Below, one piece after another: positions 1 through 64,000 of a DNA stretch of 64,000 nt. The position numbers were made by a program, and so were the translations under genes. The notes below the pieces were generated by a model. It saw only the letters and a program-made list of their open reading frames with translations. It ran no database searches and was not told the origin of the DNA. The stretch is from positions 1 to 64,000 of the forward strand of contig JACTMJ010000020.1 of NCBI GenBank assembly GCA_014584705.1, read 5' to 3'. The stretch comes from Acidobacteriota bacterium (GTDB lineage Bacteria > Acidobacteriota > Terriglobia > Bryobacterales > Bryobacteraceae). The stretch's first letter is position 1, and each line of letters starts with the position of its first letter.

Positions 1-98
1 GTGATCGCCGCCGTCAGCGTCGTCTTCCCGTGATCAATATGCCCGATCGTCCCAATGTTGACGTGCGGTTTGCTGCGGTCGAATTTCTCTTTTCCCAT
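1..98 (-). CDS. tuf: elongation factor Tu, N-terminal fragment
   Basis: Only the first 32 codons are inside the window; the gene continues beyond base 1. The translation opens [20 protein letters not shown] and runs into the G1 P-loop segment IDHGKTTLT, which is diagnostic for EF-Tu, the GTPase that delivers aminoacyl-tRNA to the ribosome. The ATG is the complement of 96-98. Four tRNA genes lie upstream in the same orientation, the classical bacterial tRNA-tufB arrangement. The family is certain from the P-loop context. Confidence 0.96.
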
Positions 99-379
99 GT
101 GGACTCCGTGACTCCCGAGGTTATGTTGCTTCCCGAAGTTCGTCTATTGCCCAGATGCCGGCAGAACCTTCGGAAGCCCGTCGAATTCAAGACTATCCAG
201 GCCCCCGCGGAGCTTCGAGATCCCGAGGGGGGTTCCGATTTTTTCAATCGGAGCGGTCACCGGGATATCCCGGCACGCAGATCCTTGAAACTGGCGCGAG
301 CCTCCCGGCCGCGGACAGCAAAAAGCAGGCTGAAACGCCTGCCGGACGTCCGACGAAATTGTTTCCGATCGGTTGGCTC

Positions 380-405
380 GGGGGCTTCTCCGCGGAGAAG
401 CCCCC
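380..405 (-). other. perfect 11-bp hairpin between tRNA-Thr and tuf
   Basis: An 11-bp perfect stem (GGGGGCTTCTC with its complement) closes a CGCG loop six bases downstream of tRNA-Thr(GGT) in the direction of transcription. No T-run follows, so it is more likely an RNA-processing or stability hairpin in the tRNA-tuf transcript than an intrinsic terminator. The rest of 99-379 is the tuf leader; I see no gene there. Confidence 0.5.
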
Positions 406-410
406 AATCC

Positions 411-486
<76 letters not shown>

Positions 487-566
487 AAACCCGCTTCCGG
501 CGAGCCGCAAATTCTTTCTCGCGGCCACTTTTCGTGCAATGCACCGGCAAAGACTTCAATAAACTC

Positions 567-655
567 TGGTGGACAGGGAAGGATTCGAACCTTCGTAGCT
601 CGCAAGGAGCGACAGATTTACAGTCTGTTGGTTTTAACCACTCACCCACCTGTCC
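567..655 (-). tRNA. tRNA-Tyr (anticodon GTA)
   Basis: An 89-nt class II tRNA with the long variable arm expected for bacterial tRNA-Tyr. The acceptor is GGACAGG, the anticodon loop is CTGTAAA, the T-loop is GTTCGAATC and CCA is encoded. Confidence 0.96.
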
Positions 656-822
656 GAACTTTACAGCCAAGGCGTGAGCGATCCCTGGACAGCACCTCGC
701 CGCGCTGGCACCCCCCGCTCGCATCGACTCCGGCATCTTCCGACAAACCCGCCGTCCGCGCCGCCACCTTTCGGCGGCCGGCTCCGGAACCCGGCGAACC
801 GGACATCCGTTCCCGCTGCAAG

Positions 823-898
823 TGGAGCCGGCGAAGGGATTCGAACCCCCGACCCTCTGATTACAAATCAGATGCTCTACCAACTGAGCTACGCCGGC
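823..898 (-). tRNA. tRNA-Thr (anticodon TGT)
   Basis: A 76-nt cloverleaf with acceptor GCCGGCG, D-arm GCTCAGTTGGTAGAGC, anticodon loop TTTGTAA and T-loop GGTTCGAATCC, ending TCCA. It is the second threonine tRNA of the tuf-linked cluster. Confidence 0.96.
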
Positions 899-1042
899 GC
901 TCGAAACCTTCGATTGTACCAGATCCGCGACGGTTCCGGCCGTCACTCAACGTCTTCGCCGCGCACATTCTTCAACCGGCGCATTCTTCAATGCGCACAA
1001 CCGCGAAACCCGGCACAATCAGGGACGCAACAAGCAAAACTC

Positions 1043-1118
1043 TGGAGCGGGAGACGAGGATCGAACTCGCAACATTCAGCTTGGAAGGCTGACACTCTAC
1101 CAATTGAGCTACTCCCGC
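1043..1118 (-). tRNA. tRNA-Gly (anticodon TCC)
   Basis: A 76-nt cloverleaf with acceptor GCGGGAG, anticodon loop CTTCCAA and T-loop AGTTCGATCCT, ending TCCA. It is the first tRNA of the minus-strand cluster Gly-Thr-Tyr-Thr that leads into tuf. Confidence 0.96.
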
Positions 1119-1276
1119 TCACCCGCCGGAAAAACCGCCGCGACCGAAGGCCATTGACAGCTTTCCCCCGACTCTTCATTTTACGAATCGGAACGCGGAC
1201 GGTCAATCATCGGGCAAAGAAACGCACCGGAAAGGCCGGAGGCGCGCCCCGCCCGCCACGGCGCGCGGCCGCGGCG

Positions 1277-2914
1277 CTAACCGCGAACGAGGTTCTTCAC
1301 GCCATCGCGCTCCTTCTGATAGTCCTCGTACGGACCCTGGAAATCTTCGACCTGGCCATCGGAGAAGTGCCAGATGCGCGTTGCCACCTCGTCGATCAGG
1401 TCATGGTCATGCGTCACGAGCAGCACCGTACCTTCGTACTTCTGCAGGGCGATATTGAGGGCGTTGATCGCTTCGAGATCAAGGTGGTTGGTGGGCTCGT
1501 CGAGCACCAGAAAATTCGGCTTCTGCAGCATCAGGCGGCAAAAGATCAGCCGCGCGGCTTCGCCGCCCGATAGCTTGTCCGTAATCTTGAGGGCATCGTC
1601 GCCGCTAAAGAGCATCTGGCCGAGCAGACCGCGCAGTTCCTGCTGGGTAGCCTTGGCGTCGAACTCGTTCAGCCAGTCGATCACGGTCATCCCCTTGCGA
1701 ATCGAATCGGAGTGATCCTGCGCGAAATAGCCAGCATGGACTTCGTGGCCCCACTTGACCTCTCCCGAATCGATGGGGAAGCTGAGATCGGCCGCATCCA
1801 GATAACCGGTTGCGTTGCGCAGCAGCGACCGGAGCATGGTGGTTTTCCCCGCCCCATTGCGCCCGACCAGAGCGATTTTCTCGCCGCGAGAGATGCTTGC
1901 GGTGAAATTCTGGAAGACCTTGAGATCACCATACGATTTTGAAAGGCCCTCGATTTCGAGGGGATGGCGTCCGGAAGGGCGGCTCATCTCAAAGCGAATG
2001 TACGGGCGCTGGATATTCGACCGCGCCAGCTCCGCGCTTTGCAACCGCTCCACTTCCTTGCGGCGGCTGGTGACCTGCGAAGAGCGCGTGCCGGCCGCAA
2101 AACGCGCAATGAATTCGTTCAATTGTGCAATTTTCTTCTCGCGCTGCGCATTATCCGCTTCGATTCGCGAGCGAATCTGCGTCTTCGCCATCACCATATC
2201 GTCGTAACCGCCGTTATAGAGAATGACGGTTTCGTAGTCGATGTCCGCGGTGTGCGTGCAGACCTCGTTGAGGAAGTGGCGATCGTGCGAAATCACGATC
2301 AGGCAGCCCTCGTAGTGGGTCAGGTAGTTCTGCAGCCAGTGAATCGAATCGAGATCGAGGTGGTTGGTGGGTTCGTCGAGCAGCAGAGCCCCGGGGTTTC
2401 CAAATAGCGCCTGCGCCAGCAGCACGCGTACCTTCTGCCCGCCCTGCAATTCGCTCATGCGGCGCTCGTGACAGGTCTCGGGCACGTCCAGGCCATCGAG
2501 CAGAATCGCGGCGTCGCTTTCGGCCGTGTAGCCATCTTCCTCGCCCACAATGCCTTCGAGTTCACCGAGCCGCATACCGTCTTCGTCGGTAAGCGCGGAA
2601 GGGTCCTTTGCGTAGAGCGTTTCCCGTTCCGCCAATGCCGCCCAAAGCGTCTGGTTCCCCATCATCACGACGTCCAGGACGCGCTGGTCTTCATACGCGA
2701 ATTGATCCTGCTTAAGAACGCCGAGCTTTTTCGGCCGAACCACGGACCCTTTCGAGGGTTCCAGTTCGCCGGTGAGGATCTTCATCAAGGTCGACTTGCC
2801 CGCTCCGTTCGGTCCGGAGATGGCATAGCGGCGGCCAGCCAGAAAGTTGACGGATACGTCTTCAAACAGAATTTTCGCGCCGAAACGCATGGAAACGTTA
2901 TTCAGAGAAAGCAA
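1277..2914 (-). CDS. ABC-F family ATPase (YbiT-like)
   Basis: A 545-residue soluble protein with two ABC ATPase domains and no membrane segment, the ABC-F plan. Members act on the ribosome as translation factors. Domain 1 has Walker A GPNGAGKST near residue 35 and the degenerate signature LQGGQKVRV. Domain 2 has GRNGAGKTT and signature LSGGEAARL. Both Walker B motifs read LLLDEPTNHLDL or LVLDEPTNHLDL, and a charged inter-domain linker lies near residues 240-320. The imperfect first signature and overall length fit YbiT better than EttA. The start appears to be TTG (complement of 2912-2914) with AAAGGAA upstream; no better ATG precedes the conserved SLNNVSMRFG. Resistance-type ABC-F function is not excluded but nothing supports it. 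Confidence 0.9.
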   Translation of the reverse strand: MLSLNNVSMRFGAKILFEDVSVNFLAGRRYAISGPNGAGKSTLMKILTGELEPSKGSVVRPKKLGVLKQDQFAYEDQRVLDVVMMGNQTLWAALAERETLYAKDPSALTDEDGMRLGELEGIVGEEDGYTAESDAAILLDGLDVPETCHERRMSELQGGQKVRVLLAQALFGNPGALLLDEPTNHLDLDSIHWLQNYLTHYEGCLIVISHDRHFLNEVCTHTADIDYETVILYNGGYDDMVMAKTQIRSRIEADNAQREKKIAQLNEFIARFAAGTRSSQVTSRRKEVERLQSAELARSNIQRPYIRFEMSRPSGRHPLEIEGLSKSYGDLKVFQNFTASISRGEKIALVGRNGAGKTTMLRSLLRNATGYLDAADLSFPIDSGEVKWGHEVHAGYFAQDHSDSIRKGMTVIDWLNEFDAKATQQELRGLLGQMLFSGDDALKITDKLSGGEAARLIFCRLMLQKPNFLVLDEPTNHLDLEAINALNIALQKYEGTVLLVTHDHDLIDEVATRIWHFSDGQVEDFQGPYEDYQKERDGVKNLVRG

Positions 2915-2986
2915 GAGGCGTAGGGTTCCTTTGGGCCGAGGAGTGTCCGCGCGAATGGCGGCCTGACGAAGCAGCGGCTAACTTTG

Positions 2987-2992
2987 ATTATA
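2987..2992 (-). promoter_or_regulatory. probable -10 box of the ABC-F gene
   Basis: The minus strand reads a perfect TATAAT about 70 bases upstream of the ABC-F start, between that gene and the divergent rpiB. No convincing -35 hexamer is present 16-18 bases upstream, so this is only a plausible promoter element. Confidence 0.4.
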
Positions 2993-3164
2993 CCGCGAGG
3001 GTGTCCTTCCCCCTTTCCGAACCGGGACGCGGGGCCGAGCTTTCGCGCGGGAACGATTGCCGTCCGCGAGGGTGGCGGAGGATAACGTCAAGGGCAACCG
3101 CCCTCGAAATCGTTCCGGTCAAGACAAATGCCCGCCTTACGGGCGATGCTACAATGAAAGCTCG

Positions 3165-3644
3165 ATGAAGATCGCGATTGGGGCTGACCACGCCGGATAT
3201 CCCATGAAGAATGAAATGGTTGCACGGCTGAGGGGCCTCGGGCACGAGGTCGCCGACGTCGGCACTTTCTCTTCGGATTCCACCGACTATCCAGACTATG
3301 CCGCGCAAGTCGCCCGAAGGGTGGCACGCGGCGAATCCGATCGCGGCATTCTTGTTTGCTCCACGGGGATCGGCATGAGTATCGCCGCGAACAAGGTGGA
3401 CGGAGTGCGAGCCGCGGTTGGGAGTTCGGATGAGGAAGTGCGGCTGGCGCGGACCCACAATAACGTGAACGTGCTCACGCTTGGCGCCAATTTCACCAGC
3501 CTCGACGCGGCGAACCGTTGGGTGGATATCTTCCTCGAATCGCCCTTTGAAGGCGGCCGGCACGAACGCCGGGTGACCAAGATGATGGCTCTCGAATCGG
3601 ACACGCCCGGCAGTGCGCCGGGCGACGCGACTCCGCACCGCTAA
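3165..3644 (+). CDS. rpiB: ribose-5-phosphate isomerase B (RpiB/LacAB family)
   Basis: A 159-residue sugar-phosphate isomerase that interconverts ribose-5-P and ribulose-5-P in the pentose phosphate pathway. It opens MKIAIGADHAGYPMK, the family signature. The catalytic cysteine lies in ILVCSTGIGMS (about residue 65), and RTHNNVNVL carries the conserved histidine and asparagines. The open frame extends 36 codons upstream, but family alignment starts at the ATG at 3165. The last 20 residues are a low-complexity tail beyond the usual end. glyA follows 58 bases later in the same orientation, so the two probably share a transcript. Confidence 0.93.
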   Translation: MKIAIGADHAGYPMKNEMVARLRGLGHEVADVGTFSSDSTDYPDYAAQVARRVARGESDRGILVCSTGIGMSIAANKVDGVRAAVGSSDEEVRLARTHNNVNVLTLGANFTSLDAANRWVDIFLESPFEGGRHERRVTKMMALESDTPGSAPGDATPHR

Positions 3645-3702
3645 TCTGGGCCGCGCCAGTGGCGCGGGCCGTGACCGCTACACGCGAAAGTGAACCGCAG
3701 GC

Positions 3703-4977
3703 ATGACTGAACAGCAAAGACTCGCAAGACCGCTCTCGGAAGTGGATCCGGAAATCATGGACGCGATCCGCAAGGAGACCGAGCGCCAGAACAACAATAT
3801 CGAACTGATCGCCAGCGAGAACTTCACCTCGGAAGCGGTGATGGAGGCCACATCGAGCGTATTCACGAACAAGTACGCCGAAGGTTATCCGGGACGCCGC
3901 TATTACGGCGGATGCGAGTACACCGATATTGTGGAGACGCTTGCGATCGAACGCGCCAAGAAGCTGTTCCGCGCCGAGTATGCGAACGTGCAGCCGCATT
4001 CCGGCTCGCAAGCGAATCAGGCCGCATTTGCCTCCGTTCTCAATCCCGGAGACACGATCCTCGGGATGCGTCTTGACCACGGAGGACACCTGACCCACGG
4101 TCATCCGCTCAATTTCTCCGGCAAGCTCTATCATGTCGCGGGCTATGGGGTGGAAAAAGAGAGCGAACGCATCGATTACGACGAACTCGCCCGCGCCGCC
4201 GAAGAGCATAAGCCAAAGCTGATCATCGCGGGCGGAAGCGCCTATTCGCGGATCATCGATTTCGCGCGCTTCCGCGAGATCGCGGATGCGGTGGGCGCGG
4301 TGTTCCTGGTGGATATGGCGCACTTCTCCGGATTGGTGGCCGCGGGCATCTACCCGAACCCGTGCGACTATGCCGACATCGTGACCTCCACGACCCACAA
4401 GACGCTGCGCGGACCGCGCTCCGGCGTCATTCTGGCAAAAGAGAAGTACGCGAAGGACATTAACCGCTGCGTCTTCCCTGGAGCCCAAGGCGGCCCGCTG
4501 GTTCATATCGTCGCGGCCAAAGCGACCTGTTTCCTTGAAGCGATGACGCCGGAGTTCGTGGAGTATCAGAAGCAGGTGGTGCGCAACGCCCAGGCTCTGG
4601 CGGGGACATTGGCGGAGCTCGGCTTCCGGATTGTTTCCGGCGGCACGGACAGCCACGTGATGCTGGTGGACGTGTTCAGCCAGCAAATGCGCGGCAAGGA
4701 GGCGGAAGAGGCGCTCGACCGCGCGCGCATCACCGCGAACAAGAACGCGATTCCGTTCGACCAGAATCCGCCGCTGAACCCGAGCGGCATCCGCCTGGGC
4801 TCCCCCGCGGTGACGACGCGCGGTTTCGGCGAGGCCGAAATGCGCGAGGTAGCATCGTGCATCGCCGCCGCTCTTCATGGGCGGGAGAGCGAGAGCGAAC
4901 TCGAAGCGGTGCGCCGCCGGGTGCAGACGCTTACCGAGAAGTTCCCTCTGTACTCCTGGCGCATGGCGCATGCGTGA
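3703..4977 (+). CDS. glyA: serine hydroxymethyltransferase
   Basis: A 424-residue PLP enzyme that interconverts serine and glycine while charging tetrahydrofolate with a one-carbon unit. The PLP lysine is in [14 protein letters not shown] (K233). Other hallmarks are [19 protein letters not shown], the substrate loop PHSGSQAN and [10 protein letters not shown]. Length and spacing match bacterial GlyA. A GT4 glycosyltransferase follows after about 50 bases. Confidence 0.97.
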
Positions 4978-5027
4978 GCCCGCGCGGGCGGCGCCGGTCC
5001 ACAATCGTCCACACGAGGAGACCCCGG

Positions 5028-6188
5028 ATGCGTATCGTCTTTGATGCGAGACATATCCGCAACTTCGGCATCGGCACCTACATCCGGAATCTGCTGCGGG
5101 CGCTTCTCGAGGTGGATACGGTCAACGAATACGTGCTGATCGGATACCGGGAATCGCGCGGGGATTTGCGGATGCTCGCCAAGCTTTCCAGCCGCGTGAG
5201 CGTAACGTATTTCGAAGGCCGGGACGACTCCTGGCAGGATCACCTGGCGTTCCCCTGGTTCCTGAGGCGACACCGGGGCGATATCTATCACGTGCCCATT
5301 GCGTGGGTTCCGCTCCTGATGCCGAAGCCTTACGTAGTGACGGTCCATGACATCGGTTTTCTGCTGTTTCCCGAGAAGAAGGACTGGCGGATGCAATGGC
5401 GGGAGCGTCTGATCGGCCGCGGACTGCGACGGGCAAGCAAGGTGATCGCCGTCTCCGGAGCCACCCAGCGCGACGTCCAGCAATTTTTCAATATCCCGGC
5501 GGAGCGGCTGCACCGGATTTACGATGCGCCGGACCCCGACCTGTTTCCCGTCCGGGCCGACGAAGAACCTTCACGTCCGAACCGGGTGGCGCATCGCAAA
5601 CAACTGCTGGAACGGTTTCAGATCGACTCGCCGTTCCTGCTTTATGCCGGAAGCGTGCGCCCGCAGAAGAACCTCCCGCGGTTGATTGAGGCTTTCTCCG
5701 TTCTGCGGGCGGAACTCACGAAACATCCGCACTACGGCCGGCTGAAACTGCTGATTATCGGCGACGAGATTTCCAAGAACCCTTCCGTCCGGTTGGCGGT
5801 GCTGCATACCCGGCTGGAGGATTCGGTCCGCTTTCTCGGCTTTGTGCCGGACGATACGCTGCGGGTATTTTTTGAGGCCGCGGAGGCCTTCGTTTTCCCT
5901 TCTCTTTACGAGGGTTTCGGACTCGCCCCGCTTGAGGCGATGATGGCCGGTACGCCCGTGGTGGCATCCAATGTTAGCGCGCTTCCCGAAGTGCTGGGCG
6001 ATGCGGCGAAGTTCGTGAATCCGGAGAATGTCTTCGAAATCTCACGCGGAATTCACGATGTGCTGCTCGATGCCGAACTGCGCAATTCCCTGATTGAGAA
6101 AGGGTTCGTGCAGGCGCGCAAGTACAGTTGGCTGGAAGCCGCCAGGCAGGTGGCGGAGATTTACCGGCAAACCGCGCAAAGGCTGTAG
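5028..6188 (+). CDS. glycosyltransferase family 4 (GT-B fold)
   Basis: A 386-residue retaining glycosyltransferase. The N-terminal Rossmann half begins [19 protein letters not shown], the acceptor-side glycine-rich loop. The C-terminal half has [20 protein letters not shown] and the E-x7-E nucleotide-sugar motif in [18 protein letters not shown]. There is no signal peptide, so it acts on the cytoplasmic face, probably on a lipid-linked glycan; donor and acceptor cannot be read. I chose the ATG at 5028 because GAGGAG lies eight bases upstream and the family begins here; the open frame itself starts inside glyA. Confidence 0.88.
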
Positions 6189-6204
6189 CGGCAGAAAAAA
6201 TGGT

Positions 6205-6957
6205 TCACGCCCTCGTTCGCTGCGCAATCCCGCACCCGCTCGGCCCTCTCAATCGCCTTCCGCGGGAGAGGAGAATGAGAGATTCAGCGATCGCATCCGG
6301 CGGATCGTGAGAACAACGACACCAACCGGAAAGATCACGTTCCCCTCCTCCACCCCCCCCCCCGGAAGAATTGCCCGAGGCCGGAGCGTCCCCTGGTTTG
6401 TGGATGTACCAAGCCCCATTCGATTCCATCACGCGCGGGGATAACGATGTCTCTTGCCGCACTCGCGGTGGAAGTGGATTCATGGCGATGACGACGAGGT
6501 CGTCGCGAATCAACAACGGTTCGAGGGTAGAGTCGTGTGCCAGGCGGGCCGCGCGGAGCGCGCAGTCCTTCGGAATCTCCCGCCGGTGCAAGGGCAGGTA
6601 TTTCGGGGATGGCATCGCCTTCGGCGAGGGGAAGCCGGGGCCAAGCAATCCGGACAGGATCGGGACCAGGACGACGGGTTCCGTGGCGGTGGGGTGGCGG
6701 AAACTGGCACCGGCCGTTTCCGTTGAAGCTGCGTCGCCCGCTTCAAGTTCCATCAACACGGCGATATCGAGCGAAAGCGCGGCAAGAAGCCGATCGGCAA
6801 CATCTGGATGCAGCCCCCGCTTTCCCATGAGGATATGGTGCATGTGGGGTTGAGAAATCCCGGAAAGCCGTGCCAGCCCGCTTTCTGTTAGCTGGCCGTT
6901 CCGGATTCGGAGTCTCGCCTCGCCAAGGAGGCAATCGAGCAATCGGTGGAATCCCAA
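6205..6957 (-). CDS. Cro/C1-type regulator with S24-like C-terminus, C-terminus ambiguous at a homopolymer
   Basis: The first 60 residues form a helix-turn-helix of the Cro/C1 type (LTESGLARLSGISQPHMHHI, then MGKRGLHPDVADRLLAAL). Residues 65-200 resemble the ligand or S24-like part of such regulators (LEPLLIRDDLVVIAMNPLPP). After a G11 tract encoding glycines the frame given here ends in a low-complexity arginine-rich tail. With one fewer G it would read NVIFPVGVVVLTIRRMRSLN and stop at 6249. Either the tract switches the C-terminus or it is a sequencing indel. The targets are unknown; the divergent neighbour at 7248 is the obvious candidate. Confidence 0.6.
   Translation of the reverse strand: MGFHRLLDCLLGEARLRIRNGQLTESGLARLSGISQPHMHHILMGKRGLHPDVADRLLAALSLDIAVLMELEAGDAASTETAGASFRHPTATEPVVLVPILSGLLGPGFPSPKAMPSPKYLPLHRREIPKDCALRAARLAHDSTLEPLLIRDDLVVIAMNPLPPRVRQETSLSPRVMESNGAWYIHKPGDAPASGNSSGGGGGGGERDLSGWCRCSHDPPDAIAESLILLSRGRRLRGPSGCGIAQRTRA
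6353..6363. repeat. C11/G11 homopolymer inside the regulator gene
   Basis: Eleven consecutive C on the plus strand (G on the coding strand), followed on the coding strand by a further G-rich stretch. Each change of one base moves the downstream regulator into another frame. G11 stops at 6205, G10 stops at 6249 after a hydrophobic segment, and G9 stops within a few codons. Confidence 0.85.
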
Positions 6958-7101
6958 ATCAAGTCCAGTAAGGCCTATTTCACTAAGAAATAAGTGCCCC
7001 GTCCAGAACCATTTGCACCCGAATGGGCACCAGCCGCGTGTCGCGGGCGCTTTCTCTTTGCTCCTGTAAGTAGCTGAATCTGGCGGCCTTAACCGGCTGA
7101 T

Positions 7102-7153
7102 AGTACTAAGTACTCACTTTGTGCCAAATTTGGCTGGAAACGAGTGTTACTCG
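7102..7153. promoter_or_regulatory. cluster of short perfect palindromes
   Basis: Three symmetric elements lie within 52 bases of the divergent region 6958-7247. Two copies of the palindrome AGTACT sit one base apart (7102-7114). A perfect 12-bp palindrome GCCAAATTTGGC lies at 7123-7134, and the dyad CGAGT-GTT-ACTCG at 7141-7153. They are suitable for dimeric regulator binding, for example by the Cro/C1 protein encoded to the left. The rest of 6958-7247 shows no gene. Confidence 0.4.
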
Positions 7154-7247
7154 ACGGGAACGGCCCGCTAGGATTTCAGAAGAGTTCGTTACATGTCCGC
7201 AAGGACTCGTCGAACCGACGTTAGCAGAAAAAGGCAAGAGTTTTTTT

Positions 7248-7892
7248 ATGGAATGGACCCGATCGGAAACGATTGCTCTCGCAAAACATTCCTGTACGCT
7301 TTGCCATGGTATTGGATTGCGTCCAAGTTGGGGACAGAGTTCTGCTCCCTGCAATTGCGTGTTGCGCGCAATTTTTCGCGCTTGTTATGTGCGTTTTCGG
7401 CACTGCTCTGATAAGCCGCAGTGCACCACTCAGGTAAGTTTGGAATATGTGCCCGGCACCGGGGGAGACGCGGCCGTCATGTACGACCGGAAATATGAGG
7501 AGTACGCGGCGGACTTTGTGCTCATCGCGAAGCGAACGCTGAATGAAGCGGAGTTTCGCCTCTTTAAGTTTCACTACCTTCTGGGAGCGGATTGGAAGCT
7601 GTGCTGTGCGCGGCTAAAGATGGATCGCGGAGGGTTCTTCCACGCGGTCTATCGCGTGCAACAAAAGCTGGGGCGGGCGTTCCGGGAAACGGAACCTTAC
7701 GGTATTTTCCCTCTATATCACTATTTTGCGGACGAGCGCCGCGAAGCGCGGGATACGAAGAAATGGATACCGGACGCCGGCACGGGCGGAAGCGGCGCGG
7801 AGCGGCGGGATCCCCCTCGAATCCCGCCGGGGAGGATGAGGGAGGGGAAACCGGGGGAGCAACCCTCCATTCGCGGGAGGCGTATCGCATAG
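7248..7892 (+). CDS. unknown protein with DnaJ-like zinc motif and sigma-like helical region
   Basis: A 214-residue protein of no family I can name. Residues 16-37 hold CTLCHGIG followed by PCNC, four cysteines spaced C-x2-C-x15-C-x-C, which suggests one zinc site of the DnaJ/TRASH kind. Residues 85-150 are helical and charged (EEYAADFVLIAKRTLNEAEF, LKMDRGGFFHAVYRVQQKLG) and look like the helix-turn-helix of sigma region 4. The tail after residue 175 is low-complexity and rich in Gly, Arg and Pro. I chose the ATG at 7248; the frame is open further up but that part looks non-coding. Divergent from the Cro/C1 regulator. Confidence 0.55.
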   Translation: MEWTRSETIALAKHSCTLCHGIGLRPSWGQSSAPCNCVLRAIFRACYVRFRHCSDKPQCTTQVSLEYVPGTGGDAAVMYDRKYEEYAADFVLIAKRTLNEAEFRLFKFHYLLGADWKLCCARLKMDRGGFFHAVYRVQQKLGRAFRETEPYGIFPLYHYFADERREARDTKKWIPDAGTGGSGAERRDPPRIPPGRMREGKPGEQPSIRGRRIA

Positions 7893-8021
7893 CGAATGAA
7901 AGCCAGCCGAAAGTGCCTGCCATAGCGATGCACGCCCGAAAACGGCGAGTCCTTGGCAGGTACTTCCCGACGGAAACGATTCCCCGCCCGCGACTCCGCC
8001 TTGAAGTCCTGGCAATGGCGA

Positions 8022-9029
8022 CTAGGGCAGAATCTTGGGGACAATGACGCGCACACCAACTTCGTCCATCGTCTGCCTGAGTTCTTCCAGCATCCGGTCG
8101 CCGCTGAAGGTGCCAACAATGGCTCCGCCCGACCCGGCGAAATTGGAGGTGGCCCCCACCGCCCGTGAACGGCGGATCATTTCCATGTTGCCCTCGCTGA
8201 TCTTGTAGATCGTGGTTCTCAAATCGAAATTCTCGTTGATGAGGCGGCCCAGCAGGGCTGTGTCTCCGCGAAGCAGCGCCGCGCGGCCGCTTTCGGCGAT
8301 CTCCCCCCACTTCCGCATGGCATCCACAACCGCCTTTTCCCCGTTGATCCAGCGCGCGCGCACGTTATTGTGGAAGACCTCCGTGCCCTCGCTGAGGCTG
8401 GTCCTGTAAGCGACATACAGGTTTGGCAGGAGGGCCGGGTCCAGCGATTCGTAGCTGCCGAATCCGTCGCGTTCCATCTTCTCGCGGTTGAAATCCATGT
8501 AGACCAACCCCTCGTAGACCTGGATGACGCGATCCTGCGGCCCGGCGGCCACGTTCAACTCGCGGGTCTCCGTTTCGAGCACAAGTTTGGCCTGGACGGG
8601 CAGCGGAATCGAGATCTCGTAGAACTCACACAGGGCCCGCAGCGCGGCGGTGATGATGGCGCTCGAACCGCCCATGCCCAGTCGCAAGGGGACCGTAGTT
8701 TCATACTCGATGGTGAAATTGCGGTCATGCAGCGTGTGCCCGGTCTCCTGGCAATACTCGACGAAGCGCACGATCAACGCCTGGATGATACGGATGCCGC
8801 CGTAGTAGCCCCGCCAGCGGGTGATGGCGTAGAGATCGTCCAGATTCTCAAAGATCGGCATATCCGCCTTGGAAGGGCGGATCTCCAACCGGGCGCTGGG
8901 CCAAAGCACGACGCGCGCCCGAAAATTCCGCACAATCACCGAAATCGTCTTTCCGAAGTAGCCATCGCTCGGGTTGCCCAGCAATCCGGCGCGGGCGTAG
9001 GCGTAAGTCTCAATCGCGGAGGAATTCAT
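8022..9029 (-). CDS. GHMP-family sugar kinase, glucuronokinase-like
   Basis: A 335-residue GHMP kinase. The N-terminus YARAGLLGNPSDGYFGKTIS, the ATP loop PLRLGMGGSSAIITAAL (residues 114-130) and the C-terminal FAGSGGAIVG are the three family motifs. The stretches GYYGGIRII, HDRNFTIEYETTVP, AAGPQDRVIQVYEGLVYMDF and LLPNLYVAYR closely follow plant glucuronokinase, which makes glucuronate-1-phosphate for UDP-glucuronate salvage. Sugar specificity is inferred from that resemblance only; heptose or fucose kinases are alternatives. I prefer the ATG at 9029. The longer frame to 9092 would overlap the start of the divergent dtd gene. Confidence 0.8.
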   Translation of the reverse strand: MNSSAIETYAYARAGLLGNPSDGYFGKTISVIVRNFRARVVLWPSARLEIRPSKADMPIFENLDDLYAITRWRGYYGGIRIIQALIVRFVEYCQETGHTLHDRNFTIEYETTVPLRLGMGGSSAIITAALRALCEFYEISIPLPVQAKLVLETETRELNVAAGPQDRVIQVYEGLVYMDFNREKMERDGFGSYESLDPALLPNLYVAYRTSLSEGTEVFHNNVRARWINGEKAVVDAMRKWGEIAESGRAALLRGDTALLGRLINENFDLRTTIYKISEGNMEMIRRSRAVGATSNFAGSGGAIVGTFSGDRMLEELRQTMDEVGVRVIVPKILP

Positions 9030-9058
9030 AAAGAGCGCTCTGGCATACTGAATAGCAC

Positions 9059-9496
9059 ATGCGCGCTGTAATTCAGAGAGTTTCTTCGGCAAAAGTGGAG
9101 GTGGAGTCGGAAATCGCGGGGGAAGTGGGCCTGGGAATTCTTGTTCTGCTGGGCGTGGAGCGCGGGGACGGAGAGAAGAATGCGGACGCGATGCTCGACA
9201 AAGTGACGCATCTGCGCATCTTCCCGGACGACGCCGGGAAGATGAATCGTTCGCTGCGCGACGTCGGCGGAGCTTTGCTGGTGGTGTCGCAATTCACGCT
9301 GCTCGGCGATTGCCGCAAAGGGCGTCGCCCGTCGTTTGACCGGGCTGCCCCGCCGGAGGAAGCGCGCTCTCTCTATGAGTATTTCGTCCTCGGCGCGCGG
9401 GAGAGCGGCATCCCGACGGCAACGGGCGTCTTCCAGGCGCACATGCTGGTGAGCCTCGTGAACGACGGCCCGGTTACCCTGCTCATCGAAACCTGA
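9059..9496 (+). CDS. dtd: D-aminoacyl-tRNA deacylase
   Basis: A 145-residue DTD that hydrolyses D-amino acids (and glycine) mischarged on tRNA. It starts [16 protein letters not shown]. It carries [14 protein letters not shown] (the SQxxL active-site loop) and, near the end, [13 protein letters not shown] (the Gly-Pro motif that gives chiral proofreading). Length is standard. The start lies only 29 bases from the divergent GHMP kinase start. Confidence 0.96.
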
Positions 9497-9619
9497 CTTT
9501 CCGCGCGAACGCGCGCTCTTCGTTGCGATCGCTCCCCGGGAATCGGCGTCCGCGGCGGTTTCAACGGCAAGCGTTCCATTTGCCGCAACCGCGCCGATCG
9601 GATACCCTGAAACTGACCC

Positions 9620-10033
9620 ATGAGCGTGCTGAGCCGAATCGGAATTGCGATCGAGGAGGACCTCCTTGGCCGGTTCGACGAGCACATCGGCCGCCTGGGA
9701 TATGAGAACCGTTCCGAGGCGTTCCGGGATCTGGCGCGCGCCGCGCTCACCGAAGACACCGCCCGCAACGACGCGGAAAAGGCTGTGGGGTCGCTCACCC
9801 TGCTCTACGATCATCATGTCCCGCAGTTGAGCGGAAAATTGACAGAGATCCAGCATCAATCCGAAAGCAAGATTCTCTCCACCATGCACGTCCACATCAC
9901 GCACAGCCTGTGCCTCGAGGTGATCGTGCTGCGCGGCGCGGCTGGGGAGTTGCGCGCGCTCGCCGGCGCCTTGGGCAGTTTGCGCGGCGTGCGCCATTCG
10001 ACGCTGGTGATCGCGGCGGCGGGGGAACTCTAA
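9620..10033 (+). CDS. nikR: nickel-responsive regulator NikR
   Basis: A 137-residue regulator with an N-terminal ribbon-helix-helix (LSRIGIAIEEDLLGRFDEHI, then YENRSEAFRDLAR) and a C-terminal ACT-like nickel domain. The nickel ligands are visible: the histidine in EIQHQSES, the pair in HVHITHSLC and the cysteine just after it. NikR represses nickel uptake when nickel is plentiful. No nik transport, urease or hydrogenase gene is nearby, so its targets lie outside the window. Confidence 0.93.
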   Translation: MSVLSRIGIAIEEDLLGRFDEHIGRLGYENRSEAFRDLARAALTEDTARNDAEKAVGSLTLLYDHHVPQLSGKLTEIQHQSESKILSTMHVHITHSLCLEVIVLRGAAGELRALAGALGSLRGVRHSTLVIAAAGEL

Positions 10034-10080
10034 ACCATGCTACCCGCCCTCATTCCGGCCTTCGCGCGGAGCATGCTCCC

Positions 10081-10464
10081 ATGATCGTCGGCGTGGGCGT
10101 GGACCTCGCGGAAGTCGCCCGAATCCGCTCCTCGTTCGACCGATTCGGCCCGCGCTTCCGGGATCGAATCTTTACTCCGATTGAGATTGCCTATTGCGAG
10201 AGCAAGGCGAACAAGTACGAGCGCTACGCGGCCCGCTTTGCCGCCAAGGAAGCGGGAATGAAGGCAATCGGTACGGGGATGCGAAAAGGCGTTCGCTGGC
10301 TGGATTTTGAGGTGGTGAATCGCCCCACCGGAAAGCCCACGCTGCGCTTCCACGGGGTCGCCGCGGCGTATGCCGAACGGCTGGGCGCCGCCAACGTCGC
10401 CCTCTCCCTGACGCATACCAGCGAAACCGCCTTGGCGCACGTCATTCTCGAATCCGCGGCATAG
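10081..10464 (+). CDS. acpS: holo-[acyl-carrier-protein] synthase
   Basis: A 127-residue phosphopantetheinyl transferase that activates acyl carrier protein with CoA. It begins MIVGVGVDLAEVARI (Mg-binding D9) and has RFAAKEAGMKAIGTGMRKG (the conserved E and K) and the closing SLTHTSETALAHV. The ATG at 10081 matches the family start; the open frame continues into nikR. The gap to nikR is 47 bases. Confidence 0.95.
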   Translation: MIVGVGVDLAEVARIRSSFDRFGPRFRDRIFTPIEIAYCESKANKYERYAARFAAKEAGMKAIGTGMRKGVRWLDFEVVNRPTGKPTLRFHGVAAAYAERLGAANVALSLTHTSETALAHVILESAA

Positions 10465-10579
10465 CGGCGCGGGAACCACAATCGGGCCGTCTGCATTGGA
10501 GACACGGGCCGCGAAGCGCCGTAACGCGAAGCGCCGGAAGGTGGCGCGACGACACGCTCCGCGGCCCGCGCGTTCCCCG

Positions 10580-11737
10580 TCAGTTCACTTCCAGTTGTTC
10601 CCGGCTGGGCAGCGGCGGAAACTTCGCGTGCGGCTCGGTCTGATACCAATACACGACGGACGCGATATCGTCCTGCAACGGAAGATACTCGCCCGAGGAA
10701 TTCGCCTTCCATCCAAGCGCCTGAATGGTGACCTTCAGATCTTTCTTGAAGCGAACCGGATCCACGATATGCCAGCGGTACATGCCGAACCGCTGCTGGG
10801 ATGCGTAAACGCCGTCCGGGCGGATCACCTGGTGAAGGCCCGCGTAAGCCGTCGAGAACTCCTGATATTGCTTCGTGGCGCGATTCTCGAAGTTATACGA
10901 GCCGCAGAAGTAATCCTCCGTTCCGGTGCCCGCGATCGTGGGAAAGTCCGTGTCTCCGTCCATGTAGAATTTGATCTCGCCCTCTCCCCACCAACCGCGA
11001 TTGTGGACGCCCCATGCCATGTACGTGCCCACGTACTGGCCCGCGCCCTGGATGCCGTCCACCAGCGTGTAGACGGACTTGAACGGCAGCGGGTTCACGC
11101 GGCGGAACTGGGCGTGGAAGTATGCGGCGTCGGAGGGAACCTGGGTAAGGGTGTAGTCAATCTGGTAGTAAAGCACCATGTCCTTGTTATCGATGTTCTC
11201 CATGGTGATCCGCGCCTTCTTGCGGAAAGGCATTTGCCAGTAAGAGTTGAAGGCGCTCCCGGGGTTTACCGTGACGGCCAGGGAGTTCAACGGCGCGTAT
11301 TGCCCCCAACCCATGCCGAAGAAATCGCCCACCGGCACCTCTACCGACGGTTCCGTTTCGCCATCCCAATAGATGCGCAGAATCGAGCAGCGCCAGTTTC
11401 CCGTGGGTGTCATCCAGATATGCTGGATGGAACCGGGACCTTCTATCTCGCCGAGCGTGAACGTTGTTCCGCCCTTGATGAGGACGCTCGGGCTTACCTT
11501 CCATCCCTGCCCGAGATTCCGCGCCGCGTTCTTTCCTCTGCCCTCCGTCGCCATTCCCCCGCGACCTTTCTCGCCCGTAAAATTTTCCGGGCTGATCGAG
11601 CGGGTTTCCGCGTTCGAGAGACGGTAGAGATTATGCAAGCCGGTATCGAGGCCGTTAAACGGCTGGCTTTGCGCCAGCGCCGCCGAGGGCGCAAGACAAA
11701 TTGTCAGCGCCACGACAAGTAGGGAACAAAAGCGCAT
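10580..11737 (-). CDS. secreted DUF2961 / GH172 protein (copy 1)
   Basis: A 385-residue protein with a signal peptide (hydrophobic core CSLLVVALTICLAPSAALA) and a full DUF2961 domain: EGPGSIQHIWMT, RIYWDGETEPSVEVPVGDFF, FNSYWQMPFRKKARI, GIQGAGQYVGTYMAW, WGEGEIKFYMDGD and the acidic GTGTEDYF. DUF2961 is now GH172, which includes alpha-D-fructofuranosidases and exo-D-arabinofuranosidases; substrate cannot be read here. A clear paralogue lies at 40147. It is convergent with acpS and alone in its transcription unit. Confidence 0.87.
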   Translation of the reverse strand: MRFCSLLVVALTICLAPSAALAQSQPFNGLDTGLHNLYRLSNAETRSISPENFTGEKGRGGMATEGRGKNAARNLGQGWKVSPSVLIKGGTTFTLGEIEGPGSIQHIWMTPTGNWRCSILRIYWDGETEPSVEVPVGDFFGMGWGQYAPLNSLAVTVNPGSAFNSYWQMPFRKKARITMENIDNKDMVLYYQIDYTLTQVPSDAAYFHAQFRRVNPLPFKSVYTLVDGIQGAGQYVGTYMAWGVHNRGWWGEGEIKFYMDGDTDFPTIAGTGTEDYFCGSYNFENRATKQYQEFSTAYAGLHQVIRPDGVYASQQRFGMYRWHIVDPVRFKKDLKVTIQALGWKANSSGEYLPLQDDIASVVYWYQTEPHAKFPPLPSREQLEVN

Positions 11738-11828
11738 CGCAAGAATCTCCTCTTTGAATCACAAAAATTCGGATAAGAACGGTCGATTGTATCAAAATGC
11801 GGGCCGGCTTCCGAAGGCGGGAAGCCGA

Positions 11829-11868
11829 AGAAAAAAGCGGCGCGCCCGTGATTCCGGTGTGCGCCGCG
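11829..11868 (-). terminator. intrinsic terminator downstream of nrfHA
   Basis: Reading the minus strand, GCGGCGC pairs with GCGCCGC (7 bp, about 17 bases of loop) and is followed at once by TTTTTTCTTC. It lies 30 bases past the nrfA stop and closes the nrfHA unit. Confidence 0.8.
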
Positions 11869-11900
11869 TTGAGGTCTTCAATCTGAACTCCGCGGATCCG

Positions 11901-13349
11901 CTATCGGTTCGCGGCTGCGGCCACATTCGCGGACGCGGGGAAGGCCGCCGTCCGCAATCCCTTCACGCCGCGCAGAGCCACTTGCCCCTTGCGGCTGAAA
12001 TCGACGCTTTCCGTCAGGACGCGCATGGATTCCTGGGGCGCGTGGAAGCCCGTGGAGTTCTCCGCCTCGACGAAATCCAGGTAGAACTGCGCCTTGCGCT
12101 GGAAGTCCTGCGCAGCCGCCAGTTCCGCGTCGGAGGCACCGGCTTCTTTCGCGGCCTTGATATCGGCGATCAGCGCCATCAGCGCATCCATGGCGATGTT
12201 GCGCGCGTTGAAGAAGCGGGTCTGTATCTGCTCCACCCGGTCTTTCATTTCCTGTTCCGGGAAGTGGTGGCAGCCCTGGCAGGCACGATTGATGTTGAGC
12301 ATGGGGCTGCGGACCTGGTGGTCAGAAACCTTCATACCACCCTCCCGCCGATAGGGCATGTGGCAATCCGCGCACGCCACACCGCTGCGGGCATGAATGC
12401 CCTGGTTATACATTTCGAACTCCGGATGCTGCGCCTTCAGCACGGGCGCACCCGTTTCCTTGTGGTTCCAGTCCTTGAACTTGACCTCGTCATAGTAGGC
12501 GAGGATGTTATCCACCTTGATGCCCTTCAGCCAGGGATAGGTGAGGCGCTTCTCCGGACCTTTGAAGTAGTATTCGACGTGGCATTGCCCGCAAACGTAG
12601 GTCCGCATTTCCTGGGCGGACGCCATCGTGTTGACATCGTAGTTCTCAATGCCCTGGGTGGCCTTGTACGCGCGAATCCCCTCGATGAAGGCCGGACGCG
12701 TCACGCGGAGTTTCATTGAATCCGCCTGGTGGCAATCGATACAACTCACGGGATGATCGGCGAGTTTCGCGGCCTCCTGGTAAGGCATTGCATTCATCTT
12801 GTCGAAACCCTTCATAATGTCGCCGTCGCCGAGCTTCTTGTATATGTTGTAGGTAGAGGCGTGGCAGTTGAGACAAGTGCCGGGCTGATTGAATTCGGTC
12901 ACGCGGCGGGTATGCGCCTGATCGAAGAGCATATACGCATGCCCACGCTCCTCACGAAAATCGACGCTGAAGGCGTAACCGGCCCACATGGTCTTAAGCC
13001 GGGGATCTTCGTCGATCTTGCTCTGCGACATCACGACCTGGCCATCGGCATGGGGCGGGGCCAGGGGCATGGCCTCCGATCCGCCATAGCGGGTCCGCAC
13101 CATATCCACCGTGCGCTTATAGGAATCGTATTGAAGCGGGAAATTCTTGCCCCACTCCGCCGGGTCAGAGATATCGTCGGTAAGCTTGACCACCTCCGCA
13201 AAGGGCGTCCGCGCCTCCTGCTTTCGTTCGAAGATATTCACCAGCAGCGCCGCAACGCCCAACGTCACGAGCGCGCTCAGCACCATGGTGGTGATCAACA
13301 TCCGGTTCAAGCTGGGGCCTTCTCTCCGCTTTCCCTTGTCTTCACTCAT
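11901..13349 (-). CDS. nrfA: ammonia-forming cytochrome c nitrite reductase with CXXCH first heme
   Basis: A 482-residue pentaheme reductase that converts nitrite to ammonium in the periplasm using six electrons. One membrane anchor or uncleaved signal lies at residues 18-40. Hemes bind at C159LNCH, C203IDCH, C253GQCH, C326ADCH and C357QGCH. The Ca/catalytic context EERGHAYM, CGQCHVEYYF and AQHPEFEMYNQGIHA is intact. The first, catalytic heme site has CLNCH instead of the textbook CXXCK, so the lysine ligand is replaced by histidine. The start MSEDKGKRRE is chosen because GAGGA lies just upstream. nrfH precedes it by 71 bases. Confidence 0.94.
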   Translation of the reverse strand: MSEDKGKRREGPSLNRMLITTMVLSALVTLGVAALLVNIFERKQEARTPFAEVVKLTDDISDPAEWGKNFPLQYDSYKRTVDMVRTRYGGSEAMPLAPPHADGQVVMSQSKIDEDPRLKTMWAGYAFSVDFREERGHAYMLFDQAHTRRVTEFNQPGTCLNCHASTYNIYKKLGDGDIMKGFDKMNAMPYQEAAKLADHPVSCIDCHQADSMKLRVTRPAFIEGIRAYKATQGIENYDVNTMASAQEMRTYVCGQCHVEYYFKGPEKRLTYPWLKGIKVDNILAYYDEVKFKDWNHKETGAPVLKAQHPEFEMYNQGIHARSGVACADCHMPYRREGGMKVSDHQVRSPMLNINRACQGCHHFPEQEMKDRVEQIQTRFFNARNIAMDALMALIADIKAAKEAGASDAELAAAQDFQRKAQFYLDFVEAENSTGFHAPQESMRVLTESVDFSRKGQVALRGVKGLRTAAFPASANVAAAANR

Positions 13350-13420
13350 CGCCATTCCTCGCTGTGTGCAATCGTTCTCAAAATCGCTTATGCCTCGCGG
13401 CAATGTAGCCAAAATTCGAT

Positions 13421-13927
13421 CTACTTCGCGTGTCCCACCTGGTCATGGCAGGTGATGCAATCCACCCTCTTGCTGTCCACGCGCGTCGCCTGAATCCGTT
13501 CGGTAATCTCCGCGTGGCATTTTGAGCAAGCCTCGCGAGTGATCTCGAGATTCCGGCCGTGAATTTGAATGTTGTCCGGGAACCATCCGGTTGTGAACGC
13601 CAGAGAATGGAAGAATCCGTTCTGGGCTTTGGTCCAATACTTGGGCACGAACCCGGCTGGCGTGTGGCAATCGTTGCAAACCGCCACGCCGGCGTGGCTC
13701 CCCTTCATCCACCCGGCATACTGCTCGTTCATGACGTGGCAGTTGGCGCAAGCCGCCGGGTCGTTCGTCATATAGGACGCCCCTTGCGCGTAGACGAAAG
13801 TAAACACGCCCAAGCCGATCGCCAGCCCGGTGGCAAGGGCCAGAGACATCCACAGCATGGATGCGCCAACGACGCCCCGTTGGGATCCTTCAGCCCGTCG
13901 TGGTTGGTTGGTGACCAGTTCGTTCAT
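13421..13927 (-). CDS. nrfH: NapC/NirT-type tetraheme cytochrome, NrfA partner
   Basis: A 168-residue membrane-anchored tetraheme cytochrome that passes electrons from menaquinol to NrfA. One transmembrane helix (SLALATGLAIGLGVFTFVYA) is followed by four heme sites: ACANCHVM, VCNDCHTP, ACSKCHAE and DCITCHDQ. The order nrfH then nrfA in one unit is the standard NrfHA complex. The start codon follows GGAG with almost no spacer, so a somewhat later start is possible. Confidence 0.94.
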   Translation of the reverse strand: MNELVTNQPRRAEGSQRGVVGASMLWMSLALATGLAIGLGVFTFVYAQGASYMTNDPAACANCHVMNEQYAGWMKGSHAGVAVCNDCHTPAGFVPKYWTKAQNGFFHSLAFTTGWFPDNIQIHGRNLEITREACSKCHAEITERIQATRVDSKRVDCITCHDQVGHAK

Positions 13928-14008
13928 CTCCGCTATCCGTTGACCAATTTTTTCGAATTTCGGAAAATCAGCTTCCGTACTCTGATACTCTACTAGATTC
14001 TACATCAA

Positions 14009-14077
14009 GGTGATTTGGGCATGCACAACTTCGAGCACGTTTTCTCAACATAACGGCGAAAATAAGACCAAATCACC
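14009..14077. promoter_or_regulatory. 10-bp inverted repeat pair between nrfH and the porin
   Basis: GGTGATTTGG at 14009-14018 is repeated exactly, inverted, as CCAAATCACC at 14068-14077, with 49 bases between. It sits in the divergent region of nrfHA (minus) and the porin gene (plus), about 36 bases before the porin ATG. Two copies on opposite strands suit a regulator controlling both directions. I did not find a clean FNR or NsrR box. Confidence 0.5.
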
Positions 14078-14113
14078 CTTTTCCGCCGTAATCCCGAAGG
14101 GAAATCCGGCCGA

Positions 14114-15631
14114 ATGGAGAAATTGACGCGAATGTTATCACAAACCAGACTCCTCAAAGCGTGCTGCCGGAAGCCCGCGATCATCTGCATGTTTCTGATT
14201 CTGGGCCTGCAACCGGCGGGACTGACGCAACCCGCAAGTCCAGCCGCGGCGGGCGGCGCCTCTTCGATCGAAATCCATGGCAGCATCCGCTCCCGATTCG
14301 AGATGTGGGATTGGTTCGGAGGCACCAGTGAAAGCGCCTACGGCTACTCCGGCAATCTCGTTAGGCTGAGTTTTGCGCAGACGCGCCAGCACACGAACTG
14401 GAAGATCGAATTGGCCGCGCCGATCCTGCTCGGGTTACCCGATGACGCTCAGATTTCCGGGGTGAAGGGCCAACTCGGCCTGGGCGCTTCCTACTACGCG
14501 GCAAACGACCGGAACAAAAATGCCGCGATGATCTTCTCCAAGCAAGCCTATCTCGAGTTTCACCATCTGGGCGCTGGCCAGCAGCACGCCATCAAACTCG
14601 GGCGCTTCGAGTTTATCGACGGCACGGAGTTGACACCCAAGAATGCAACCCTGGCCGCTCTCAAGCGCACACGCGTTAACCAGCGTATTCTGGGCACATT
14701 TGGATGGAGCCATGTGGGGCGCAGCTTCGACGGCGCTCACTATAGCTGGAATGGCAAGACCAGCAATGTGATCGTGGTGGGAGCGACGCCCACGAGGGGC
14801 GTATTTCAGGTGGACGGTTGGGGATGGAACCGCGTGGCATTCGCATACGGAGCGTACTCCTATGGGTTCACCGCGAAGAAGAACGCTTCCGAAGTGCGCG
14901 TTTTCAGTATGTTTTACAGTGACTTCCGGGATGTCCTGAAGACCGACAACCGCCCTCTAGCAATCCGGCAGGCGGATGCGGAGAACATCAATATCACAAG
15001 TTTCGGCGGCCATTTTATTCACGCAGCGGAGACCCCCGGGGGCACGCTCGACTTGCTCGTCTGGGGTGTCGGACAAACGGGTTCCTGGGAACGGCTGGAT
15101 CATCGCGCGGGCGCCGTGGTGCTGGAGGCCGGCTTTCAGCCGAAGGGAATTCCGGCTCTCAAGCCATGGCTGCGAGCAGGCTACTCTCGCACGACGGGGG
15201 ACGACGACCCATCGGATGGCACTCATAACACCTTCTTCCAGTTGATGCCCACGCCGCGCCCCTATGCCAAGATGCCCTTTTATGACATGGTGAACAACGA
15301 GGATCGCTACGCGACGCTGACCCTTCGCCCCCATGCCAGGCTGAGCATCGTAAGCGAGATTCACGCCCTGCGGCTGACATCTCGGGGAGACCTCTGGTAC
15401 TCCGGCGGCGGCGTTTTTCAGCCCTGGACCTTCGGCTACGCCGGACGGGCAAGCAGCGGTGCGCGCGGTCTTGCCACTCTTGCGGATATCGGCGCGATTC
15501 TCACGCTCCACAAGCAGTTTTCGATTGAAGGCTATTACGGCTATGCCAATGGCAAGAGCGTGATGCGCTCCATCTATCCGGACGACAAGAATGGCGCATT
15601 CGGGTTCCTCGAAGCCAATTTTACTTTCTAA
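14114..15631 (+). CDS. outer-membrane beta-barrel porin, alginate-export-like
   Basis: A 505-residue protein with a signal peptide (hydrophobic run IICMFLILGLQPAGL) and an all-beta barrel. It opens with SSIEIHGSIRSRFEMWDW, continues in alternating strands with aromatic girdles, and ends EANFTF with the terminal Phe of outer-membrane proteins. This matches the alginate-export (AlgE/OprB-like) porin group, common in Acidobacteriota. Its place divergent from nrfHA across a shared inverted repeat suggests nitrite or nitrate entry to the periplasm, an inference from context only. Confidence 0.75.
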   Translation: MEKLTRMLSQTRLLKACCRKPAIICMFLILGLQPAGLTQPASPAAAGGASSIEIHGSIRSRFEMWDWFGGTSESAYGYSGNLVRLSFAQTRQHTNWKIELAAPILLGLPDDAQISGVKGQLGLGASYYAANDRNKNAAMIFSKQAYLEFHHLGAGQQHAIKLGRFEFIDGTELTPKNATLAALKRTRVNQRILGTFGWSHVGRSFDGAHYSWNGKTSNVIVVGATPTRGVFQVDGWGWNRVAFAYGAYSYGFTAKKNASEVRVFSMFYSDFRDVLKTDNRPLAIRQADAENINITSFGGHFIHAAETPGGTLDLLVWGVGQTGSWERLDHRAGAVVLEAGFQPKGIPALKPWLRAGYSRTTGDDDPSDGTHNTFFQLMPTPRPYAKMPFYDMVNNEDRYATLTLRPHARLSIVSEIHALRLTSRGDLWYSGGGVFQPWTFGYAGRASSGARGLATLADIGAILTLHKQFSIEGYYGYANGKSVMRSIYPDDKNGAFGFLEANFTF

Positions 15632-15691
15632 CGACGCTAGGCGTCGGACGGCGAAACCCGCGCCGGCGCCCCTTCGCGTTAGCCTTAGACA

Positions 15692-17719
15692 ATGGCAGAT
15701 GCTTACGGAGCAACCTTTGCCGCCGGGTGGCGGCTGCGATTCCGGATTGGAATCGTTCTAACGCTGGCGCTGGCGTTCACGGCGGGAGCGGTATTCGCGC
15801 AGCCCGCGCCAGAGGCGGAGTCTCCACGCATTGTCCAAGCCCTGTTCCCCCCAGACAATAGCTATACGGTCTACCTGATTTGGCCGGTTGGCATTGATCG
15901 CGTGGGCCTCCCCAGGATCGAAGTACGCCGACCAAAGGGAGCGGCGATTCTGCAAATCGACCCCGGCATTGATACGCCTTCTCTGCCGCCGATCTCCGAA
16001 TTGCGCGTCCGGCGCGCGTCCCGCTTTGCGAAGCATACCGAATGGCAACCGCTTTACGGGGAGCGCAAAAGCTACCCGGACGCTTTCCGCGGCATGCTTC
16101 TGCAATTGGCTCCGCGCCGCGGCACACTTCCCGTACTTGAGATTGAGCTGCGTGCCTACAATGAGGGCCTTGCCTGGCGCTTGCTGTTTCCGCAAGGCGA
16201 GGTCGCTAGCAGCATCCGGGTGAACGCGGAGACCACGGCCTACACGTTCCCCGAAGGCGCCACGGCGTGGAGCACGAATCGCGCCCAGGCTGAATATCAG
16301 CGCGTTCCCGTGGAGAAGATTCAGGAGGGCTGCGAACGCCCGTTGACGCTCGAGTTTCCCGACGGCGGGTTTGGGGCGCTCGCCGAAGCGGGACTCGACG
16401 ATTTCGCCCGCATGAAGTTCTCCCCCGCCCCGGCGGCCGATGGCAAGCCCCGCATCCGGGCGGTTCTCGATTCCGCATCAGAACTTCCCGTGCCTTCCGC
16501 CATGCCGTGGCGCGTGCTGCTGCTTGGCAACAGCGCCGGCCAGCTCTTGGAGCGGAACTACCTGCTGCTCAACCTGAACGAGGTATCGAAAATCGCGGAC
16601 CCTTCGTGGATCAAGCCCGGCAAGGTCATGCGGGAAGTCACGCTCTCGACGAAAGGCGGCAAGGCGCTGGTGGATTTCGCCGCTGAGCACCGCATCCAGT
16701 ACATCGAATACGACGCCGGCTGGTACGGCCACGAATACGATGACAAACAGGACGCCCGCACCGTCACGCCAGACCCCGACCGCACGAGCAAGGTCCCAAA
16801 CTGGGGAGGCTTGCAGCTTCAGGAAGTAATCGACTACGCGAGATCGAAAGGCGTGGGAGTGATTCTTTACGTCAACCGCCGGCACCTTGAACGGCAACTC
16901 GACGAGTTGCTGCCGCTCTACAAGAGTTGGGGCGTGGCAGGGTTAAAGTTCGGTTTCGTGAACGTGGGCAGCCAGCAATGCACGCGCTGGCTTCACGACG
17001 CAGTGCGCAAGGCGGCTGACCACCAGCTGATGGTGGACATCCACGATGAGTATCGCCCCACCGGGCTGAGCCGCACCTGGCCCAATCTGATGACACAGGA
17101 AGGCATCCTCGGCAATGAAGCGATGCCGGATGCCACGCACAACGTCACACTCCCCTTTACGCGGGGCCTGGCAGGAGCGGGCGACTACACGATCTGCTAC
17201 TACACGCCGCGCATTCGCACGACGCATCCGCACCAGTTGGCCCTCGCCGTGATCATGTACAGTCCATGGCAGTTCGTCTTCTGGTACGACCGGCCTTCCG
17301 ATTTTGAGAACGAGCCGGAGATGAAGTTCTTCGAACAGCTACCCACGGTTTGGGACGACACGCGCGTCGTCAAGGGCGAGATCGGCAAGTACATCAGCAT
17401 CGCCCGGCGCAAAGGCAACGAATGGTGGCTCGCGACGGCCAATAACACGGAAGCACGAACACTCGAAGTACCCCTAGGCTTTCTGGATGCGAAGCTGCGC
17501 TATGTGGTGGACCTGTACGAAGAGCCCGGCGCGCACAACACCCGTGCAAAGATGTCCCCACGAACGAAGGTGGCTGTGAGTTCGTGTCTCCTTGAAAGCA
17601 GAGAGCCGCTCCGGCTGTCGCTGCCCGCGAGCGGCGGACATGCCGCGGTCTTCCGTCCGGTGACCGCGGATGCAAGCGGCTTGCCGCAGCCCTGCGGGCA
17701 ACTTGGCAGAGGACGTTGA
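15692..17719 (+). CDS. glycoside hydrolase family 97
   Basis: A 675-residue secreted enzyme. Its signal peptide ends near VFAQPAP. It has an N-terminal beta-sandwich (residues 45-290, with AYTFPEGATAWSTNRAQAEY), a TIM barrel (ADPSWIKPGKVMREVTLS, YIEYDAGWYGHEYDD, MVDIHDEYRPTGLSRTWPN, LTQ-like MTQEGILGNEAMP) and a C-terminal beta domain. GH97 contains inverting alpha-glucosidases and retaining alpha-galactosidases. The strand that holds the retaining nucleophile Asp reads LKFGFVNVGSQQ, without Asp there, while acidic residues in HDEYRP and QEG remain, so an inverting alpha-glucosidase-type mechanism is favoured. It follows the porin gene by 60 bases. Confidence 0.85.
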   Translation: MADAYGATFAAGWRLRFRIGIVLTLALAFTAGAVFAQPAPEAESPRIVQALFPPDNSYTVYLIWPVGIDRVGLPRIEVRRPKGAAILQIDPGIDTPSLPPISELRVRRASRFAKHTEWQPLYGERKSYPDAFRGMLLQLAPRRGTLPVLEIELRAYNEGLAWRLLFPQGEVASSIRVNAETTAYTFPEGATAWSTNRAQAEYQRVPVEKIQEGCERPLTLEFPDGGFGALAEAGLDDFARMKFSPAPAADGKPRIRAVLDSASELPVPSAMPWRVLLLGNSAGQLLERNYLLLNLNEVSKIADPSWIKPGKVMREVTLSTKGGKALVDFAAEHRIQYIEYDAGWYGHEYDDKQDARTVTPDPDRTSKVPNWGGLQLQEVIDYARSKGVGVILYVNRRHLERQLDELLPLYKSWGVAGLKFGFVNVGSQQCTRWLHDAVRKAADHQLMVDIHDEYRPTGLSRTWPNLMTQEGILGNEAMPDATHNVTLPFTRGLAGAGDYTICYYTPRIRTTHPHQLALAVIMYSPWQFVFWYDRPSDFENEPEMKFFEQLPTVWDDTRVVKGEIGKYISIARRKGNEWWLATANNTEARTLEVPLGFLDAKLRYVVDLYEEPGAHNTRAKMSPRTKVAVSSCLLESREPLRLSLPASGGHAAVFRPVTADASGLPQPCGQLGRGR

Positions 17720-17844
17720 TTTCGCCAGGGCCGGAGGAGACCGTCGTTACTGGCACGGTCCGCGCGGAAACTCCCCATGGCGATTGTCTTTTGTTTCTGG
17801 GTGTCACATAGGCAATCCCGGCCGCACACTCAATCTAGTGTTTC

Positions 17845-17876
17845 TTGATAGACATTGGGATCTATTTCCTGATAGA
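17845..17876 (+). promoter_or_regulatory. TTGATAGA / TCTAT / TGATAGA element before the carbonic anhydrase
   Basis: TGATAGA occurs twice, 24 bases apart, with an inverted TCTAT between, forming the dyad ATAGA-N8-TCTAT at 17848-17865. It lies 35-65 bases upstream of the carbonic anhydrase ATG. TTGATA could also be a -35, but no good -10 sits at 17 bases. Confidence 0.35.
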
Positions 17877-17910
17877 GTGCATCTAAGCACATAAGGAGAG
17901 ACTATCGACC

Positions 17911-18492
17911 ATGTCCAAGATCCTGACAGAAGTATTGAACGCGAACGCAGCCTACGCCGCGGATTTCGGTGACAAGGGAAAACTGCCGATGCCGCCGGGA
18001 CGCCGCTTCGCGGTGCTCACCTGCATGGACGCGCGGCTCGACCCGGCCAAGTTCGCCGGGCTGTCCGAAGGGGACGCCCATGTCATTCGTAACGCGGGCG
18101 GACGCGCCAGCGACGATGCCATTCGCTCGCTGGTGATTTCCCATAAACTGCTCGGGACGAACGAGTGGTTCGTCATTCACCACACAGACTGCGGGATGCT
18201 CACGTTCACGAACGAAGTGATCCGCGATTTGCTGGCGAAGAGCCTCGATACGGCCAGTATCGGCGCGGACGGGTGGAAGGATACCGGCAATGGTCCGGGA
18301 TCCGCCGAAGGGCAGTTCGTGGAATGGCTGGCATTCTCGGATAACGCGAAGAGCGTGCTCGAAGACGTCCAGCGCATCAAGGCGCATCCGCTCGTGAACA
18401 AGAGCATCCCCGTTTATGGCTATATCTACGATGTTGCCAGCGGCAAGCTGATCGAAGTGCCAGCCGCCACCAAGGCGGGAGCGGCCGGGTAG
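17911..18492 (+). CDS. beta-class carbonic anhydrase
   Basis: A 193-residue zinc enzyme for CO2/bicarbonate interconversion. Zinc ligands are C38 with the Asp-Arg dyad in [10 protein letters not shown], and H91 and C94 in [10 protein letters not shown]. This short form with TCMDAR and HHTDCGM belongs to the clade typified by Rv1284 of Mycobacterium. AAGGAGAG lies 15-18 bases before the ATG. It is a single gene closed by a strong terminator. Confidence 0.92.
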
Positions 18493-18519
18493 TTCACGGT
18501 ACATCTCCCCTCCAGGAAA

Positions 18520-18554
18520 GCTGGCCTCGTCTTCGGGCGAGGCCAGCGTTGTTT
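18520..18554 (+). terminator. intrinsic terminator after the carbonic anhydrase gene
   Basis: A 12-bp stem starting GCTGGCCTCG (one G-T pair) closed by the ultra-stable C(TTCG)G loop and followed by GTTGTTT. It lies 28 bases past the stop codon. Confidence 0.88.
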
Positions 18555-18773
18555 AGGGGCGTTGCATCCGCCCAATTCCTTTGGCTGCCTGATTTGTCCG
18601 GGCAACACGCCGCATTGTTCCCGCCCCGCGCCGTATGACATAATCGCCTGCATTCCGCCGGTGCCTGGATGTCAATGGCGTTTTGGCTTCCCCGCCCCGC
18701 ATCGTTGTTTGCTTCCCGGCCCGCGGCCCGTTTCCGCCTCGGCGAACGAAGTTCCGATTCCTGGAGAATCTCA

Positions 18774-20354
18774 ATGAAATGGTTGATCTTTCTCTTGATG
18801 TTCTGCGCAACGGTTAGTCCTTCCCCGGCCGCGGACGCGGCAAAGACACAGGCCATGAAGGCCGATCTGGCCGGCCAGGTGGAAGCCATGTCCAAGCAGG
18901 CGCAGGTAATGACGGATATGGTCTTCAGCTTCGGAGAACTGGGCTTTCAGGAGGTGGAGACTTCCAAGTATCTCACCGGAATTCTTGAGAAGGAAGGCTT
19001 CGCCATTGAGCGCGGGGTGGCGGGCATCCCCACTGCCTGGGTAGCCCGGTGGGGCACTGGCAAGCCCGTTATCGCGCTCGGCTCCGACATCGACTGTATT
19101 CCGCAGGCGTCGCAGCGCCCCGGCGTGGCCTATCACGACCCGCTGATCGAAGGTGCGCCCGGCCATGGCGAAGGTCACAATTCCGGGCAGGTCGTAAACA
19201 TCCTCGCCGCGCTCGCGGTGAAGAACCTCATGGAACGCGAGAAGATCCCGGGCACACTGATGCTGTGGCCGGGTGTCGCCGAGGAACTGCTCGGAACGAA
19301 AGCCTATTTTGTCCGCGCCGGCATGTTCAAAGACGTAGACGCGGTGATCTTCTCTCACGTCGCGAGCAATTTCGGCGTCTCAAGCGGACCCGGCGCGGGC
19401 AGCGGACTCGTCTCCGTGGAGTACCATTTTCGCGGCGAGAGCGCACATTCCGCGGTGGCACCCTGGCGGGGAAGAAGCGCTCTCGACGCCGTGGAACTGA
19501 TGAACATCGGCATGAACTTCCGCCGGGAACACCTGCCGCTCGCGCAGCGCACCCACTACGTCATCACGGACGGCGGCGATCAGCCGAATGTCGTGCCGCC
19601 GAATGCCACGGTCTGGTATTACTTCCGCCAGCTCACGTACGACTCCATTATGAATCTGTGGAAGATCGGGGACCGCATGGCGGAAGGTGCAACGATGATG
19701 ACGGATACCTCCGTGACTTCGCGCGTGCTGGGTTCGGCCTGGCCAGGGCACTTCAGCAAGCCCATCGCTGAAGCGGTGAAGGCAAACATCCATGCCGTGG
19801 GCTTGCCCGTTTGGAGCGACAACGATCAATCTCTCGCCAAAGCGCTACAGAAGGAACTGGGCGTGGAACAGGAAGGGCTTCCGGCCAAACTGGACGAGGA
19901 TGCCAACCGCGATCAGGAGCCGGACCCGCGCGCCCGCCTCGGCGGCGGTTCGGACGACATCGGCGACGTCTCTTGGAACGTGCCTACGGTGGTACTGCGT
20001 TACCCCTCCAACATTCCGGGGCTTCCCGGCCACAACTGGGCGAACGCGGTCGCGATGGCCACTCCCATCGCGCACAAAGGCGTGGTTGCCGGAGCGAAGG
20101 TGGAAGCGATGAGTATTCTAGACCTGCTCACCAACCCGGACCTCGTGGCCGCCGCCTGGGACTACTTTCGGAACGTCCAAACGAAGAATGAGACCTACCG
20201 GCCGCTCATCCGCCCGGATGACAAACCGGCAATCTGGCTCAATGAGGGAATTATGCGGGAATTCCGCCCGCGCATGAAGGAGTTCTACTACAACCCCGAG
20301 AAGTACGGCACCTATCTCGAACAACTCGGCGTGAAGTACCCGACGGTGCGGTGA
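18774..20354 (+). CDS. secreted M20 family amidohydrolase, AbgB-like
   Basis: A 526-residue metallohydrolase with a signal peptide (LIFLLMFCATVSPSPA). The M20/AbgB features are ALGSDIDCIPQ, APGHGEGHNSGQ (metal-binding His), PGVAEELLGTKAYF (catalytic Glu pair), HSAVAPWRGRSALDAVELM and GGSDDIGDVSWNVPT. The closest known group cleaves p-aminobenzoyl-glutamate and other N-acyl amino acids. The AbgA partner is absent, so the substrate is open. I start at the ATG at 18774 after GGAG; the open frame extends 35 codons upstream without a signal peptide. Confidence 0.85.
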   Translation: MKWLIFLLMFCATVSPSPAADAAKTQAMKADLAGQVEAMSKQAQVMTDMVFSFGELGFQEVETSKYLTGILEKEGFAIERGVAGIPTAWVARWGTGKPVIALGSDIDCIPQASQRPGVAYHDPLIEGAPGHGEGHNSGQVVNILAALAVKNLMEREKIPGTLMLWPGVAEELLGTKAYFVRAGMFKDVDAVIFSHVASNFGVSSGPGAGSGLVSVEYHFRGESAHSAVAPWRGRSALDAVELMNIGMNFRREHLPLAQRTHYVITDGGDQPNVVPPNATVWYYFRQLTYDSIMNLWKIGDRMAEGATMMTDTSVTSRVLGSAWPGHFSKPIAEAVKANIHAVGLPVWSDNDQSLAKALQKELGVEQEGLPAKLDEDANRDQEPDPRARLGGGSDDIGDVSWNVPTVVLRYPSNIPGLPGHNWANAVAMATPIAHKGVVAGAKVEAMSILDLLTNPDLVAAAWDYFRNVQTKNETYRPLIRPDDKPAIWLNEGIMREFRPRMKEFYYNPEKYGTYLEQLGVKYPTVR

Positions 20355-20387
20355 GGCGCTATCGGATAATGGTCTCAGGAATACGGC

Positions 20388-20720
20388 ATGCTTGATGACC
20401 TTAGCTTTCCGCTGAAATGCGACCAAACTATCGATGCGCTCTACCGATCTTTGGTGGCGGCGACGGAGGAACACGACTTCGAAGCCGACATGAACAACGG
20501 CGCGCTAACGGTAGAGTTTGAGGACCCGCCGGCGAAGTTCGTTGTGAGCCCCAATTCACCGGTGAGACAGATTTGGGTGTCGGCGCATTCGCGGAGCTTC
20601 AAGTTTGAATGGGATGCCGGGCGCGAGGCATTCGTCCTTCCCGACACCGGAGAGGACTTGAAAGCCATGATGAGCCGTGCGATCTCTCAACAGTTGGACG
20701 AAACCGTGGTACTAAGCTAG
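20388..20720 (+). CDS. cyaY: frataxin-like iron protein CyaY
   Basis: A 110-residue frataxin-fold protein: an acidic N-terminal helix (ALYRSLVAATEEHDFEADM), a sheet with LTVEFEDPPAKFVV and RQIWVSAHSRSFKFEW, and a final helix. The conserved IWVSA and the acidic ridge mark CyaY, an iron donor or regulator of Fe-S assembly. hemW follows after 47 bases and an Rrf2 regulator and cysK lie further on. Confidence 0.87.
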   Translation: MLDDLSFPLKCDQTIDALYRSLVAATEEHDFEADMNNGALTVEFEDPPAKFVVSPNSPVRQIWVSAHSRSFKFEWDAGREAFVLPDTGEDLKAMMSRAISQQLDETVVLS

Positions 20721-20767
20721 CCGGGCTGGTCTTAACGGGAAGGACGCCGGTTCATACGGGTACTGCC

Positions 20768-21883
20768 ATGGCGGGAGTTTACATATCCTGGCCCTTCTGC
20801 GCGCAAAAATGCACGTACTGCAACTTCGCTTCCGGCGTGGAAAAGCCGGAGATCCAGGCTAGCTACCTCGACGCTCTTCGCACGCATCTTGCGCGGCAGG
20901 ACTGGCCGTTCGTCCCGGAGACCGTCTATTTTGGCGGTGGCACGCCGAGCCTGCTGACGGTGGAGGATCTGGCGCGAATCGTAGAGAAGATCCCCGGCTC
21001 CCCCTGGCGGGAATTCACTCTGGAAGCCGCACCGGGCTCACTGAACACGCAACTGACGGCTGAATGGGCACGGCTGGGTGTGAACCGGGTGAGCCTGGGC
21101 GTCCAATCATTCGTCGAAAAAGAACTCCGCCAAACGGGGCGGCGACACTCTGCGCAGACCGTGGCGGACGATTGCGAGATGCTCCGCGACGCGGGGATTT
21201 GCAACTTCAATCTGGATCTCATTGCCGGTCTTCCGTTCCAGACCGCCGAAAGTTGGGAAGAGAGTCTGGCTTGGGTGGAGCGCCTGCAACCACGTCATGT
21301 GAGCGTCTACATGCTGGAGGTGGACGAAGACAGCCGCCTGGGGCTGGAGATTCTCGGCCAGGGCGGGCGCTACGGAGCGAGTGCGGTTGCTCCCGACGAG
21401 GGCATTGTTGCGAACTATGAACGGGCTGTCGCCTTTCTCGCTTCCCTGGGCCTGCCGCGCTACGAGATCTCCAATTTCGCCCAATCCGGCTTCGCCTCCG
21501 CGCATAACCTCAAGTATTGGCGCATGGAACCTTACCTCGGATTTGGCGTGGACGCCCACTCCTTCGACGGCGCGATGCGATGGGGAAGCCCGGAGCAAGT
21601 CCGCGATTATGTAGCCTACGTCGACCGAGGTGCTCCTCGCGAGGTAGGCGCGGAGACGGTGCGTCCCATCGAGGAACGTTTTCTCACGGGATTGCGGCTG
21701 GACGAGGGCTTGGCCACCGACCGGGATGCGCTTTCCCCGGCGCTTCGCTCCCGGATTGACGATGCGGTAAAGCACAAACTGCTCGTATGGAACGGCAAGC
21801 GCCTTCGCTTCACTCCTCAGGGTATTCTCGTTTCAAATGAGGTGTTTGAGAGATTTCTTGGCGTGGATGACGCAAATTCTTAA
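20768..21883 (+). CDS. hemW: radical SAM heme chaperone HemW (coproporphyrinogen-oxidase-like)
   Basis: A 371-residue radical SAM protein. The [4Fe-4S]/SAM motif is C11-AQK-C15-TY-C18, followed by the GGTPS motif. HNLKYW is the HemW-specific motif, and the cysteine after CxxxCxxC that true HemN carries is absent. HemW delivers heme to respiratory enzymes rather than oxidising coproporphyrinogen. The nrf hemes here are c-type and need a different system. The start is set at MAGVYISWPF, where the family begins; the longer frame overlaps cyaY. Confidence 0.92.
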   Translation: MAGVYISWPFCAQKCTYCNFASGVEKPEIQASYLDALRTHLARQDWPFVPETVYFGGGTPSLLTVEDLARIVEKIPGSPWREFTLEAAPGSLNTQLTAEWARLGVNRVSLGVQSFVEKELRQTGRRHSAQTVADDCEMLRDAGICNFNLDLIAGLPFQTAESWEESLAWVERLQPRHVSVYMLEVDEDSRLGLEILGQGGRYGASAVAPDEGIVANYERAVAFLASLGLPRYEISNFAQSGFASAHNLKYWRMEPYLGFGVDAHSFDGAMRWGSPEQVRDYVAYVDRGAPREVGAETVRPIEERFLTGLRLDEGLATDRDALSPALRSRIDDAVKHKLLVWNGKRLRFTPQGILVSNEVFERFLGVDDANS

Positions 21884-21887
21884 CGAA

Positions 21888-21940
21888 ACCTAATTGACTC
21901 GATAGAGATTCAAAGTCATAATCTCTAATAGGAATTAGGT
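21888..21940 (+). promoter_or_regulatory. promoter with two concentric dyads (Rrf2 autoregulation/cysK control)
   Basis: A sigma-70 promoter TTGACT (21894-21899) - 17 bases - CATAAT (21917-21922). TAGAGATT (21903-21910) is inverted as AATCTCTA (21920-21927). Outside it, ACCTAATT (21888-21895) is inverted as AATTAGGT (21933-21940). Both 8-bp dyads centre on 21914-21915. The inner one fills the spacer and -10; the outer one spans -35 to the ribosome site (AGGTGA). A bound repressor would block initiation of the downstream regulator gene. Confidence 0.75.
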
Positions 21941-21946
21941 GATTAG

Positions 21947-22372
21947 ATGCAAAGCTCCGTTAAAGGAGAGTACGCGTTACGCGCTATCTTCGATCTGGCC
22001 GAGCAGCCGCCCGGCACCGCAATCCGCATTGCGGACATCGCACAACGCCAGGATATCCCCCAAAAGTTTCTCGAATTGATTCTGGCCGCTCTAAAGCAGG
22101 GCGGCTTCGTGGAGTCACGCCGGGGCGCTGAGGGCGGGTATATGTTGGCGCGGGCACCGGAACTGATTTCGGTCGGGGAGGTCCTGCGCTTTCTTGAAGG
22201 CGCAAAACAGCGCAAACGCACTCAACGGACGGCAAGACACGATCCTTTCCATGGCGTATGGGAGCAAGTGGATAGCGCCATTGCCGGCATCCTGGATAGC
22301 ACGAACTTCGCATCGTTGGTGCGGGAGTGGCGGGAACGCCGCTCGTCGTACGTGCCGGATTGGCAAATATAG
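21947..22372 (+). CDS. Rrf2 family regulator, cysteine-free (CymR-like)
   Basis: A 141-residue winged-helix regulator with the Rrf2 signature [15 protein letters not shown] at the start, [20 protein letters not shown] as recognition region and [13 protein letters not shown] as the wing. It has no cysteine at all, so it cannot bind the Fe-S cluster of IscR or NsrR. In B. subtilis a cluster-free Rrf2 protein, CymR, represses cysteine genes in complex with CysK. cysK lies 64 bases downstream here, so a cysteine-responsive repressor is the likely role, by analogy. The dyad over its own promoter suggests autoregulation. Confidence 0.85.
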
Positions 22373-22436
22373 TTCCGCACTGGGTGGAACGCTTTCGCGG
22401 CACGCGGCACCTGAGGCCGAATGGAGGAGAAACCAG

Positions 22437-23393
22437 ATGATATTTCAAGACAACTCCCTTGCGATCGGGCGCACGCCGCTCGTGAAGCTGAACCGCGTCA
22501 CGGATGGGGCAAAGGCCACGGTCCTGGCGAAAATTGAAGGACGCAATCCCGCGTATTCGGTGAAGTGCCGGATTGGCGCGGCCATGGTGTGGGATGCCGA
22601 GAAGCGCGGCGCTCTGGGTCCCGGCAAGGAGATTGTGGAGGCAACCAGCGGAAACACGGGTATCGCGCTGGCCTTCGTGGCGGCGGCACGGGGATACAAG
22701 ATCACGCTCACGATGCCGGAAACCATGTCCTTGGAGCGGCGGAAGGTGCTGAAGGCGTTTGGCGCGAATCTGGTATTGACCGAAGGCGCCGGGGGCATGA
22801 AGTCCGCCATCGCGAAAGCGGAAGAATTGGTGGCATCCGACCCGAACCGCTACGTGATGATGCAACAGTTTAAAAATCCCGCAAATCCCAATATTCACTA
22901 CGAAACGACGGGCGCGGAGATTTGGAATGATACCGACGGCAACGTGGACGTTCTGGTGAGCGGCGTTGGAACCGGAGGCACCATTACGGGAGTGGCCCGC
23001 TACTTCAAACAGGGAAAGAACAAGAATCTGCTGGCGGTGGCCGTGGAACCGGACAACAGCCCGGTAATCAAGCAGAAATTGGCGGGCGAGGAGTTGAAGC
23101 CCGGGCCGCACAAGATCCAGGGGCTAGGCGCCGGCTTCATTCCCGACACGCTGGATCTCTCGATCGTGGACCGGGTGGAACTGGTAAGCAACGAGGAATC
23201 CATCGAAATGTCGCGAAGGCTGGCCAGGGAAGAGGGTATTCTTTCCGGCATCTCCTGCGGGGCGGCCGTGGCGGCCGCGGTGCGACTGGCGCATTTGCCG
23301 GAATTTGAAGGTAAGACAATTGCTACCGTGCTGCCCGATTCCGGGGAACGCTACCTTAGCACGATCCTTTTTGAAGGATTATTCGCGGATTAA
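22437..23393 (+). CDS. cysK: cysteine synthase A (O-acetylserine sulfhydrylase)
   Basis: A 318-residue PLP enzyme that makes cysteine from O-acetylserine and sulfide. The PLP lysine is K43 in [10 protein letters not shown], where the usual NPxxSVK is kept. [14 protein letters not shown] binds substrate, [14 protein letters not shown] binds the phosphate, and [12 protein letters not shown] and [11 protein letters not shown] close the fold. GGAGGAG lies 8 bases before the ATG at 22437. It is probably co-transcribed with the Rrf2 gene and ends at a clear terminator. Confidence 0.96.
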
Positions 23394-23410
23394 CTGAAAA
23401 TTCAAAGAAA

Positions 23411-23437
23411 AAGGCCGCCATCCCGGCGGCCCTTTTC
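23411..23437 (+). terminator. intrinsic terminator after cysK
   Basis: GGCCGCC - ATCCC - GGCGGCC followed by CTTTTC, 20 bases past the cysK stop; A-rich on the 5' side, so it may also work in reverse. Confidence 0.88.
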
Positions 23438-23817
23438 TCACGAATTAATAACACTCCTCGCTAAAACGATTCACATTCACTCAAAAACGGGCGACCACAA
23501 TTATTCCGACCGACACTTTCGCGGGGACTCGCGCGCTTTCAAGCCCGCGGTTTCCCAAGCTGACGTCTCGCCGAACCGGTAAGAACCGTGGTGCATCGCG
23601 ATCCCATCCGGGGTATCGAATCGACGCGCGTGATGGCGGTGCAGCCCTCAGCCGGAAGTCGTGATCGCCCCGCGATCAATGACTAATTCCGTTTTTGTTT
23701 CCTCCTTCAATCGCTTTCTAACCCCTTTCTATCACCGCTTCCCGAAGATTACAAGTACTTTTTTTCCTGATGAAATTGACAGGGTCGCTCCGTCAGATTC
23801 CGGCAACGCCAGGAAAA
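23438..23817. other. intergenic region between convergent cysK and the GT9 gene
   Basis: About 380 bases with frequent stops in all frames and no RNA gene or repeat that I can recognise. The last third (23690-23800) is noticeably richer in A and T than its surroundings. Confidence 0.5.
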
Positions 23818-24738
23818 TTACTGGCATTTCCCAATTAAATCCCGGAGAACGGAAAATGCGGCCGTTTCGCCCTGTTCATACGGTATCTCTGATGCCGGCG
23901 CACCGTCCCCGGCCGGACCAACTAGCTGCACGCGAGCGCCCCGCGGAGACCACATGTGGGGACTCTCCGGGCCGAAGAACACGATGCACGGAACGCCGAG
24001 AATGGCGGCCAGATGCGTGATTCCCGAATCGTTCCCAATAAACAGAGCCGTGCCGGAGAGCGCACGGGCCAGCGCGTCGAGGTCCCCGAATCGCCAGGCA
24101 TCGTGAGTGAGGTCCTTCGGCAAGGCATCTTCCGGCCCGGCGCACCACTGGATGGAGACCTCGCCGCGGGTGAATGTGTCGATTGACCGGGCAAGTCGCC
24201 GGTACCGTTCTATGGGCCAGTTTTTCCGCGCGCTTCCCGAAAACGGGTGAATCACCACTCGCGGCTCCTTGCCCGGACGGTTTCCATCCAGAGAAGGCAG
24301 CAGAAAGCGACGGCCGCCCTCGCCACGCCATGCGGCCGGTTCCGCGTCAAGTCCGTGCCAGGCGCTTGTCTGGCGCAGAAACCAGTCGCTGACATGGCAG
24401 GCTGAGTCCCGTTGAGGGAGAGGTTCGAAGAAGCGGATCGGTAACCGGAGACTTTCGCATTCCTCCCTCAATTCCGGCCGGTTTGCCCCGTGCCAACTGA
24501 GAATTTCGTCGAAGCCCCGCAGGGATTCAACCAGGTCGAACGGGAGACGCACGCCGGGGATCCCCAGCAATGAAAATCCGGTGGATGCCAGGTTTCGACG
24601 GCTCGACGCGAGTTCCATCAGCGGCAGCACTGGCCCGGGAGCCCAGACTTCCGCCGTCTCCGGCCTCATCGCCGCCAGAGTCGGCAGCCAGCACAAGCAA
24701 TCTCCGATCGCTCCGGGACGGATAAAGAGGCGGCGCAT
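23818..24738 (-). CDS. glycosyltransferase family 9 (ADP-heptose:LPS heptosyltransferase-like)
   Basis: A 306-residue GT-B enzyme. It opens MRRLFIRPGAIGDCLCWLPT, the GT9 acceptor loop with the GAxGD motif. The C-terminal half has HPFSGSARKNWPIERYRRLA, LFIGNDSGITHLAAILGVP and FFGPESPHMWSPRG, the nucleotide-heptose site. It likely adds a heptose to lipopolysaccharide core on the cytoplasmic side. No other LPS genes adjoin it; it ends a minus-strand operon of envelope and redox genes. The ATG at 24738 is the conserved start. Confidence 0.88.
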   Translation of the reverse strand: MRRLFIRPGAIGDCLCWLPTLAAMRPETAEVWAPGPVLPLMELASSRRNLASTGFSLLGIPGVRLPFDLVESLRGFDEILSWHGANRPELREECESLRLPIRFFEPLPQRDSACHVSDWFLRQTSAWHGLDAEPAAWRGEGGRRFLLPSLDGNRPGKEPRVVIHPFSGSARKNWPIERYRRLARSIDTFTRGEVSIQWCAGPEDALPKDLTHDAWRFGDLDALARALSGTALFIGNDSGITHLAAILGVPCIVFFGPESPHMWSPRGARVQLVGPAGDGAPASEIPYEQGETAAFSVLRDLIGKCQ

Positions 24739-24752
24739 GGCGGGGCGCTGGC

Positions 24753-25265
24753 TTAGCGGATGTCGTAGCTCAGGCGAACCGGCAATGAAGCCGGAGGCAG
24801 GCATTCCTTCTCCGTGCAGGCCTGGTAATGAAGCTTTCCGGTGATGGCTCCAAAGCCTTGCCCGGCGGTTGTGGGTATCCGGAAATCCTGCTCGATTACG
24901 AATGTCCCCTCCAGCACGGAAAGTTTGCCCTCGGAGAAGGGATACGAGCGCAGAACCGCTTTTGGGTAACGGGGCGCTTCGGGCGAAATCGAGCCCTTCT
25001 CCCAGGAGAGGCGCAGCGGCTTCAGATAACGGTCTCCGGGTGTTGCACTCGTCACGTGGTAGCCATTGGCAACGGTCACGGTCACGGGTACCGTAACCGA
25101 ATCCCCCCGCCTGGCGGCCACCGGACCCTTTACGGCAACGCTTGCGACATTCGGTTTCGCGCCAGCCGCCCCGCTAATTTGCCCCGGCAGCCACCATGCC
25201 CACAGGCAAAGGAGCGCTATCAACGTCTGCTGCCGCCGCCGTGGCCTTCGCTTCCAGTAATGCAC
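24753..25265 (-). CDS. secreted DsbD N-terminal-domain-like protein
   Basis: A 170-residue protein with a signal peptide (LIALLCLWAWWLPG) and one domain like the periplasmic alpha domain of DsbD: ANGYHVTSATPGDRYLKPLRL, FVIEQDFRIPTTAG and KLHYQACTEKECLPP, whose two cysteines could form the redox pair. The rest of DsbD is absent. The frame has no ATG; I choose GTG (complement of 25263-25265) because GAGGAGGAG lies five bases upstream. It therefore starts inside the tlpA-like gene (92-bp overlap), implying translational coupling. Confidence 0.78.
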   Translation of the reverse strand: MHYWKRRPRRRQQTLIALLCLWAWWLPGQISGAAGAKPNVASVAVKGPVAARRGDSVTVPVTVTVANGYHVTSATPGDRYLKPLRLSWEKGSISPEAPRYPKAVLRSYPFSEGKLSVLEGTFVIEQDFRIPTTAGQGFGAITGKLHYQACTEKECLPPASLPVRLSYDIR

Positions 25266-25770
25266 GAATCTCCTCCTCAAACACCTTGCGGCTGACAATC
25301 CCCATGTGGACGCTGGCCACTTTGCCATTCCGGTCGAGGACATAGCTGGTGGGCAGCGCCTCCACTCCTCCGTAGAGTTGCGCCATCTCCTCGGTTCCCA
25401 GCACCATGCGGTAGTTCACCTTCATGTCCTGCATGAACGGCTTTACAGCCTTCCAGCCGTCCTCGTCCATCGACACGCCCACAACGGCGAAGCCCTGATC
25501 CTTGAACTCACGTTCCATCTCGATGAACCAGGGGATCTCGACTTTGCAGGGTCCGCACCAGGTTGCCCAGAAGTTGAGCAGCACCACTTTTCCCCGAAGG
25601 TCGGAGAGCTTCAGGGTCTGCCCGTTGGCGTCTTCCAGAGCGAAATCGGCCGCTTCGTTCCGGGTGTGTTCCGCCTTGAGCTTGGCCGCACCCGTGGGTT
25701 CATCCGTCTTCGTGCAGGAAAACAGACCGATTGCCAAGACCGTTGCCATCAGGATTTTGAGCTTTCTCAC
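25174..25770 (-). CDS. TlpA/ResA-family thioredoxin lipoprotein
   Basis: A 198-residue lipoprotein with lipobox LFSC (C19) and a thioredoxin fold: LSDLRGKVVLLNFWATWCGPC (active-site C72 and C75), the insert FVVGVS-like FAVVGVSMDEDGW and the cis-proline ALPTSYVLD. Such proteins reduce disulfides outside the cytoplasm, often in apocytochrome c. The co-transcribed DsbD-N-like protein could be its redox partner. The last 25 residues are an Ala-rich tail overlapping the next gene. Confidence 0.9.
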   Translation of the reverse strand: MRKLKILMATVLAIGLFSCTKTDEPTGAAKLKAEHTRNEAADFALEDANGQTLKLSDLRGKVVLLNFWATWCGPCKVEIPWFIEMEREFKDQGFAVVGVSMDEDGWKAVKPFMQDMKVNYRMVLGTEEMAQLYGGVEALPTSYVLDRNGKVASVHMGIVSRKVFEEEIRALLEAKATAAAADVDSAPLPVGMVAAGAN

Positions 25771-25837
25771 GGTGCCTCGCTTTTCCAGAACTTCTCTCCG
25801 CCTGCCGTCCGGCGCAGGCCCCCGGCGAGCCCGAAAG

Positions 25838-26788
25838 CTACTTGATCAGTTCCGGGCGGATGTCTTTGATTTGAATGGCGTCGCGCATCGCATCCATTTT
25901 TTTTCGAAACTTCTCGTCGTGAATGCGCGTGTTGATCCGGGCGGCTACGCTGAGATACTCGGGTTCCGTGACGGACTCAGCCCGGAAGATATAGAAGCCG
26001 TTCGGCTGGCGAACCGGGCCGCCGATCTCGTGCTCCTTCAGCTTGAACACCACGGCCCGGACCTCCGCCGGAATGTTGTCCGTTTTCTTGAGCGTGGCAA
26101 AATCGCCGTTCCGGTTCGCGCTTGCCTCGTCCTTGGAATACTTCTTCACCATGGCGACGAAGTCCGCGCCGGCGCGAAGTTCGGAGACCAGCTTCTCCGC
26201 CAGAGCCAGCGCCTCGCTCTCCGTCATCGTCGTTCGGGCCTCGCCGGCCTTCGGAAGCGCATTGCTGAAAGGGAGGTAAATCACCTTCGTGGCAACCTCC
26301 ACGAAGTCGTCTTTGTGCGCCTCGAAGTATGCTTGCGCTTCCGCGCTCTCCACCCGCACTTCCTGGCTCAGCACGTTGAGCCCGGCCGTCGAGAGCAGCA
26401 TCGCCCGTTGATAGGCGAGTTGCTCTTTGTACGGCGATTGCCGGTCGAGATGCCGGTCTTCGGCCTCCTTGCTTAGCCGGTGCATGAGAGCGAACTGGCG
26501 GAGAAAGCTCTCCGGATCCTTGGTGGCCGCGGCACGGCTCTGCGGCGGCATCGCGGCCAGGAAGTTCTGTAGCTCGCTGTAGGTAACCGGCGCGCCGTCT
26601 ACGACGGCCACCACGGCGTTGGGTTCCGGCACGCGATCCAGCACCGATTCAGAATGCTCCGTCTGCGCATGGCCGGACTGCGCATGGCCGGACTGCGCAT
26701 GGCCGGACTGCGAAGCGGCGGGAGCTTGACCCCACAGAGAGACGCCGATGCAAGTGATTCCAAGGAAAAAGAGGTGAGTTGCTTTCAT
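25838..26788 (-). CDS. secreted peptidyl-prolyl isomerase, SurA/PrsA-like parvulin
   Basis: A 316-residue periplasmic foldase. A signal peptide (LFFLGITCIGVSLWG) is followed by a short SGHAQ repeat, a SurA-N-like helical region (VVAVVDGAPVTYSELQNFLA at the strand-helix start) and a parvulin domain with FVAMVKKYSKDEASANRNGD and IGGPVRQPNGFYIFR. Such proteins assist outer-membrane protein folding. It heads the operon with the TlpA, DsbD-N and GT9 genes. I start at MKATHLFF, where the signal peptide begins. Confidence 0.86.
   Translation of the reverse strand: MKATHLFFLGITCIGVSLWGQAPAASQSGHAQSGHAQSGHAQTEHSESVLDRVPEPNAVVAVVDGAPVTYSELQNFLAAMPPQSRAAATKDPESFLRQFALMHRLSKEAEDRHLDRQSPYKEQLAYQRAMLLSTAGLNVLSQEVRVESAEAQAYFEAHKDDFVEVATKVIYLPFSNALPKAGEARTTMTESEALALAEKLVSELRAGADFVAMVKKYSKDEASANRNGDFATLKKTDNIPAEVRAVVFKLKEHEIGGPVRQPNGFYIFRAESVTEPEYLSVAARINTRIHDEKFRKKMDAMRDAIQIKDIRPELIK
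26663..26707 (-). repeat. three perfect 15-bp tandem repeats (SGHAQ)3 in the parvulin gene
   Basis: CTGCGCATGGCCGGA occurs three times without a gap and a fourth, diverged unit flanks it. Being 15 bp, it changes length in frame, adding or removing one SGHAQ per unit just after the signal peptide. Confidence 0.9.
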
Positions 26789-27708
26789 CCAACAATCCAG
26801 ATTCAAGAGAGAGTGAAAACGAGAGCCGGGTTCGCGCGCACCTCGCCATGCAGGCGTTTCGCGCGTCGCTAAGTCCATTATCGTCCATGGCCCGCCACCG
26901 TGTCCGTCCCGCCGGGCGCATCGTCTGTTCAAGAGCCATCCGGCCCCGCATGAGAAACAAAACGGATTCGCGTGGCTCCGACATATCGTGCGTGGGGGCG
27001 GATCCCGGCAAGCCCGAAGCGCACGCCCATCCGATAGACGGTATGAGGTCGATTCGGTTTCGCGCGGTGGCGTTGGATCGGGCCAGGATCCCGGGAAGCT
27101 CTACCAAAATAGGAAGCATTGCTGCCTTAGAGCATCATCGAAAGAGTATGTTTCAAATGTAAGCTGAGATTCTAGCCATAAGTATCAGTTATGACCGTCA
27201 AGCATGCGAGAGTACAGGGTACTTGTGGGAATCTGTACATTCTCTGCAAGATACGTGGGGTGGAAAGAAAAGTGATGTCATTCGGAGAGATCCTGTGCTA
27301 ATCTCTCTTCTGGACTGGCATATTCCCGATGTTTTAGTAGGCTTTGGCATTGATGACCGGATTGAGATCCCTGTCGGCGATTCCCGGACTCTCACGCTAC
27401 GAGTCGTGGCCAATTGCGCTCCATCGGATACGAACGCAAACACGAAGGGGGATGATTCACCCATATTCCCCATCGCGATTAGGGATATTCCCCAGATCAT
27501 CAATCCGGATATACAAGCTTGTTGATCGATTCACTTGACTTTGGTACATCGCGATTCTCTGAATCTCAACTGGCGCATTGAGTGTCAGATAGTCGGATCC
27601 CATGTTGCTCACCTCGAACCAAAGACTCGGCACAGAGTCCACGCGTTCCCGGTTGTCTCCAACTGATTTGTTTTGAAAAATTCAGGTCGATCTTTAGAGG
27701 AAATTCCA
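26789..27708. other. 920-bp intergenic region between divergent parvulin and TonB-receptor genes
   Basis: No convincing gene in either strand. The right part (about 27100-27700) is clearly poorer in G and C than its surroundings. An open frame at 27223-27525 (MWESVHSLQDTWGGKKSD...) lacks a ribosome site and family features. TTGACT at 27535-27540 is a possible -35 but no good -10 follows at 17 bases. The region may be a long regulated leader for the TonB receptor or the remnant of a lost gene. Confidence 0.4.
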
Positions 27709-30700
27709 ATGAAACACAATTTCGTTCGGTTACGAACGATGCGGACCCTCGATGCCAGAACGTGGCGCGATCCCTTCCGTATCGCCGTATTTTCGCTTTT
27801 CGTTCTCCTTCTGGCATCCGTGATGCAAGTGGGGGCGCAAGAGCGCTTTGGTACCATCTCCGGCGTCGTCACAGATTCCACCAAGGCGCCGATGGTCGGC
27901 GTGAAGGTGAGCGTCACCAATCGCGACACCGCCAGGTCTTCAACCACCACCACGGGCGGCGACGGCAGCTATATCCTGCGCGGGTTGGAGCCGGGCCGGT
28001 ATACGGCGCGGTTCGAAAATGCCGGCTTCACCACAGCGGAAGTTCCGGCTATCAACCTCACCGCCGGCGCACAACTGCAAGTGAATCAGTCGCTTAGCGT
28101 TGGCGCAACGACGGAAACGATCGAGGTGACCGACGCTGCGCCGCTGATCGACGTTTCGAGCGCAAGACTCGCGCACAACGTCACGGCGGAGGAATTTGAC
28201 CGGCTCCCGAAAGGACGTTCCTTCCAGGCGCTTGCACTCACGTCCAGTTCGGTTAACACCGGCGAGATCGAGGGCGGGTTCCAGGTGAACGGCGCAAGCG
28301 GCGCGGAGAACCAGTTCACCATTGACGGTGTTTCCACGACGAGCCTGATCAACGGCAAGTCCCGGCAGAACGCGCTGTTCGAAATCATTCAGGAAGTGCA
28401 GGTGAAGACGGCCGGCATCGACGCCGAGTTCGGCGGGGCGATGGGCGGCGTGATCAGCGCCATCACCAAGTCCGGCGGAAACGACTTTCACGGCGATCTG
28501 CACTACTATCTCTCCGGCAACAAGCTCAACGCGGGACCGGTGAAGCGACTTCTGCTGGACCCCTCCGATGAGAGAACCGTCAGCTATGTGCAGGACAGCA
28601 AGTTCAAGAACGACTCCAATGAGATTGGCGGTTCTTTCAGCGGCCCGTTGGTAAAGAACCAACTTTTCTTTTTCAGCGCATTCTCTCCGCGATTCACGCG
28701 GGAATCCCGCGATTACGGATTCTCCAGCGGCAAGGAGCAGGGAACCCTGGACCGGAATACCAACACCTGGATGATGTTCCATAAGATCAACTGGGTCCCC
28801 ACGGAGCGGGTTCGCACCAATTTCACTTACCTTTGGTCTCCCACAACCGCGGACGGAACGCTCCTGAGCTATTCGGTGGGGCCGAATCAATCGTCGCAGA
28901 CGCTGGCCTCCGCGAACTACAACAAGGCTATTGGAACGTTCTCTCCGCAATCGAGCTACACCGGGCAGGTGGACATCACCACCAGCCCCACGACTCTGCT
29001 CTCTTTCCGGGCCGGACGCTTCTGGGACAACTACAAGACGGTAGGCATCCCCGGCAACAGTTCCATCGAATACGGCTCTTCGGCCACGAACCTTCCGTTC
29101 ACGATTCCGGATGCCTTCAAACAGCCGCAGGGATTCGCATTTTCTCCGCGGCGTTCGAATACGTTCCACGACCTTGCGACCCGAACCTATTTCCAGGTGG
29201 ACGGCAGCGCATTCTTCCGGGCGCTTGGTACCCACGACTTCAAAGCGGGCTGGGGCGTCTCCAAGACGGTGAACAATGTTCTCGAAGCCTATCCTGGAAA
29301 GGGATTTGTGCGCATCTTCTGGAACAGCACGTTCAACAGCCCCACTCTCGGCAAGCAAACGGGCCAGTATGGCTACTACGAGGTCAACGATATCGGAACC
29401 GGCGGGACCACCGGCGGCACGATGCAGAACTACTATTTCCAGGACCAGTGGCGCATCATCCCACGCTTGAGCATCAGCCTCGGGCTGCGCCTGGAGAATG
29501 AGCACGTCCCCTCCTTCCGGCGCGACATTCGCGACTATGCGTTCTCGTTCGGATTCGGCGACAAGATCGCTCCCCGCCTGGGCGCTACTTACGATCTGTT
29601 CGGCAACGGCAAAGTGAAGCTGTACGGTTCCTTCGGACGCACCTTTGATTGGGTGAAGTACGAACTCTCCCGCGGTACCTTCGGTGCGCAGTTCTGGAAA
29701 ATCGACTACCGAACCCTGGACACGCTGGACATCCTCTCCTTGAGCGGCACGAACAAGCCCGGCAGGAACATCTGGGCCGCGGATCCGGCCTCCCAGCGTG
29801 ATCGCCGCATTCCAGCCTTTGACCTGGTTGCCAAGAACCTCAAGCCGATGAGCTCCGATTTGATCAGTGTCGGCACGGAAATGCAGATCATGCCGGATAC
29901 GGTGTTGCGCGTGGGGTACAAGCACAACAACCTGCGACGGACGATCGAGGATCTGGGCGCGCTTGACGCGGAGGGGAATGAAGTCTACCTCTACGGCAAC
30001 CCCGGGGAAGGCGATGCAAAAACACAGCCTACTTCCGGTTTAACGAAGCCGTTCCCGATGCCCAAGCCCGTGCGGAAGTACGACGCGCTCGAAATGGAGC
30101 TTTCCCGGCGCTTTTCAAACGACTTCTTCGCGAGCATCAGCTATGTCTACAGCCGGCTCTACGGCAACTACGCCGGAATCGCCAATTCCGACGAAATCAC
30201 GTTGCCGAGCACGAACGTGGGCTCCGCGACCGCTCAGCAGCTTGGCGGCAGCGTTTCCCGGCAGGGTGGCAACGCCAACCGGTCCTGGGATCTCGATGAG
30301 ATCCTCTTCGACTCTCATGGCCATGCCGACATCAAGGGTCGCCTGAACACAGACCGTCCGCATGTGTTCAAAATCTACGGTGCCAAACAGTTCTCCTTCG
30401 GCACGAACGTGGGCCTGTTCTTCTATGGCGGCAGCGGCACGCCCGTCAGCACGCTGGTGAACACCCGCAACCAGATCCCGGTGTTCGTCAACGGCCGCGG
30501 TGATCTTGGGCGGACTCCGGTGCTCACGCAGACCGACTTGAACATCTTCCATGACCTCAAGCTGGGCGAAAACAAGACGCTGCGCTTCGAAATGAACATG
30601 CTCAACCTCTTCAACCAGAAGACGGCACGGGCGGTCTTCAATTACGTGAACCGCGGCGCGGGCGTAGCCGTTCCCAGTTCCGCAATCAACCTCTCTGGCG

Positions 30701-30852
30701 TGGACCTGTTCCAGGGCTATGACTACATGGCTTTGATCAATGCCACCCCGGACGCCAGCGCACCGCGCGGCGCACTCGATCCGCGATTCGGACGGGAAGA
30801 CCTGTTCAACCCCGGCTTCGCGGGACGGTTCGGCATCAAGTTCATCTTCTAA
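27709..30852 (+). CDS. TonB-dependent receptor with carboxypeptidase-regulatory-like domain (1)
   Basis: A 1047-residue outer-membrane transporter. A signal peptide (FSLFVLLLASVMQVGAQ) is followed by a CarboxypepD_reg-like Ig domain (FGTISGVVTDSTKAPMVGVK, YILRGLEPGRYTARFENAGF), a plug domain (NQFTIDGVSTTS, GGAMGGVISAITKSGGNDFH) and a 22-strand barrel ending FGIKFIF. This is the Acidobacteriota OAR/SusC-like receptor class, usually for glycans or siderophores; no SusD partner is seen. AGAGGAAA precedes the ATG at 27709 by six bases. It is a stand-alone gene with a long upstream region. Confidence 0.9.
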   Translation: MKHNFVRLRTMRTLDARTWRDPFRIAVFSLFVLLLASVMQVGAQERFGTISGVVTDSTKAPMVGVKVSVTNRDTARSSTTTTGGDGSYILRGLEPGRYTARFENAGFTTAEVPAINLTAGAQLQVNQSLSVGATTETIEVTDAAPLIDVSSARLAHNVTAEEFDRLPKGRSFQALALTSSSVNTGEIEGGFQVNGASGAENQFTIDGVSTTSLINGKSRQNALFEIIQEVQVKTAGIDAEFGGAMGGVISAITKSGGNDFHGDLHYYLSGNKLNAGPVKRLLLDPSDERTVSYVQDSKFKNDSNEIGGSFSGPLVKNQLFFFSAFSPRFTRESRDYGFSSGKEQGTLDRNTNTWMMFHKINWVPTERVRTNFTYLWSPTTADGTLLSYSVGPNQSSQTLASANYNKAIGTFSPQSSYTGQVDITTSPTTLLSFRAGRFWDNYKTVGIPGNSSIEYGSSATNLPFTIPDAFKQPQGFAFSPRRSNTFHDLATRTYFQVDGSAFFRALGTHDFKAGWGVSKTVNNVLEAYPGKGFVRIFWNSTFNSPTLGKQTGQYGYYEVNDIGTGGTTGGTMQNYYFQDQWRIIPRLSISLGLRLENEHVPSFRRDIRDYAFSFGFGDKIAPRLGATYDLFGNGKVKLYGSFGRTFDWVKYELSRGTFGAQFWKIDYRTLDTLDILSLSGTNKPGRNIWAADPASQRDRRIPAFDLVAKNLKPMSSDLISVGTEMQIMPDTVLRVGYKHNNLRRTIEDLGALDAEGNEVYLYGNPGEGDAKTQPTSGLTKPFPMPKPVRKYDALEMELSRRFSNDFFASISYVYSRLYGNYAGIANSDEITLPSTNVGSATAQQLGGSVSRQGGNANRSWDLDEILFDSHGHADIKGRLNTDRPHVFKIYGAKQFSFGTNVGLFFYGGSGTPVSTLVNTRNQIPVFVNGRGDLGRTPVLTQTDLNIFHDLKLGENKTLRFEMNMLNLFNQKTARAVFNYVNRGAGVAVPSSAINLSGVDLFQGYDYMALINATPDASAPRGALDPRFGREDLFNPGFAGRFGIKFIF

Positions 30853-30950
30853 GGTGAACTTGACCGGGAACGAATCCAGCCGGAAACGCGCGGCGGTGCA
30901 TCGGACGTAGCCGCTCGCTTCCGGCGAAACAGCAACTTTGAAACCAATGA

Positions 30951-30983
30951 CGGCCCTGGAACCGAGAACCGGTTCCAGGGCCG
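30951..30983 (+). terminator. 13-bp hairpin after the TonB receptor gene
   Basis: A perfect 13-bp stem beginning CGGCCCTGGAACC, loop GAGAACC, about 100 bases past the stop. TTCC follows rather than a T-run, so it may be a weak or factor-assisted terminator or an mRNA 3'-end stabiliser. Confidence 0.5.
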
Positions 30984-31097
30984 TTCCGCGTAAGGGAATC
31001 CGGCTCGGAGCGGGACGCGGCTGCCCAATTGCCTGATTGGGCTTGCCGCCCGCACCCGCAACGCGGAACCTCCACGACGGCGTACACTCAGAAGAGT

Positions 31098-31186
31098 GCC
31101 CGGGTGGCGAAATCGGCAGACGCAACGGACTTAAAATCCGTTTTCCGGCAACGGGAGTGTGGGTTCAAGTCCCACCCCGGGCACCA
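31098..31186 (+). tRNA. tRNA-Leu (anticodon TAA), island attachment site
   Basis: An 89-nt class II tRNA. The acceptor is GCCCGGG with CCCGGGC, the D-arm GCGAAATCGGCAGACGC, the anticodon stem-loop ACGGA-CTTAAAA-TCCGT, followed by a long variable arm, the T-loop GGTTCAAGTCC and encoded CCA. The gene is intact and uninterrupted. Its 3' half (31132-31186) is repeated exactly at 35558-35612. Confidence 0.97.
31132..31186 (+). repeat. attL-like copy of the 55-bp direct repeat
   Basis: It begins TAAAATCCGTTTTCCGGCAA at the tRNA-Leu anticodon and ends at the encoded CCA. It is identical base for base to 35558-35612. Flanks differ on both sides (T before and AATTA after here; C before and TGAAA after there). 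Confidence 0.93.
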
Positions 31187-31190
31187 AATT

Positions 31191-31508
31191 AGGCGAAATC
31201 GGCAGACGCAACGGACTTAAGCGCAACTTGAGCGCTTGCTGGGAAACCGGCGGTGCGGAACTCCTCAAATTCGGGGAACCCTCCAACATGGCGATCCCGA
31301 GCCAAGCCTTAGTCGGGAAGTTCTCGATTGAAGAACGTGTAGAGACTAGACGGGCAGCACCTGGACCTGGAATGAAACCCAGGTACGGTGCAGGGATAGT
31401 CCAGACCCCAAACCTTTCGCGATGCAAGAGTGACGAAAGCCGTAGCCGGGTTGGAAGATCCGCTTTTCCGCAAGGAGAGTGAGGGCTCAAGTCCCTCCGC
31501 CCGTACCA
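31191..31508 (+). pseudogene. chimeric, intron-split tRNA-Leu(UAA) lacking its 5' acceptor strand
   Basis: The 5' exon (31191-31218) repeats positions 9 to 34 of the adjacent tRNA-Leu exactly. After the intron, the 3' exon (31455-31508) gives anticodon-loop remainder AAGA, stem TCCGC, a leucine-type variable arm, T-arm GAGGG-CTCAAGT-CCCTC and CGCCCGT-ACCA. The 3' acceptor would need ACGGGCG on the 5' side, but the bases there are CCAAATT, including the CCA of the previous tRNA. The acceptor therefore cannot form and the gene is probably not a working tRNA. The 3' exon differs from the neighbouring tRNA-Leu at many positions, so the two halves have different origins. Confidence 0.75.
31219..31454 (+). 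ncRNA. group I intron in tRNA-Leu(UAA) anticodon (cyanobacterial IC3 type)
   Basis: A 236-nt insertion sits after the first anticodon base (CTT|AA), exactly where the cyanobacterial and plastid tRNA-Leu intron lies. The upstream exon CTT can pair with an internal GAG guide (final U.G pair). Core elements follow the Anabaena intron: AAATTCGGGGAA, GATCCCGAGCCAAGCC, GTAGAGACTAGACGGGCAGC (P7 strand GACTA at 31344-31348) and GGGATAGTCCAGAC (P7 partner TAGTC at 31397-31401). P8 pairs GCACC with GGTGC, enclosing CCTGG with CCAGG. The last base is G, as group I splicing requires. It has no ORF and no homing endonuclease. Confidence 0.85.
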
Positions 31509-31609
31509 AGCACCAGACTGTTCAGACTGCCCAGCCGTCCTTTCTGGGGGTATCGTTGCCAAGTCGGGGAGTTATCTAGACAGGGCACAACAAAACATAG
31601 GATCAACGT

Positions 31610-32221
31610 ATGACGGAGCCAATGATCTTGGAACCAGATTGGGCCCAGCCACGACCCACGTTCGCCGACGTACGCGCAATGACGCAGCGTATTGGTCTGG
31701 CTCCTGTGACGTTACCTGAGAAACCGTTTAGCGATTCCCTGCGTTACCTTCGCGAGTCCCACAGCAATGGCGGCGCGCACATCGCGGCATTTGACGTTCC
31801 GCCCGACGCCACTTTCGATTGGTTCGCTTCACGCAATCGCCTTTCAGAGGAGGAACTGATCGACACCCTGATCACTCATCCGTCAATTCGAGAGGCTCTT
31901 AGCGAAATCCGTGTGCCCGAGGTCAAAGCCAACATCGGCCTCTCTCTCGCCGATCCATTTCTCCTCGACGGCAGGCTTGCACGTTGCCTGTATGCTGGCG
32001 GAGCCTACTGGAACGCCAAGAATGACGGGAAAGCTTCAAAGTCCTTGGCTTTGGATGTTTGCGACGCGATGTTCGGCCTACGCTACGGCGAGGTCTCTTT
32101 GTTCGAGAGCTCCCAAGCCTGGACACCTTGGTTTCATGGGATCGCTTGGGACCTAACGGAGATCGTTTTTGATCGCCGCCTTCGCAGACTTTGGGTACTC
32201 GTGGTGACCGACACGGATTAG
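31610..32221 (+). CDS. unknown island protein
   Basis: A 203-residue soluble protein of no family I recognise. It has no signal peptide, membrane helix or repeated motif. Segments that could be conserved are ALSEIRVPEVKANIGLSLAD, LARCLYAGGAYWNAKND and SSQAWTPWFHGIAWDLTEIV, the last rich in aromatics. AGGA lies 8 bases before the ATG. The gene sits between two tRNA-Leu 3'-end copies (31455-31508 and 32242-32263), so it may have arrived as its own small module. A defence, immunity or sensor role is possible but unsupported. Confidence 0.65.
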   Translation: MTEPMILEPDWAQPRPTFADVRAMTQRIGLAPVTLPEKPFSDSLRYLRESHSNGGAHIAAFDVPPDATFDWFASRNRLSEEELIDTLITHPSIREALSEIRVPEVKANIGLSLADPFLLDGRLARCLYAGGAYWNAKNDGKASKSLALDVCDAMFGLRYGEVSLFESSQAWTPWFHGIAWDLTEIVFDRRLRRLWVLVVTDTD

Positions 32222-32241
32222 AGGTAGTCCGCAGGAACGCA

Positions 32242-32263
32242 AGGGCTCAAGTCCCTCCGCCCG
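32242..32263 (+). repeat. third tRNA-Leu 3'-end remnant (22-bp match)
   Basis: AGGGCTCAAGTCCCTCCGCC plus two further bases matches the T-arm and acceptor of the intron-split tRNA (31482-31503) exactly. After that it diverges (CACTA instead of TACCA). Only the T-arm and acceptor remain. With the copy upstream it brackets the unknown gene at 31610. Confidence 0.8.
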
Positions 32264-32304
32264 CACTATCGCTTTTTCCTGGCTCGGTCGAGAGCGATCG
32301 CGTA

Positions 32305-33207
32305 TCAACCGCCGGGCGGTTTTGCGCAGATGTCGCTTATGCATCCACGCAACCAGCCGTGCGCTTGATCGGCTTCCATTCGCGGGTGCCAGAGCAATGA
32401 GACTGCAAATTCCTGAGTGCGAAACGGAAGCGGGAATGTGAACAGGTCGCCACGAATACCTCTTGTGTGCCATTCCGGAACTGTCGCGATCAGGTCCGAG
32501 GAGCGTGCCAAGGCCAAGGCGGTGGAGAAGCCGCCGACGCTCGTCACGATTTCACGTTCAAGACCCACCGACTCCAACGATCCATCAATAGGCCCCTTGT
32601 CGAAGCCGCTCCGCGACACAAGAATATGGCGTCCGGCCGCATAGCGGGCCGGAGTGATCTCTCCCTCGCTCAACGCATGGCCCGGGCGAACGACGCCGAC
32701 GTAGCGATCCCGGAACAGCGCCTTGGCCCGTATCTCCGGGCTCGTCGTATCTTCCACGACACCCGTTTCTAAATCCACGATCCCCTCACGAAGCGGTTTG
32801 CTTTCCTTATCCGGCTTCTGGAGGAAGTGCAATCTTATGCCGGGGGCCTCCACCTCGACCCGCGCGATGAGTTCTGGACCGAAGCTCTCAACAAAGCCCT
32901 CGCTGCTTCGCAAAGCAAACGTTCGTCGCAGCGTCTTAAGATTTAGCTTCTCGACAGGGCGCAAAACCGCCTCGACTGTCGGCACGAGTCGGCTGACGAT
33001 CTCGCGGAGCTCGATGGCTCGCGGGGTAGGAACGAGGCCTCGCCCCGCACGGACCAGGAGAGGATCGCCCATCGTTTCTCGCAGCCGTGCCAGCGCTCGG
33101 CTCACGGCCGAAGGGCTCAATCGCAGTCGCTTCGCCGCTCGGGAAACATTGCTCTCTGTGAGCAGGACATCAAGTGTAGCCAGCAGATTGAAATCCGGGT
33201 GCGACAT
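32305..33207 (-). CDS. LysR family transcriptional regulator
   Basis: A 300-residue LTTR. The N-terminal winged helix-turn-helix reads FNLLATLDVLLTESNVSRAA then LRLSPSAVSRALARLRETMG, and GDPLLVRAGRGLVPTPRA is the linker entry. The effector domain follows, with no cysteine-based sensor evident. It resembles the NodD/LinR-like branch. It is divergent from the cupin and MFS genes, the usual geometry for an LTTR and its targets, with a matching operator at 33252. The frame is open 14 codons further up; MSHPDFNLL is the normal start. Confidence 0.92.
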   Translation of the reverse strand: MSHPDFNLLATLDVLLTESNVSRAAKRLRLSPSAVSRALARLRETMGDPLLVRAGRGLVPTPRAIELREIVSRLVPTVEAVLRPVEKLNLKTLRRTFALRSSEGFVESFGPELIARVEVEAPGIRLHFLQKPDKESKPLREGIVDLETGVVEDTTSPEIRAKALFRDRYVGVVRPGHALSEGEITPARYAAGRHILVSRSGFDKGPIDGSLESVGLEREIVTSVGGFSTALALARSSDLIATVPEWHTRGIRGDLFTFPLPFRTQEFAVSLLWHPRMEADQAHGWLRGCISDICAKPPGG

Positions 33208-33251
33208 GCGCTGACCGTAGCACGGCTTTAGATATGGCGTCAAACGCAATG

Positions 33252-33267
33252 ATTATGTGCAAATAAT
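33252..33267. promoter_or_regulatory. LysR-box dyad ATTAT-N6-ATAAT
   Basis: The dyad ATTAT-GTGCAA-ATAAT contains the T-N11-A core twice and lies 45 bases from the LysR start and 85 bases before the divergent cupin gene. It is the natural binding site for the LysR protein beside it. Confidence 0.6.
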
Positions 33268-33351
33268 GCGCCTTCCGCAATCCCAAATCCCACGTTACGT
33301 TAATTGCATAAGCCTGAATGACTTACATCCAGGCAGGAAGGAACGAAAATC

Positions 33352-33909
33352 ATGAAAGACCATACACTCCAGATGTTCATCGACGGGATCAGGGCGGCCT
33401 GGGGCCCATTAAGTTCGGAAGTCGTGAATCTGTCCCGCCACCAATTGGAAGGCCTCCTGAAGGCGCACGCCGCGGAGGAATGGCTCGAGGCGTTGCATCT
33501 CGAAGGTCTGGCGAACAAGGAATTGTACCGGGATCCGTCCCACGGCTTTGTCCTGCTGGCGCACACGGAACAAACGGGCCAGTACAGGCCACCTCACGAC
33601 CACGGCCGGGGCTGGGTCATCTATGGGGTGCAGCAAGGCGAAATGGAGATCAGCACATACGTGCGGGTTCAAGAACCCGGCGGCAGCGAGAGGCTCGTCC
33701 TCCGGGAAACATATCTGCTTCACGCCGGCCAGACACGGGTTTATTTGCCGGGCGATATCCACGACACGAGGTGTACAAGAGGCCCCGTACTCTACTACCG
33801 CTTCACCGACCGCGACCTGAAAAAGGAAGAGAGCGAGGGACACAAGATAACGCGGTATGTCCAGAAGAATGGCGTCTGGACGGGAGGCGCGTCATGCCAG
33901 ATCTCTTAA
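33352..33909 (+). CDS. cupin-fold metal protein (cysteine-dioxygenase-like)
   Basis: A 185-residue cupin. Metal ligands are visible as PPHDHGRGWVIYGVQQGEME (two His and a later Glu) and PGDIHDTRC (third His), the pattern of the predicted metal-dependent COG5553/cysteine-dioxygenase group. It could be a small-molecule oxygenase or an isomerase. AGGAAGGAA lies 8 bases before the ATG. It overlaps the transporter start by 16 bases, so the two are translationally coupled; the product may be exported or the enzyme may detoxify the transporter substrate. Confidence 0.8.
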   Translation: MKDHTLQMFIDGIRAAWGPLSSEVVNLSRHQLEGLLKAHAAEEWLEALHLEGLANKELYRDPSHGFVLLAHTEQTGQYRPPHDHGRGWVIYGVQQGEMEISTYVRVQEPGGSERLVLRETYLLHAGQTRVYLPGDIHDTRCTRGPVLYYRFTDRDLKKEESEGHKITRYVQKNGVWTGGASCQIS

Positions 33910-35411
33910 CCGGCACCGCCGAACACCCGGAATCGCCTGTTTTAGGGCACGAGGGCGGGCGTCCTTCCTCGACATCCGCACAGGCGGATGCAACGAAGAC
34001 AAAGTCCGGAGAAACCACGTCGGGGCTGCGCGGAACACGGGGCGTACTCGCAGTCGCATCGGTTCTCGCCGCAATGGTTCTCGTGGTGCTCGATGCGGCC
34101 ATCGCCAATGTGGCTCTGCCGACGATCGCACGAGAGCTGCGCGTCACGCCCGCAATGTCGGTCCTGGTGATCACCGCCTATCAGATGGCGCTGGTGATGG
34201 CGCTATTTGCCTGTGCGGCCCTCGGAGACAGTCTTGGACATAAGCGTGTCTTCATCTCGGGTGTCGTCGTGTTTGTCGGCGCGTCGGCGCTCTGCGCGTT
34301 GTCGCCGTCCTTGCCCTGGCTCGTGGCCGCCCGCATCCTACAGGGGTTCGGGGGAGCCGCTGTCATGGCGCTAGGGGTCGCACTCCTGCGCTTTACGGTA
34401 TCACCCCAGCGGCTGGGTGCCGCCATCAGTTGGAACGCGCTCGCGGTCGCGCTCTCGTCTGCCATCGGTCCTTCGATTGGCGCGGCGGTACTGTCCGTCG
34501 CAAGCTGGCCCTGGCTCTTCGCCGTGAACCTGCCCGTGGGCATGCTCGTGCTGTTTGCTTCCCGTGCTCTCCCCCATGTAGCCGGCACGAAGCGCCCTCT
34601 GGACATGCGCAGCGTGGCGCTTAATGCGGGTGCATTCGCTTCTTTGGTCATGGGCTCGGAGCTACTGCCGGAACACCCGGTGCGAGCGGTTGCGCTGCTG
34701 GCCTTCGCCGCCATGCTCTTTCTTGTGCTCCTCCGCCGAGAAGCGCCGAAAGCTGCACCGCTCATCCCCCTCGATTTGCTCCGCGGTAGAGCATTCCGGA
34801 TTTCAGTGACCGCTTCGGTTCTCTGCTTTTCGGGCGTAGCCGCGGCAATGGTGGCATTGCCCTTTTATCTGCAGCACGGACTCGGCCAGAGTGCTTGGGA
34901 AACAGGCCTCTATATGACGCCATGGCCGCTCACCGTTGCCATAGCGGCGCCGCTGGCTGAGCGTCTTTCGAACCGGCTATCGACTGCCTGGCTCTGTGCG
35001 ACAGGCGGCGTACTTCTCTCTATCGGCCTGGGGACCACGGCTCTGTTGCCGCTTGATGGCGGCGTGGCGGCACTCACACCTCTGACCATGGTTTCCGGCT
35101 TCGGCTTCGGGCTCTTCAACGTTCCCAACAACCGGACGATGTTCCTCTCCGCTCCGAGCGACCGCAGCGGCGCCGCAGGGGGTATGCAGGGAACTGCACG
35201 CCTGACGGGCCAAACGGCGGGCGCCCTGACCATGACCCTGCTATTCACCGTGACATCCGTCGACGCAGCACCCCGATTCGGCCTGGAGATCGCGGCTCTC
35301 CTGACGCTGGCGGCGGGACTAGTGAGTACGTTGCATTTCAATGCAAGTTCGGAAGCACCTGTTTCCGGGCGTGCTGGACGCTCGGTTCAGCTCGTAGAAG
35401 TGGGGGATTAA
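33894..35411 (+). CDS. MFS efflux transporter, DHA2 (EmrB/QacA-like) family
   Basis: A 505-residue transporter with about 14 predicted membrane helices. Motifs are LDAAIANVALPTIARELRVT (helix 1, motif D1), GDSLGHKRVF (motif A) and RILQGFGGAAVMALGVALL (motif B/C region). The family exports drugs and toxic metabolites by proton antiport. The first 50 residues are a hydrophilic, low-complexity lead. I chose the ATG at 33894 because it follows the cupin gene closely; the open frame upstream is the cupin antiphase. Confidence 0.88.
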   Translation: MPDLLTGTAEHPESPVLGHEGGRPSSTSAQADATKTKSGETTSGLRGTRGVLAVASVLAAMVLVVLDAAIANVALPTIARELRVTPAMSVLVITAYQMALVMALFACAALGDSLGHKRVFISGVVVFVGASALCALSPSLPWLVAARILQGFGGAAVMALGVALLRFTVSPQRLGAAISWNALAVALSSAIGPSIGAAVLSVASWPWLFAVNLPVGMLVLFASRALPHVAGTKRPLDMRSVALNAGAFASLVMGSELLPEHPVRAVALLAFAAMLFLVLLRREAPKAAPLIPLDLLRGRAFRISVTASVLCFSGVAAAMVALPFYLQHGLGQSAWETGLYMTPWPLTVAIAAPLAERLSNRLSTAWLCATGGVLLSIGLGTTALLPLDGGVAALTPLTMVSGFGFGLFNVPNNRTMFLSAPSDRSGAAGGMQGTARLTGQTAGALTMTLLFTVTSVDAAPRFGLEIAALLTLAAGLVSTLHFNASSEAPVSGRAGRSVQLVEVGD

Positions 35412-35557
35412 CGACAAAGTGCTTGCCGGAAAAGAGATCTCGTCAGATCTTGTCATGGTGGCGGGCCCCGGATTCTCGCATTGGCTTACGCGGTTTCTTA
35501 GCCATCGGGAGACAACACTTGTGTTTTCCATTTGATGACGGCATGCGGAAAATGACC

Positions 35558-35612
35558 TAAAATCCGTTTTCCGGCAACGGGAGTGTGGGTTCAAGTCCCA
35601 CCCCGGGCACCA
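35558..35612 (+). repeat. attR-like copy of the 55-bp direct repeat
   Basis: An exact copy of the tRNA-Leu 3' half with no 5' half upstream (preceding bases GGAAAATGACC are not tRNA). It marks the far end of the island. I see no gene in 35412-35557 or in 35613-35870. Confidence 0.93.
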
Positions 35613-35872
35613 TGAAAGCCGCGGAGGGAAGGCCTCCTCCGCCACTTTGCAGACACTCTCCCTAAAACCTTCCGCCGCGTCGTCGCCTCTCCAGCATCTC
35701 CACGACTGACTCCCCCAACAGCTTCCCCCTCCCTACGCATTCACGTTCAGCCCGAAACTCACCTGGAGAGACGCGAGTGCGCGGCAAACTCTGTCTCTAC
35801 GGTTCCCGAACCTATCTCTCACCGGTCGCTTCGCGTCGAAACCGGTCTCGGATAATCCGGGCAAAAAATCTC

Positions 35873-35935
35873 TTGACAGAGATTCACTTCAAGCACATAC
35901 TTCAATTGCCCATTTGAATTATTCATTTTAATTGA
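35873..35935 (+). promoter_or_regulatory. promoter and concentric operators of the TetR-TonB operon
   Basis: TTGACA (35873-35878) - 17 bases - CATACT (35896-35901) is a good sigma-70 promoter. Over the start site lie two nearly concentric dyads: TCAATT (35902-35907) inverted as AATTGA (35930-35935), and the 11-bp palindrome TGAATTATTCA (35915-35925). They fit self-repression by the TetR protein that follows. Confidence 0.65.
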
Positions 35936-35956
35936 TACCTGGAAACGAGGACGGAG

Positions 35957-36607
35957 ATGGAAACGCTCGAAACCGCCAACAAGCCGACGACCGAACGCAT
36001 TCTGGAAGCCGCGGAAGGCTTGTTTGCCGCACAGGGCATCCGCGGGACCTCGCTCAAGGAGATCACCGAGCTGGCGGAAGTGAACATCGCCGCCGTGAAT
36101 TACCATTTCCGTTCGAAGGATGCGCTGGTACGCGCCGTGTTCGAGCGCAGCTTCGAGCCGCTAAATGCCGAACGCCTGCGCATGCTGGGGGAAGCCGAGA
36201 ATGGCGGCGGACCGCTCACGCTGGAACGGGTTCTCCGGGCGCTGTTTGAACCGATGCTGCGCGCCTGGCAAACCAACCGGAACTTCATCCTGCTGGTGGG
36301 AAGGCTGCAGAGCGAGCCGGATGCTGAGCTGACGAACCATATTCACGGGCTGTATGTCCCGCTGATCGAGCGCTTTCTGCGGGCGGCCCGCCGCGCGGCC
36401 CCCGACGTTCCCGAGAACGAGTTATTTTTCTGGATTCATTTTCTTTTCGGAGGCGTGGTCTACACGCTGCTTAACAGCCAGGACATGGAGAAGATGCACC
36501 CTGGCCAGAATCCCATCGACACTACCGAGGCGTTCCTGCACGACCTGATTGCATTCGGTACGGCGGGACTTCGCTCCCGGAGCCAGTCACAGCCCAGAAG
36601 GAGTTAA
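35957..36607 (+). CDS. TetR family regulator of the uptake locus
   Basis: A 216-residue TetR protein. The N-terminal helix-turn-helix is ERILEAAEGLFAAQGIRGTS followed by LKEITELAEVNIAAVNYHFR and SKDALVRAVFERS. The C-terminal half is an all-helical ligand domain with a long hydrophobic stretch (ELFFWIHFLFGGVVYTLL). The TonB receptor gene starts five bases after its stop, so the regulator heads the operon and its own operators sit at the promoter. Confidence 0.92.
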   Translation: METLETANKPTTERILEAAEGLFAAQGIRGTSLKEITELAEVNIAAVNYHFRSKDALVRAVFERSFEPLNAERLRMLGEAENGGGPLTLERVLRALFEPMLRAWQTNRNFILLVGRLQSEPDAELTNHIHGLYVPLIERFLRAARRAAPDVPENELFFWIHFLFGGVVYTLLNSQDMEKMHPGQNPIDTTEAFLHDLIAFGTAGLRSRSQSQPRRS

Positions 36608-36612
36608 CTCAA

Positions 36613-39600
36613 ATGGTTCCCCATTTCACTCGTCTCACTCCATGCCGGTATGGGTTGGCCATGCTGGCTCTGTTTACCCTCGTACTGGCGCCTTTGCATG
36701 CGCAGGAATTCCGGGCCAAGGTGCAAGGCGTGGTGATGGATCCAAGCCAGGCGGCGGTCCCGGGAGCCAAGGTCACCCTCACCAACCGGAACACGGGAGT
36801 TTCCGCCAGCGCGGAATCCGACGTCCAGGGCCGCTACCTCTTCGACCTCGTGACCCCAGGCGTCTACCAGCTTCAAGCGGAGGCGGCCGGTTTCGAACTC
36901 TACGTCGTCAGCGACATCCAGGTGCAGGTGCGCTCTGACATCACGATTGACCCCAAGCTTCAGTTGCAGGGCACGGCGGCATCGGTCACGGTGACGGGCA
37001 CAGCCACCGCCCTGACCCTCAATACGAGTTCCGTCGATATGACCATCAACCAGACGATGCTGAAGGAACTGCCCGTGATGGCGCGCAACCCGTTCCAGCT
37101 GGCAACGCTCGATCCGCTGGTGGTCAACAAGTACACCGGCGCGTACGCCTCGGCGAACGCCAACCCCTTCTTCATGTGGTCTTCGAGCACGATCGACGTC
37201 GGGGGGAGCAATGCGCGCCAGAACGATCTCTACGTCGATGGCACCCCGGTGCAGATCGGTCCCAAGGGCTCCTACACGCCACCGATGGACGCCGTGCAGG
37301 AATTCAGCGTGCAGCAGAACAGCGTGGACGCCGAGTACGGGCACAGCGCCGGGGGCATCCTGAGCGTCGGCATGAAATCGGGGACGAACGAGTTCCACGG
37401 AACGGCCTACTATTTCGGCCGCAATCCGGCGCTCAACGCCGCGGTGAACTCGATCACACACGAGACCAGCACGTCGCGCAACCATATCTGGGGCGGCACG
37501 CTGGGCAACCCGATCATCCGGAACAAGCTCTTCGCGTTCACTTCGTATGAACAGTGGAAGATGAATGAGCCGCTCAACAATCTCTTCACCCTGCCTACCG
37601 ACCTCGAGCGCACGGGAGACTTTTCGAAATCCCTGAACGCCATCGGCGGCATGCAGATGATCTACGATCCCTGGTCCACCATCGTTAACCCGGCGACGGG
37701 CAGCGTGCATCGAACGCCCTTCGCCGGGAACATCATCCCGTCCGGGAAACTCGATCCGACCGCGGTGCGGTTTATGAGAGACATCTGGAGCCCCAATAGC
37801 GAGGGCGATTCCCTGATGGGCTTGCAGAATTTCAAGAAGACCTTCCCCATGCGGACCAAGTACATCAACTTCAGCGAACGGGTGGATTGGAACCCTAGCG
37901 ATTCCTGGCGTCTCTTCGGCCGCTTGAGTTTTGTGAACACGGACCTCGCACCGGAACGCTACTCCGGATCCCCCGCCCAGCGCGATGCAAACGGGGGCGT
38001 GATGGATAATCGCAATTTCGCGGCGGACGCCGTCTGGGTGAAGGATCCGCGGACGATCTTCAGCTTCCGCTTTGGATACGCCAGCCTGGCGGATAACTAC
38101 GATTCGCCGCCATCGGAAATCACGGAGCAGCAACTGGCGGAATTCTGGCCGAACAACCCCTGGTACAAGCCCTATCTCAAGGACCTGCCCAAGCTGTACT
38201 ACCCCGCGCTCTACATTGGCGACGCAATCTTCGGACAGGACCTCTACTGGCTGCAAACGCCGCGACATTACAGCGGCCACGCCAGCGTCCGGCGCTCCCA
38301 AGGCTCGCACGATCTCAAAGCCGGCCTCGAAACGCGCTTTCATTTCGGCAAGGTTCACCTGCCGAACTTGATGGGATTCGGTTTCTCGCCGAATCCGACC
38401 GCGGATACGTTTCAGAACCCGAACTGGGGCTTGACCGGGGATTCCTGGGCCACTTTTCTCGTGGGCGCACCGGAGGCGGCCGCCGCTTCCTACATTGCCC
38501 CGCAGGACAACCGCGTCAACTTCTACAGCCTCTACTTTCAGGACGACTTCAAGCTGAACCGGCGGGTAACGCTGAATCTCGGCCTGCGCTATGAGTTTGA
38601 GACGGCCCCGCTCGACCCGGAGAACCGCCTCACTCGCATGCTCGATCTCACGGACCCGATTCCGGAAATGCAATCGAATCCCCCGCAATTTCACCCGCTT
38701 GTGCAGCAGATGTTCGGAAAGCCGTTCACGTTCAACGGGGCTTTCCACTTTACGGATAGCGATCACCCGAGAAAGTACGATGCGAATCCGCACGTGTTCC
38801 TGCCCCGGATTGGCGCGACCTTTCGCGTGAACGACCGAACGTCGGTGCGTGCCGGATGGGCACGCTTCGTGGTTCCTCCGCTGGTGGTAAGCAAGACGAT
38901 CACGGACGACCCCGGCTTCTATGGCTTCAGCCAATCCACCTTTCTGCCGCCCGAGATTCTGGGAGTCCCCGGAGCGCCCCTGAGCAAGCCGTTCCCCACC
39001 TTGCTCGAACCCGCCGGGAAGGCATACGGACGCTACACCCAGCTTGGCGATTCCGTCACCTGGGACAGCCCGACATTCCGCACGGGCGTGAATGACCGGC
39101 TGAACTTCTCCTTCCAGCGCCTGCTCGGTTCGGGCATCCTTGCGGAGGCAACCTACTTCCTGAATATCGGGCGGGGGCTGCCCTACAACAAGAACTTCAA
39201 CCTGATGGATCCGGGACTGCTCTACACCTATAAGGCCGCGGCGGAACAGGGCGCGCCGAACCCGTTCTTCGGCGCCTACCCGGTGGAAAAGTTCCCGGGC
39301 CTGTTACGAAACTATCCCTACGTTCCGGCCACATACCAACTGCGCCCGTACCCGCAGTATCTGGACCTGATTCAACGCAATACTCCGGGAATCGAGGACC
39401 GTTACCACGCCTTCTCGGTTAGCCTGCGCAAGCAGTTCAGCCAGGGCTACCAGTTCATGTGGAACTACGGATACGTCCGGCAGAAGACGGGAGCGTTCTT
39501 CAACGACATCGACGAGTACGCCGACCGTTTCACCATGATGGAGAGCAAGGAACCCCGGCACAGAACCTCCCTTGCGGCGACCGTGGATCTGCCCTTCGGC

Positions 39601-40059
39601 AAAGGCCGCAAGTTCGGTTCCGCTGTACCGAAAGCGGTGGATCTGCTGGCGGGTGGGTGGTCCGTGAGCCCGATCTGGAAGTACAGTTCGGGCGAGTATC
39701 TCCGCTTCGGACCGGCTCTGGTCAACGGGAGCGATCCTTCGATTGAGAATCCCGGCCGGGAGCGCTACTTCGATACAAGCATGTTCCAGTTGCTGCCGGC
39801 GTATACGCCGCGAACGAACCCCTGGCAATACGATGACGTCAAAGGTTCCGCGAACTGGAACATTGATCTGAGCGTGGCCAAGTACTTTCCGATGAGCGAG
39901 GCCCTCCGCCTCGAACTTCGCATGGAAGCCTACAACCTCACCAACAGCTTCATACCGGGCCTGCCGGTGATGGATGTGGGGAACCCGCAGTTCGGCCGCT
40001 CCGTGACCCAGGCCAACCTGGGCCGCCAATTGCAGTACACGCTTCGGCTGCACTTTTGA
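36613..40059 (+). CDS. TonB-dependent receptor with carboxypeptidase-regulatory-like domain (2)
   Basis: A 1148-residue outer-membrane transporter. The signal peptide is LAMLALFTLVLAPLHAQ. A CarboxypepD_reg domain follows (KVQGVVMDPSQAAVPGAKVT, YLFDLVTPGVYQLQAEAAGF), then a plug (NDLYVDGTPVQIG, AGGILSVGMKSGTNEFHGT) and a barrel ending QYTLRLHF. Genes downstream encode a GH172 enzyme, hydrolases and a FucP-type symporter, which suggests uptake of a sugar-containing ligand. Tight coupling to TetR implies induction by that ligand. Confidence 0.9.
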   Translation: MVPHFTRLTPCRYGLAMLALFTLVLAPLHAQEFRAKVQGVVMDPSQAAVPGAKVTLTNRNTGVSASAESDVQGRYLFDLVTPGVYQLQAEAAGFELYVVSDIQVQVRSDITIDPKLQLQGTAASVTVTGTATALTLNTSSVDMTINQTMLKELPVMARNPFQLATLDPLVVNKYTGAYASANANPFFMWSSSTIDVGGSNARQNDLYVDGTPVQIGPKGSYTPPMDAVQEFSVQQNSVDAEYGHSAGGILSVGMKSGTNEFHGTAYYFGRNPALNAAVNSITHETSTSRNHIWGGTLGNPIIRNKLFAFTSYEQWKMNEPLNNLFTLPTDLERTGDFSKSLNAIGGMQMIYDPWSTIVNPATGSVHRTPFAGNIIPSGKLDPTAVRFMRDIWSPNSEGDSLMGLQNFKKTFPMRTKYINFSERVDWNPSDSWRLFGRLSFVNTDLAPERYSGSPAQRDANGGVMDNRNFAADAVWVKDPRTIFSFRFGYASLADNYDSPPSEITEQQLAEFWPNNPWYKPYLKDLPKLYYPALYIGDAIFGQDLYWLQTPRHYSGHASVRRSQGSHDLKAGLETRFHFGKVHLPNLMGFGFSPNPTADTFQNPNWGLTGDSWATFLVGAPEAAAASYIAPQDNRVNFYSLYFQDDFKLNRRVTLNLGLRYEFETAPLDPENRLTRMLDLTDPIPEMQSNPPQFHPLVQQMFGKPFTFNGAFHFTDSDHPRKYDANPHVFLPRIGATFRVNDRTSVRAGWARFVVPPLVVSKTITDDPGFYGFSQSTFLPPEILGVPGAPLSKPFPTLLEPAGKAYGRYTQLGDSVTWDSPTFRTGVNDRLNFSFQRLLGSGILAEATYFLNIGRGLPYNKNFNLMDPGLLYTYKAAAEQGAPNPFFGAYPVEKFPGLLRNYPYVPATYQLRPYPQYLDLIQRNTPGIEDRYHAFSVSLRKQFSQGYQFMWNYGYVRQKTGAFFNDIDEYADRFTMMESKEPRHRTSLAATVDLPFGKGRKFGSAVPKAVDLLAGGWSVSPIWKYSSGEYLRFGPALVNGSDPSIENPGRERYFDTSMFQLLPAYTPRTNPWQYDDVKGSANWNIDLSVAKYFPMSEALRLELRMEAYNLTNSFIPGLPVMDVGNPQFGRSVTQANLGRQLQYTLRLHF

Positions 40060-40064
40060 TCAAA

Positions 40065-40099
40065 GAGCGGGGGTGCCGCCTCTCGACGCGCCCCCGCTC
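40065..40099 (+). other. intercistronic hairpin after the TonB receptor gene
   Basis: GAGCGGGGG (40065-40073) pairs with CCCCCGCTC (40091-40099), 9 bp with a 17-base loop, between the receptor and the GH172 gene. No T-run follows, so it probably tunes downstream expression or protects the receptor mRNA. Confidence 0.55.
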
Positions 40100-40146
40100 A
40101 AACTCAACCAAGCCGGTTCACGCGGAGCACCCAGGAGAATTGCAGG

Positions 40147-41292
40147 ATGCTGAAGACTTCCTACCTACATACGACCCGATTCTTCGTCCCGGTCCTGGCA
40201 ATTGCCCTGGGAGCGTTGCTGCCGGGGCAGCAGCCGGCGAGACCCGCGCAAGGGCTTTTCGGAATCGCTTCCCTGCCGGAACTTCGCGACGCGGAAACCC
40301 GTTCGATCTCCGCCGAGAACCCCACCGGGGAGCGGGGCGGCGGTGCGAGGATGGCGCCCACGCCGCTGAGCGACGCCTCCGATCTCGGCACCGGTTGGAA
40401 GGTGAGTCCGGACATCGTTCTCCCCCGGCGGAGAACCGTAACCATCGCGGATATCGAGGGGCCGGGAGTGATCCAGCATATCTGGATTACGGTTCAGGAA
40501 GCGGCGTATCGCGATGCCATCTTTCGCGTCTACTGGGACGGCGAGGCCGAGCCCTCCATCGAATCTCCGCTGGGCGATTTCTTCGCCAACGCGCACGGCA
40601 TGCGGTATCCGGTGAACTCGCTCATGGTCGCCGTCAACCCGAGTGGCGGCTTCAACTCCTACTGGCCGATGCCGTTTCGGAAGCACGCGCGAATCACCGT
40701 GGAGAACCAGCGCCCGGACGATATTCCTGGGTTCTTCTACCAGATCACCTATTCGCTGGAGCCCGTCCCGGAAGGCGCGGCGTATTTCCACGCATCCTGG
40801 CGTCGCTCCCTCACCACGCGCACGCATCCCGAGCACACGATTGTCGATGGCATCGAGGGCCGCGGCCACTACGTGGGCACCTTCATTGGATGGGAGCAGC
40901 TCTCGAACGGCTGGTGGGGCGAGGGCGAAGTGAAATTCTACCTCGATGGCGACGGCGAGTTTCCGACGATCTGCTACACCGGAACCGAGGACTATTTCGG
41001 CGGTGCCTGGAATTTCGGCGACACCACCTTCTCCACCCCCTTCCTCGGCTACCCGCTCTTCCATAAACCGGCGGGCCAGATTCCCAAGCATGCGATCTAT
41101 CGATGGCATGTGCCGGACCCGATTCGCTTCAAGAAGAATCTGCGGGTTACGATTCAGGCCCTTGGGCATTGGCCGAACACGAAATTCCAACCCCTGACGG
41201 ACGATATTTCTTCGGTCGCCTATTGGTATCAGACCGAACCGCACAAGCCGTTCCCCGCGCTGCCGCCGCGAGAAGCGCGCTTCCCGAGGTAG
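40147..41292 (+). CDS. secreted DUF2961 / GH172 protein (copy 2)
   Basis: A 381-residue secreted protein (signal core VPVLAIALGALLPGQQPA). The GH172/DUF2961 domain is complete: EGPGVIQHIWITVQ, RVYWDGEAEPSIESPLGDFF, FNSYWPMPFRKHARITVEN, YVGTFIGWEQ, WWGEGEVKFYLDGDGEFP and TGTEDYFGGAWNFGDTT. It is closely similar throughout to the copy at 10580, so the two are paralogues. AGGAGA lies 8-10 bases before the ATG. It follows the TonB receptor in an apparent operon and precedes the amidohydrolase by five bases. Confidence 0.87.
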   Translation: MLKTSYLHTTRFFVPVLAIALGALLPGQQPARPAQGLFGIASLPELRDAETRSISAENPTGERGGGARMAPTPLSDASDLGTGWKVSPDIVLPRRRTVTIADIEGPGVIQHIWITVQEAAYRDAIFRVYWDGEAEPSIESPLGDFFANAHGMRYPVNSLMVAVNPSGGFNSYWPMPFRKHARITVENQRPDDIPGFFYQITYSLEPVPEGAAYFHASWRRSLTTRTHPEHTIVDGIEGRGHYVGTFIGWEQLSNGWWGEGEVKFYLDGDGEFPTICYTGTEDYFGGAWNFGDTTFSTPFLGYPLFHKPAGQIPKHAIYRWHVPDPIRFKKNLRVTIQALGHWPNTKFQPLTDDISSVAYWYQTEPHKPFPALPPREARFPR

Positions 41293-41297
41293 CCGTT

Positions 41298-43028
41298 ATG
41301 AAGCTGGCAATCGTTCTGTTGGCCGCCTCCGTGCTGCCACTTTGCGCACAACCCGCCTTCGAGCGAATCGATGCCCACGTGCATGTGGTGGCTCCTCCGC
41401 CTGCCTTCCTCGAGATGCTGGATCGCACGAAGGTGCGGATCCTCAATGTGACGCTCGTGGACCCCACCGTTCCCGGATTCGACAAGCCGGAACCGCAAGC
41501 TACCTGGGCCGCCGGAATTGCCCAGGCCAGCGGGGGGCGCATCGGCTGGACCGCCGCCCTCGATCCGGCGGGTTTCGAATCAACCGGTTTCGCACACCGC
41601 GAGACGGAGAGGCTAAGCGCGGATTTCGCGCGCGGGGCCGTCGCCGTGAAGATCTACAAGTCAGTTGGCATGCACATCCGAAGCCGCTCCGGCGAGTTCC
41701 TGATGCCGGACGACGAGGCGCTCCGTCCGGTGCTGGCGTCGATTGCGAAAAGCGGAAAGACGCTGCTGGCGCACCTGGGAGAGCCACGGTCAAGCTGGAT
41801 GCCCCTCGACCCGGCCGACCCCCACTTTGGCTACTACAAGGCGAATCCGGAATGGCACATGTTCCTGCACCCGGAAGTTCCGTCCTGGGAAGCGATCCTC
41901 GCCGCCCGCGATCGCATGCTGGCGGCTCACCCGGACCTTAAGGTGATCGGCGCGCACCTCGGCAGCATGGAGCACGACGTGGACGAAGTAGCGCGCCGGC
42001 TCGACCAATACCCGAACTTCGCCGTCGATACCGCGGCGCGCGTGTCGGACCTGATGCGGCAGCCGCGCGAGAAGGTGCGCGCGTTTCTGATTCGTTATCA
42101 GGACCGCGTGATCTGGGCCACGGATTCGTTGGAGTTGGATTGGAGCAACCCGGCCAAGGCCATCGCTCGCTGGGAATCCACCTATGAGCGCGATTGGCGA
42201 TACTTCGCAACCGGAGAAACGATTCAGGAAGGAGCACGGAGTATGCAAGGGTTGGCGTTGCCGGATACCGTCTTACGAAAGATTTTTCGAGAGAATGCGC
42301 TTCGGTGGATACCCGGCCTCTCGGCGGCGCTCAAGGCGAAGCCGGAAGCCGTGGCCGAAGCCCCGCTCCCCTCGGCCGAGGAGGTGCTCCGAAAATATCT
42401 CGCGGCGATGGGCGGCGAAGCGGCGCTGAGGAAGATTGCATCCCGGGCCTTCGCGGGAACGATCTCCGTCTCCACCTATGGGGTTCGGGGCAACTACCAG
42501 GAGTTCGCCAAAGCGCCGGACCGTTATCAGCGCATCTTCCACTTTCCCGGTTACGGCCGGTTTGAGCGCGGCTACGATGGCCAACGGGCCTGGGAGGAGA
42601 GCCCGGAGTATGGCGTGGAATCGCTCTCCGGCGAACGCCTCTCTCAGGTGCGGCGGCAGGCTGTGTTCCATCTCCCTCTCGAGATCAGGGCGGTCTACCG
42701 GCGGTTCACGGTGGCGGGCCGCGACAACATCGACGGCCAGCCGGCGCTGCGCCTCCAGGCGGTGACGGCGGACGGTGAGGAGAACATCCTTTGGTTCAGC
42801 ACGGACCAGGGCCTGCTGCTTGGAATTGAATCCACGGAAACCTTCGCCAACGGGGTAAAGCAGCGAGTGCGGTATCTCTTTGAGAACTACGAGACGGTGG
42901 ACGGCATCCCGGTCGCAAGCCGCGTGCGCTACGAGAGCCCTCGAATGATCTGGGTCCTGAATCGGAGGGTGACGCACAACCCCGGCTTCGAAGACTCGCG
43001 CTTTCAGCCTCCGAACGAGGGCCATTGA
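41298..43028 (+). CDS. secreted amidohydrolase fused to a LolA-like lipid-binding domain
   Basis: A 576-residue two-domain protein with a signal peptide (LAIVLLAASVLPLCA). Residues 25-350 are an Amidohydrolase_2 TIM barrel: RIDAHVHVVAPPP (metal HxH), VAVKIYKSVGMHI (possible carbamylated lysine region), LLAHLGEP, VIGAHLGSMEHDVDEVARRL and WATDSLELDW (metal Asp). Residues 375-576 are a beta-rich half-barrel: AEEVLRKYLAAMGGEAALRK, GNYQEFAKAPDRYQRIFHFP and a TGVNGQ-like YDGQRAW. It resembles the outer-membrane lipoprotein-sorting fold. The ATG lies five bases after the GH172 stop. Confidence 0.82.
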   Translation: MKLAIVLLAASVLPLCAQPAFERIDAHVHVVAPPPAFLEMLDRTKVRILNVTLVDPTVPGFDKPEPQATWAAGIAQASGGRIGWTAALDPAGFESTGFAHRETERLSADFARGAVAVKIYKSVGMHIRSRSGEFLMPDDEALRPVLASIAKSGKTLLAHLGEPRSSWMPLDPADPHFGYYKANPEWHMFLHPEVPSWEAILAARDRMLAAHPDLKVIGAHLGSMEHDVDEVARRLDQYPNFAVDTAARVSDLMRQPREKVRAFLIRYQDRVIWATDSLELDWSNPAKAIARWESTYERDWRYFATGETIQEGARSMQGLALPDTVLRKIFRENALRWIPGLSAALKAKPEAVAEAPLPSAEEVLRKYLAAMGGEAALRKIASRAFAGTISVSTYGVRGNYQEFAKAPDRYQRIFHFPGYGRFERGYDGQRAWEESPEYGVESLSGERLSQVRRQAVFHLPLEIRAVYRRFTVAGRDNIDGQPALRLQAVTADGEENILWFSTDQGLLLGIESTETFANGVKQRVRYLFENYETVDGIPVASRVRYESPRMIWVLNRRVTHNPGFEDSRFQPPNEGH

Positions 43029-43030
43029 GC

Positions 43031-44929
43031 ATGGCTTCAGGAGAACATCCGCCGAGTGGGGGAGAACGAGTGCGCGGCAGGCGGATGCGGCGGTTCGTGC
43101 TCTGGGTGGTGACACCGCTGCTCCTGCTGACGGCCGCCGCCACGGGGTTCCGCTACTTCTTTCCTCAGTTGGCGCGGCAATCGGCCGAAGCGGTGGCTGC
43201 GCAGTTGCTCATTCGCGGCTTGGCGCTGCGGGCGGGAACCGGCTGGCCCGGCGAAGGAATCCGGCCCCGGCGAACCTCCCTCGTTCCGATGCGCGACGGC
43301 GTGCGCCTTGCAACCGATCTCTACCTGCCCGCCTCCGATGGGCCGTGGCCGGCGATTCTGATTCGCACACCGTACTCGCGCGGAGAGGGGAAAGTCTTCG
43401 GCGAGTTCTTCTGTCGCTACGGGTATGCCGTGGCCGTGCAGGATACCAGGGGGCGCTTTGATTCCGAAGGCGAGTTCTACCCTTTTCGCTCAGAGCGCGA
43501 GGATGGCGAGGACTTTGCGCATTGGGCGCGGCAGCAAACCTGGTGCAATGGAAAACTGGGCGGTTTCGGCCCGTCCTATCTTGGCTACACGCAGTGGGCG
43601 GCCGCCAACCGCCCGACGCTCAACGCCATCGCGCCCACCTTTATCGCTTCCGACATCTATTACGGGATCTACAAGGGCGGTGCGTTTGGGCTCCTCACGT
43701 ATCTGCACTGGAGCCTCTCAAGCTACGGCCGCACGGGAGACTGGAATGGCGCAAAGAACATCCAGCGCGGCTATTCTCATTTTCCGTTGATCGAGAGCGA
43801 TGACGTTTCTCTGCGGGATATCGCGTTCTTCAACGATTGGGTGAGCCATCCCCAGCCGGATTCCTATTGGCGCGCCATGAACGCCACGGACGGTATCGGG
43901 AGCATGCCGACTCCCGCCTTTCTCGTCGCCGGTTGGTACGACTTTATGCTCGACGGCCAGATGCGGGATTTCCAATGGATGCGCAGCCATGGAACCGATC
44001 TCGCCAGAAAACATACGAAGATCCTGATCGGCCCCTGGAGCCATGGCTTCTTCAACGCCAACCTCAAGAACTACGGCATTCGCCAGCGCTGGCTCGAGGA
44101 GATTCCTTTCGAATACGTCAAAGAGATGAAAGACTGGCTGGACTTCACGCTCAAAGGCGTTGACAACGGATGGGCGGCGCGGCCGACGGTGAAGGCATAC
44201 GTCCTCGGAGACAATACCTGGCGATTTGAAGAGGATTGGCCCCCGCAAGCGGCCAAGGATCAAAGCTACTATCTGCACTCCGCCGGAAACGCCCGAACTC
44301 TGAACGGAGACGGCGCACTGCGCCTGGAAAAGCCGTCCGGTTCCCAGCCTGAAGATTCGTTCGTATTCGACCCCTGCCATCCCGTACCCACGCGCGGAGG
44401 AGGCCACGGAGACGCCGGCAGCGCCGGTCCCGCCGACCAGCGCGAGATTGAAGCGCGCCCGGATGTGCTGGTCTATTCGAGCGAAGTTCTCAAGGAGGCG
44501 GTGCTCGTGATGGGGCAGGCGCGCGTGCAATTGTATGCCGCTTCCACCGCTGCTGATACGGATTTCACGGCCAAGCTCGTGGACGTCTTTCCGGACGGAC
44601 GCGCACTGATCGTGAGCGAAGGCATCCTGCGCGCGCGTTATCGCGAAGGGCTGGAGAGAGAGGTGCTCATGCAGCCGGGAACCACGTACCTGTTCCCGAT
44701 TGAGGTGGGTCCGGTGGCAGTGCGCTTTCTTGTCGGACACCGTATCCGGCTCGAGATCAGTTCGTCCAACGCCCCGCGCTACAACGTGAACCCCAACACC
44801 GGCCGGGAGATCGCCACGGAACGAAACCCCATTCCCGCCACCCAGCGAATCCTGCACGACGCCGCGCACGCGTCAGCCCTGATTCTTCCCGTGATCCCGG
44901 AGAAGACGCCCGGCGCAAAGGGTGAGTGA
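43031..44929 (+). CDS. CocE/NonD-family alpha/beta hydrolase
   Basis: A 632-residue hydrolase anchored by one N-terminal helix (FVLWVVTPLLLLTAAATGF). The peptidase S15 core reads SLVPMRDGVRLATDLYLPAS, VQDTRGRFDSEGEFYPFRSE and the nucleophile elbow GGFGPSYLGYTQW, with S as catalytic serine. The C-terminal jelly-roll follows after residue 450 (VLVMGQARVQLYAASTAADT, RIRLEISSSNAPRYNVN). Relatives include cocaine esterase and X-Pro dipeptidyl peptidase, so an ester or amide of the imported compound is a plausible substrate. The ATG at 43031 is close to the amidohydrolase stop; a TTG two codons earlier would overlap it. Confidence 0.88.
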   Translation: MASGEHPPSGGERVRGRRMRRFVLWVVTPLLLLTAAATGFRYFFPQLARQSAEAVAAQLLIRGLALRAGTGWPGEGIRPRRTSLVPMRDGVRLATDLYLPASDGPWPAILIRTPYSRGEGKVFGEFFCRYGYAVAVQDTRGRFDSEGEFYPFRSEREDGEDFAHWARQQTWCNGKLGGFGPSYLGYTQWAAANRPTLNAIAPTFIASDIYYGIYKGGAFGLLTYLHWSLSSYGRTGDWNGAKNIQRGYSHFPLIESDDVSLRDIAFFNDWVSHPQPDSYWRAMNATDGIGSMPTPAFLVAGWYDFMLDGQMRDFQWMRSHGTDLARKHTKILIGPWSHGFFNANLKNYGIRQRWLEEIPFEYVKEMKDWLDFTLKGVDNGWAARPTVKAYVLGDNTWRFEEDWPPQAAKDQSYYLHSAGNARTLNGDGALRLEKPSGSQPEDSFVFDPCHPVPTRGGGHGDAGSAGPADQREIEARPDVLVYSSEVLKEAVLVMGQARVQLYAASTAADTDFTAKLVDVFPDGRALIVSEGILRARYREGLEREVLMQPGTTYLFPIEVGPVAVRFLVGHRIRLEISSSNAPRYNVNPNTGREIATERNPIPATQRILHDAAHASALILPVIPEKTPGAKGE

Positions 44930-45109
44930 ACCGGCGCAGCGGATGCCACGCAACCCGTTGCCGCGTCGCCGGTGAATGCCGCCTTCGGGCGTCGCCGGGA
45001 CTGCGATATGCTGGACGTTGCCCGAAACGCGAGCGTGCCGTAAGGGGGGACGCCCGCGTCCGCGACACCCCGTTTCGACGACTCTCAAGACCAATACGAA
45101 CGACGCACA

Positions 45110-46564
45110 ATGTCAGCCATCGATACCACCACTTCCACCGTTCCCTCTGAGAGCAAAGGCGGAATGTTTACGCTCGACGACGGACGCAACCTCGCGTTCA
45201 CTTTCATCCTGCTGAGTTCGCTGTTCCTGCTCTGGGGCTTCTGCAACGGGATGATCGACGTGATGGATAAGCACTTCCAGGACGAGTTGCACCTGAGCAA
45301 GGCGCAATCGGCCTGGGTGCAGTTTGCGCACTATCTGGGTTACTTCCTGATGGCGATTCCCGCCGGGTGGCTCGCGGCCAAGCTGGGCTATAAGGGCGGT
45401 ATCATCGTCGGCCTGCTGATTGTCGCGCTGGGCGGCATGTGGTTCATCCCGGCCACGGAAGTAAGCCTCATGGCGAAGCAGGGTGTTGTCTCAAACAATG
45501 TTGCATTCGCGGCGTTCCTGGCCGGCGTCTGCCTGATCGCCACGGGACTCACATTTCTCGAAACGGTGGCCAATCCGTATGCGACCGTCTTGGGAAGCCG
45601 GAAGTATGCCGCCACCCGCATCAATCTCGCGCAATCGTGCAATGGCGTCGGGTGGATCTTCGGACCCATCGTCGGCAGCATGTTTTTCTATGCGACTGAT
45701 GCCGCGGGCAACAGCACCGGAGCGGAAACCCTCTTTATTCCCTATGTGAGCGTTGCCGTCGTGGTGGCAATCCTCGCCGTCGTCTTTTATTTCTCTTCTA
45801 TCCCGGACCTCAAGCCCGCCGAAGATTACGCACCCGTGGAAGAAGCCGAAGAGAAACATCACTCGGTGTGGAAGCACCCGCATTTTGCTTTCTCCGTGCT
45901 GGCGCAGTTTCTCTACGTCGCCGCGCAGGCCGGCATCTTCAGTTTCTTCATCAACTACATTACGGAAGAATTGCCCGCGATCCCCTCCGCGTGGCAGAAC
46001 GGATTCGACAGTTTCGCCGCAAACGCCGGTATCCTCAGTTCCTGGCTCTCCGGCTGGTTCCTTGCCGCTCCCGACGGCGCGGTGGCTTTCACGGATAAGG
46101 GCGCTTCGAATCTCGCCTCGTTCGGCTTCGTTCTGTTTCTCCTCGGGCGCTTTTCCGGCTCGCTGCTGCTGAAGCGCTTTCAGGCGCATTCCGTGCTCAG
46201 CCTGTACGGCTTCCTGTGCGCGCTCGCATCGCTGCTCGTCTTCCTGAAGCTTGGCTGGACTTCGGCCGTTTGCGTGCTGCTCACCTTCTTTTTCATGTCG
46301 ATCATGTTCCCCACCATCTTTGCGCTGGGAATCTTCGGTTTGGGCGGCAGAGCGAAACGCGCCTCCGCGTTTCTCGTGATGGCGGTCTCCGGTGGGGCGG
46401 TGGTGCCGAAGATCATGGGCGCGATCGCGGATCACTATGACATGTCCAGGGGATTCATCGTTCCCGCGCTCTGCTTCATCGTGGTGGGTCTCTATGGCCT
46501 TTATTGGCAGAAGCTGAGCCATGCGCCCTCGACCGCCCGCATCCAGACGAGCGGCGGCCACTGA
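45110..46564 (+). CDS. sugar:proton MFS symporter, FucP/GluP-like
   Basis: A 484-residue transporter with 12 predicted membrane helices. FLLWGFCNGMIDVMDKHFQ in helix 1 corresponds to the FucP substrate and proton site, and TGLTFLETVANPYATVLG holds the second key acidic residue (Glu in ETVANPY). FucP-type proteins import L-fucose, galactose or glucose. A hydrophilic 28-residue N-terminus precedes helix 1. It lies in the carbohydrate locus and likely moves the released monosaccharide through the inner membrane. Confidence 0.9.
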   Translation: MSAIDTTTSTVPSESKGGMFTLDDGRNLAFTFILLSSLFLLWGFCNGMIDVMDKHFQDELHLSKAQSAWVQFAHYLGYFLMAIPAGWLAAKLGYKGGIIVGLLIVALGGMWFIPATEVSLMAKQGVVSNNVAFAAFLAGVCLIATGLTFLETVANPYATVLGSRKYAATRINLAQSCNGVGWIFGPIVGSMFFYATDAAGNSTGAETLFIPYVSVAVVVAILAVVFYFSSIPDLKPAEDYAPVEEAEEKHHSVWKHPHFAFSVLAQFLYVAAQAGIFSFFINYITEELPAIPSAWQNGFDSFAANAGILSSWLSGWFLAAPDGAVAFTDKGASNLASFGFVLFLLGRFSGSLLLKRFQAHSVLSLYGFLCALASLLVFLKLGWTSAVCVLLTFFFMSIMFPTIFALGIFGLGGRAKRASAFLVMAVSGGAVVPKIMGAIADHYDMSRGFIVPALCFIVVGLYGLYWQKLSHAPSTARIQTSGGH

Positions 46565-46632
46565 CACCGAGGGGAAGGAAAGTGTATTCTTGTTCCCGAG
46601 CGGGCGCCCCGTAGATCGCCTGGAGGTGTGAC

Positions 46633-48018
46633 TTGCGCATTCTCTTCCTGACACTGGCACTGCTGTTCTCATACGCTCTCTCCGCGCAGACGGATACGGT
46701 GCTCATCAAGCCGAAGCCTCTCGATGGAACGCTTCGAAACCCGGGCCGCGGCATTCAGACGTTCCAGCGATTCGAAGGGCAGGCGCTAAACCCACCCACT
46801 ACGTGGTCCGAAGTGGGGCCGGAAGCGCCCCTGGCCGCCGCGGAGGGGGTGATCTTCCCGGAATCCACCGTGGCTTACGTGCGCTGGTTCTGGTCGCAGA
46901 TCGAGCCAAAGCCCGGTGTCTACGCCTGGCAGATTATCGACAGTGCGTTGAGCGAGGCGAAGCGCCACGGCCAGAAACTGGCGATTCGCATCATGCCATA
47001 CGATCCGAAGTCTCCGCTGCCGGAGTGGTACCGCAATTCAAACGCGCGGCGCGCCAACAAGCCCGGCGATGCGGACGGCGTCATCTGGTCTCCGGATTCG
47101 GACGATCCCTACTACATCACGCACTGGTCCGCGCTGGTGCGCAAACTGGGCGAGCGCTACGACGGCCATCCAGACCTCGATACCGTCGACATCTCCACCT
47201 TCGGCTATTGGGGAGAAGGATGGGGTCCGTATCCCCCGTCCAAAGAAGTGCAGCGGGCGCTTGTGGACCTGCACTTCGAGGTCTTTCGTAAGACCAAGCT
47301 GCTGATGAATTTTGATGTCCAGGAGATGCTCGAATACGGAACCGGCCGCGGCGCGGGGTGGCGCGCAGATTGCTGGGGAGACTTCGGGCGGCCGAGCAAG
47401 CCCAACTTCGCGCACATGATCGACATGTACCCCCGCTATCTCGCCTCCGAGGGCGTCCGCAATGCGTGGATGCATGGTCGTGTTTCGCTCGAAGTGTGCG
47501 GCACCACGGCCAGTTGGAAGCGGCTGAACTACCCGCTGCAGCGGATCTTTGACGCCGCCATGCGCTGGCACGCCAGCACCATCAACCTGAAATCGAGCCC
47601 CATCCCGGAGGAATGGAGAGCGGCGTTCGAGGAGTTTGAGAAGCGCTTGGGGTACCGCTACTCCCTGAGGCGGGTGGAATATCCTCGGCAGAGCGCCATT
47701 GGCGTCCCCTTCCTGCTGAAGACCTTGTGGCTCAACGAGGGGGTTGCCCCGGTGTATGACCGGTATCAGGTGCAGTTGGAACTGACTTCCGGCCAGAACC
47801 GGGGCAAGGTGCAACTACCGATTGAACTGACCCTATGGGGGCCGGGCGATTGGGTCTATGAAGGGCCGGTGCTACTGCCAGAGAACCTACCCGCCGGCCG
47901 CTATCATCTGCGCATTGCCATCGTGAACCCGGCCACCGGGAAGCCCGCGATCCGGCTTGCGAACGAAGGCCGGGACAGCGAGGGTTGGTACGGAATCGGC
48001 AGTATCGAGCTGCGATGA
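46633..48018 (+). CDS. secreted glycosidase-like protein with DUF4832
   Basis: A 461-residue protein with a signal peptide (LFLTLALLFSYALSA). It begins with the DUF4832/DUF4874 motif RNPGRGIQTFQRF, continues as a GH42-like TIM barrel (YVRWFWSQIEPKPGVYAWQI, LAIRIMPYD, YDGHPDLDTVDISTFGYWGE with the acid/base Glu) and ends in a beta-sandwich (VYDRYQVQLELTSGQNRG, LPAGRYHLRIAIVNPATG). GGAGGTG lies 4 bases before a TTG start at 46633; no ATG fits the signal peptide. It is the last gene of the locus; the substrate is not known. Confidence 0.8.
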   Translation: MRILFLTLALLFSYALSAQTDTVLIKPKPLDGTLRNPGRGIQTFQRFEGQALNPPTTWSEVGPEAPLAAAEGVIFPESTVAYVRWFWSQIEPKPGVYAWQIIDSALSEAKRHGQKLAIRIMPYDPKSPLPEWYRNSNARRANKPGDADGVIWSPDSDDPYYITHWSALVRKLGERYDGHPDLDTVDISTFGYWGEGWGPYPPSKEVQRALVDLHFEVFRKTKLLMNFDVQEMLEYGTGRGAGWRADCWGDFGRPSKPNFAHMIDMYPRYLASEGVRNAWMHGRVSLEVCGTTASWKRLNYPLQRIFDAAMRWHASTINLKSSPIPEEWRAAFEEFEKRLGYRYSLRRVEYPRQSAIGVPFLLKTLWLNEGVAPVYDRYQVQLELTSGQNRGKVQLPIELTLWGPGDWVYEGPVLLPENLPAGRYHLRIAIVNPATGKPAIRLANEGRDSEGWYGIGSIELR

Positions 48019-48068
48019 ACGTCGCCGACGGCACGGAAACCGCATTGCATTTTCGGTCCCGTCGGCTG

Positions 48069-48097
48069 TTGCGGAAGGGCCGCTGCCGTGCTAATTT
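48069..48097 (+). promoter_or_regulatory. promoter of tRNA-Asp
   Basis: TTGCGG - 17 bases - TAATTT, with the expected start about 17 bases before the mature tRNA 5' end. Confidence 0.6.
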
Positions 48098-48120
48098 GAA
48101 AAGGTTGGATACACGTCTGT

Positions 48121-48197
48121 GGGGACGTAGTTCAGTTGGTTAGAACGCCTGCCTGTCACGCAGGAGGCCGCGGGTTCGAGCCCCGTCGTCCCCGCCA
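48121..48197 (+). tRNA. tRNA-Asp (anticodon GTC)
   Basis: A 77-nt cloverleaf with acceptor GGGGACG and CGTCCCC, D-arm GTTCAGTTGGTTAGAAC, anticodon loop CTGTCAC, T-arm CGGGTTCGAGCCCCG and encoded CCA. No att-like repeat of its 3' end is seen in the window. Confidence 0.97.
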
Positions 48198-48448
48198 CCC
48201 CTTCCCTCCCCTGCCATCGAATACACGGCATTCTCCCGTCTCGAAACTCCATCGCGGATTGACGGATAAACGACGAATGGTGCCCACACGTGCCACGTTT
48301 TTTGCGATCCGAAAATGCGGTGCGGCCCGGGAGTGCGTCACAATAGAGAAGATAAGCGTCCTTGGGTTTCAGACAAGCAGCGGTGAAATTACCGGCTTGG
48401 ACACGCGGAATCCAGCGTTTGACGCCAGTACCCTGGAGGACTCATTGA

Positions 48449-49741
<1,293 letters not shown>

Positions 49742-49765
49742 ACCGGTTCACGTGAACCGATAGAA

Positions 49766-49798
49766 GGGGGCGTCCGATGAGGACGCTCCCTTTTTTTT
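49766..49798 (+). terminator. intrinsic terminator after eno
   Basis: A 10-bp stem GGGGGCGTCC / GGACGCTCCC (one G-T pair) with loop GATGA, followed by eight T. It lies 24 bases past the stop codon. Confidence 0.95.
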
Positions 49799-50076
49799 GC
49801 GAACGGAACTTCCGTGGCCACCGGCCCCCGGATCACTCAACCGGGGCGAACGTCAGAGCGGCAACCGTGATGCGCGCCTGGCGCGAATCGAAATGCGTGT
49901 CACGGGTTTTTCACAATCTCGCCGCTACGGCGGGAGAATTCTGGACGAAAATGGATTAGATTGCTTCCGGTTCGATCGTTCCAGCGACAATCGCGGCCGG
50001 GGACATGTCGATTCGCGAAGGCGTCAATCGGTAACTTCACGAAGGTTCGCCGCATGTGCGGATAGGGAGGAACTCG
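49799..50076. other. intergenic region between eno and the YCII gene
   Basis: About 280 bases; nothing recognisable apart from AGGGAGG at 50064-50070, the ribosome site of the next gene. It must hold the promoter of the YCII-sigma operon, but I see no clear sigma-70 boxes. Confidence 0.4.
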
Positions 50077-50457
50077 ATGAAGTATTTGTGCCTTGTTTAC
50101 GGAGAAGAGCGGGCCATGTCGCAGATGGATCCCGCGCATTGTGTCGCGTTCGACGAAGAGATGCGCGCCAAGGAAATCTGTATCGCTTCCGAAGCGCTAC
50201 TGCCGGTGGAAAGTGCCACCTCAGTGCGGGTGCGCAATGACCGGGTCTCCGTCACCGACGGGCCGTTCGCCGAAACGCACGAAGCCCTGGCCGGTTTCTA
50301 TCTCATTGATGCGCGCGATCTGAACGCCGCGATTCAGGTGGCGGCGCAGATTCCGCCGGCGCGCATTGGCACCATTGAAATCCGCCCCGTGCGGCAACTT
50401 CCCGGCCGGGTTCTGGGCGCGGATTCGCGGAACGAAACGGGCGCTCGGAACGCTTGA
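50077..50457 (+). CDS. YCII/DGPF-domain protein
   Basis: A 126-residue YCII-fold protein (ferredoxin-like alpha/beta sandwich): [18 protein letters not shown] at the start and [20 protein letters not shown], the DGPF motif that names the family. Activity is unknown; homologues contain a His-Asp pair. In Actinobacteria and others these genes sit next to ECF42 sigma factors, as here. AGGGAGG precedes the ATG at 50077 by six bases. Its stop overlaps a possible start of the sigma factor. Confidence 0.87.
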
Positions 50458-50480
50458 TTCCCAGCGGCACTTTTCACCCC

Positions 50481-51758
50481 ATGAACGGAATCTCTCAAAG
50501 TGACCCTAAGCACGCGGTGGAAGAGATTTACCGCACCCAATCCCGGCGTGTGCTGGCAACGTTGATTCGTCTGCTGGGCGATTTCGAACTGGCCGAGGAG
50601 GCGCTGCACGATGCTTTCATGGCGGCGGTGGAGAAGTGGCCCCGGGATGGCGTCCCAAATAATCCCGCGGCGTGGCTGATCTCCGCCGGAAGGTTCAAGG
50701 CGATTGACGCCCTCCGGCGCCGCAAGCGCTTCGAAACCGGGCTGCCGGGTGAGCCGGAGATGCTGGGGGCTTACGTAGAGACTCCCGTTTACGAAGAAAC
50801 GTCTGTCGTGGACGACCGGCTGCGATTGATCTTCACCTGCTGCCACCCGGCGCTGCCCGCGGATGCTCAAACGGCACTCACCTTGCGGGAGGTCTGCGGC
50901 CTCACCACCGAAGAAATTGCCAGCGCGTTCTTCACCAGCCCTGCCACGATGGCGCAGCGCATCGTGCGGGCAAAGGCGAAGATTCGGGACGCGCGCATCC
51001 CCTACGAAGTTCCGGAGCGCGACGCGCTGCCAGGGCGTCTGGATGCCGTCTTGCGGGTGGTTTATCTGGTCTACAACGAAGGCTATACCGCTTCCTCCGG
51101 CGAATCGCTCACCCGCGTCGAACTCTCCATGGAGGCCATTCGCTTGGGCCGCCTGCTGGCCGAGATCCTGCCAGAGCCCGAAGTATTGGGGTTGCTTGCG
51201 CTGATGCTGCTGCACGAATCAAGGAGACAGGCGCGGCTCGATGAAGCTGGGGAACTCGTGCTGCTTGAGAACCAGGATCGCTCCCAATGGAACCGCGCTC
51301 AGATTGACGAAGGCAAGCAGCTTCTCGAACGCGCGCTGCTTTCCCGCCGTTTCGGCCCCTATTCGATCCAGGCCGCGATTGCCGCCGTGCATTCCGATGC
51401 TCCCAGCGTCGCAGCGACGGATTGGAGCCAGATTGTGGGCTTATATGACGTGCTGCTGCGGCTGGAGCCCACCGTGGTGGTGGAACTGAACCGTGCCGTG
51501 GCCTTGGCCATGCGCGATGGCCCGCTGGCCGGCTTGGCGGCGCTGGATGCGATTTTCGAGCGGGACGAACTGAAGGATTACCATCGGGCGCATGCCGCGC
51601 GCGGGGAGTTGTGCGTCCGGGCAGGACGGATCCAGGAAGGCTGCGCGTGTTACCAGCGCGCGCTGGAATTGGCCAGGCAGGCTCCGGAGCGGCGCTTTCT
51701 GGAGCGGCGTCTCAAGGAAATCTCTTGGAACGAGACCGGCCGGCCGCGCTCAGCCTGA
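50481..51758 (+). CDS. ECF sigma factor of the ECF42 type with long C-terminal extension
   Basis: A 425-residue sigma factor. Region 2 reads [20 protein letters not shown] then [20 protein letters not shown], and region 4 is [20 protein letters not shown] then [19 protein letters not shown]. The C-terminal 220 residues are helical (DUF6596/TPR-like), ending [18 protein letters not shown] and [22 protein letters not shown]42 members have this extension and no anti-sigma factor; the extension is thought to control activity. The adjacent YCII gene is their usual target. The ATG at 50481 has a poor ribosome site; a TTG at 50454, overlapping the YCII stop, is the alternative. It ends convergent with ybaK, overlapping by nine bases. 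Confidence 0.87.
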
Positions 51759-52232
51759 TTTTTCCCGGCCGATCTCCGCCATAGTCGCATTGGTGGCGCG
51801 AATGAAATCCTCGGGTGCGAGCAACAACTGCAACCCGCGCTGGCCCGCCGAGACGGAGATACGGTCGAAGAGAATCGCGGTTTCATCAAGGTAAACCGGA
51901 TAGGCTTTGCGCGCGCCCAGCACCGTGACGCCTCCGCGAATGTAGCCCGTGAGCGGCTGCACTTCCTTGAGCGGGACAACCTCCGTCGAACGGTCGCCGC
52001 TCACGCGGGCCAGCGCCTTCAGATCGAGCTCGCTGTTGCCCGGTATCACGGCAAAGCAGACGCCATTACGGTCTCCGCGAGCAACCAGCGTCTTGAAAAC
52101 CTGCTCCGGAGGGAGCCCGATTTTCTCTGCCACCGATTCCGCCGCCAGGTGCTCGGGATCCACCTCGTATTCGACGATCTCATACGCGATGTTTGCCGAA
52201 TCGAGCAGTCGCGCGGCATTCGTTCTCGTCAT
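51750..52232 (-). CDS. ybaK: YbaK/EbsC-type aminoacyl-tRNA deacylase
   Basis: A 160-residue trans-editing enzyme of the YbaK family that clears Cys-tRNA-Pro. It begins [20 protein letters not shown]. It contains [13 protein letters not shown] with the catalytic Lys, [20 protein letters not shown], the [19 protein letters not shown] loop and the closing [16 protein letters not shown]. The last motif with Gly and Leu residues favours YbaK over ProX. The PLP gene upstream ends eight bases before its start; these two are co-transcribed. Confidence 0.92.
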
Positions 52233-52240
52233 CCCGCGCC

Positions 52241-53449
52241 TCAGCCCAGGGCCTGTGCCAGATCGTTGACAATATCGGCCGCGTCTTCAATGCCCACCGA
52301 GAGGCGCACCAGGTTCTCACGAACCCCCGTGCGCGCCTTGTGCTTCGGAGCGATGTCGCGATGGGAAGCCGTCCAGGGATGGAGCACCATGCTGTGCACG
52401 TCGCCGAGCGAGGTCGCCCCCACCACCAGCTTCAGGCGGTCAATGAACGCAAAAATTCCGTGCTTGTCCAGGCCCTTGATTTCGAAGCTCACCATCGCTC
52501 CATAGAGGCCGTCGGTAAACAGCTTGTCGATGCTCGCCCGGTCCGGGTGAGCCGGATCGTCCAGATAATAGACCTGCTCCACCGCAGGATGCGTGCGCAG
52601 GAAGGCCGCCACCGCGGCGGCGTTGCGGCACTGCCGTTCCATGCGTAGCGGGAAGGTCTTGATTCCGCGCATGGCAAGATATGCCTCAAACGGGCCCAGA
52701 ATGGGGCCGACCACCCTCGACATCGCGCGGATCTCTTCGAGCTTCTCTCCGCGGGCGATGATCGCCCCGCCCATCACGTCGCCATGGCCGGAAAGATACT
52801 TCGTAAGGCTGTGGACCACATAGTCCGCGCCATTTTCCAACGGCCGCACGAGCAGCGGGGTCGCGAACGTGTTGTCCACGATCAGGGGCGCTTTCGCCGC
52901 ATGCGAAAGCTCCGCAATCCGGGCAAGGTCACCGACGCGCAGAATCGGGTTTGAAACCGTTTCCATCAGTACGCAACCCGGCTGGAAGGTTTCGAGCGCC
53001 TTTCCCAGAGCCGCTTCATCACAGATATCCACGAAGCGGGTTTCGATACCGAAAGGCTCCAGCATGTTCATCAACAGCTTGACGGTTGCGCCGTAAAGGG
53101 CCTCCGCGCATAGCACTTTCTTGCGGCGCTCGGCCAGGCAGGTGAGCAGCGTTGCCTGCAGCGCCACCATTCCGGAAGACGTGGCAAGCGCGCCGCCCCG
53201 CTCTTCCGGCGCGGGGGTATCCGGCGCGGCGCCTTCAAGCGCCGCCAGCAGCTCTTCGAGCGCGGAGTTGGTCGGGTTATCGTAACGCGCGTAGGCGTAA
53301 CCCTCCGCCTCATGCCCGAAGATCTTGTCGAGCATCTCGCTCTCGCCGTAAAAGTACGAAGCCGCGGTGTGAATGGGGGTGGTAACCGGGACATGCCTGC
53401 CCGGCTTCTTGCGGTCCCCGGCGTGGACCGCGACGGTATGAATCTTCAA
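52241..53449 (-). CDS. Cys/Met metabolism PLP enzyme (cystathionine gamma-synthase/lyase family)
   Basis: A 402-residue enzyme of the trans-sulfuration fold. The PLP Schiff-base lysine is in VVHSLTKYLSGHGDVMGG. PVTTPIHTAASYFYG, YARYDNPTNSALEELLAALE, TSSGMVALQATLL, LIVDNTFATPLLVRPLENGA and MVSFEIKG are family hallmarks. It could be cystathionine gamma-synthase, O-acetylhomoserine sulfhydrylase or methionine gamma-lyase; the sequence alone does not decide. It is followed at once by ybaK. Confidence 0.86.
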   Translation of the reverse strand: MKIHTVAVHAGDRKKPGRHVPVTTPIHTAASYFYGESEMLDKIFGHEAEGYAYARYDNPTNSALEELLAALEGAAPDTPAPEERGGALATSSGMVALQATLLTCLAERRKKVLCAEALYGATVKLLMNMLEPFGIETRFVDICDEAALGKALETFQPGCVLMETVSNPILRVGDLARIAELSHAAKAPLIVDNTFATPLLVRPLENGADYVVHSLTKYLSGHGDVMGGAIIARGEKLEEIRAMSRVVGPILGPFEAYLAMRGIKTFPLRMERQCRNAAAVAAFLRTHPAVEQVYYLDDPAHPDRASIDKLFTDGLYGAMVSFEIKGLDKHGIFAFIDRLKLVVGATSLGDVHSMVLHPWTASHRDIAPKHKARTGVRENLVRLSVGIEDAADIVNDLAQALG

Positions 53450-53531
53450 AGCGGAGTGCCTCTTTTCGTGGTGACTTTTTCTATTATCTGACGACTGACC
53501 TCGCCGCCGCGCGGAATGGCCGCGGGACGCT

Positions 53532-54380
53532 TCAGCGCGTGGCGCTGATCCGGAAATCCGGCACGGCGGGCATGCGAAGAACGGTACACATCTCGAAGAG
53601 CCGCGAACGCGCCCGCGATCCGATGCGGTCCGCGAGGGAAGTGCGAATCATCGACTGCGCCGGCAGATGCGGATTGCGCTCGCGAAGACTGTCGCCGGCA
53701 TCCGGATCCGGGAGGTTCGTGGTCAAAATCGTGGGCTTCTGATGATTACAGCGGTAGGTGACGATGCCCGTAATCGTGTCCTCAATCCAATCGGAGACGC
53801 GGTGGCTGCCGAGATCGTCCAACAGCAGCACTTCCACTTCCAGTGCCGTGCTGTATGCATCGCGGGTGGAAGCTCCCGAAAGCGGATCGAAGCTCGAACG
53901 GATCATCTCCAGAAGCTGCTGATAGTCGAAAAAGCGACATTGATACCCCGCCGCAAGGAGTTCCCGGAGCACAGCCACCGCAAGGTGGGTCTTCCCGGTT
54001 CCCGGCGGTCCAACCAGCAACAACCCATTCGGATTCTTCTTTGGTGCGTTGCGAGGTCGGCGGGCAAGATCCTTGGCGTACCGGCTCACCTGAAACAGGG
54101 TGTCCCGCAGTTCTTTTTCCCAGGCCGGGTTTCCCCTCACGGTGGCGAAGTTATCAAAGGACGCTTCGCGATAAAGCGGAGGTATACCGGCCCGCTGGCA
54201 GAGCCCGTCCGGCGAAACGGCTTCCATGCAATCGCATGCGCTGGCGCCTTCGAGGCCGTGGCGCTCTTCCACAATCCATCCAGTTCCGCCGCAGCGCGGG
54301 CAATCGGGTCGGGGCATCGCTATTTCTTCATTATCGCGCCGCAACTCCGCTTGCGGGTCTCTCGAAATTGCGATACTCAT
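53532..54380 (-). CDS. DnaC/IstB-type AAA+ ATPase (helicase-loader-like)
   Basis: A 282-residue AAA+ protein. An N-terminal zinc motif CPRCGGTGW ... CDC is followed by the Walker A GPPGTGKTHLAVAVLREL, Walker B VLLLDDLGSH and sensor TILTTNLPD with an arginine-finger segment TSLADRIGSRARSRLFEM. This is the DnaC/DnaI family that loads the replicative helicase. IstB of IS21 is similar but lacks the zinc motif, and no transposase is nearby. Start: ATG at 54380, or the ATG at 54317 (MPRPDC), which would leave more room for the divergent promoters; neither has a strong ribosome site. Confidence 0.82.
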   Translation of the reverse strand: MSIAISRDPQAELRRDNEEIAMPRPDCPRCGGTGWIVEERHGLEGASACDCMEAVSPDGLCQRAGIPPLYREASFDNFATVRGNPAWEKELRDTLFQVSRYAKDLARRPRNAPKKNPNGLLLVGPPGTGKTHLAVAVLRELLAAGYQCRFFDYQQLLEMIRSSFDPLSGASTRDAYSTALEVEVLLLDDLGSHRVSDWIEDTITGIVTYRCNHQKPTILTTNLPDPDAGDSLRERNPHLPAQSMIRTSLADRIGSRARSRLFEMCTVLRMPAVPDFRISATR

Positions 54381-54433
54381 GAATCTTGCCGATTCCGTAA
54401 CCCGGTGCGAACGAGATGCCGGGAAAGGACTTC

Positions 54434-55561
54434 ATGAATATCCTTGTAGCCAATCTTGGTTCCACTTCGGTGAAATATCAGCTTCTCGACATGCCGTCCG
54501 AGACCGTGCTCGCCAAGGGAAAAATCGAACGCGTAACGGACTATCGCGCGGCCGTCGCGGAGGTGCGCAAGCTGGATGCGCCCGTCGATGCCGTCGCGTT
54601 CAAGGCCGTGCATGCCGGGCCGGATTACTGCGGAACCTACCTGGTGGACGACGGCGTTCTGCAGGCAATGGAAGAGTATTGCTCCGTCGCGCCCCTGCAC
54701 AACCGCATTTACCTCGATGGCATTCGCGCCTTCCAGGAAGCAATGGCCGGAACTCCGATGATTGCGGCGTTTGAAACGGAGTTTCATGCCAACCGTCCGG
54801 CCTGGGCCAAGCGCTACGGCATTCCCCAGGAGTGGTGCGAGAAGTATGGCATTCTGCGCTACGGCTTTCACGGGGCCTCGCACGAGTGGGTCAGCGAGCG
54901 CAGCGCGGAATTGCTCGACCGGCCGAAGACGGAATTGCGGGTGGTGAGCTGCCATCTGGGCGGAAGCTCTTCGGTCTGCGCGATCCGCGGTGGCGTAAGC
55001 ATCGATTGCTCCATGGGGTTTTCTCCCCAGTCCGGTCTCGAAAATGCCACGCGCCACGGGGAACTCGATCCGTTTGCCGTGTTCTATCTCCAGAAGAAGC
55101 TGAACTTGAGCACGGAGGAACTGGTTGGCCGCCTGCTCGAAGAAGGGGGGCTCACCGGCCTCTCCGGCGTCGAAGGCGGAGACATCCGCGACATCGTGAA
55201 GGCCGCCGAACGCGGAGACCAGAAGGCAAGCGAGACCTTCGATTTGTTTTGCTATTCCGTGAAGAAATACGTGGGCGCTTACGCGGCGGCGTTGGAAGGG
55301 TTGGATGCCATCGCATTCACCGGCGGCATCGGCGAGAATGGCTTCCGCGTACGGTCCATGGTCTGCCTCGGCTTGGCATTTTTGGGTGTGGAACTCGATG
55401 AGTCCGTCAACGTCTCCCAGAGCGGAGACCGCATCATCTCCGCGCCAGCGAGCAAAACGAAGGTTCTGGTGGTGGAAGCGAACGAGGAACGCATCGTGGC
55501 CCGGCGTGCCACCCGCGTGCTGCGGCGGTTGGAGAAGCCGCCCGTCGCCATCCGAGCCTAG
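54434..55561 (+). CDS. acetate-kinase-family enzyme, divergent
   Basis: A 375-residue ASKHA carboxylate kinase, shorter than the usual 400. It opens MNILVANLGSTSVKYQLL and contains YGFHGASHEWVS, HLGGSSSVCAI, DCSMGFSPQSGLENATRHGE and AIAFTGGIGENG. Two catalytic positions differ from textbook AckA: the RVVHGG motif is KAVHAG (Arg to Lys) and FDTAFH is FETEFH (Asp to Glu). The substrate may be another carboxylate. pta is not adjacent. AAAGGAC lies 4-10 bases before the ATG at 54434. Confidence 0.85.
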   Translation: MNILVANLGSTSVKYQLLDMPSETVLAKGKIERVTDYRAAVAEVRKLDAPVDAVAFKAVHAGPDYCGTYLVDDGVLQAMEEYCSVAPLHNRIYLDGIRAFQEAMAGTPMIAAFETEFHANRPAWAKRYGIPQEWCEKYGILRYGFHGASHEWVSERSAELLDRPKTELRVVSCHLGGSSSVCAIRGGVSIDCSMGFSPQSGLENATRHGELDPFAVFYLQKKLNLSTEELVGRLLEEGGLTGLSGVEGGDIRDIVKAAERGDQKASETFDLFCYSVKKYVGAYAAALEGLDAIAFTGGIGENGFRVRSMVCLGLAFLGVELDESVNVSQSGDRIISAPASKTKVLVVEANEERIVARRATRVLRRLEKPPVAIRA

Positions 55562-55585
55562 GCGTGCGGCAACCCGGCGGATCGC

Positions 55586-56047
55586 CTACTTCACGGGCGG
55601 GAACGGCACCAGCATGTCTTCTTTCCGCATGATGAGCGTACTTGTGTTGTAGCTGGCCAATTCGAATTCGTGCCCGTGCGTAATCGCGTCCGTCGGGCAG
55701 GCCTCCACGCAGTATCCGCAGAAAATGCAGCGGCTGTAATCGATGTTGTAGACGCTCGCATAGCGTTCCCCGCCACTGATCCGTTTCTGCTCCTTGTTCT
55801 CTTCGGCCTCGATGTAGATGCAATGCACGGGGCACGCCGCCGAGCAGAGGAAACAGGCGACGCATTTTTCCATTCCGTTCGCGTCGCGCTGCAACTCATG
55901 TTTGCCGCGATAGCGCTCCTGGAGCTTCGCCGGGCCGTCCGGATAATCTTCCGTCACGGTGGGCGACATCATCTCCTTGAAAGTGACGCCCATCCCCTTC
56001 GCGATGGCGGACGCGCCTCCCAGAATGTCGGTGACCTTGTTACCCAT
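55586..56047 (-). CDS. nuoI: NuoI-like ferredoxin subunit, orphan
   Basis: A 153-residue protein with two [4Fe-4S] motifs, CVACFLCSAACP and CIFCGYCVEACP, and the NuoI context YPDGPAKLQERYRGKHELQR and EAEENKEQKRISGGERYA. NuoI relays electrons between the peripheral clusters of complex I. No other nuo gene lies near. Its neighbours are a CoA-disulfide reductase and a STAS protein, so it may work with a different oxidoreductase or simply be separated from the nuo operon. Confidence 0.88.
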   Translation of the reverse strand: MGNKVTDILGGASAIAKGMGVTFKEMMSPTVTEDYPDGPAKLQERYRGKHELQRDANGMEKCVACFLCSAACPVHCIYIEAEENKEQKRISGGERYASVYNIDYSRCIFCGYCVEACPTDAITHGHEFELASYNTSTLIMRKEDMLVPFPPVK

Positions 56048-56098
56048 GGTTATCTCCTAGCTTAGCGAAACACGGCCGCGAATGTGGACACAAGGCGT

Positions 56099-57403
56099 TC
56101 AGCCGGTCTCCTTCAGCAACTGCTGGGCGGCGATCAGCAGCGGATCCCAAACCGTGGCGTAGGGCGGCGCGTAGCAAAGATCCGCGAACTGGAACTCCTC
56201 CACCCGCAGGCCGGCCGTGAGCGCGGTGGCCAGCACATTGATGCGGCCTTCCACGCCATCCGTTCCAACCAGCGCGCCGCCGAGAAGCCTGCCGCTGTTC
56301 CGGTCGGCGACCAACTTAACCTTCACCGCCTCCCCGCCGAAATACGAAGCGCGCGTGTGGGCCTCAACCGTGGCGGAGACCGGCCGAAACCCCGCCTCCC
56401 GCGCCGTTGCTTCGGAAAGCCCCGTCACGCCCACCGCGATGCCGCATACGCGCAAGATCGACGTGCCCAGCACGCCGGGGAATCGCTCCCGCCGTCCCGC
56501 GGCATTCGCGCCCGCAACGCGGCCCATTTTGTTCGCCGTCGTGCCCAGTGGAATCCACGCGGGCGCGTTCAGAAGCAGGTGATGCGTTTCCGCGCAATCC
56601 CCTGCCGCATAGATGCCGGCGATGCTGGTCTCCAGTAACTCATTCACGGCGATTGCGCCGCTGCGCCCCAGGGCGAGCCCGGCCGAGGCGGCAATTTCCG
56701 AGTTAGGCCGAATCCCGGGGGCCAAGATCACGGCATCCGCCGGGAACCCATCCACTGCACCCTCGCGAATCTCCCGCACCGGCTGCCCGAGATGCAGCGC
56801 GACACCCGCCTGTGCGAGGCGTTCCTGAATCCGCTCCGAAAGCCATTCGTCCCGCCAGCCCGGAAAATGGTCGGATCGGTCGAACAGGCTCACCTCCAGG
56901 CCGCGCGCCAGCAGCGATTCCGCCATTTCAAGACCCACAAAACCTGCGCCCACAATGGCCGCGCGGCGGGGTTGACGCTCCCTGAGAAAGGCCTCCAGGC
57001 GCTGAGCATCCTCCCATGTGTGGAACGGGAAGCAATGGGGCAAATGATCGCCCGCAATAGGCGGAGTGGCGGTTCGCGCGCCGGTGGCGATCACCAGACG
57101 GTCATAGGCCAGATCTTCCCCGCCCGCCAGCCGTACCCGACGGCGTGAAGGAAGAATCTCGTCCACCGAGGTGTTTACGCGCACCCGGATATCCCTCTCG
57201 CTCTCAAAAAACGCGGGAGGATGGACAATCAATGCATTGGCGTCTTTGACCGCGCCGCCAATCCAATACGGGAGTCCGCAGGCGCCATAGGAAACGACGG
57301 GGCCGCGTTCAATTACGGTGATCTTCAGATCGGGGGAGATCCGCCGCGCCCGGGAGGCAGCGCTCATTCCGGCGGCCACGCCGCCGATCACCACAAGATG
57401 CAT
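56099..57403 (-). CDS. FAD-dependent CoA-disulfide reductase / NADH oxidase family
   Basis: A 434-residue flavoprotein. The FAD motif is MHLVVIGGVAAGMSAASRAR, the redox-active cysteine is C42 in VVSYGACGLPYWIGG, the NAD fold is AAIVGAGFVGLEMAESLLAR, and the second FAD motif is GIYAAGDCAETHH. A single cysteine in SYGACGLPY marks CoA-disulfide reductases and related NADH oxidases. It starts three bases after the STAS stop and lies in the same minus-strand run with nuoI. Confidence 0.9.
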   Translation of the reverse strand: MHLVVIGGVAAGMSAASRARRISPDLKITVIERGPVVSYGACGLPYWIGGAVKDANALIVHPPAFFESERDIRVRVNTSVDEILPSRRRVRLAGGEDLAYDRLVIATGARTATPPIAGDHLPHCFPFHTWEDAQRLEAFLRERQPRRAAIVGAGFVGLEMAESLLARGLEVSLFDRSDHFPGWRDEWLSERIQERLAQAGVALHLGQPVREIREGAVDGFPADAVILAPGIRPNSEIAASAGLALGRSGAIAVNELLETSIAGIYAAGDCAETHHLLLNAPAWIPLGTTANKMGRVAGANAAGRRERFPGVLGTSILRVCGIAVGVTGLSEATAREAGFRPVSATVEAHTRASYFGGEAVKVKLVADRNSGRLLGGALVGTDGVEGRINVLATALTAGLRVEEFQFADLCYAPPYATVWDPLLIAAQQLLKETG

Positions 57404-57406
57404 GCC

Positions 57407-57805
57407 TTAGACCTGATTCTGTCCGCGAAGAAATTCGAGAATATCGAACTTCCGGACTTCCCGCCCCGGAAAGAAGCTGTCCACCGCGGCTTGCTCCTGA
57501 TCGAAAACTTCGAAGACCGTTTCGAGCTTCGTGAGTAGCATCAGTTCGATGTTGCGCCGGGTAAGCCGCATCAGCTTGAGCGTACCGCCGTTTTTCCGGA
57601 ACGTCGAAAAGCAGTAGACCAGCGTTCCCAGACCGGAGCTGTCGATGTAATCCACCTCCGCAAGGTCCAGAATGAGATTCTTCACCCCTTCGTCGCTCAG
57701 CCTCTTGATCAGTTCCTTCAGCGACGCTGTGGCCTCACCCACAATAAGCTTGCCGCTCAGGGCGACGATGGTGATTCCATCCGATGTTCTTCGCTCAAAT
57801 TGCAT
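57407..57805 (-). CDS. STAS-domain anti-sigma-factor antagonist
   Basis: A 132-residue STAS protein of the SpoIIAA/RsbV type. The phospho-acceptor is in LDLAEVDYIDSSGLGTLVYC (S56 or S57). The N-terminus MQFERRTSDGITIVALSGKL is the standard beta-strand pair. Proteins like this bind an anti-sigma kinase when unphosphorylated. No RsbW/RsbU partner is in the window, so its kinase and sigma factor are elsewhere. The start at 57805 gives the normal family N-terminus. Confidence 0.9.
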   Translation of the reverse strand: MQFERRTSDGITIVALSGKLIVGEATASLKELIKRLSDEGVKNLILDLAEVDYIDSSGLGTLVYCFSTFRKNGGTLKLMRLTRRNIELMLLTKLETVFEVFDQEQAAVDSFFPGREVRKFDILEFLRGQNQV

Positions 57806-57954
57806 ATCTGGACATCCCGGACGGTCTTCCCGCGCCGTGGTCCGGCACAAGAGCCCTCATGCCAAGAATAGCGTACGGAACGTCCGCAAGGCCTCTCGAC
57901 GGCACGCAAACGACGGCGGTCCCTGAATCCGGGCGTCGTCGCATGGAGAGGCTA

Positions 57955-58650
57955 TTATCCCACCCGGGAAGGCTGCGCTGCTTCTCTCGGTTCGATCGTA
58001 TAGCCGATGCCGCGAACGGTCTGGATCAGCCGGACGGGGTGGGAGTCGTCCACTTTGCTCCGCAGATGCCGGATGTAGACGTCCACGATGTTGGTGAGGC
58101 CGTCGTAATCCCGTTCCCAGACATGCTGCACAATCTGCGTGCGGCTCAAATGGTGGCTCGCGTTTCGCATCAGGTATTCGAGGATGTCGAATTCCTTGGG
58201 AGCCAGGTCAATCTGATGCCCACCCCGGCTCACCCTGCGGCGCACGCAATCAAGGATCAGATCGGCCACCTGAAGCCGATCCTGGTTCGGCTTTGACCTT
58301 CGTAAGACCGCGCGGATCCGGGCTTGCAGTTCAATCAGGGCGAAGGGCTTCACCATGTAGTCGTCGGCCCCCAGTTCCAGGCCGCGCACCCGTTCTTCCA
58401 CCGCGGCGCGCCCGCTCAGCACAATCACGGGAATATCGCCCTTGCGATTGCGGACCTTCTCGAGAAGCCGGAGCCCGTCAATATCCGGTAGGGTCAGTTC
58501 CAGGATGAGCAGGTCGAATTGGTCCGCCGCCAGTTTGGCAAGCGCTTCTTCCCCGGTGCCAACGCACTCCACTTGGTAGCCGACGCCGGCCAGAGAGTGG
58601 GCAAGAAATTCGGAGATCCCCTTCTCGCCATCAACGATGAGAAGCCTCAT
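57955..58650 (-). CDS. OmpR-type response regulator with Glu at the phospho-acceptor site
   Basis: A 231-residue winged-helix response regulator. The receiver opens MRLLIVDGEKGISE, has S79 in PVIVLSGR and K101 in MVKPFALIELQARIRAVL, all typical. The phospho-acceptor position in FDLLILELTLPDIDG is Glu51, not Asp, and the acidic pair before it is D7-G8-E9. The DNA-binding domain reads LAPKEFDILEYLMRNASHHL and VDVYIRHLRSKVDD. No histidine kinase is adjacent. It may be locked in an active-like state or controlled otherwise. It probably starts the unit with the STAS gene. Confidence 0.9.
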   Translation of the reverse strand: MRLLIVDGEKGISEFLAHSLAGVGYQVECVGTGEEALAKLAADQFDLLILELTLPDIDGLRLLEKVRNRKGDIPVIVLSGRAAVEERVRGLELGADDYMVKPFALIELQARIRAVLRRSKPNQDRLQVADLILDCVRRRVSRGGHQIDLAPKEFDILEYLMRNASHHLSRTQIVQHVWERDYDGLTNIVDVYIRHLRSKVDDSHPVRLIQTVRGIGYTIEPREAAQPSRVG

Positions 58651-58879
58651 GGTGAGACTGCTGCCTTTCCAGGTGCGGCCGTTTTGAGTACACCCGCCCA
58701 TACCTGAGCGGTTTAGGCGACCACTGTGAAGGAAAAGTTACCCACCGCGCGCGAATAAAGCAATGTTCGCGACAAAGCGGTCACCGTACCGCGGCAACGC
58801 TTGCGGCTGCATAGCCATTCCAGCCTGATTAGAGAACGGAATCGCGAGGACGTTGCACGAATGTGGAACTCCGTTCCCT

Positions 58880-60052
58880 CTAGCTCTCCGCCTCCGTCTC
58901 CGGAATCGGTGACCTTCCCGGAGGGCGCAGCGTGCCCATCCAGGCCCAGACTTCCCGCCGCCTTCGCCAGGCCAGGGCCAATCCCACCATGGCCGCTACC
59001 AGTCCCAGGCTGAAAACCGCTGTTTCGGCTACCGACAACTGCTCTTTCCAGAACCAAAGCCAGCGCCCATAGACGATCTCCAGGTGAACCCAGTAGACAA
59101 GCAGCGAAGAGGTGCCCAACAAGGTCACGAAACTGAAGTTACGCGACGGCAGGCAATTGAGCCAAAGATACGCGAAACAAATTACGAGCAGTATAACGCC
59201 AATCTTAATAAATACCAATGATGGACTATTCAGCCAGAAATCCGACGTGCGATAGATCGAATAGGGAAGCGAGGCAATGTAGCTCGCCCCGAGAATCATC
59301 GTGAGTCCAGCCAGGCAGGTCCACTGCATGAAGCGGTCCAGTTCCGCCTTGGGGGAAAGCCGCAGCATGCTGCCGAAGGCCACGCCGAATGCCGTGAATG
59401 CCGCCCAGGGAAAGAGCCCGAAGATCTCCGTGCTCGGCGCCAGATAGGCTCGCAGCAGCGGGTGGGAACCGTCCCATGGCAGTCCGGAAACCACGGGAGC
59501 CAGCAGGGAAATCGCAGTGCCGATCAGCAGCGAAACCTTGATCCGTTCGGCGGTGGTGAAGAACGCGGTGAAGGCCATCAGCGCCAGCGAGATTCCCATG
59601 CAGTTCAGCACGTCCACTTTCAGAATGTCGTCCGGACGCGCCCATGGCCAGGCGAACAGAAAGGCTTGCAGGCGGACGCCCAGGGCAAGCAACATCAAAT
59701 ACCCGGCCCGGCGAAGTCCAGCGGCCAGGCGGCCCATGCCATCCATGCCCCGGCGCTCCCGGCTATCCAGCAAAAAGGATAGCGTGATACCCGTAAGAAA
59801 CAGGAAAATTGCCGCCGGTATCCCGCCGACGAATTGAGAGAGCGTATAGACGTCTCCCTTGCGGTCTCCCGGGTTGAGCAGGGAATGAAAACTGTGCCCC
59901 TGCAGCATGATCAGCGCTGCAACTCCGCGGGTCCAGTCGATAAAGGTCAGGCGGCCTTCCGTGCTTGTCTTCGCTTTCTGGCCGCCGGAAGGGGGTTGTG
60001 CGGGTTGTGCATCCGCACTGCTGCTGGTGGTGGTTTGAATGTCGGTAGACAA
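58880..60052 (-). CDS. DUF1624 / heparan-acetyltransferase-like membrane protein
   Basis: A 390-residue protein with about ten membrane helices. After a 30-residue hydrophilic Ser/Gln/Pro-rich lead it begins RLTFIDWTRGVAALIMLQGH, the D-W-x-R-G-x-A and Q-x-H pattern of the DUF1624 acyltransferase group, related to HGSNAT and OpgC. Helices continue to VWAWMGTLRPPG. It likely transfers an acyl group to an envelope glycan. The LolA-like gene ends three bases before its start. Confidence 0.82.
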   Translation of the reverse strand: MSTDIQTTTSSSADAQPAQPPSGGQKAKTSTEGRLTFIDWTRGVAALIMLQGHSFHSLLNPGDRKGDVYTLSQFVGGIPAAIFLFLTGITLSFLLDSRERRGMDGMGRLAAGLRRAGYLMLLALGVRLQAFLFAWPWARPDDILKVDVLNCMGISLALMAFTAFFTTAERIKVSLLIGTAISLLAPVVSGLPWDGSHPLLRAYLAPSTEIFGLFPWAAFTAFGVAFGSMLRLSPKAELDRFMQWTCLAGLTMILGASYIASLPYSIYRTSDFWLNSPSLVFIKIGVILLVICFAYLWLNCLPSRNFSFVTLLGTSSLLVYWVHLEIVYGRWLWFWKEQLSVAETAVFSLGLVAAMVGLALAWRRRREVWAWMGTLRPPGRSPIPETEAES

Positions 60053-60055
60053 CGC

Positions 60056-60745
60056 TTACTTTTGCGGGTACTCCCGCTTCACTCCTGGAGGGAGGTCAAG
60101 TTTTAGATCCGCGGGCGTCAGGCCTGGATTCACCTTACTATTGCGGTAAGTGACTTCCATATAGTCGTCGGAAGGCTCCACGAACTTTTGCCGGACCGGA
60201 TAGGCTTGCCCATCGGGGATCCACATTTCGACGCTCTTTAACGATTCTCGCACTTTTGTAGACTTTGGTGTAAGTACGATCTTCGTCGTGTCAATACCAT
60301 TAATCTTTTCCTGTCCGGCGACCTTCACGGTATAGGCTTTCGCAATATCTTTTCCGCTGCTCCCAAACCCCAGCAACAGAAACTGGTCGATCAGTCCGCG
60401 GTTCTTGCCCACATCGAAAATCTGGACCGTATTGATCTTGGGATAGAAAATCTCCACCTCGTCGCCTTGAAAGGAAACCGCGCGCTCATTCGGCTTCGCG
60501 ATCTGGATGCGCGCACGCATGTCCTTGCCGGAGCGCAGGATTGCCATCGATCCGCTCTCCTCGGAACGGTCGTCCAGAATCGCGGTATATTTCACCCGAA
60601 CGATATCGGCGCGCAGGCTCTTGAATGTCGCCGCGGCCGCATCCAGCCGGGAAAGGATTTCTTTCTCCGTGGCGGCATGCGCCGGCTGGGAAACGGCGAC
60701 GCCAAAGCTGGCGAGCGCGAGCAGCGTCACTATCCAATTGCGCAT
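60056..60745 (-). CDS. LolA-like outer-membrane lipoprotein-sorting protein
   Basis: A 229-residue periplasmic protein (signal ALASFGVAVSQPAHA) with the LolA/LolB half-barrel: FKSLRADIVRVKYTAILDDR, SGSMAILRSGKDMRARIQIA, GDEVEIFYPKINTVQIFDVG, VEMWIPDGQAYPVRQKFVEP and YMEVTYRNSKVNPGL. Such proteins carry lipoproteins or other lipids between membranes. GGAGGG lies 9 bases before the ATG at 60745. It sits between a small membrane protein and the DUF1624 acyltransferase. Confidence 0.85.
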   Translation of the reverse strand: MRNWIVTLLALASFGVAVSQPAHAATEKEILSRLDAAAATFKSLRADIVRVKYTAILDDRSEESGSMAILRSGKDMRARIQIAKPNERAVSFQGDEVEIFYPKINTVQIFDVGKNRGLIDQFLLLGFGSSGKDIAKAYTVKVAGQEKINGIDTTKIVLTPKSTKVRESLKSVEMWIPDGQAYPVRQKFVEPSDDYMEVTYRNSKVNPGLTPADLKLDLPPGVKREYPQK

Positions 60746-60797
60746 CGGTCTGGTCCCTCCGGATGATCTCGTCAAAAGGCTGGCCGCGGCGTCCGCG

Positions 60798-61178
60798 CTA
60801 GGGTGCGGTAATCGCAACATAGCCATGAACCGCGCCGTCACCCGAATTCATGGCATCGATTCGTACGACGCGCCGTGTGCGTCCCGTTCGGTCGCTGAGG
60901 ATGGAGGACACACGCTCCGCGCGCTGCTGCGGGGGAATCGCCTCCACAACGCTGCCCTCCAGCCAGTAGCGCTCACCGGCATCCGAAGGGGGCAGCATCA
61001 CGATATTGTCTTTCGATTTGTCCAGCGTCGGCTGGTCCCGAAAGATGTAGGCGGGCGTAAGGAAGATAAATGCCAGAATCGCGCCTACCTTGATGTCGTA
61101 GGCGACGCTGCCCCTGGGGAAATCCCACATGAACAGACGCTTCCATCCGGCGACACGACTTTCGTTCACAGCTACCAC
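60798..61178 (-). CDS. unknown single-helix membrane protein
   Basis: A 126-residue protein of no family I can name. A charged N-terminus with KRLFMWDFPRGSVAYDIKVG is followed by one helix (AILAFIFLTPAYIF) and a C-terminal domain (YWLEGSVVEAIPPQQRAERV, RVVRIDAMNSGDGAVHGYVA). The start is GTG at 61178. It lies 52 bases upstream of the LolA-like gene in the same direction and probably belongs to that envelope unit. Confidence 0.7.
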   Translation of the reverse strand: MVAVNESRVAGWKRLFMWDFPRGSVAYDIKVGAILAFIFLTPAYIFRDQPTLDKSKDNIVMLPPSDAGERYWLEGSVVEAIPPQQRAERVSSILSDRTGRTRRVVRIDAMNSGDGAVHGYVAITAP

Positions 61179-61340
61179 GATATCATGCCCCCTCCCCGCC
61201 CAAGCCCGTCAACGCCGTTCGCCAAGGCCGCTGCGTTGGGGCCGGACAGTGGTAGGACGGAAGGGCAACGGGCGAGGTTTCCGCCTCGAAGCCGGCCGTC
61301 CCCGCCGACGAGACCAATCTCTGGAATAGAGCCGCGCCTC

Positions 61341-63377
61341 CTAAAACTGGGTGTTCTCGATGAGACCGTCCAGTTCCTGCTGCAACGTGAGCCCGTTTTC
61401 TCGCAGCCGCTCCATCTCCGCCTCCCGCCCCGCGGCGTCGGTTTGCAGGACGCCCAGTTCCGCCGCGAGTTTCTGCACCTGGGCCTGTTGCCCGGCGATG
61501 TTGTTGAGGCTCCCCATGTTCCGGCGTACGCGTTCCATCTGGCTATTCAGGCTGTTCACACGGGCCTGCACGCTGCTCATCTGCCGCTCGTTCTCCGCGA
61601 TCTGCCGCTTCTTGGCGATGATCCGCTCCAACGCCTGCCGGGCGGCCGCGGGAAGCGCCTGGTTGCGGACGTACACGCCCAACTGATCCTCATTGAGGTT
61701 CGTCACCTGATGCGATTCGTGGAAGGGGAACTCTTCCACGATTTCGAGCGAAGCGGCGCCGCTCGCGGGCAACTGAACGCGGAAACGATTCGCCGTCGAT
61801 GTCTTTTCGCTCACCGTCGGCGTCACCGTCTCGTAGTTCGGGCGCGCCAGGCGCTCGATCACCAACGTTTTCGCGCGCGCGTCGGCATTCGAAAGAGTGT
61901 ACTTGATCGTGGTTCTTTGCTTCGACTTTACCGAGAGCACCCCGCGCTGCATCGAGATCTCCTGCACCGTGCGCGTGCCGCTCGACGGCTCCGTGCGCAG
62001 CGACGTGCCCAGATCGAGCCCGTAGCTCATCAGCCGCTTCTCGCCCTCTTTCGTGGTTTCGAAAAGCGCCTCTCCCGCGTACTCGCCCCCGTCGAAAACC
62101 GTAACCGGCCCTCCGTCCAGCGTCAGGCCGGAATCGTTGGTCATCTCAAAGGCCAGCATCGGGTGGTTGGTGACGGGCTGGCGCTCGGTGAAAATCAGCA
62201 GACGCTGCGCCGAAACCGGTTTCTGCAGAAACGGCAGCATCACGGACTCTCCCTTGCGGACATTCACATGGCCGGGGAAGTGATACGCGAACAGCGCGCC
62301 CGCCTCAATCCCGGCCGCCACGGATGCAAGGCCGCTTGGCCGCGCCTCCAGTCTCTGGGCGGAATCGGCGGCCATGTCCCGTCTCTCAAACCTGCCGCTC
62401 GCCAAAGCACTGGCCATCGCCTTCTCCATTGCCGGCGCAGGCGCCGCCGCGGGGGCGGGGGCAATCGCGGCTTGCACGCGCATCTCACTCTCGTATGTCA
62501 CCGGAGCCGTGCTGCCAATTCCCGGCAGGGGCACAAACGGTCGTGCCACATTGACGGGCGGATAGATATTCGTCAGGAAGGATACCGGCTTCCCGGATAT
62601 CAGAGAGAGGTTGATGCCGTTCCAGTCTTCGCCGGAGGTATTGTCCACCACCGCCCAGCCCTCAAGCGTTGGTTTACCCTCTTTCCCGAAGATCATTCGA
62701 TAACTGGACTTCCAAACCGGCATCGGCGTCATGTAGCGAGCCGAAAGCTGCGTATTTCCATTCCGGAGTACATCAATCGACACGCTGCGCCGGTTCTGGT
62801 TGCGGGCTTCCGCGACAATGCGCAGATAGTCCGTCACCTGCTGCTGCAGCTTCGCATTCGCGAATCGTAGCCGCCCCAGAGACGCGATTTCGTAGCTGTT
62901 CATCGCGCCGCCGTCTTCGAGCAGCGTTACGTACTCTCTCGCGGGAGTCTGGTTCGTCGCGGGCACCGTCTGGGCGGAGAGAATCGCGCCCCGCACGTTC
63001 TCCGCCCCGCGTGCGGCCTCAATTCGCTCTCCCCGCAGCGCATCCAGCAGCGAAGCCATGTTTTCTCCGGGATTGATGCGGAATGGAAACGACTTGAGCT
63101 TCTCTTCGAGGCTCTCGTCCGTGGAAAACCGCACCCGCTCCACGCTCCCATTCGTCGCGCTGACGCTGAGGGATTTGAGCACATCCGTCATCTCATCGGC
63201 GCCGAAGGTGAGAGAAACGGGGCCGGAAGCGCTTACCTCGCCCACCCTCTCCACATAGCCCACGCCGTTCTTATACAGAACCACCCGCCGCACCGGAAGT
63301 TCCTGCGCGCATGCACCGGCGGACACGGCGAATAGCGCGGCGGCAAGGCTTGGGATCGCACAATACAGTCTTTTCAT
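61341..63377 (-). CDS. secreted DUF4139 protein with coiled-coil C-terminus
   Basis: A 678-residue secreted protein. Signal peptide MKRLYCAIPSLAAALFAVSA, then RRVVLYKNGVGYVERVGEVS, the DUF4140/DUF4139 N-terminal motif, and beta-domains including ARYMTPMPVWKSSYRMIFG and VVDNTSGEDWNGINLSLISG. An Ala/Pro-rich linker lies near residue 310. The last 110 residues are a coiled coil (ERIIAKKRQIAENERQMSSV, RVNSLNSQMERVRRNMGS). The family role is unknown; it probably works at the cell surface. Confidence 0.82.
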   Translation of the reverse strand: MKRLYCAIPSLAAALFAVSAGACAQELPVRRVVLYKNGVGYVERVGEVSASGPVSLTFGADEMTDVLKSLSVSATNGSVERVRFSTDESLEEKLKSFPFRINPGENMASLLDALRGERIEAARGAENVRGAILSAQTVPATNQTPAREYVTLLEDGGAMNSYEIASLGRLRFANAKLQQQVTDYLRIVAEARNQNRRSVSIDVLRNGNTQLSARYMTPMPVWKSSYRMIFGKEGKPTLEGWAVVDNTSGEDWNGINLSLISGKPVSFLTNIYPPVNVARPFVPLPGIGSTAPVTYESEMRVQAAIAPAPAAAPAPAMEKAMASALASGRFERRDMAADSAQRLEARPSGLASVAAGIEAGALFAYHFPGHVNVRKGESVMLPFLQKPVSAQRLLIFTERQPVTNHPMLAFEMTNDSGLTLDGGPVTVFDGGEYAGEALFETTKEGEKRLMSYGLDLGTSLRTEPSSGTRTVQEISMQRGVLSVKSKQRTTIKYTLSNADARAKTLVIERLARPNYETVTPTVSEKTSTANRFRVQLPASGAASLEIVEEFPFHESHQVTNLNEDQLGVYVRNQALPAAARQALERIIAKKRQIAENERQMSSVQARVNSLNSQMERVRRNMGSLNNIAGQQAQVQKLAAELGVLQTDAAGREAEMERLRENGLTLQQELDGLIENTQF

Positions 63378-63494
63378 AGCTGGTTATCCCTTCTTACGAG
63401 GGGGAAGCGCGCGCGGTTTCTGCAAGCCAGCAGAATGTTCCGGCCCGGCGGCGTGCGGAATACAGCCCCGACCTCGATTATGACGGAACGCACG

Positions 63495-63908
63495 CTATTC
63501 GCCCATTACTTTGATTAAGACGCGTTTGGGGCGTCGTCCGTCGAATTCGGCGTAATATACCTGCTGCCAGGGTCCCAGGTCCAACTTCCCGTCCGTGACC
63601 GGCACGATTACCTGATGATGCGCAATCAGGCTCTTGAGGTGAGCGTCCCCATTGGTTTCGCCCGTGCGGTGATGCCGGTAGTTTTCCCGGAACGGAGCCA
63701 GTTGCTCCAGCCAATCGTCAATGTCCGAGATCAACCCGTCCTCGGCGTCATTCACGTACACCCCGGCTGTAATGTGCATTGCGGAAACCAGAATCATTCC
63801 ATCCCTAATCCCGCTCTTGCCCAGCGCGGTGCTCACTTCGCCGGTGATGTTGATATAGTCACGCTTCGATTTGGTATGAAAGGTAAGGTATTCAGTATGA
63901 AACGTCAT
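63495..63908 (-). CDS. yjbQ: YjbQ / UPF0047 family protein
   Basis: A 137-residue YjbQ-family protein: [20 protein letters not shown] at the start, [20 protein letters not shown] with the conserved His and Asn, then [20 protein letters not shown] and [20 protein letters not shown]. Some members rescue thiamine-phosphate synthase mutants in E. coli; the true role is unsettled. The start at 63908 agrees with the family; the frame is open 28 codons further. Confidence 0.92.
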
Positions 63909-64000
63909 ATCCCGGGATGATATCAGCAGACACGAACGGAAGCGGAAATTTGGCCTCCGCGCCCGTCGCATCATTTGTTTCCGGCGGGGCATGTTACTCA

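Follow-up and report, generated by a model that had tools for sequence, protein, structure and literature searches.

The window (the whole stretch of DNA analysed, 64,000 nucleotides in length, from a soil acidobacterium) contains an intact, intronless gene for tRNA-Leu(UAA) and, beginning 5 bp downstream and reading in the same direction, a second copy that is interrupted by an intron (Table 1). The intact gene, which was recognised by ARAGORN and bears out an earlier claim that the host's own tRNA-Leu is free of introns, is 100% identical to the gene of the same-genus genome G003. In the interrupted copy, exon 1 ends ...GGACTT at 31218 and exon 2 begins AAGATCC at 31455, which places the insertion exactly where the first-pass annotation had put it, after the first anticodon base (U34/A35), a position shared with the relatives described below. 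The last intron base is G (G31454), as was also claimed, and U31218 and G31230 form the wobble pair expected at a 5′ splice site, so that the copy has both the U·G pair and the terminal G of a group I intron. About 7–8 of the first exon bases, and with them the 5′ acceptor strand, are missing: intact relatives have GCGGGCGT as the complete start of this strand, where the window reads AATTA, and the 27 nt left of exon 1 are the beginning of a 29-bp stretch in which the copy and the neighbouring native gene are identical.

Table 1. Features of the tRNA-Leu(UAA) island, in window coordinates.
Feature	Position	Strand	Basis or remark
Intact tRNA-Leu(UAA) gene with no intron, bounding the island on the left (attL)	31098–31186	+	ARAGORN; RF00005, 61.5 bits
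Left copy of the 55-bp repeat, covering the 3′ half of the tRNA (anticodon onwards)	31132–31186	+	blastn
AATTA, replacing the 5′ acceptor strand of the interrupted copy	31187–31191	+	sequence
Exon 1 of the intron-bearing tRNA-Leu(UAA), 5′-truncated, ending at U34	31192–31218	+	
Group I intron of 236 nt, U34/A35 position, last base G	31219–31454	+	
P3 5′ strand, CUCCUC	31261–31266	+	third base mismatched
P7 5′ strand, GACUA (guanosine site)	31344–31348	+	last pair covaries AU/UA/GC
P3 3′ strand, GGGCAG	31352–31357	+	
P8 strands, CACC / GGUG	31358–31361 / 31387–31390	+	full pairing
P7 3′ strand, UAGUC	31397–31401	+	
Exon 2 of the intron-bearing copy, through CCA	31455–31508	+	
203-aa ORF	31610–32221	+	weak DUF6183 match
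Further remnant of an intron-type tRNA 3′ half, CCGCCCGCACTA	32228–32266	+	
LysR-type regulator, cargo	32305–33249	-	Pfam; 83% identical (aa) to its G245 counterpart
MFS transporter, cargo	33318–35411	+	Pfam; 74% identical (aa) to its G245 counterpart
Right copy of the 55-bp repeat, displaced native tRNA-Leu(UAA) 3′ half (attR)	35558–35612	+	

Judged by homology and structure, the insertion is a group I intron, as the first-pass annotation had proposed. That annotation held that the lack of an RF00028 match above threshold would count against it, and this, taken literally, is what was found: at the default or gathering threshold cmsearch reported no RF00028 match to the window intron, which scored 33.5 bits against a gathering value of 50. 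The homology is nevertheless real. A laxer search aligned the intron end to end with RF00028 (E = 9.5e-7 in 701 nt), and a covariance-type model of our own, built from an alignment of the core sequences of 18 relatives (the window among them), gave 114 bits (E = 6.6e-27). Compensatory pairing of P3–P8, named at the outset as the other requirement, is strongly evident in the same 18-sequence alignment: over the 26 pairs of P3, P4, P5, P6, P7 and P8, 98.1% of cells are paired, with 32 double-change cells and eight pairs showing double changes, a level of pairing that was matched in none of 500 shuffles and that fell to 28–43% in slid controls. As claimed, P7 and P8 are fully paired in the window copy; P3, however, is not complete, having a C31263 × C31355 mismatch, and there is one further mismatch in P6. 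The core strings quoted in the first-pass annotation, and said there to follow the Anabaena tRNA-Leu intron, are present in the window.

The two tRNA genes mark the left end of a 4.4-kb island (31187–35612) that is bounded by a 55-bp exact direct repeat (blastn), and direct tRNA repeats at both ends are a mark of integrative elements that target tRNA genes. Genome G003 is collinear with the window on both sides, with the left flank up to the tRNA and with the right flank from 35857 on. A site-specific recombinase, a further mark of such elements, was sought in the island by Pfam and similarity searches, and none was found. The nearest counterpart is an element of another genus (G245), which also lies in tRNA-Leu(UAA): its intron tRNA is 83% identical to that of the window and its LysR–MFS segment 82% identical in DNA over 3.07 kb, and no similarity between the flanks of the two was detectable by blastn or tblastx. 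Shared intron and cargo between unrelated flanks imply that the intron moved with the island, and together with the 55-bp repeat they uphold the lateral, island-borne origin proposed earlier. The accompanying view of an intron tRNA next to an att site on an island holds for the island and its repeat, but the copy itself is broken, a relic and not a working gene. The 203-aa ORF between the intron tRNA and the LysR gene is an extra insert, absent from the G245 element and 81% identical to an ORF of another Bryobacteraceae genome; it was considered as element machinery and rejected, its relatives lying in unrelated places without tRNA or intron.

Several features point to decay of the window copy. 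When it was spliced in silico, ARAGORN called no tRNA, whereas nearly all of the complete relatives yielded tRNA-Leu(taa) after the same treatment. The only others to fail were G200b, likewise truncated, and G399a, whose sequence is cut off by the end of a contig. In the set of introns amenable to scoring, a mismatched P3 is confined to the window and G200b, both of them 5′-truncated copies. The terminal branch of the window intron (0.34) is among the longer ones of its clade, the median over all rows being 0.12. (An A27–C43 mismatch in the anticodon stem was dropped as a sign of decay, many intact relatives being mismatched there too.) On these grounds (the truncated 5′ end, the failure to give a tRNA, the P3 mismatch and the long branch) the copy is predicted not to be a usable tRNA gene, the intron appears to be under relaxed constraint, and the locus is with high probability a relic of the family of integrative elements considered next; the P3 mismatch also makes guanosine self-splicing of this copy doubtful. 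The juxtaposition of an intact native tRNA and a truncated intron tRNA could have arisen by recombination across the 29-bp identity, or it may represent an attR-like end such as that seen in G587.

Matches to the core model were found in 28 of the 237 genomes of the family, representing 17 of its 76 genera, several of the compared genomes being drafts. Around most of the introns in tRNA-Leu the same layout recurs: the 5′ half of the native gene is followed by a conserved left end (GTCCGATCGGGTCAG...), a complete intron-bearing tRNA-Leu(UAA) gene and cargo, and then, where the contig extends that far, by the native 3′ half. The host gene, with a GCCCGGG acceptor and a 5′ half ending CTTAAAA, is distinct from the intron gene, with its GCGGGCG acceptor. 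The left junction, with native 5′ half, GTCCGATCGGGTCAG... and complete intron tRNA, occurs in G010, G207, G216, G217, G249 and G250, with divergent forms in G187, G194, G195, G203 and G245, and the left-junction sequence CGGACTTAAAAGTCCG is a perfect palindrome. The native gene is split in the anticodon loop, by elements that span 4–33 kb: the halves are 4.1 kb apart in G010, 4.0 in G217, 8.9 in G194, 27.8 in G602 (where GCCCGAG of the 5′ half pairs with CTCGGGC of the 3′ half) and 33.3 in G587. In all five of these genomes the joined halves were called as tRNA-Leu(taa) and neither half alone was called. The intron sits exactly inside the interval common to both host halves, CTT^AAAA. Inspection alone identified the cargo as ArsR–rhodanese, SQR-like and methyltransferase genes in G010, efflux genes in G194 and an outer-membrane receptor in G217. 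We regard it as very probable that these are a family of integrative elements inserting in the anticodon loop of the host tRNA-Leu(UAA) gene.

Variants of this arrangement were also seen. Tandem pairs of intron-tRNA elements, about 3.1 kb apart, are present in G207 and G200 (L140 and L144), the second left end being joined directly to the right end of the first element. Sibling elements in G399 and G446 (L186 and L214) apparently lie in tRNA-Leu(CAA), the 5′ half of which ends GGACTCAAAATCG; in L186 this end is followed by a recombinase and an intron-bearing tRNA-Leu(UAA). In G008 (L099, 8834–8920 and 12056–12095), an additional 5′ half of the native tRNA-Leu gene is separated by a 3-kb insert from a complete, intronless gene; the insert is an element of this site that has no intron.

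A gene for a tyrosine recombinase lies directly upstream of the intron tRNA in several cases in two acidobacterial families. Among the relatives, recombinases are present in G196, G249, G399, G587 and G602. In the second of the two families, which belongs to the same class as the first, the recombinase or its remains are just upstream of the intron tRNA in all five genomes, with a host tRNA 5′ half just before the recombinase in four of them, and the full-length proteins are 64–69% identical to that of G196. On a Bradyrhizobium plasmid, an intron tRNA-Leu is immediately preceded by a fragment of this recombinase. Pfam matches the catalytic domain weakly: one protein hit PF00589 at E = 3e-4, and the other gave SAM-like domains only. 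The 27.8-kb element of G602 encodes in addition a TrwC relaxase, a TrwB-type coupling protein and ParB, and is the only one to combine relaxase and recombinase in the manner of an integrative and mobilizable element, which the window island does not. Many of the 4-kb elements, that of the window included, have no recombinase, so the gene has been lost from them or they are mobilised in trans. The seven alphaproteobacterial relatives of the recombinase were expected to carry the intron, and none has it; several, on plasmids, adjoin ordinary intronless 3′ halves of other tRNAs, and the conventional layout, in which the target gene is restored, is therefore probably the older state.

Where the elements occur, the host seems to depend on them. 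An intact intronless UAA gene was found in only three of the 24 genomes of the family that have an intron in tRNA-Leu (the window genome, G000, with G200 and G206), compared with 11 of 13 intron-free genomes, each at least 90% complete; in the second family the corresponding figures are one of five and 11 of 11. Absence of intact genes was judged by pattern and blast searches, and the Fisher p-values (3e-5 and 0.003, respectively) should be read in the knowledge that related genomes are not independent and that drafts may lack genes. In such genomes the intron-bearing substitute is the apparent sole source of tRNA-Leu(UAA), and, there being no other UAA gene, codon reading implies that the intron must be spliced if UUA is to be read. 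ARAGORN run without an intron search misses the intron-bearing genes, and for this reason such genomes look devoid of an essential tRNA.

How might these observations be connected? The recombinase would use the anticodon stem-loop as its crossover site and the arms of the stem as binding sites, and integration would destroy the essential host tRNA-Leu(UAA) gene, the cell being rescued by the tRNA gene that the element brings. A self-splicing intron in that gene would permit a normal tRNA to be made while parting the two arms of the recombinase site, and the replacement might thereby be safe from recutting or from occupation by a sibling element. The window would then be an element that has kept its LysR–MFS cargo and lost the 5′ end of its intron tRNA, and that has an intact native gene at its left boundary. 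We favour this explanation, of the window as a decayed member of a family of elements that split tRNA-Leu(UAA) and carry an intron-bearing replacement in which the site is hidden, with a probability of roughly 0.75; the intact native gene at the left end of the island, unlike the typical split layout, was counted against it, as were the many 4-kb elements that encode no recombinase, the weak Pfam match of the catalytic domain and the draft state of several genomes. As to its parts, it is rather likely that the destruction of an essential tRNA gene and its substitution by a copy immunised by a self-splicing intron in the recombination site constitute a distinct strategy, and the odds that the intron masks the att site are even or slightly better. 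Remnants such as 32228–32266 suggest that intron-type tRNA genes are themselves sometimes targeted, which was likewise counted against the favoured explanation.

The intron could be only a passenger, the element needing a spare tRNA-Leu(UAA) gene and having happened to capture a copy that contained one. Group I introns do occur in tRNA genes unaccompanied by a recombinase, both in phages and in further acidobacterial lineages, but across scattered genera the replacement gene always bears the intron, exactly within the interval common to the host halves, and related recombinases on alphaproteobacterial plasmids adjoin an ordinary intronless tRNA 3′ half; we consider this explanation unlikely, at perhaps one chance in four. 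Less probable still, and improbable in its own right, is that the intron tRNA is kept in reserve for when tRNAs are cut by defences or toxins, a part that phage-borne tRNAs may play; many virus contigs have intron-bearing tRNA genes of several kinds, but most of the elements discussed here destroy the host gene, so that their copy is a replacement and not an addition. Vertical inheritance of an ancestral acidobacterial intron, mostly lost, with islands later inserted beside the survivors, would accord with the clustering of the intron tree by family, but is already contradicted and very improbable: in intron genomes the intron gene (GCGGGCG) lies between the split halves of a native gene that differs from it (GCCCGGG), intron and cargo but no flank are common to the window island and G245, and the same pairing of recombinase and intron is found on the Bradyrhizobium plasmid. 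That the window copy still works, being spliced out of the transcript of the tRNA gene just upstream, is scarcely credible, since intact P4, P5, P7 and P8 and a favourable position have to be set against a missing 5′ acceptor strand, no tRNA call after splicing, a broken P3 and a long branch.

The first-pass annotation described the intron class as typical of cyanobacteria and plastids and as scattered in other bacteria; the second part of this needs amendment, given its presence in 28 of the 237 family genomes and on plasmids and in viruses. The same class occurs on alphaproteobacterial and enterobacterial plasmids. Complete intron-bearing tRNA-Leu(UAA) genes, unannotated in the plasmid gene table, are present in pCTX-M3 (L005, 5994–6292), L003 and L004; the pCTX-M3-type gene adjoins an aac(3)-IId / AAA-ATPase / DUF3883 module and is matched in about 1,250 plasmid records. 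A recombinase was expected upstream of this gene, and no similarity to one was found there. Among virus contigs, 52 stretches from IMG/VR (L012–L063) have the same intron core, most in tRNA-Leu(UAA) and some in apparently different tRNA genes; phage records gave no DNA match. Within the acidobacterial family, group I introns were also seen in tRNA genes with a CAU anticodon, of Met or Ile type and of initiator type (L154, L155 and L156 in G135, G134 and G132; L159 in G228).

The closest known system, the cyanobacterial and plastid tRNA-Leu(UAA) intron of Anabaena type, is alike in host gene, anticodon-loop position, small size and, according to the first-pass annotation, core strings. The introns described here share its U34/A35 position, and the exons of nearly all complete relatives, although not those of the window copy, form a tRNA when joined; they differ in occurring in Acidobacteriota and on plasmids, in integrative elements beside a recombinase gene, and in a patchy rather than lineage-wide distribution. 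Archaeal tRNA introns are spliced by proteins. In Caldiarchaeum, a tRNA-Thr(GGU) intron is reported to have been delivered by a mobile element and is proposed to block further invasion (PMC3293823); Randau and Soll had suggested that a tRNA gene gains resistance to integration by being disrupted (their proposal is set out in PMC3293823 and PMC4390854). There too a mobile element brings an intron-containing tRNA sequence, but the archaeal intron, which is not of group I, enters the host gene by attP × attB recombination, whereas here a group I intron interrupts a complete replacement gene, distinct from the host gene, which stays split in two. Integrative and mobilizable elements that use a tyrosine recombinase and target tRNA genes have the recombinase, the target and the direct repeats in common with the present elements, and in G602 the relaxase and coupling protein as well; conventionally, however, the target is made whole by a 3′ half that such elements place at the junction, whereas here it is left split and another gene is supplied. 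The group I introns of the tmRNA T-loop, tRNA-Arg and tRNA-Ile are likewise small self-splicing introns in structural RNA genes, but in the literature searched there is no described link to a recombinase targeting the interrupted gene. Published records of group I introns in tRNA genes cover cyanobacteria and some proteobacteria (PMC4033280); those of tmRNA introns extend to 21 phyla (PMC11915505). Full-text searches of open-licence papers, which are weak evidence on such a point, revealed no description of a bacterial element in which a tRNA with a group I intron replaces the gene that the element splits.

The persistence of small group I introns in the anticodon loops of tRNA genes has long called for an explanation. 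The present elements tie such an intron to a concrete selective setting, in which a recombinase targets the same loop, the host gene is inactivated and its substitute bears an intron, and it becomes possible to test whether tRNA genes are protected from integration by introns. The same intron class also travels in the aac(3)-IId plasmid modules of enterobacteria. If the explanation that we favour is true, the host would depend on the element and on its ribozyme and would not survive if the element were lost imprecisely.
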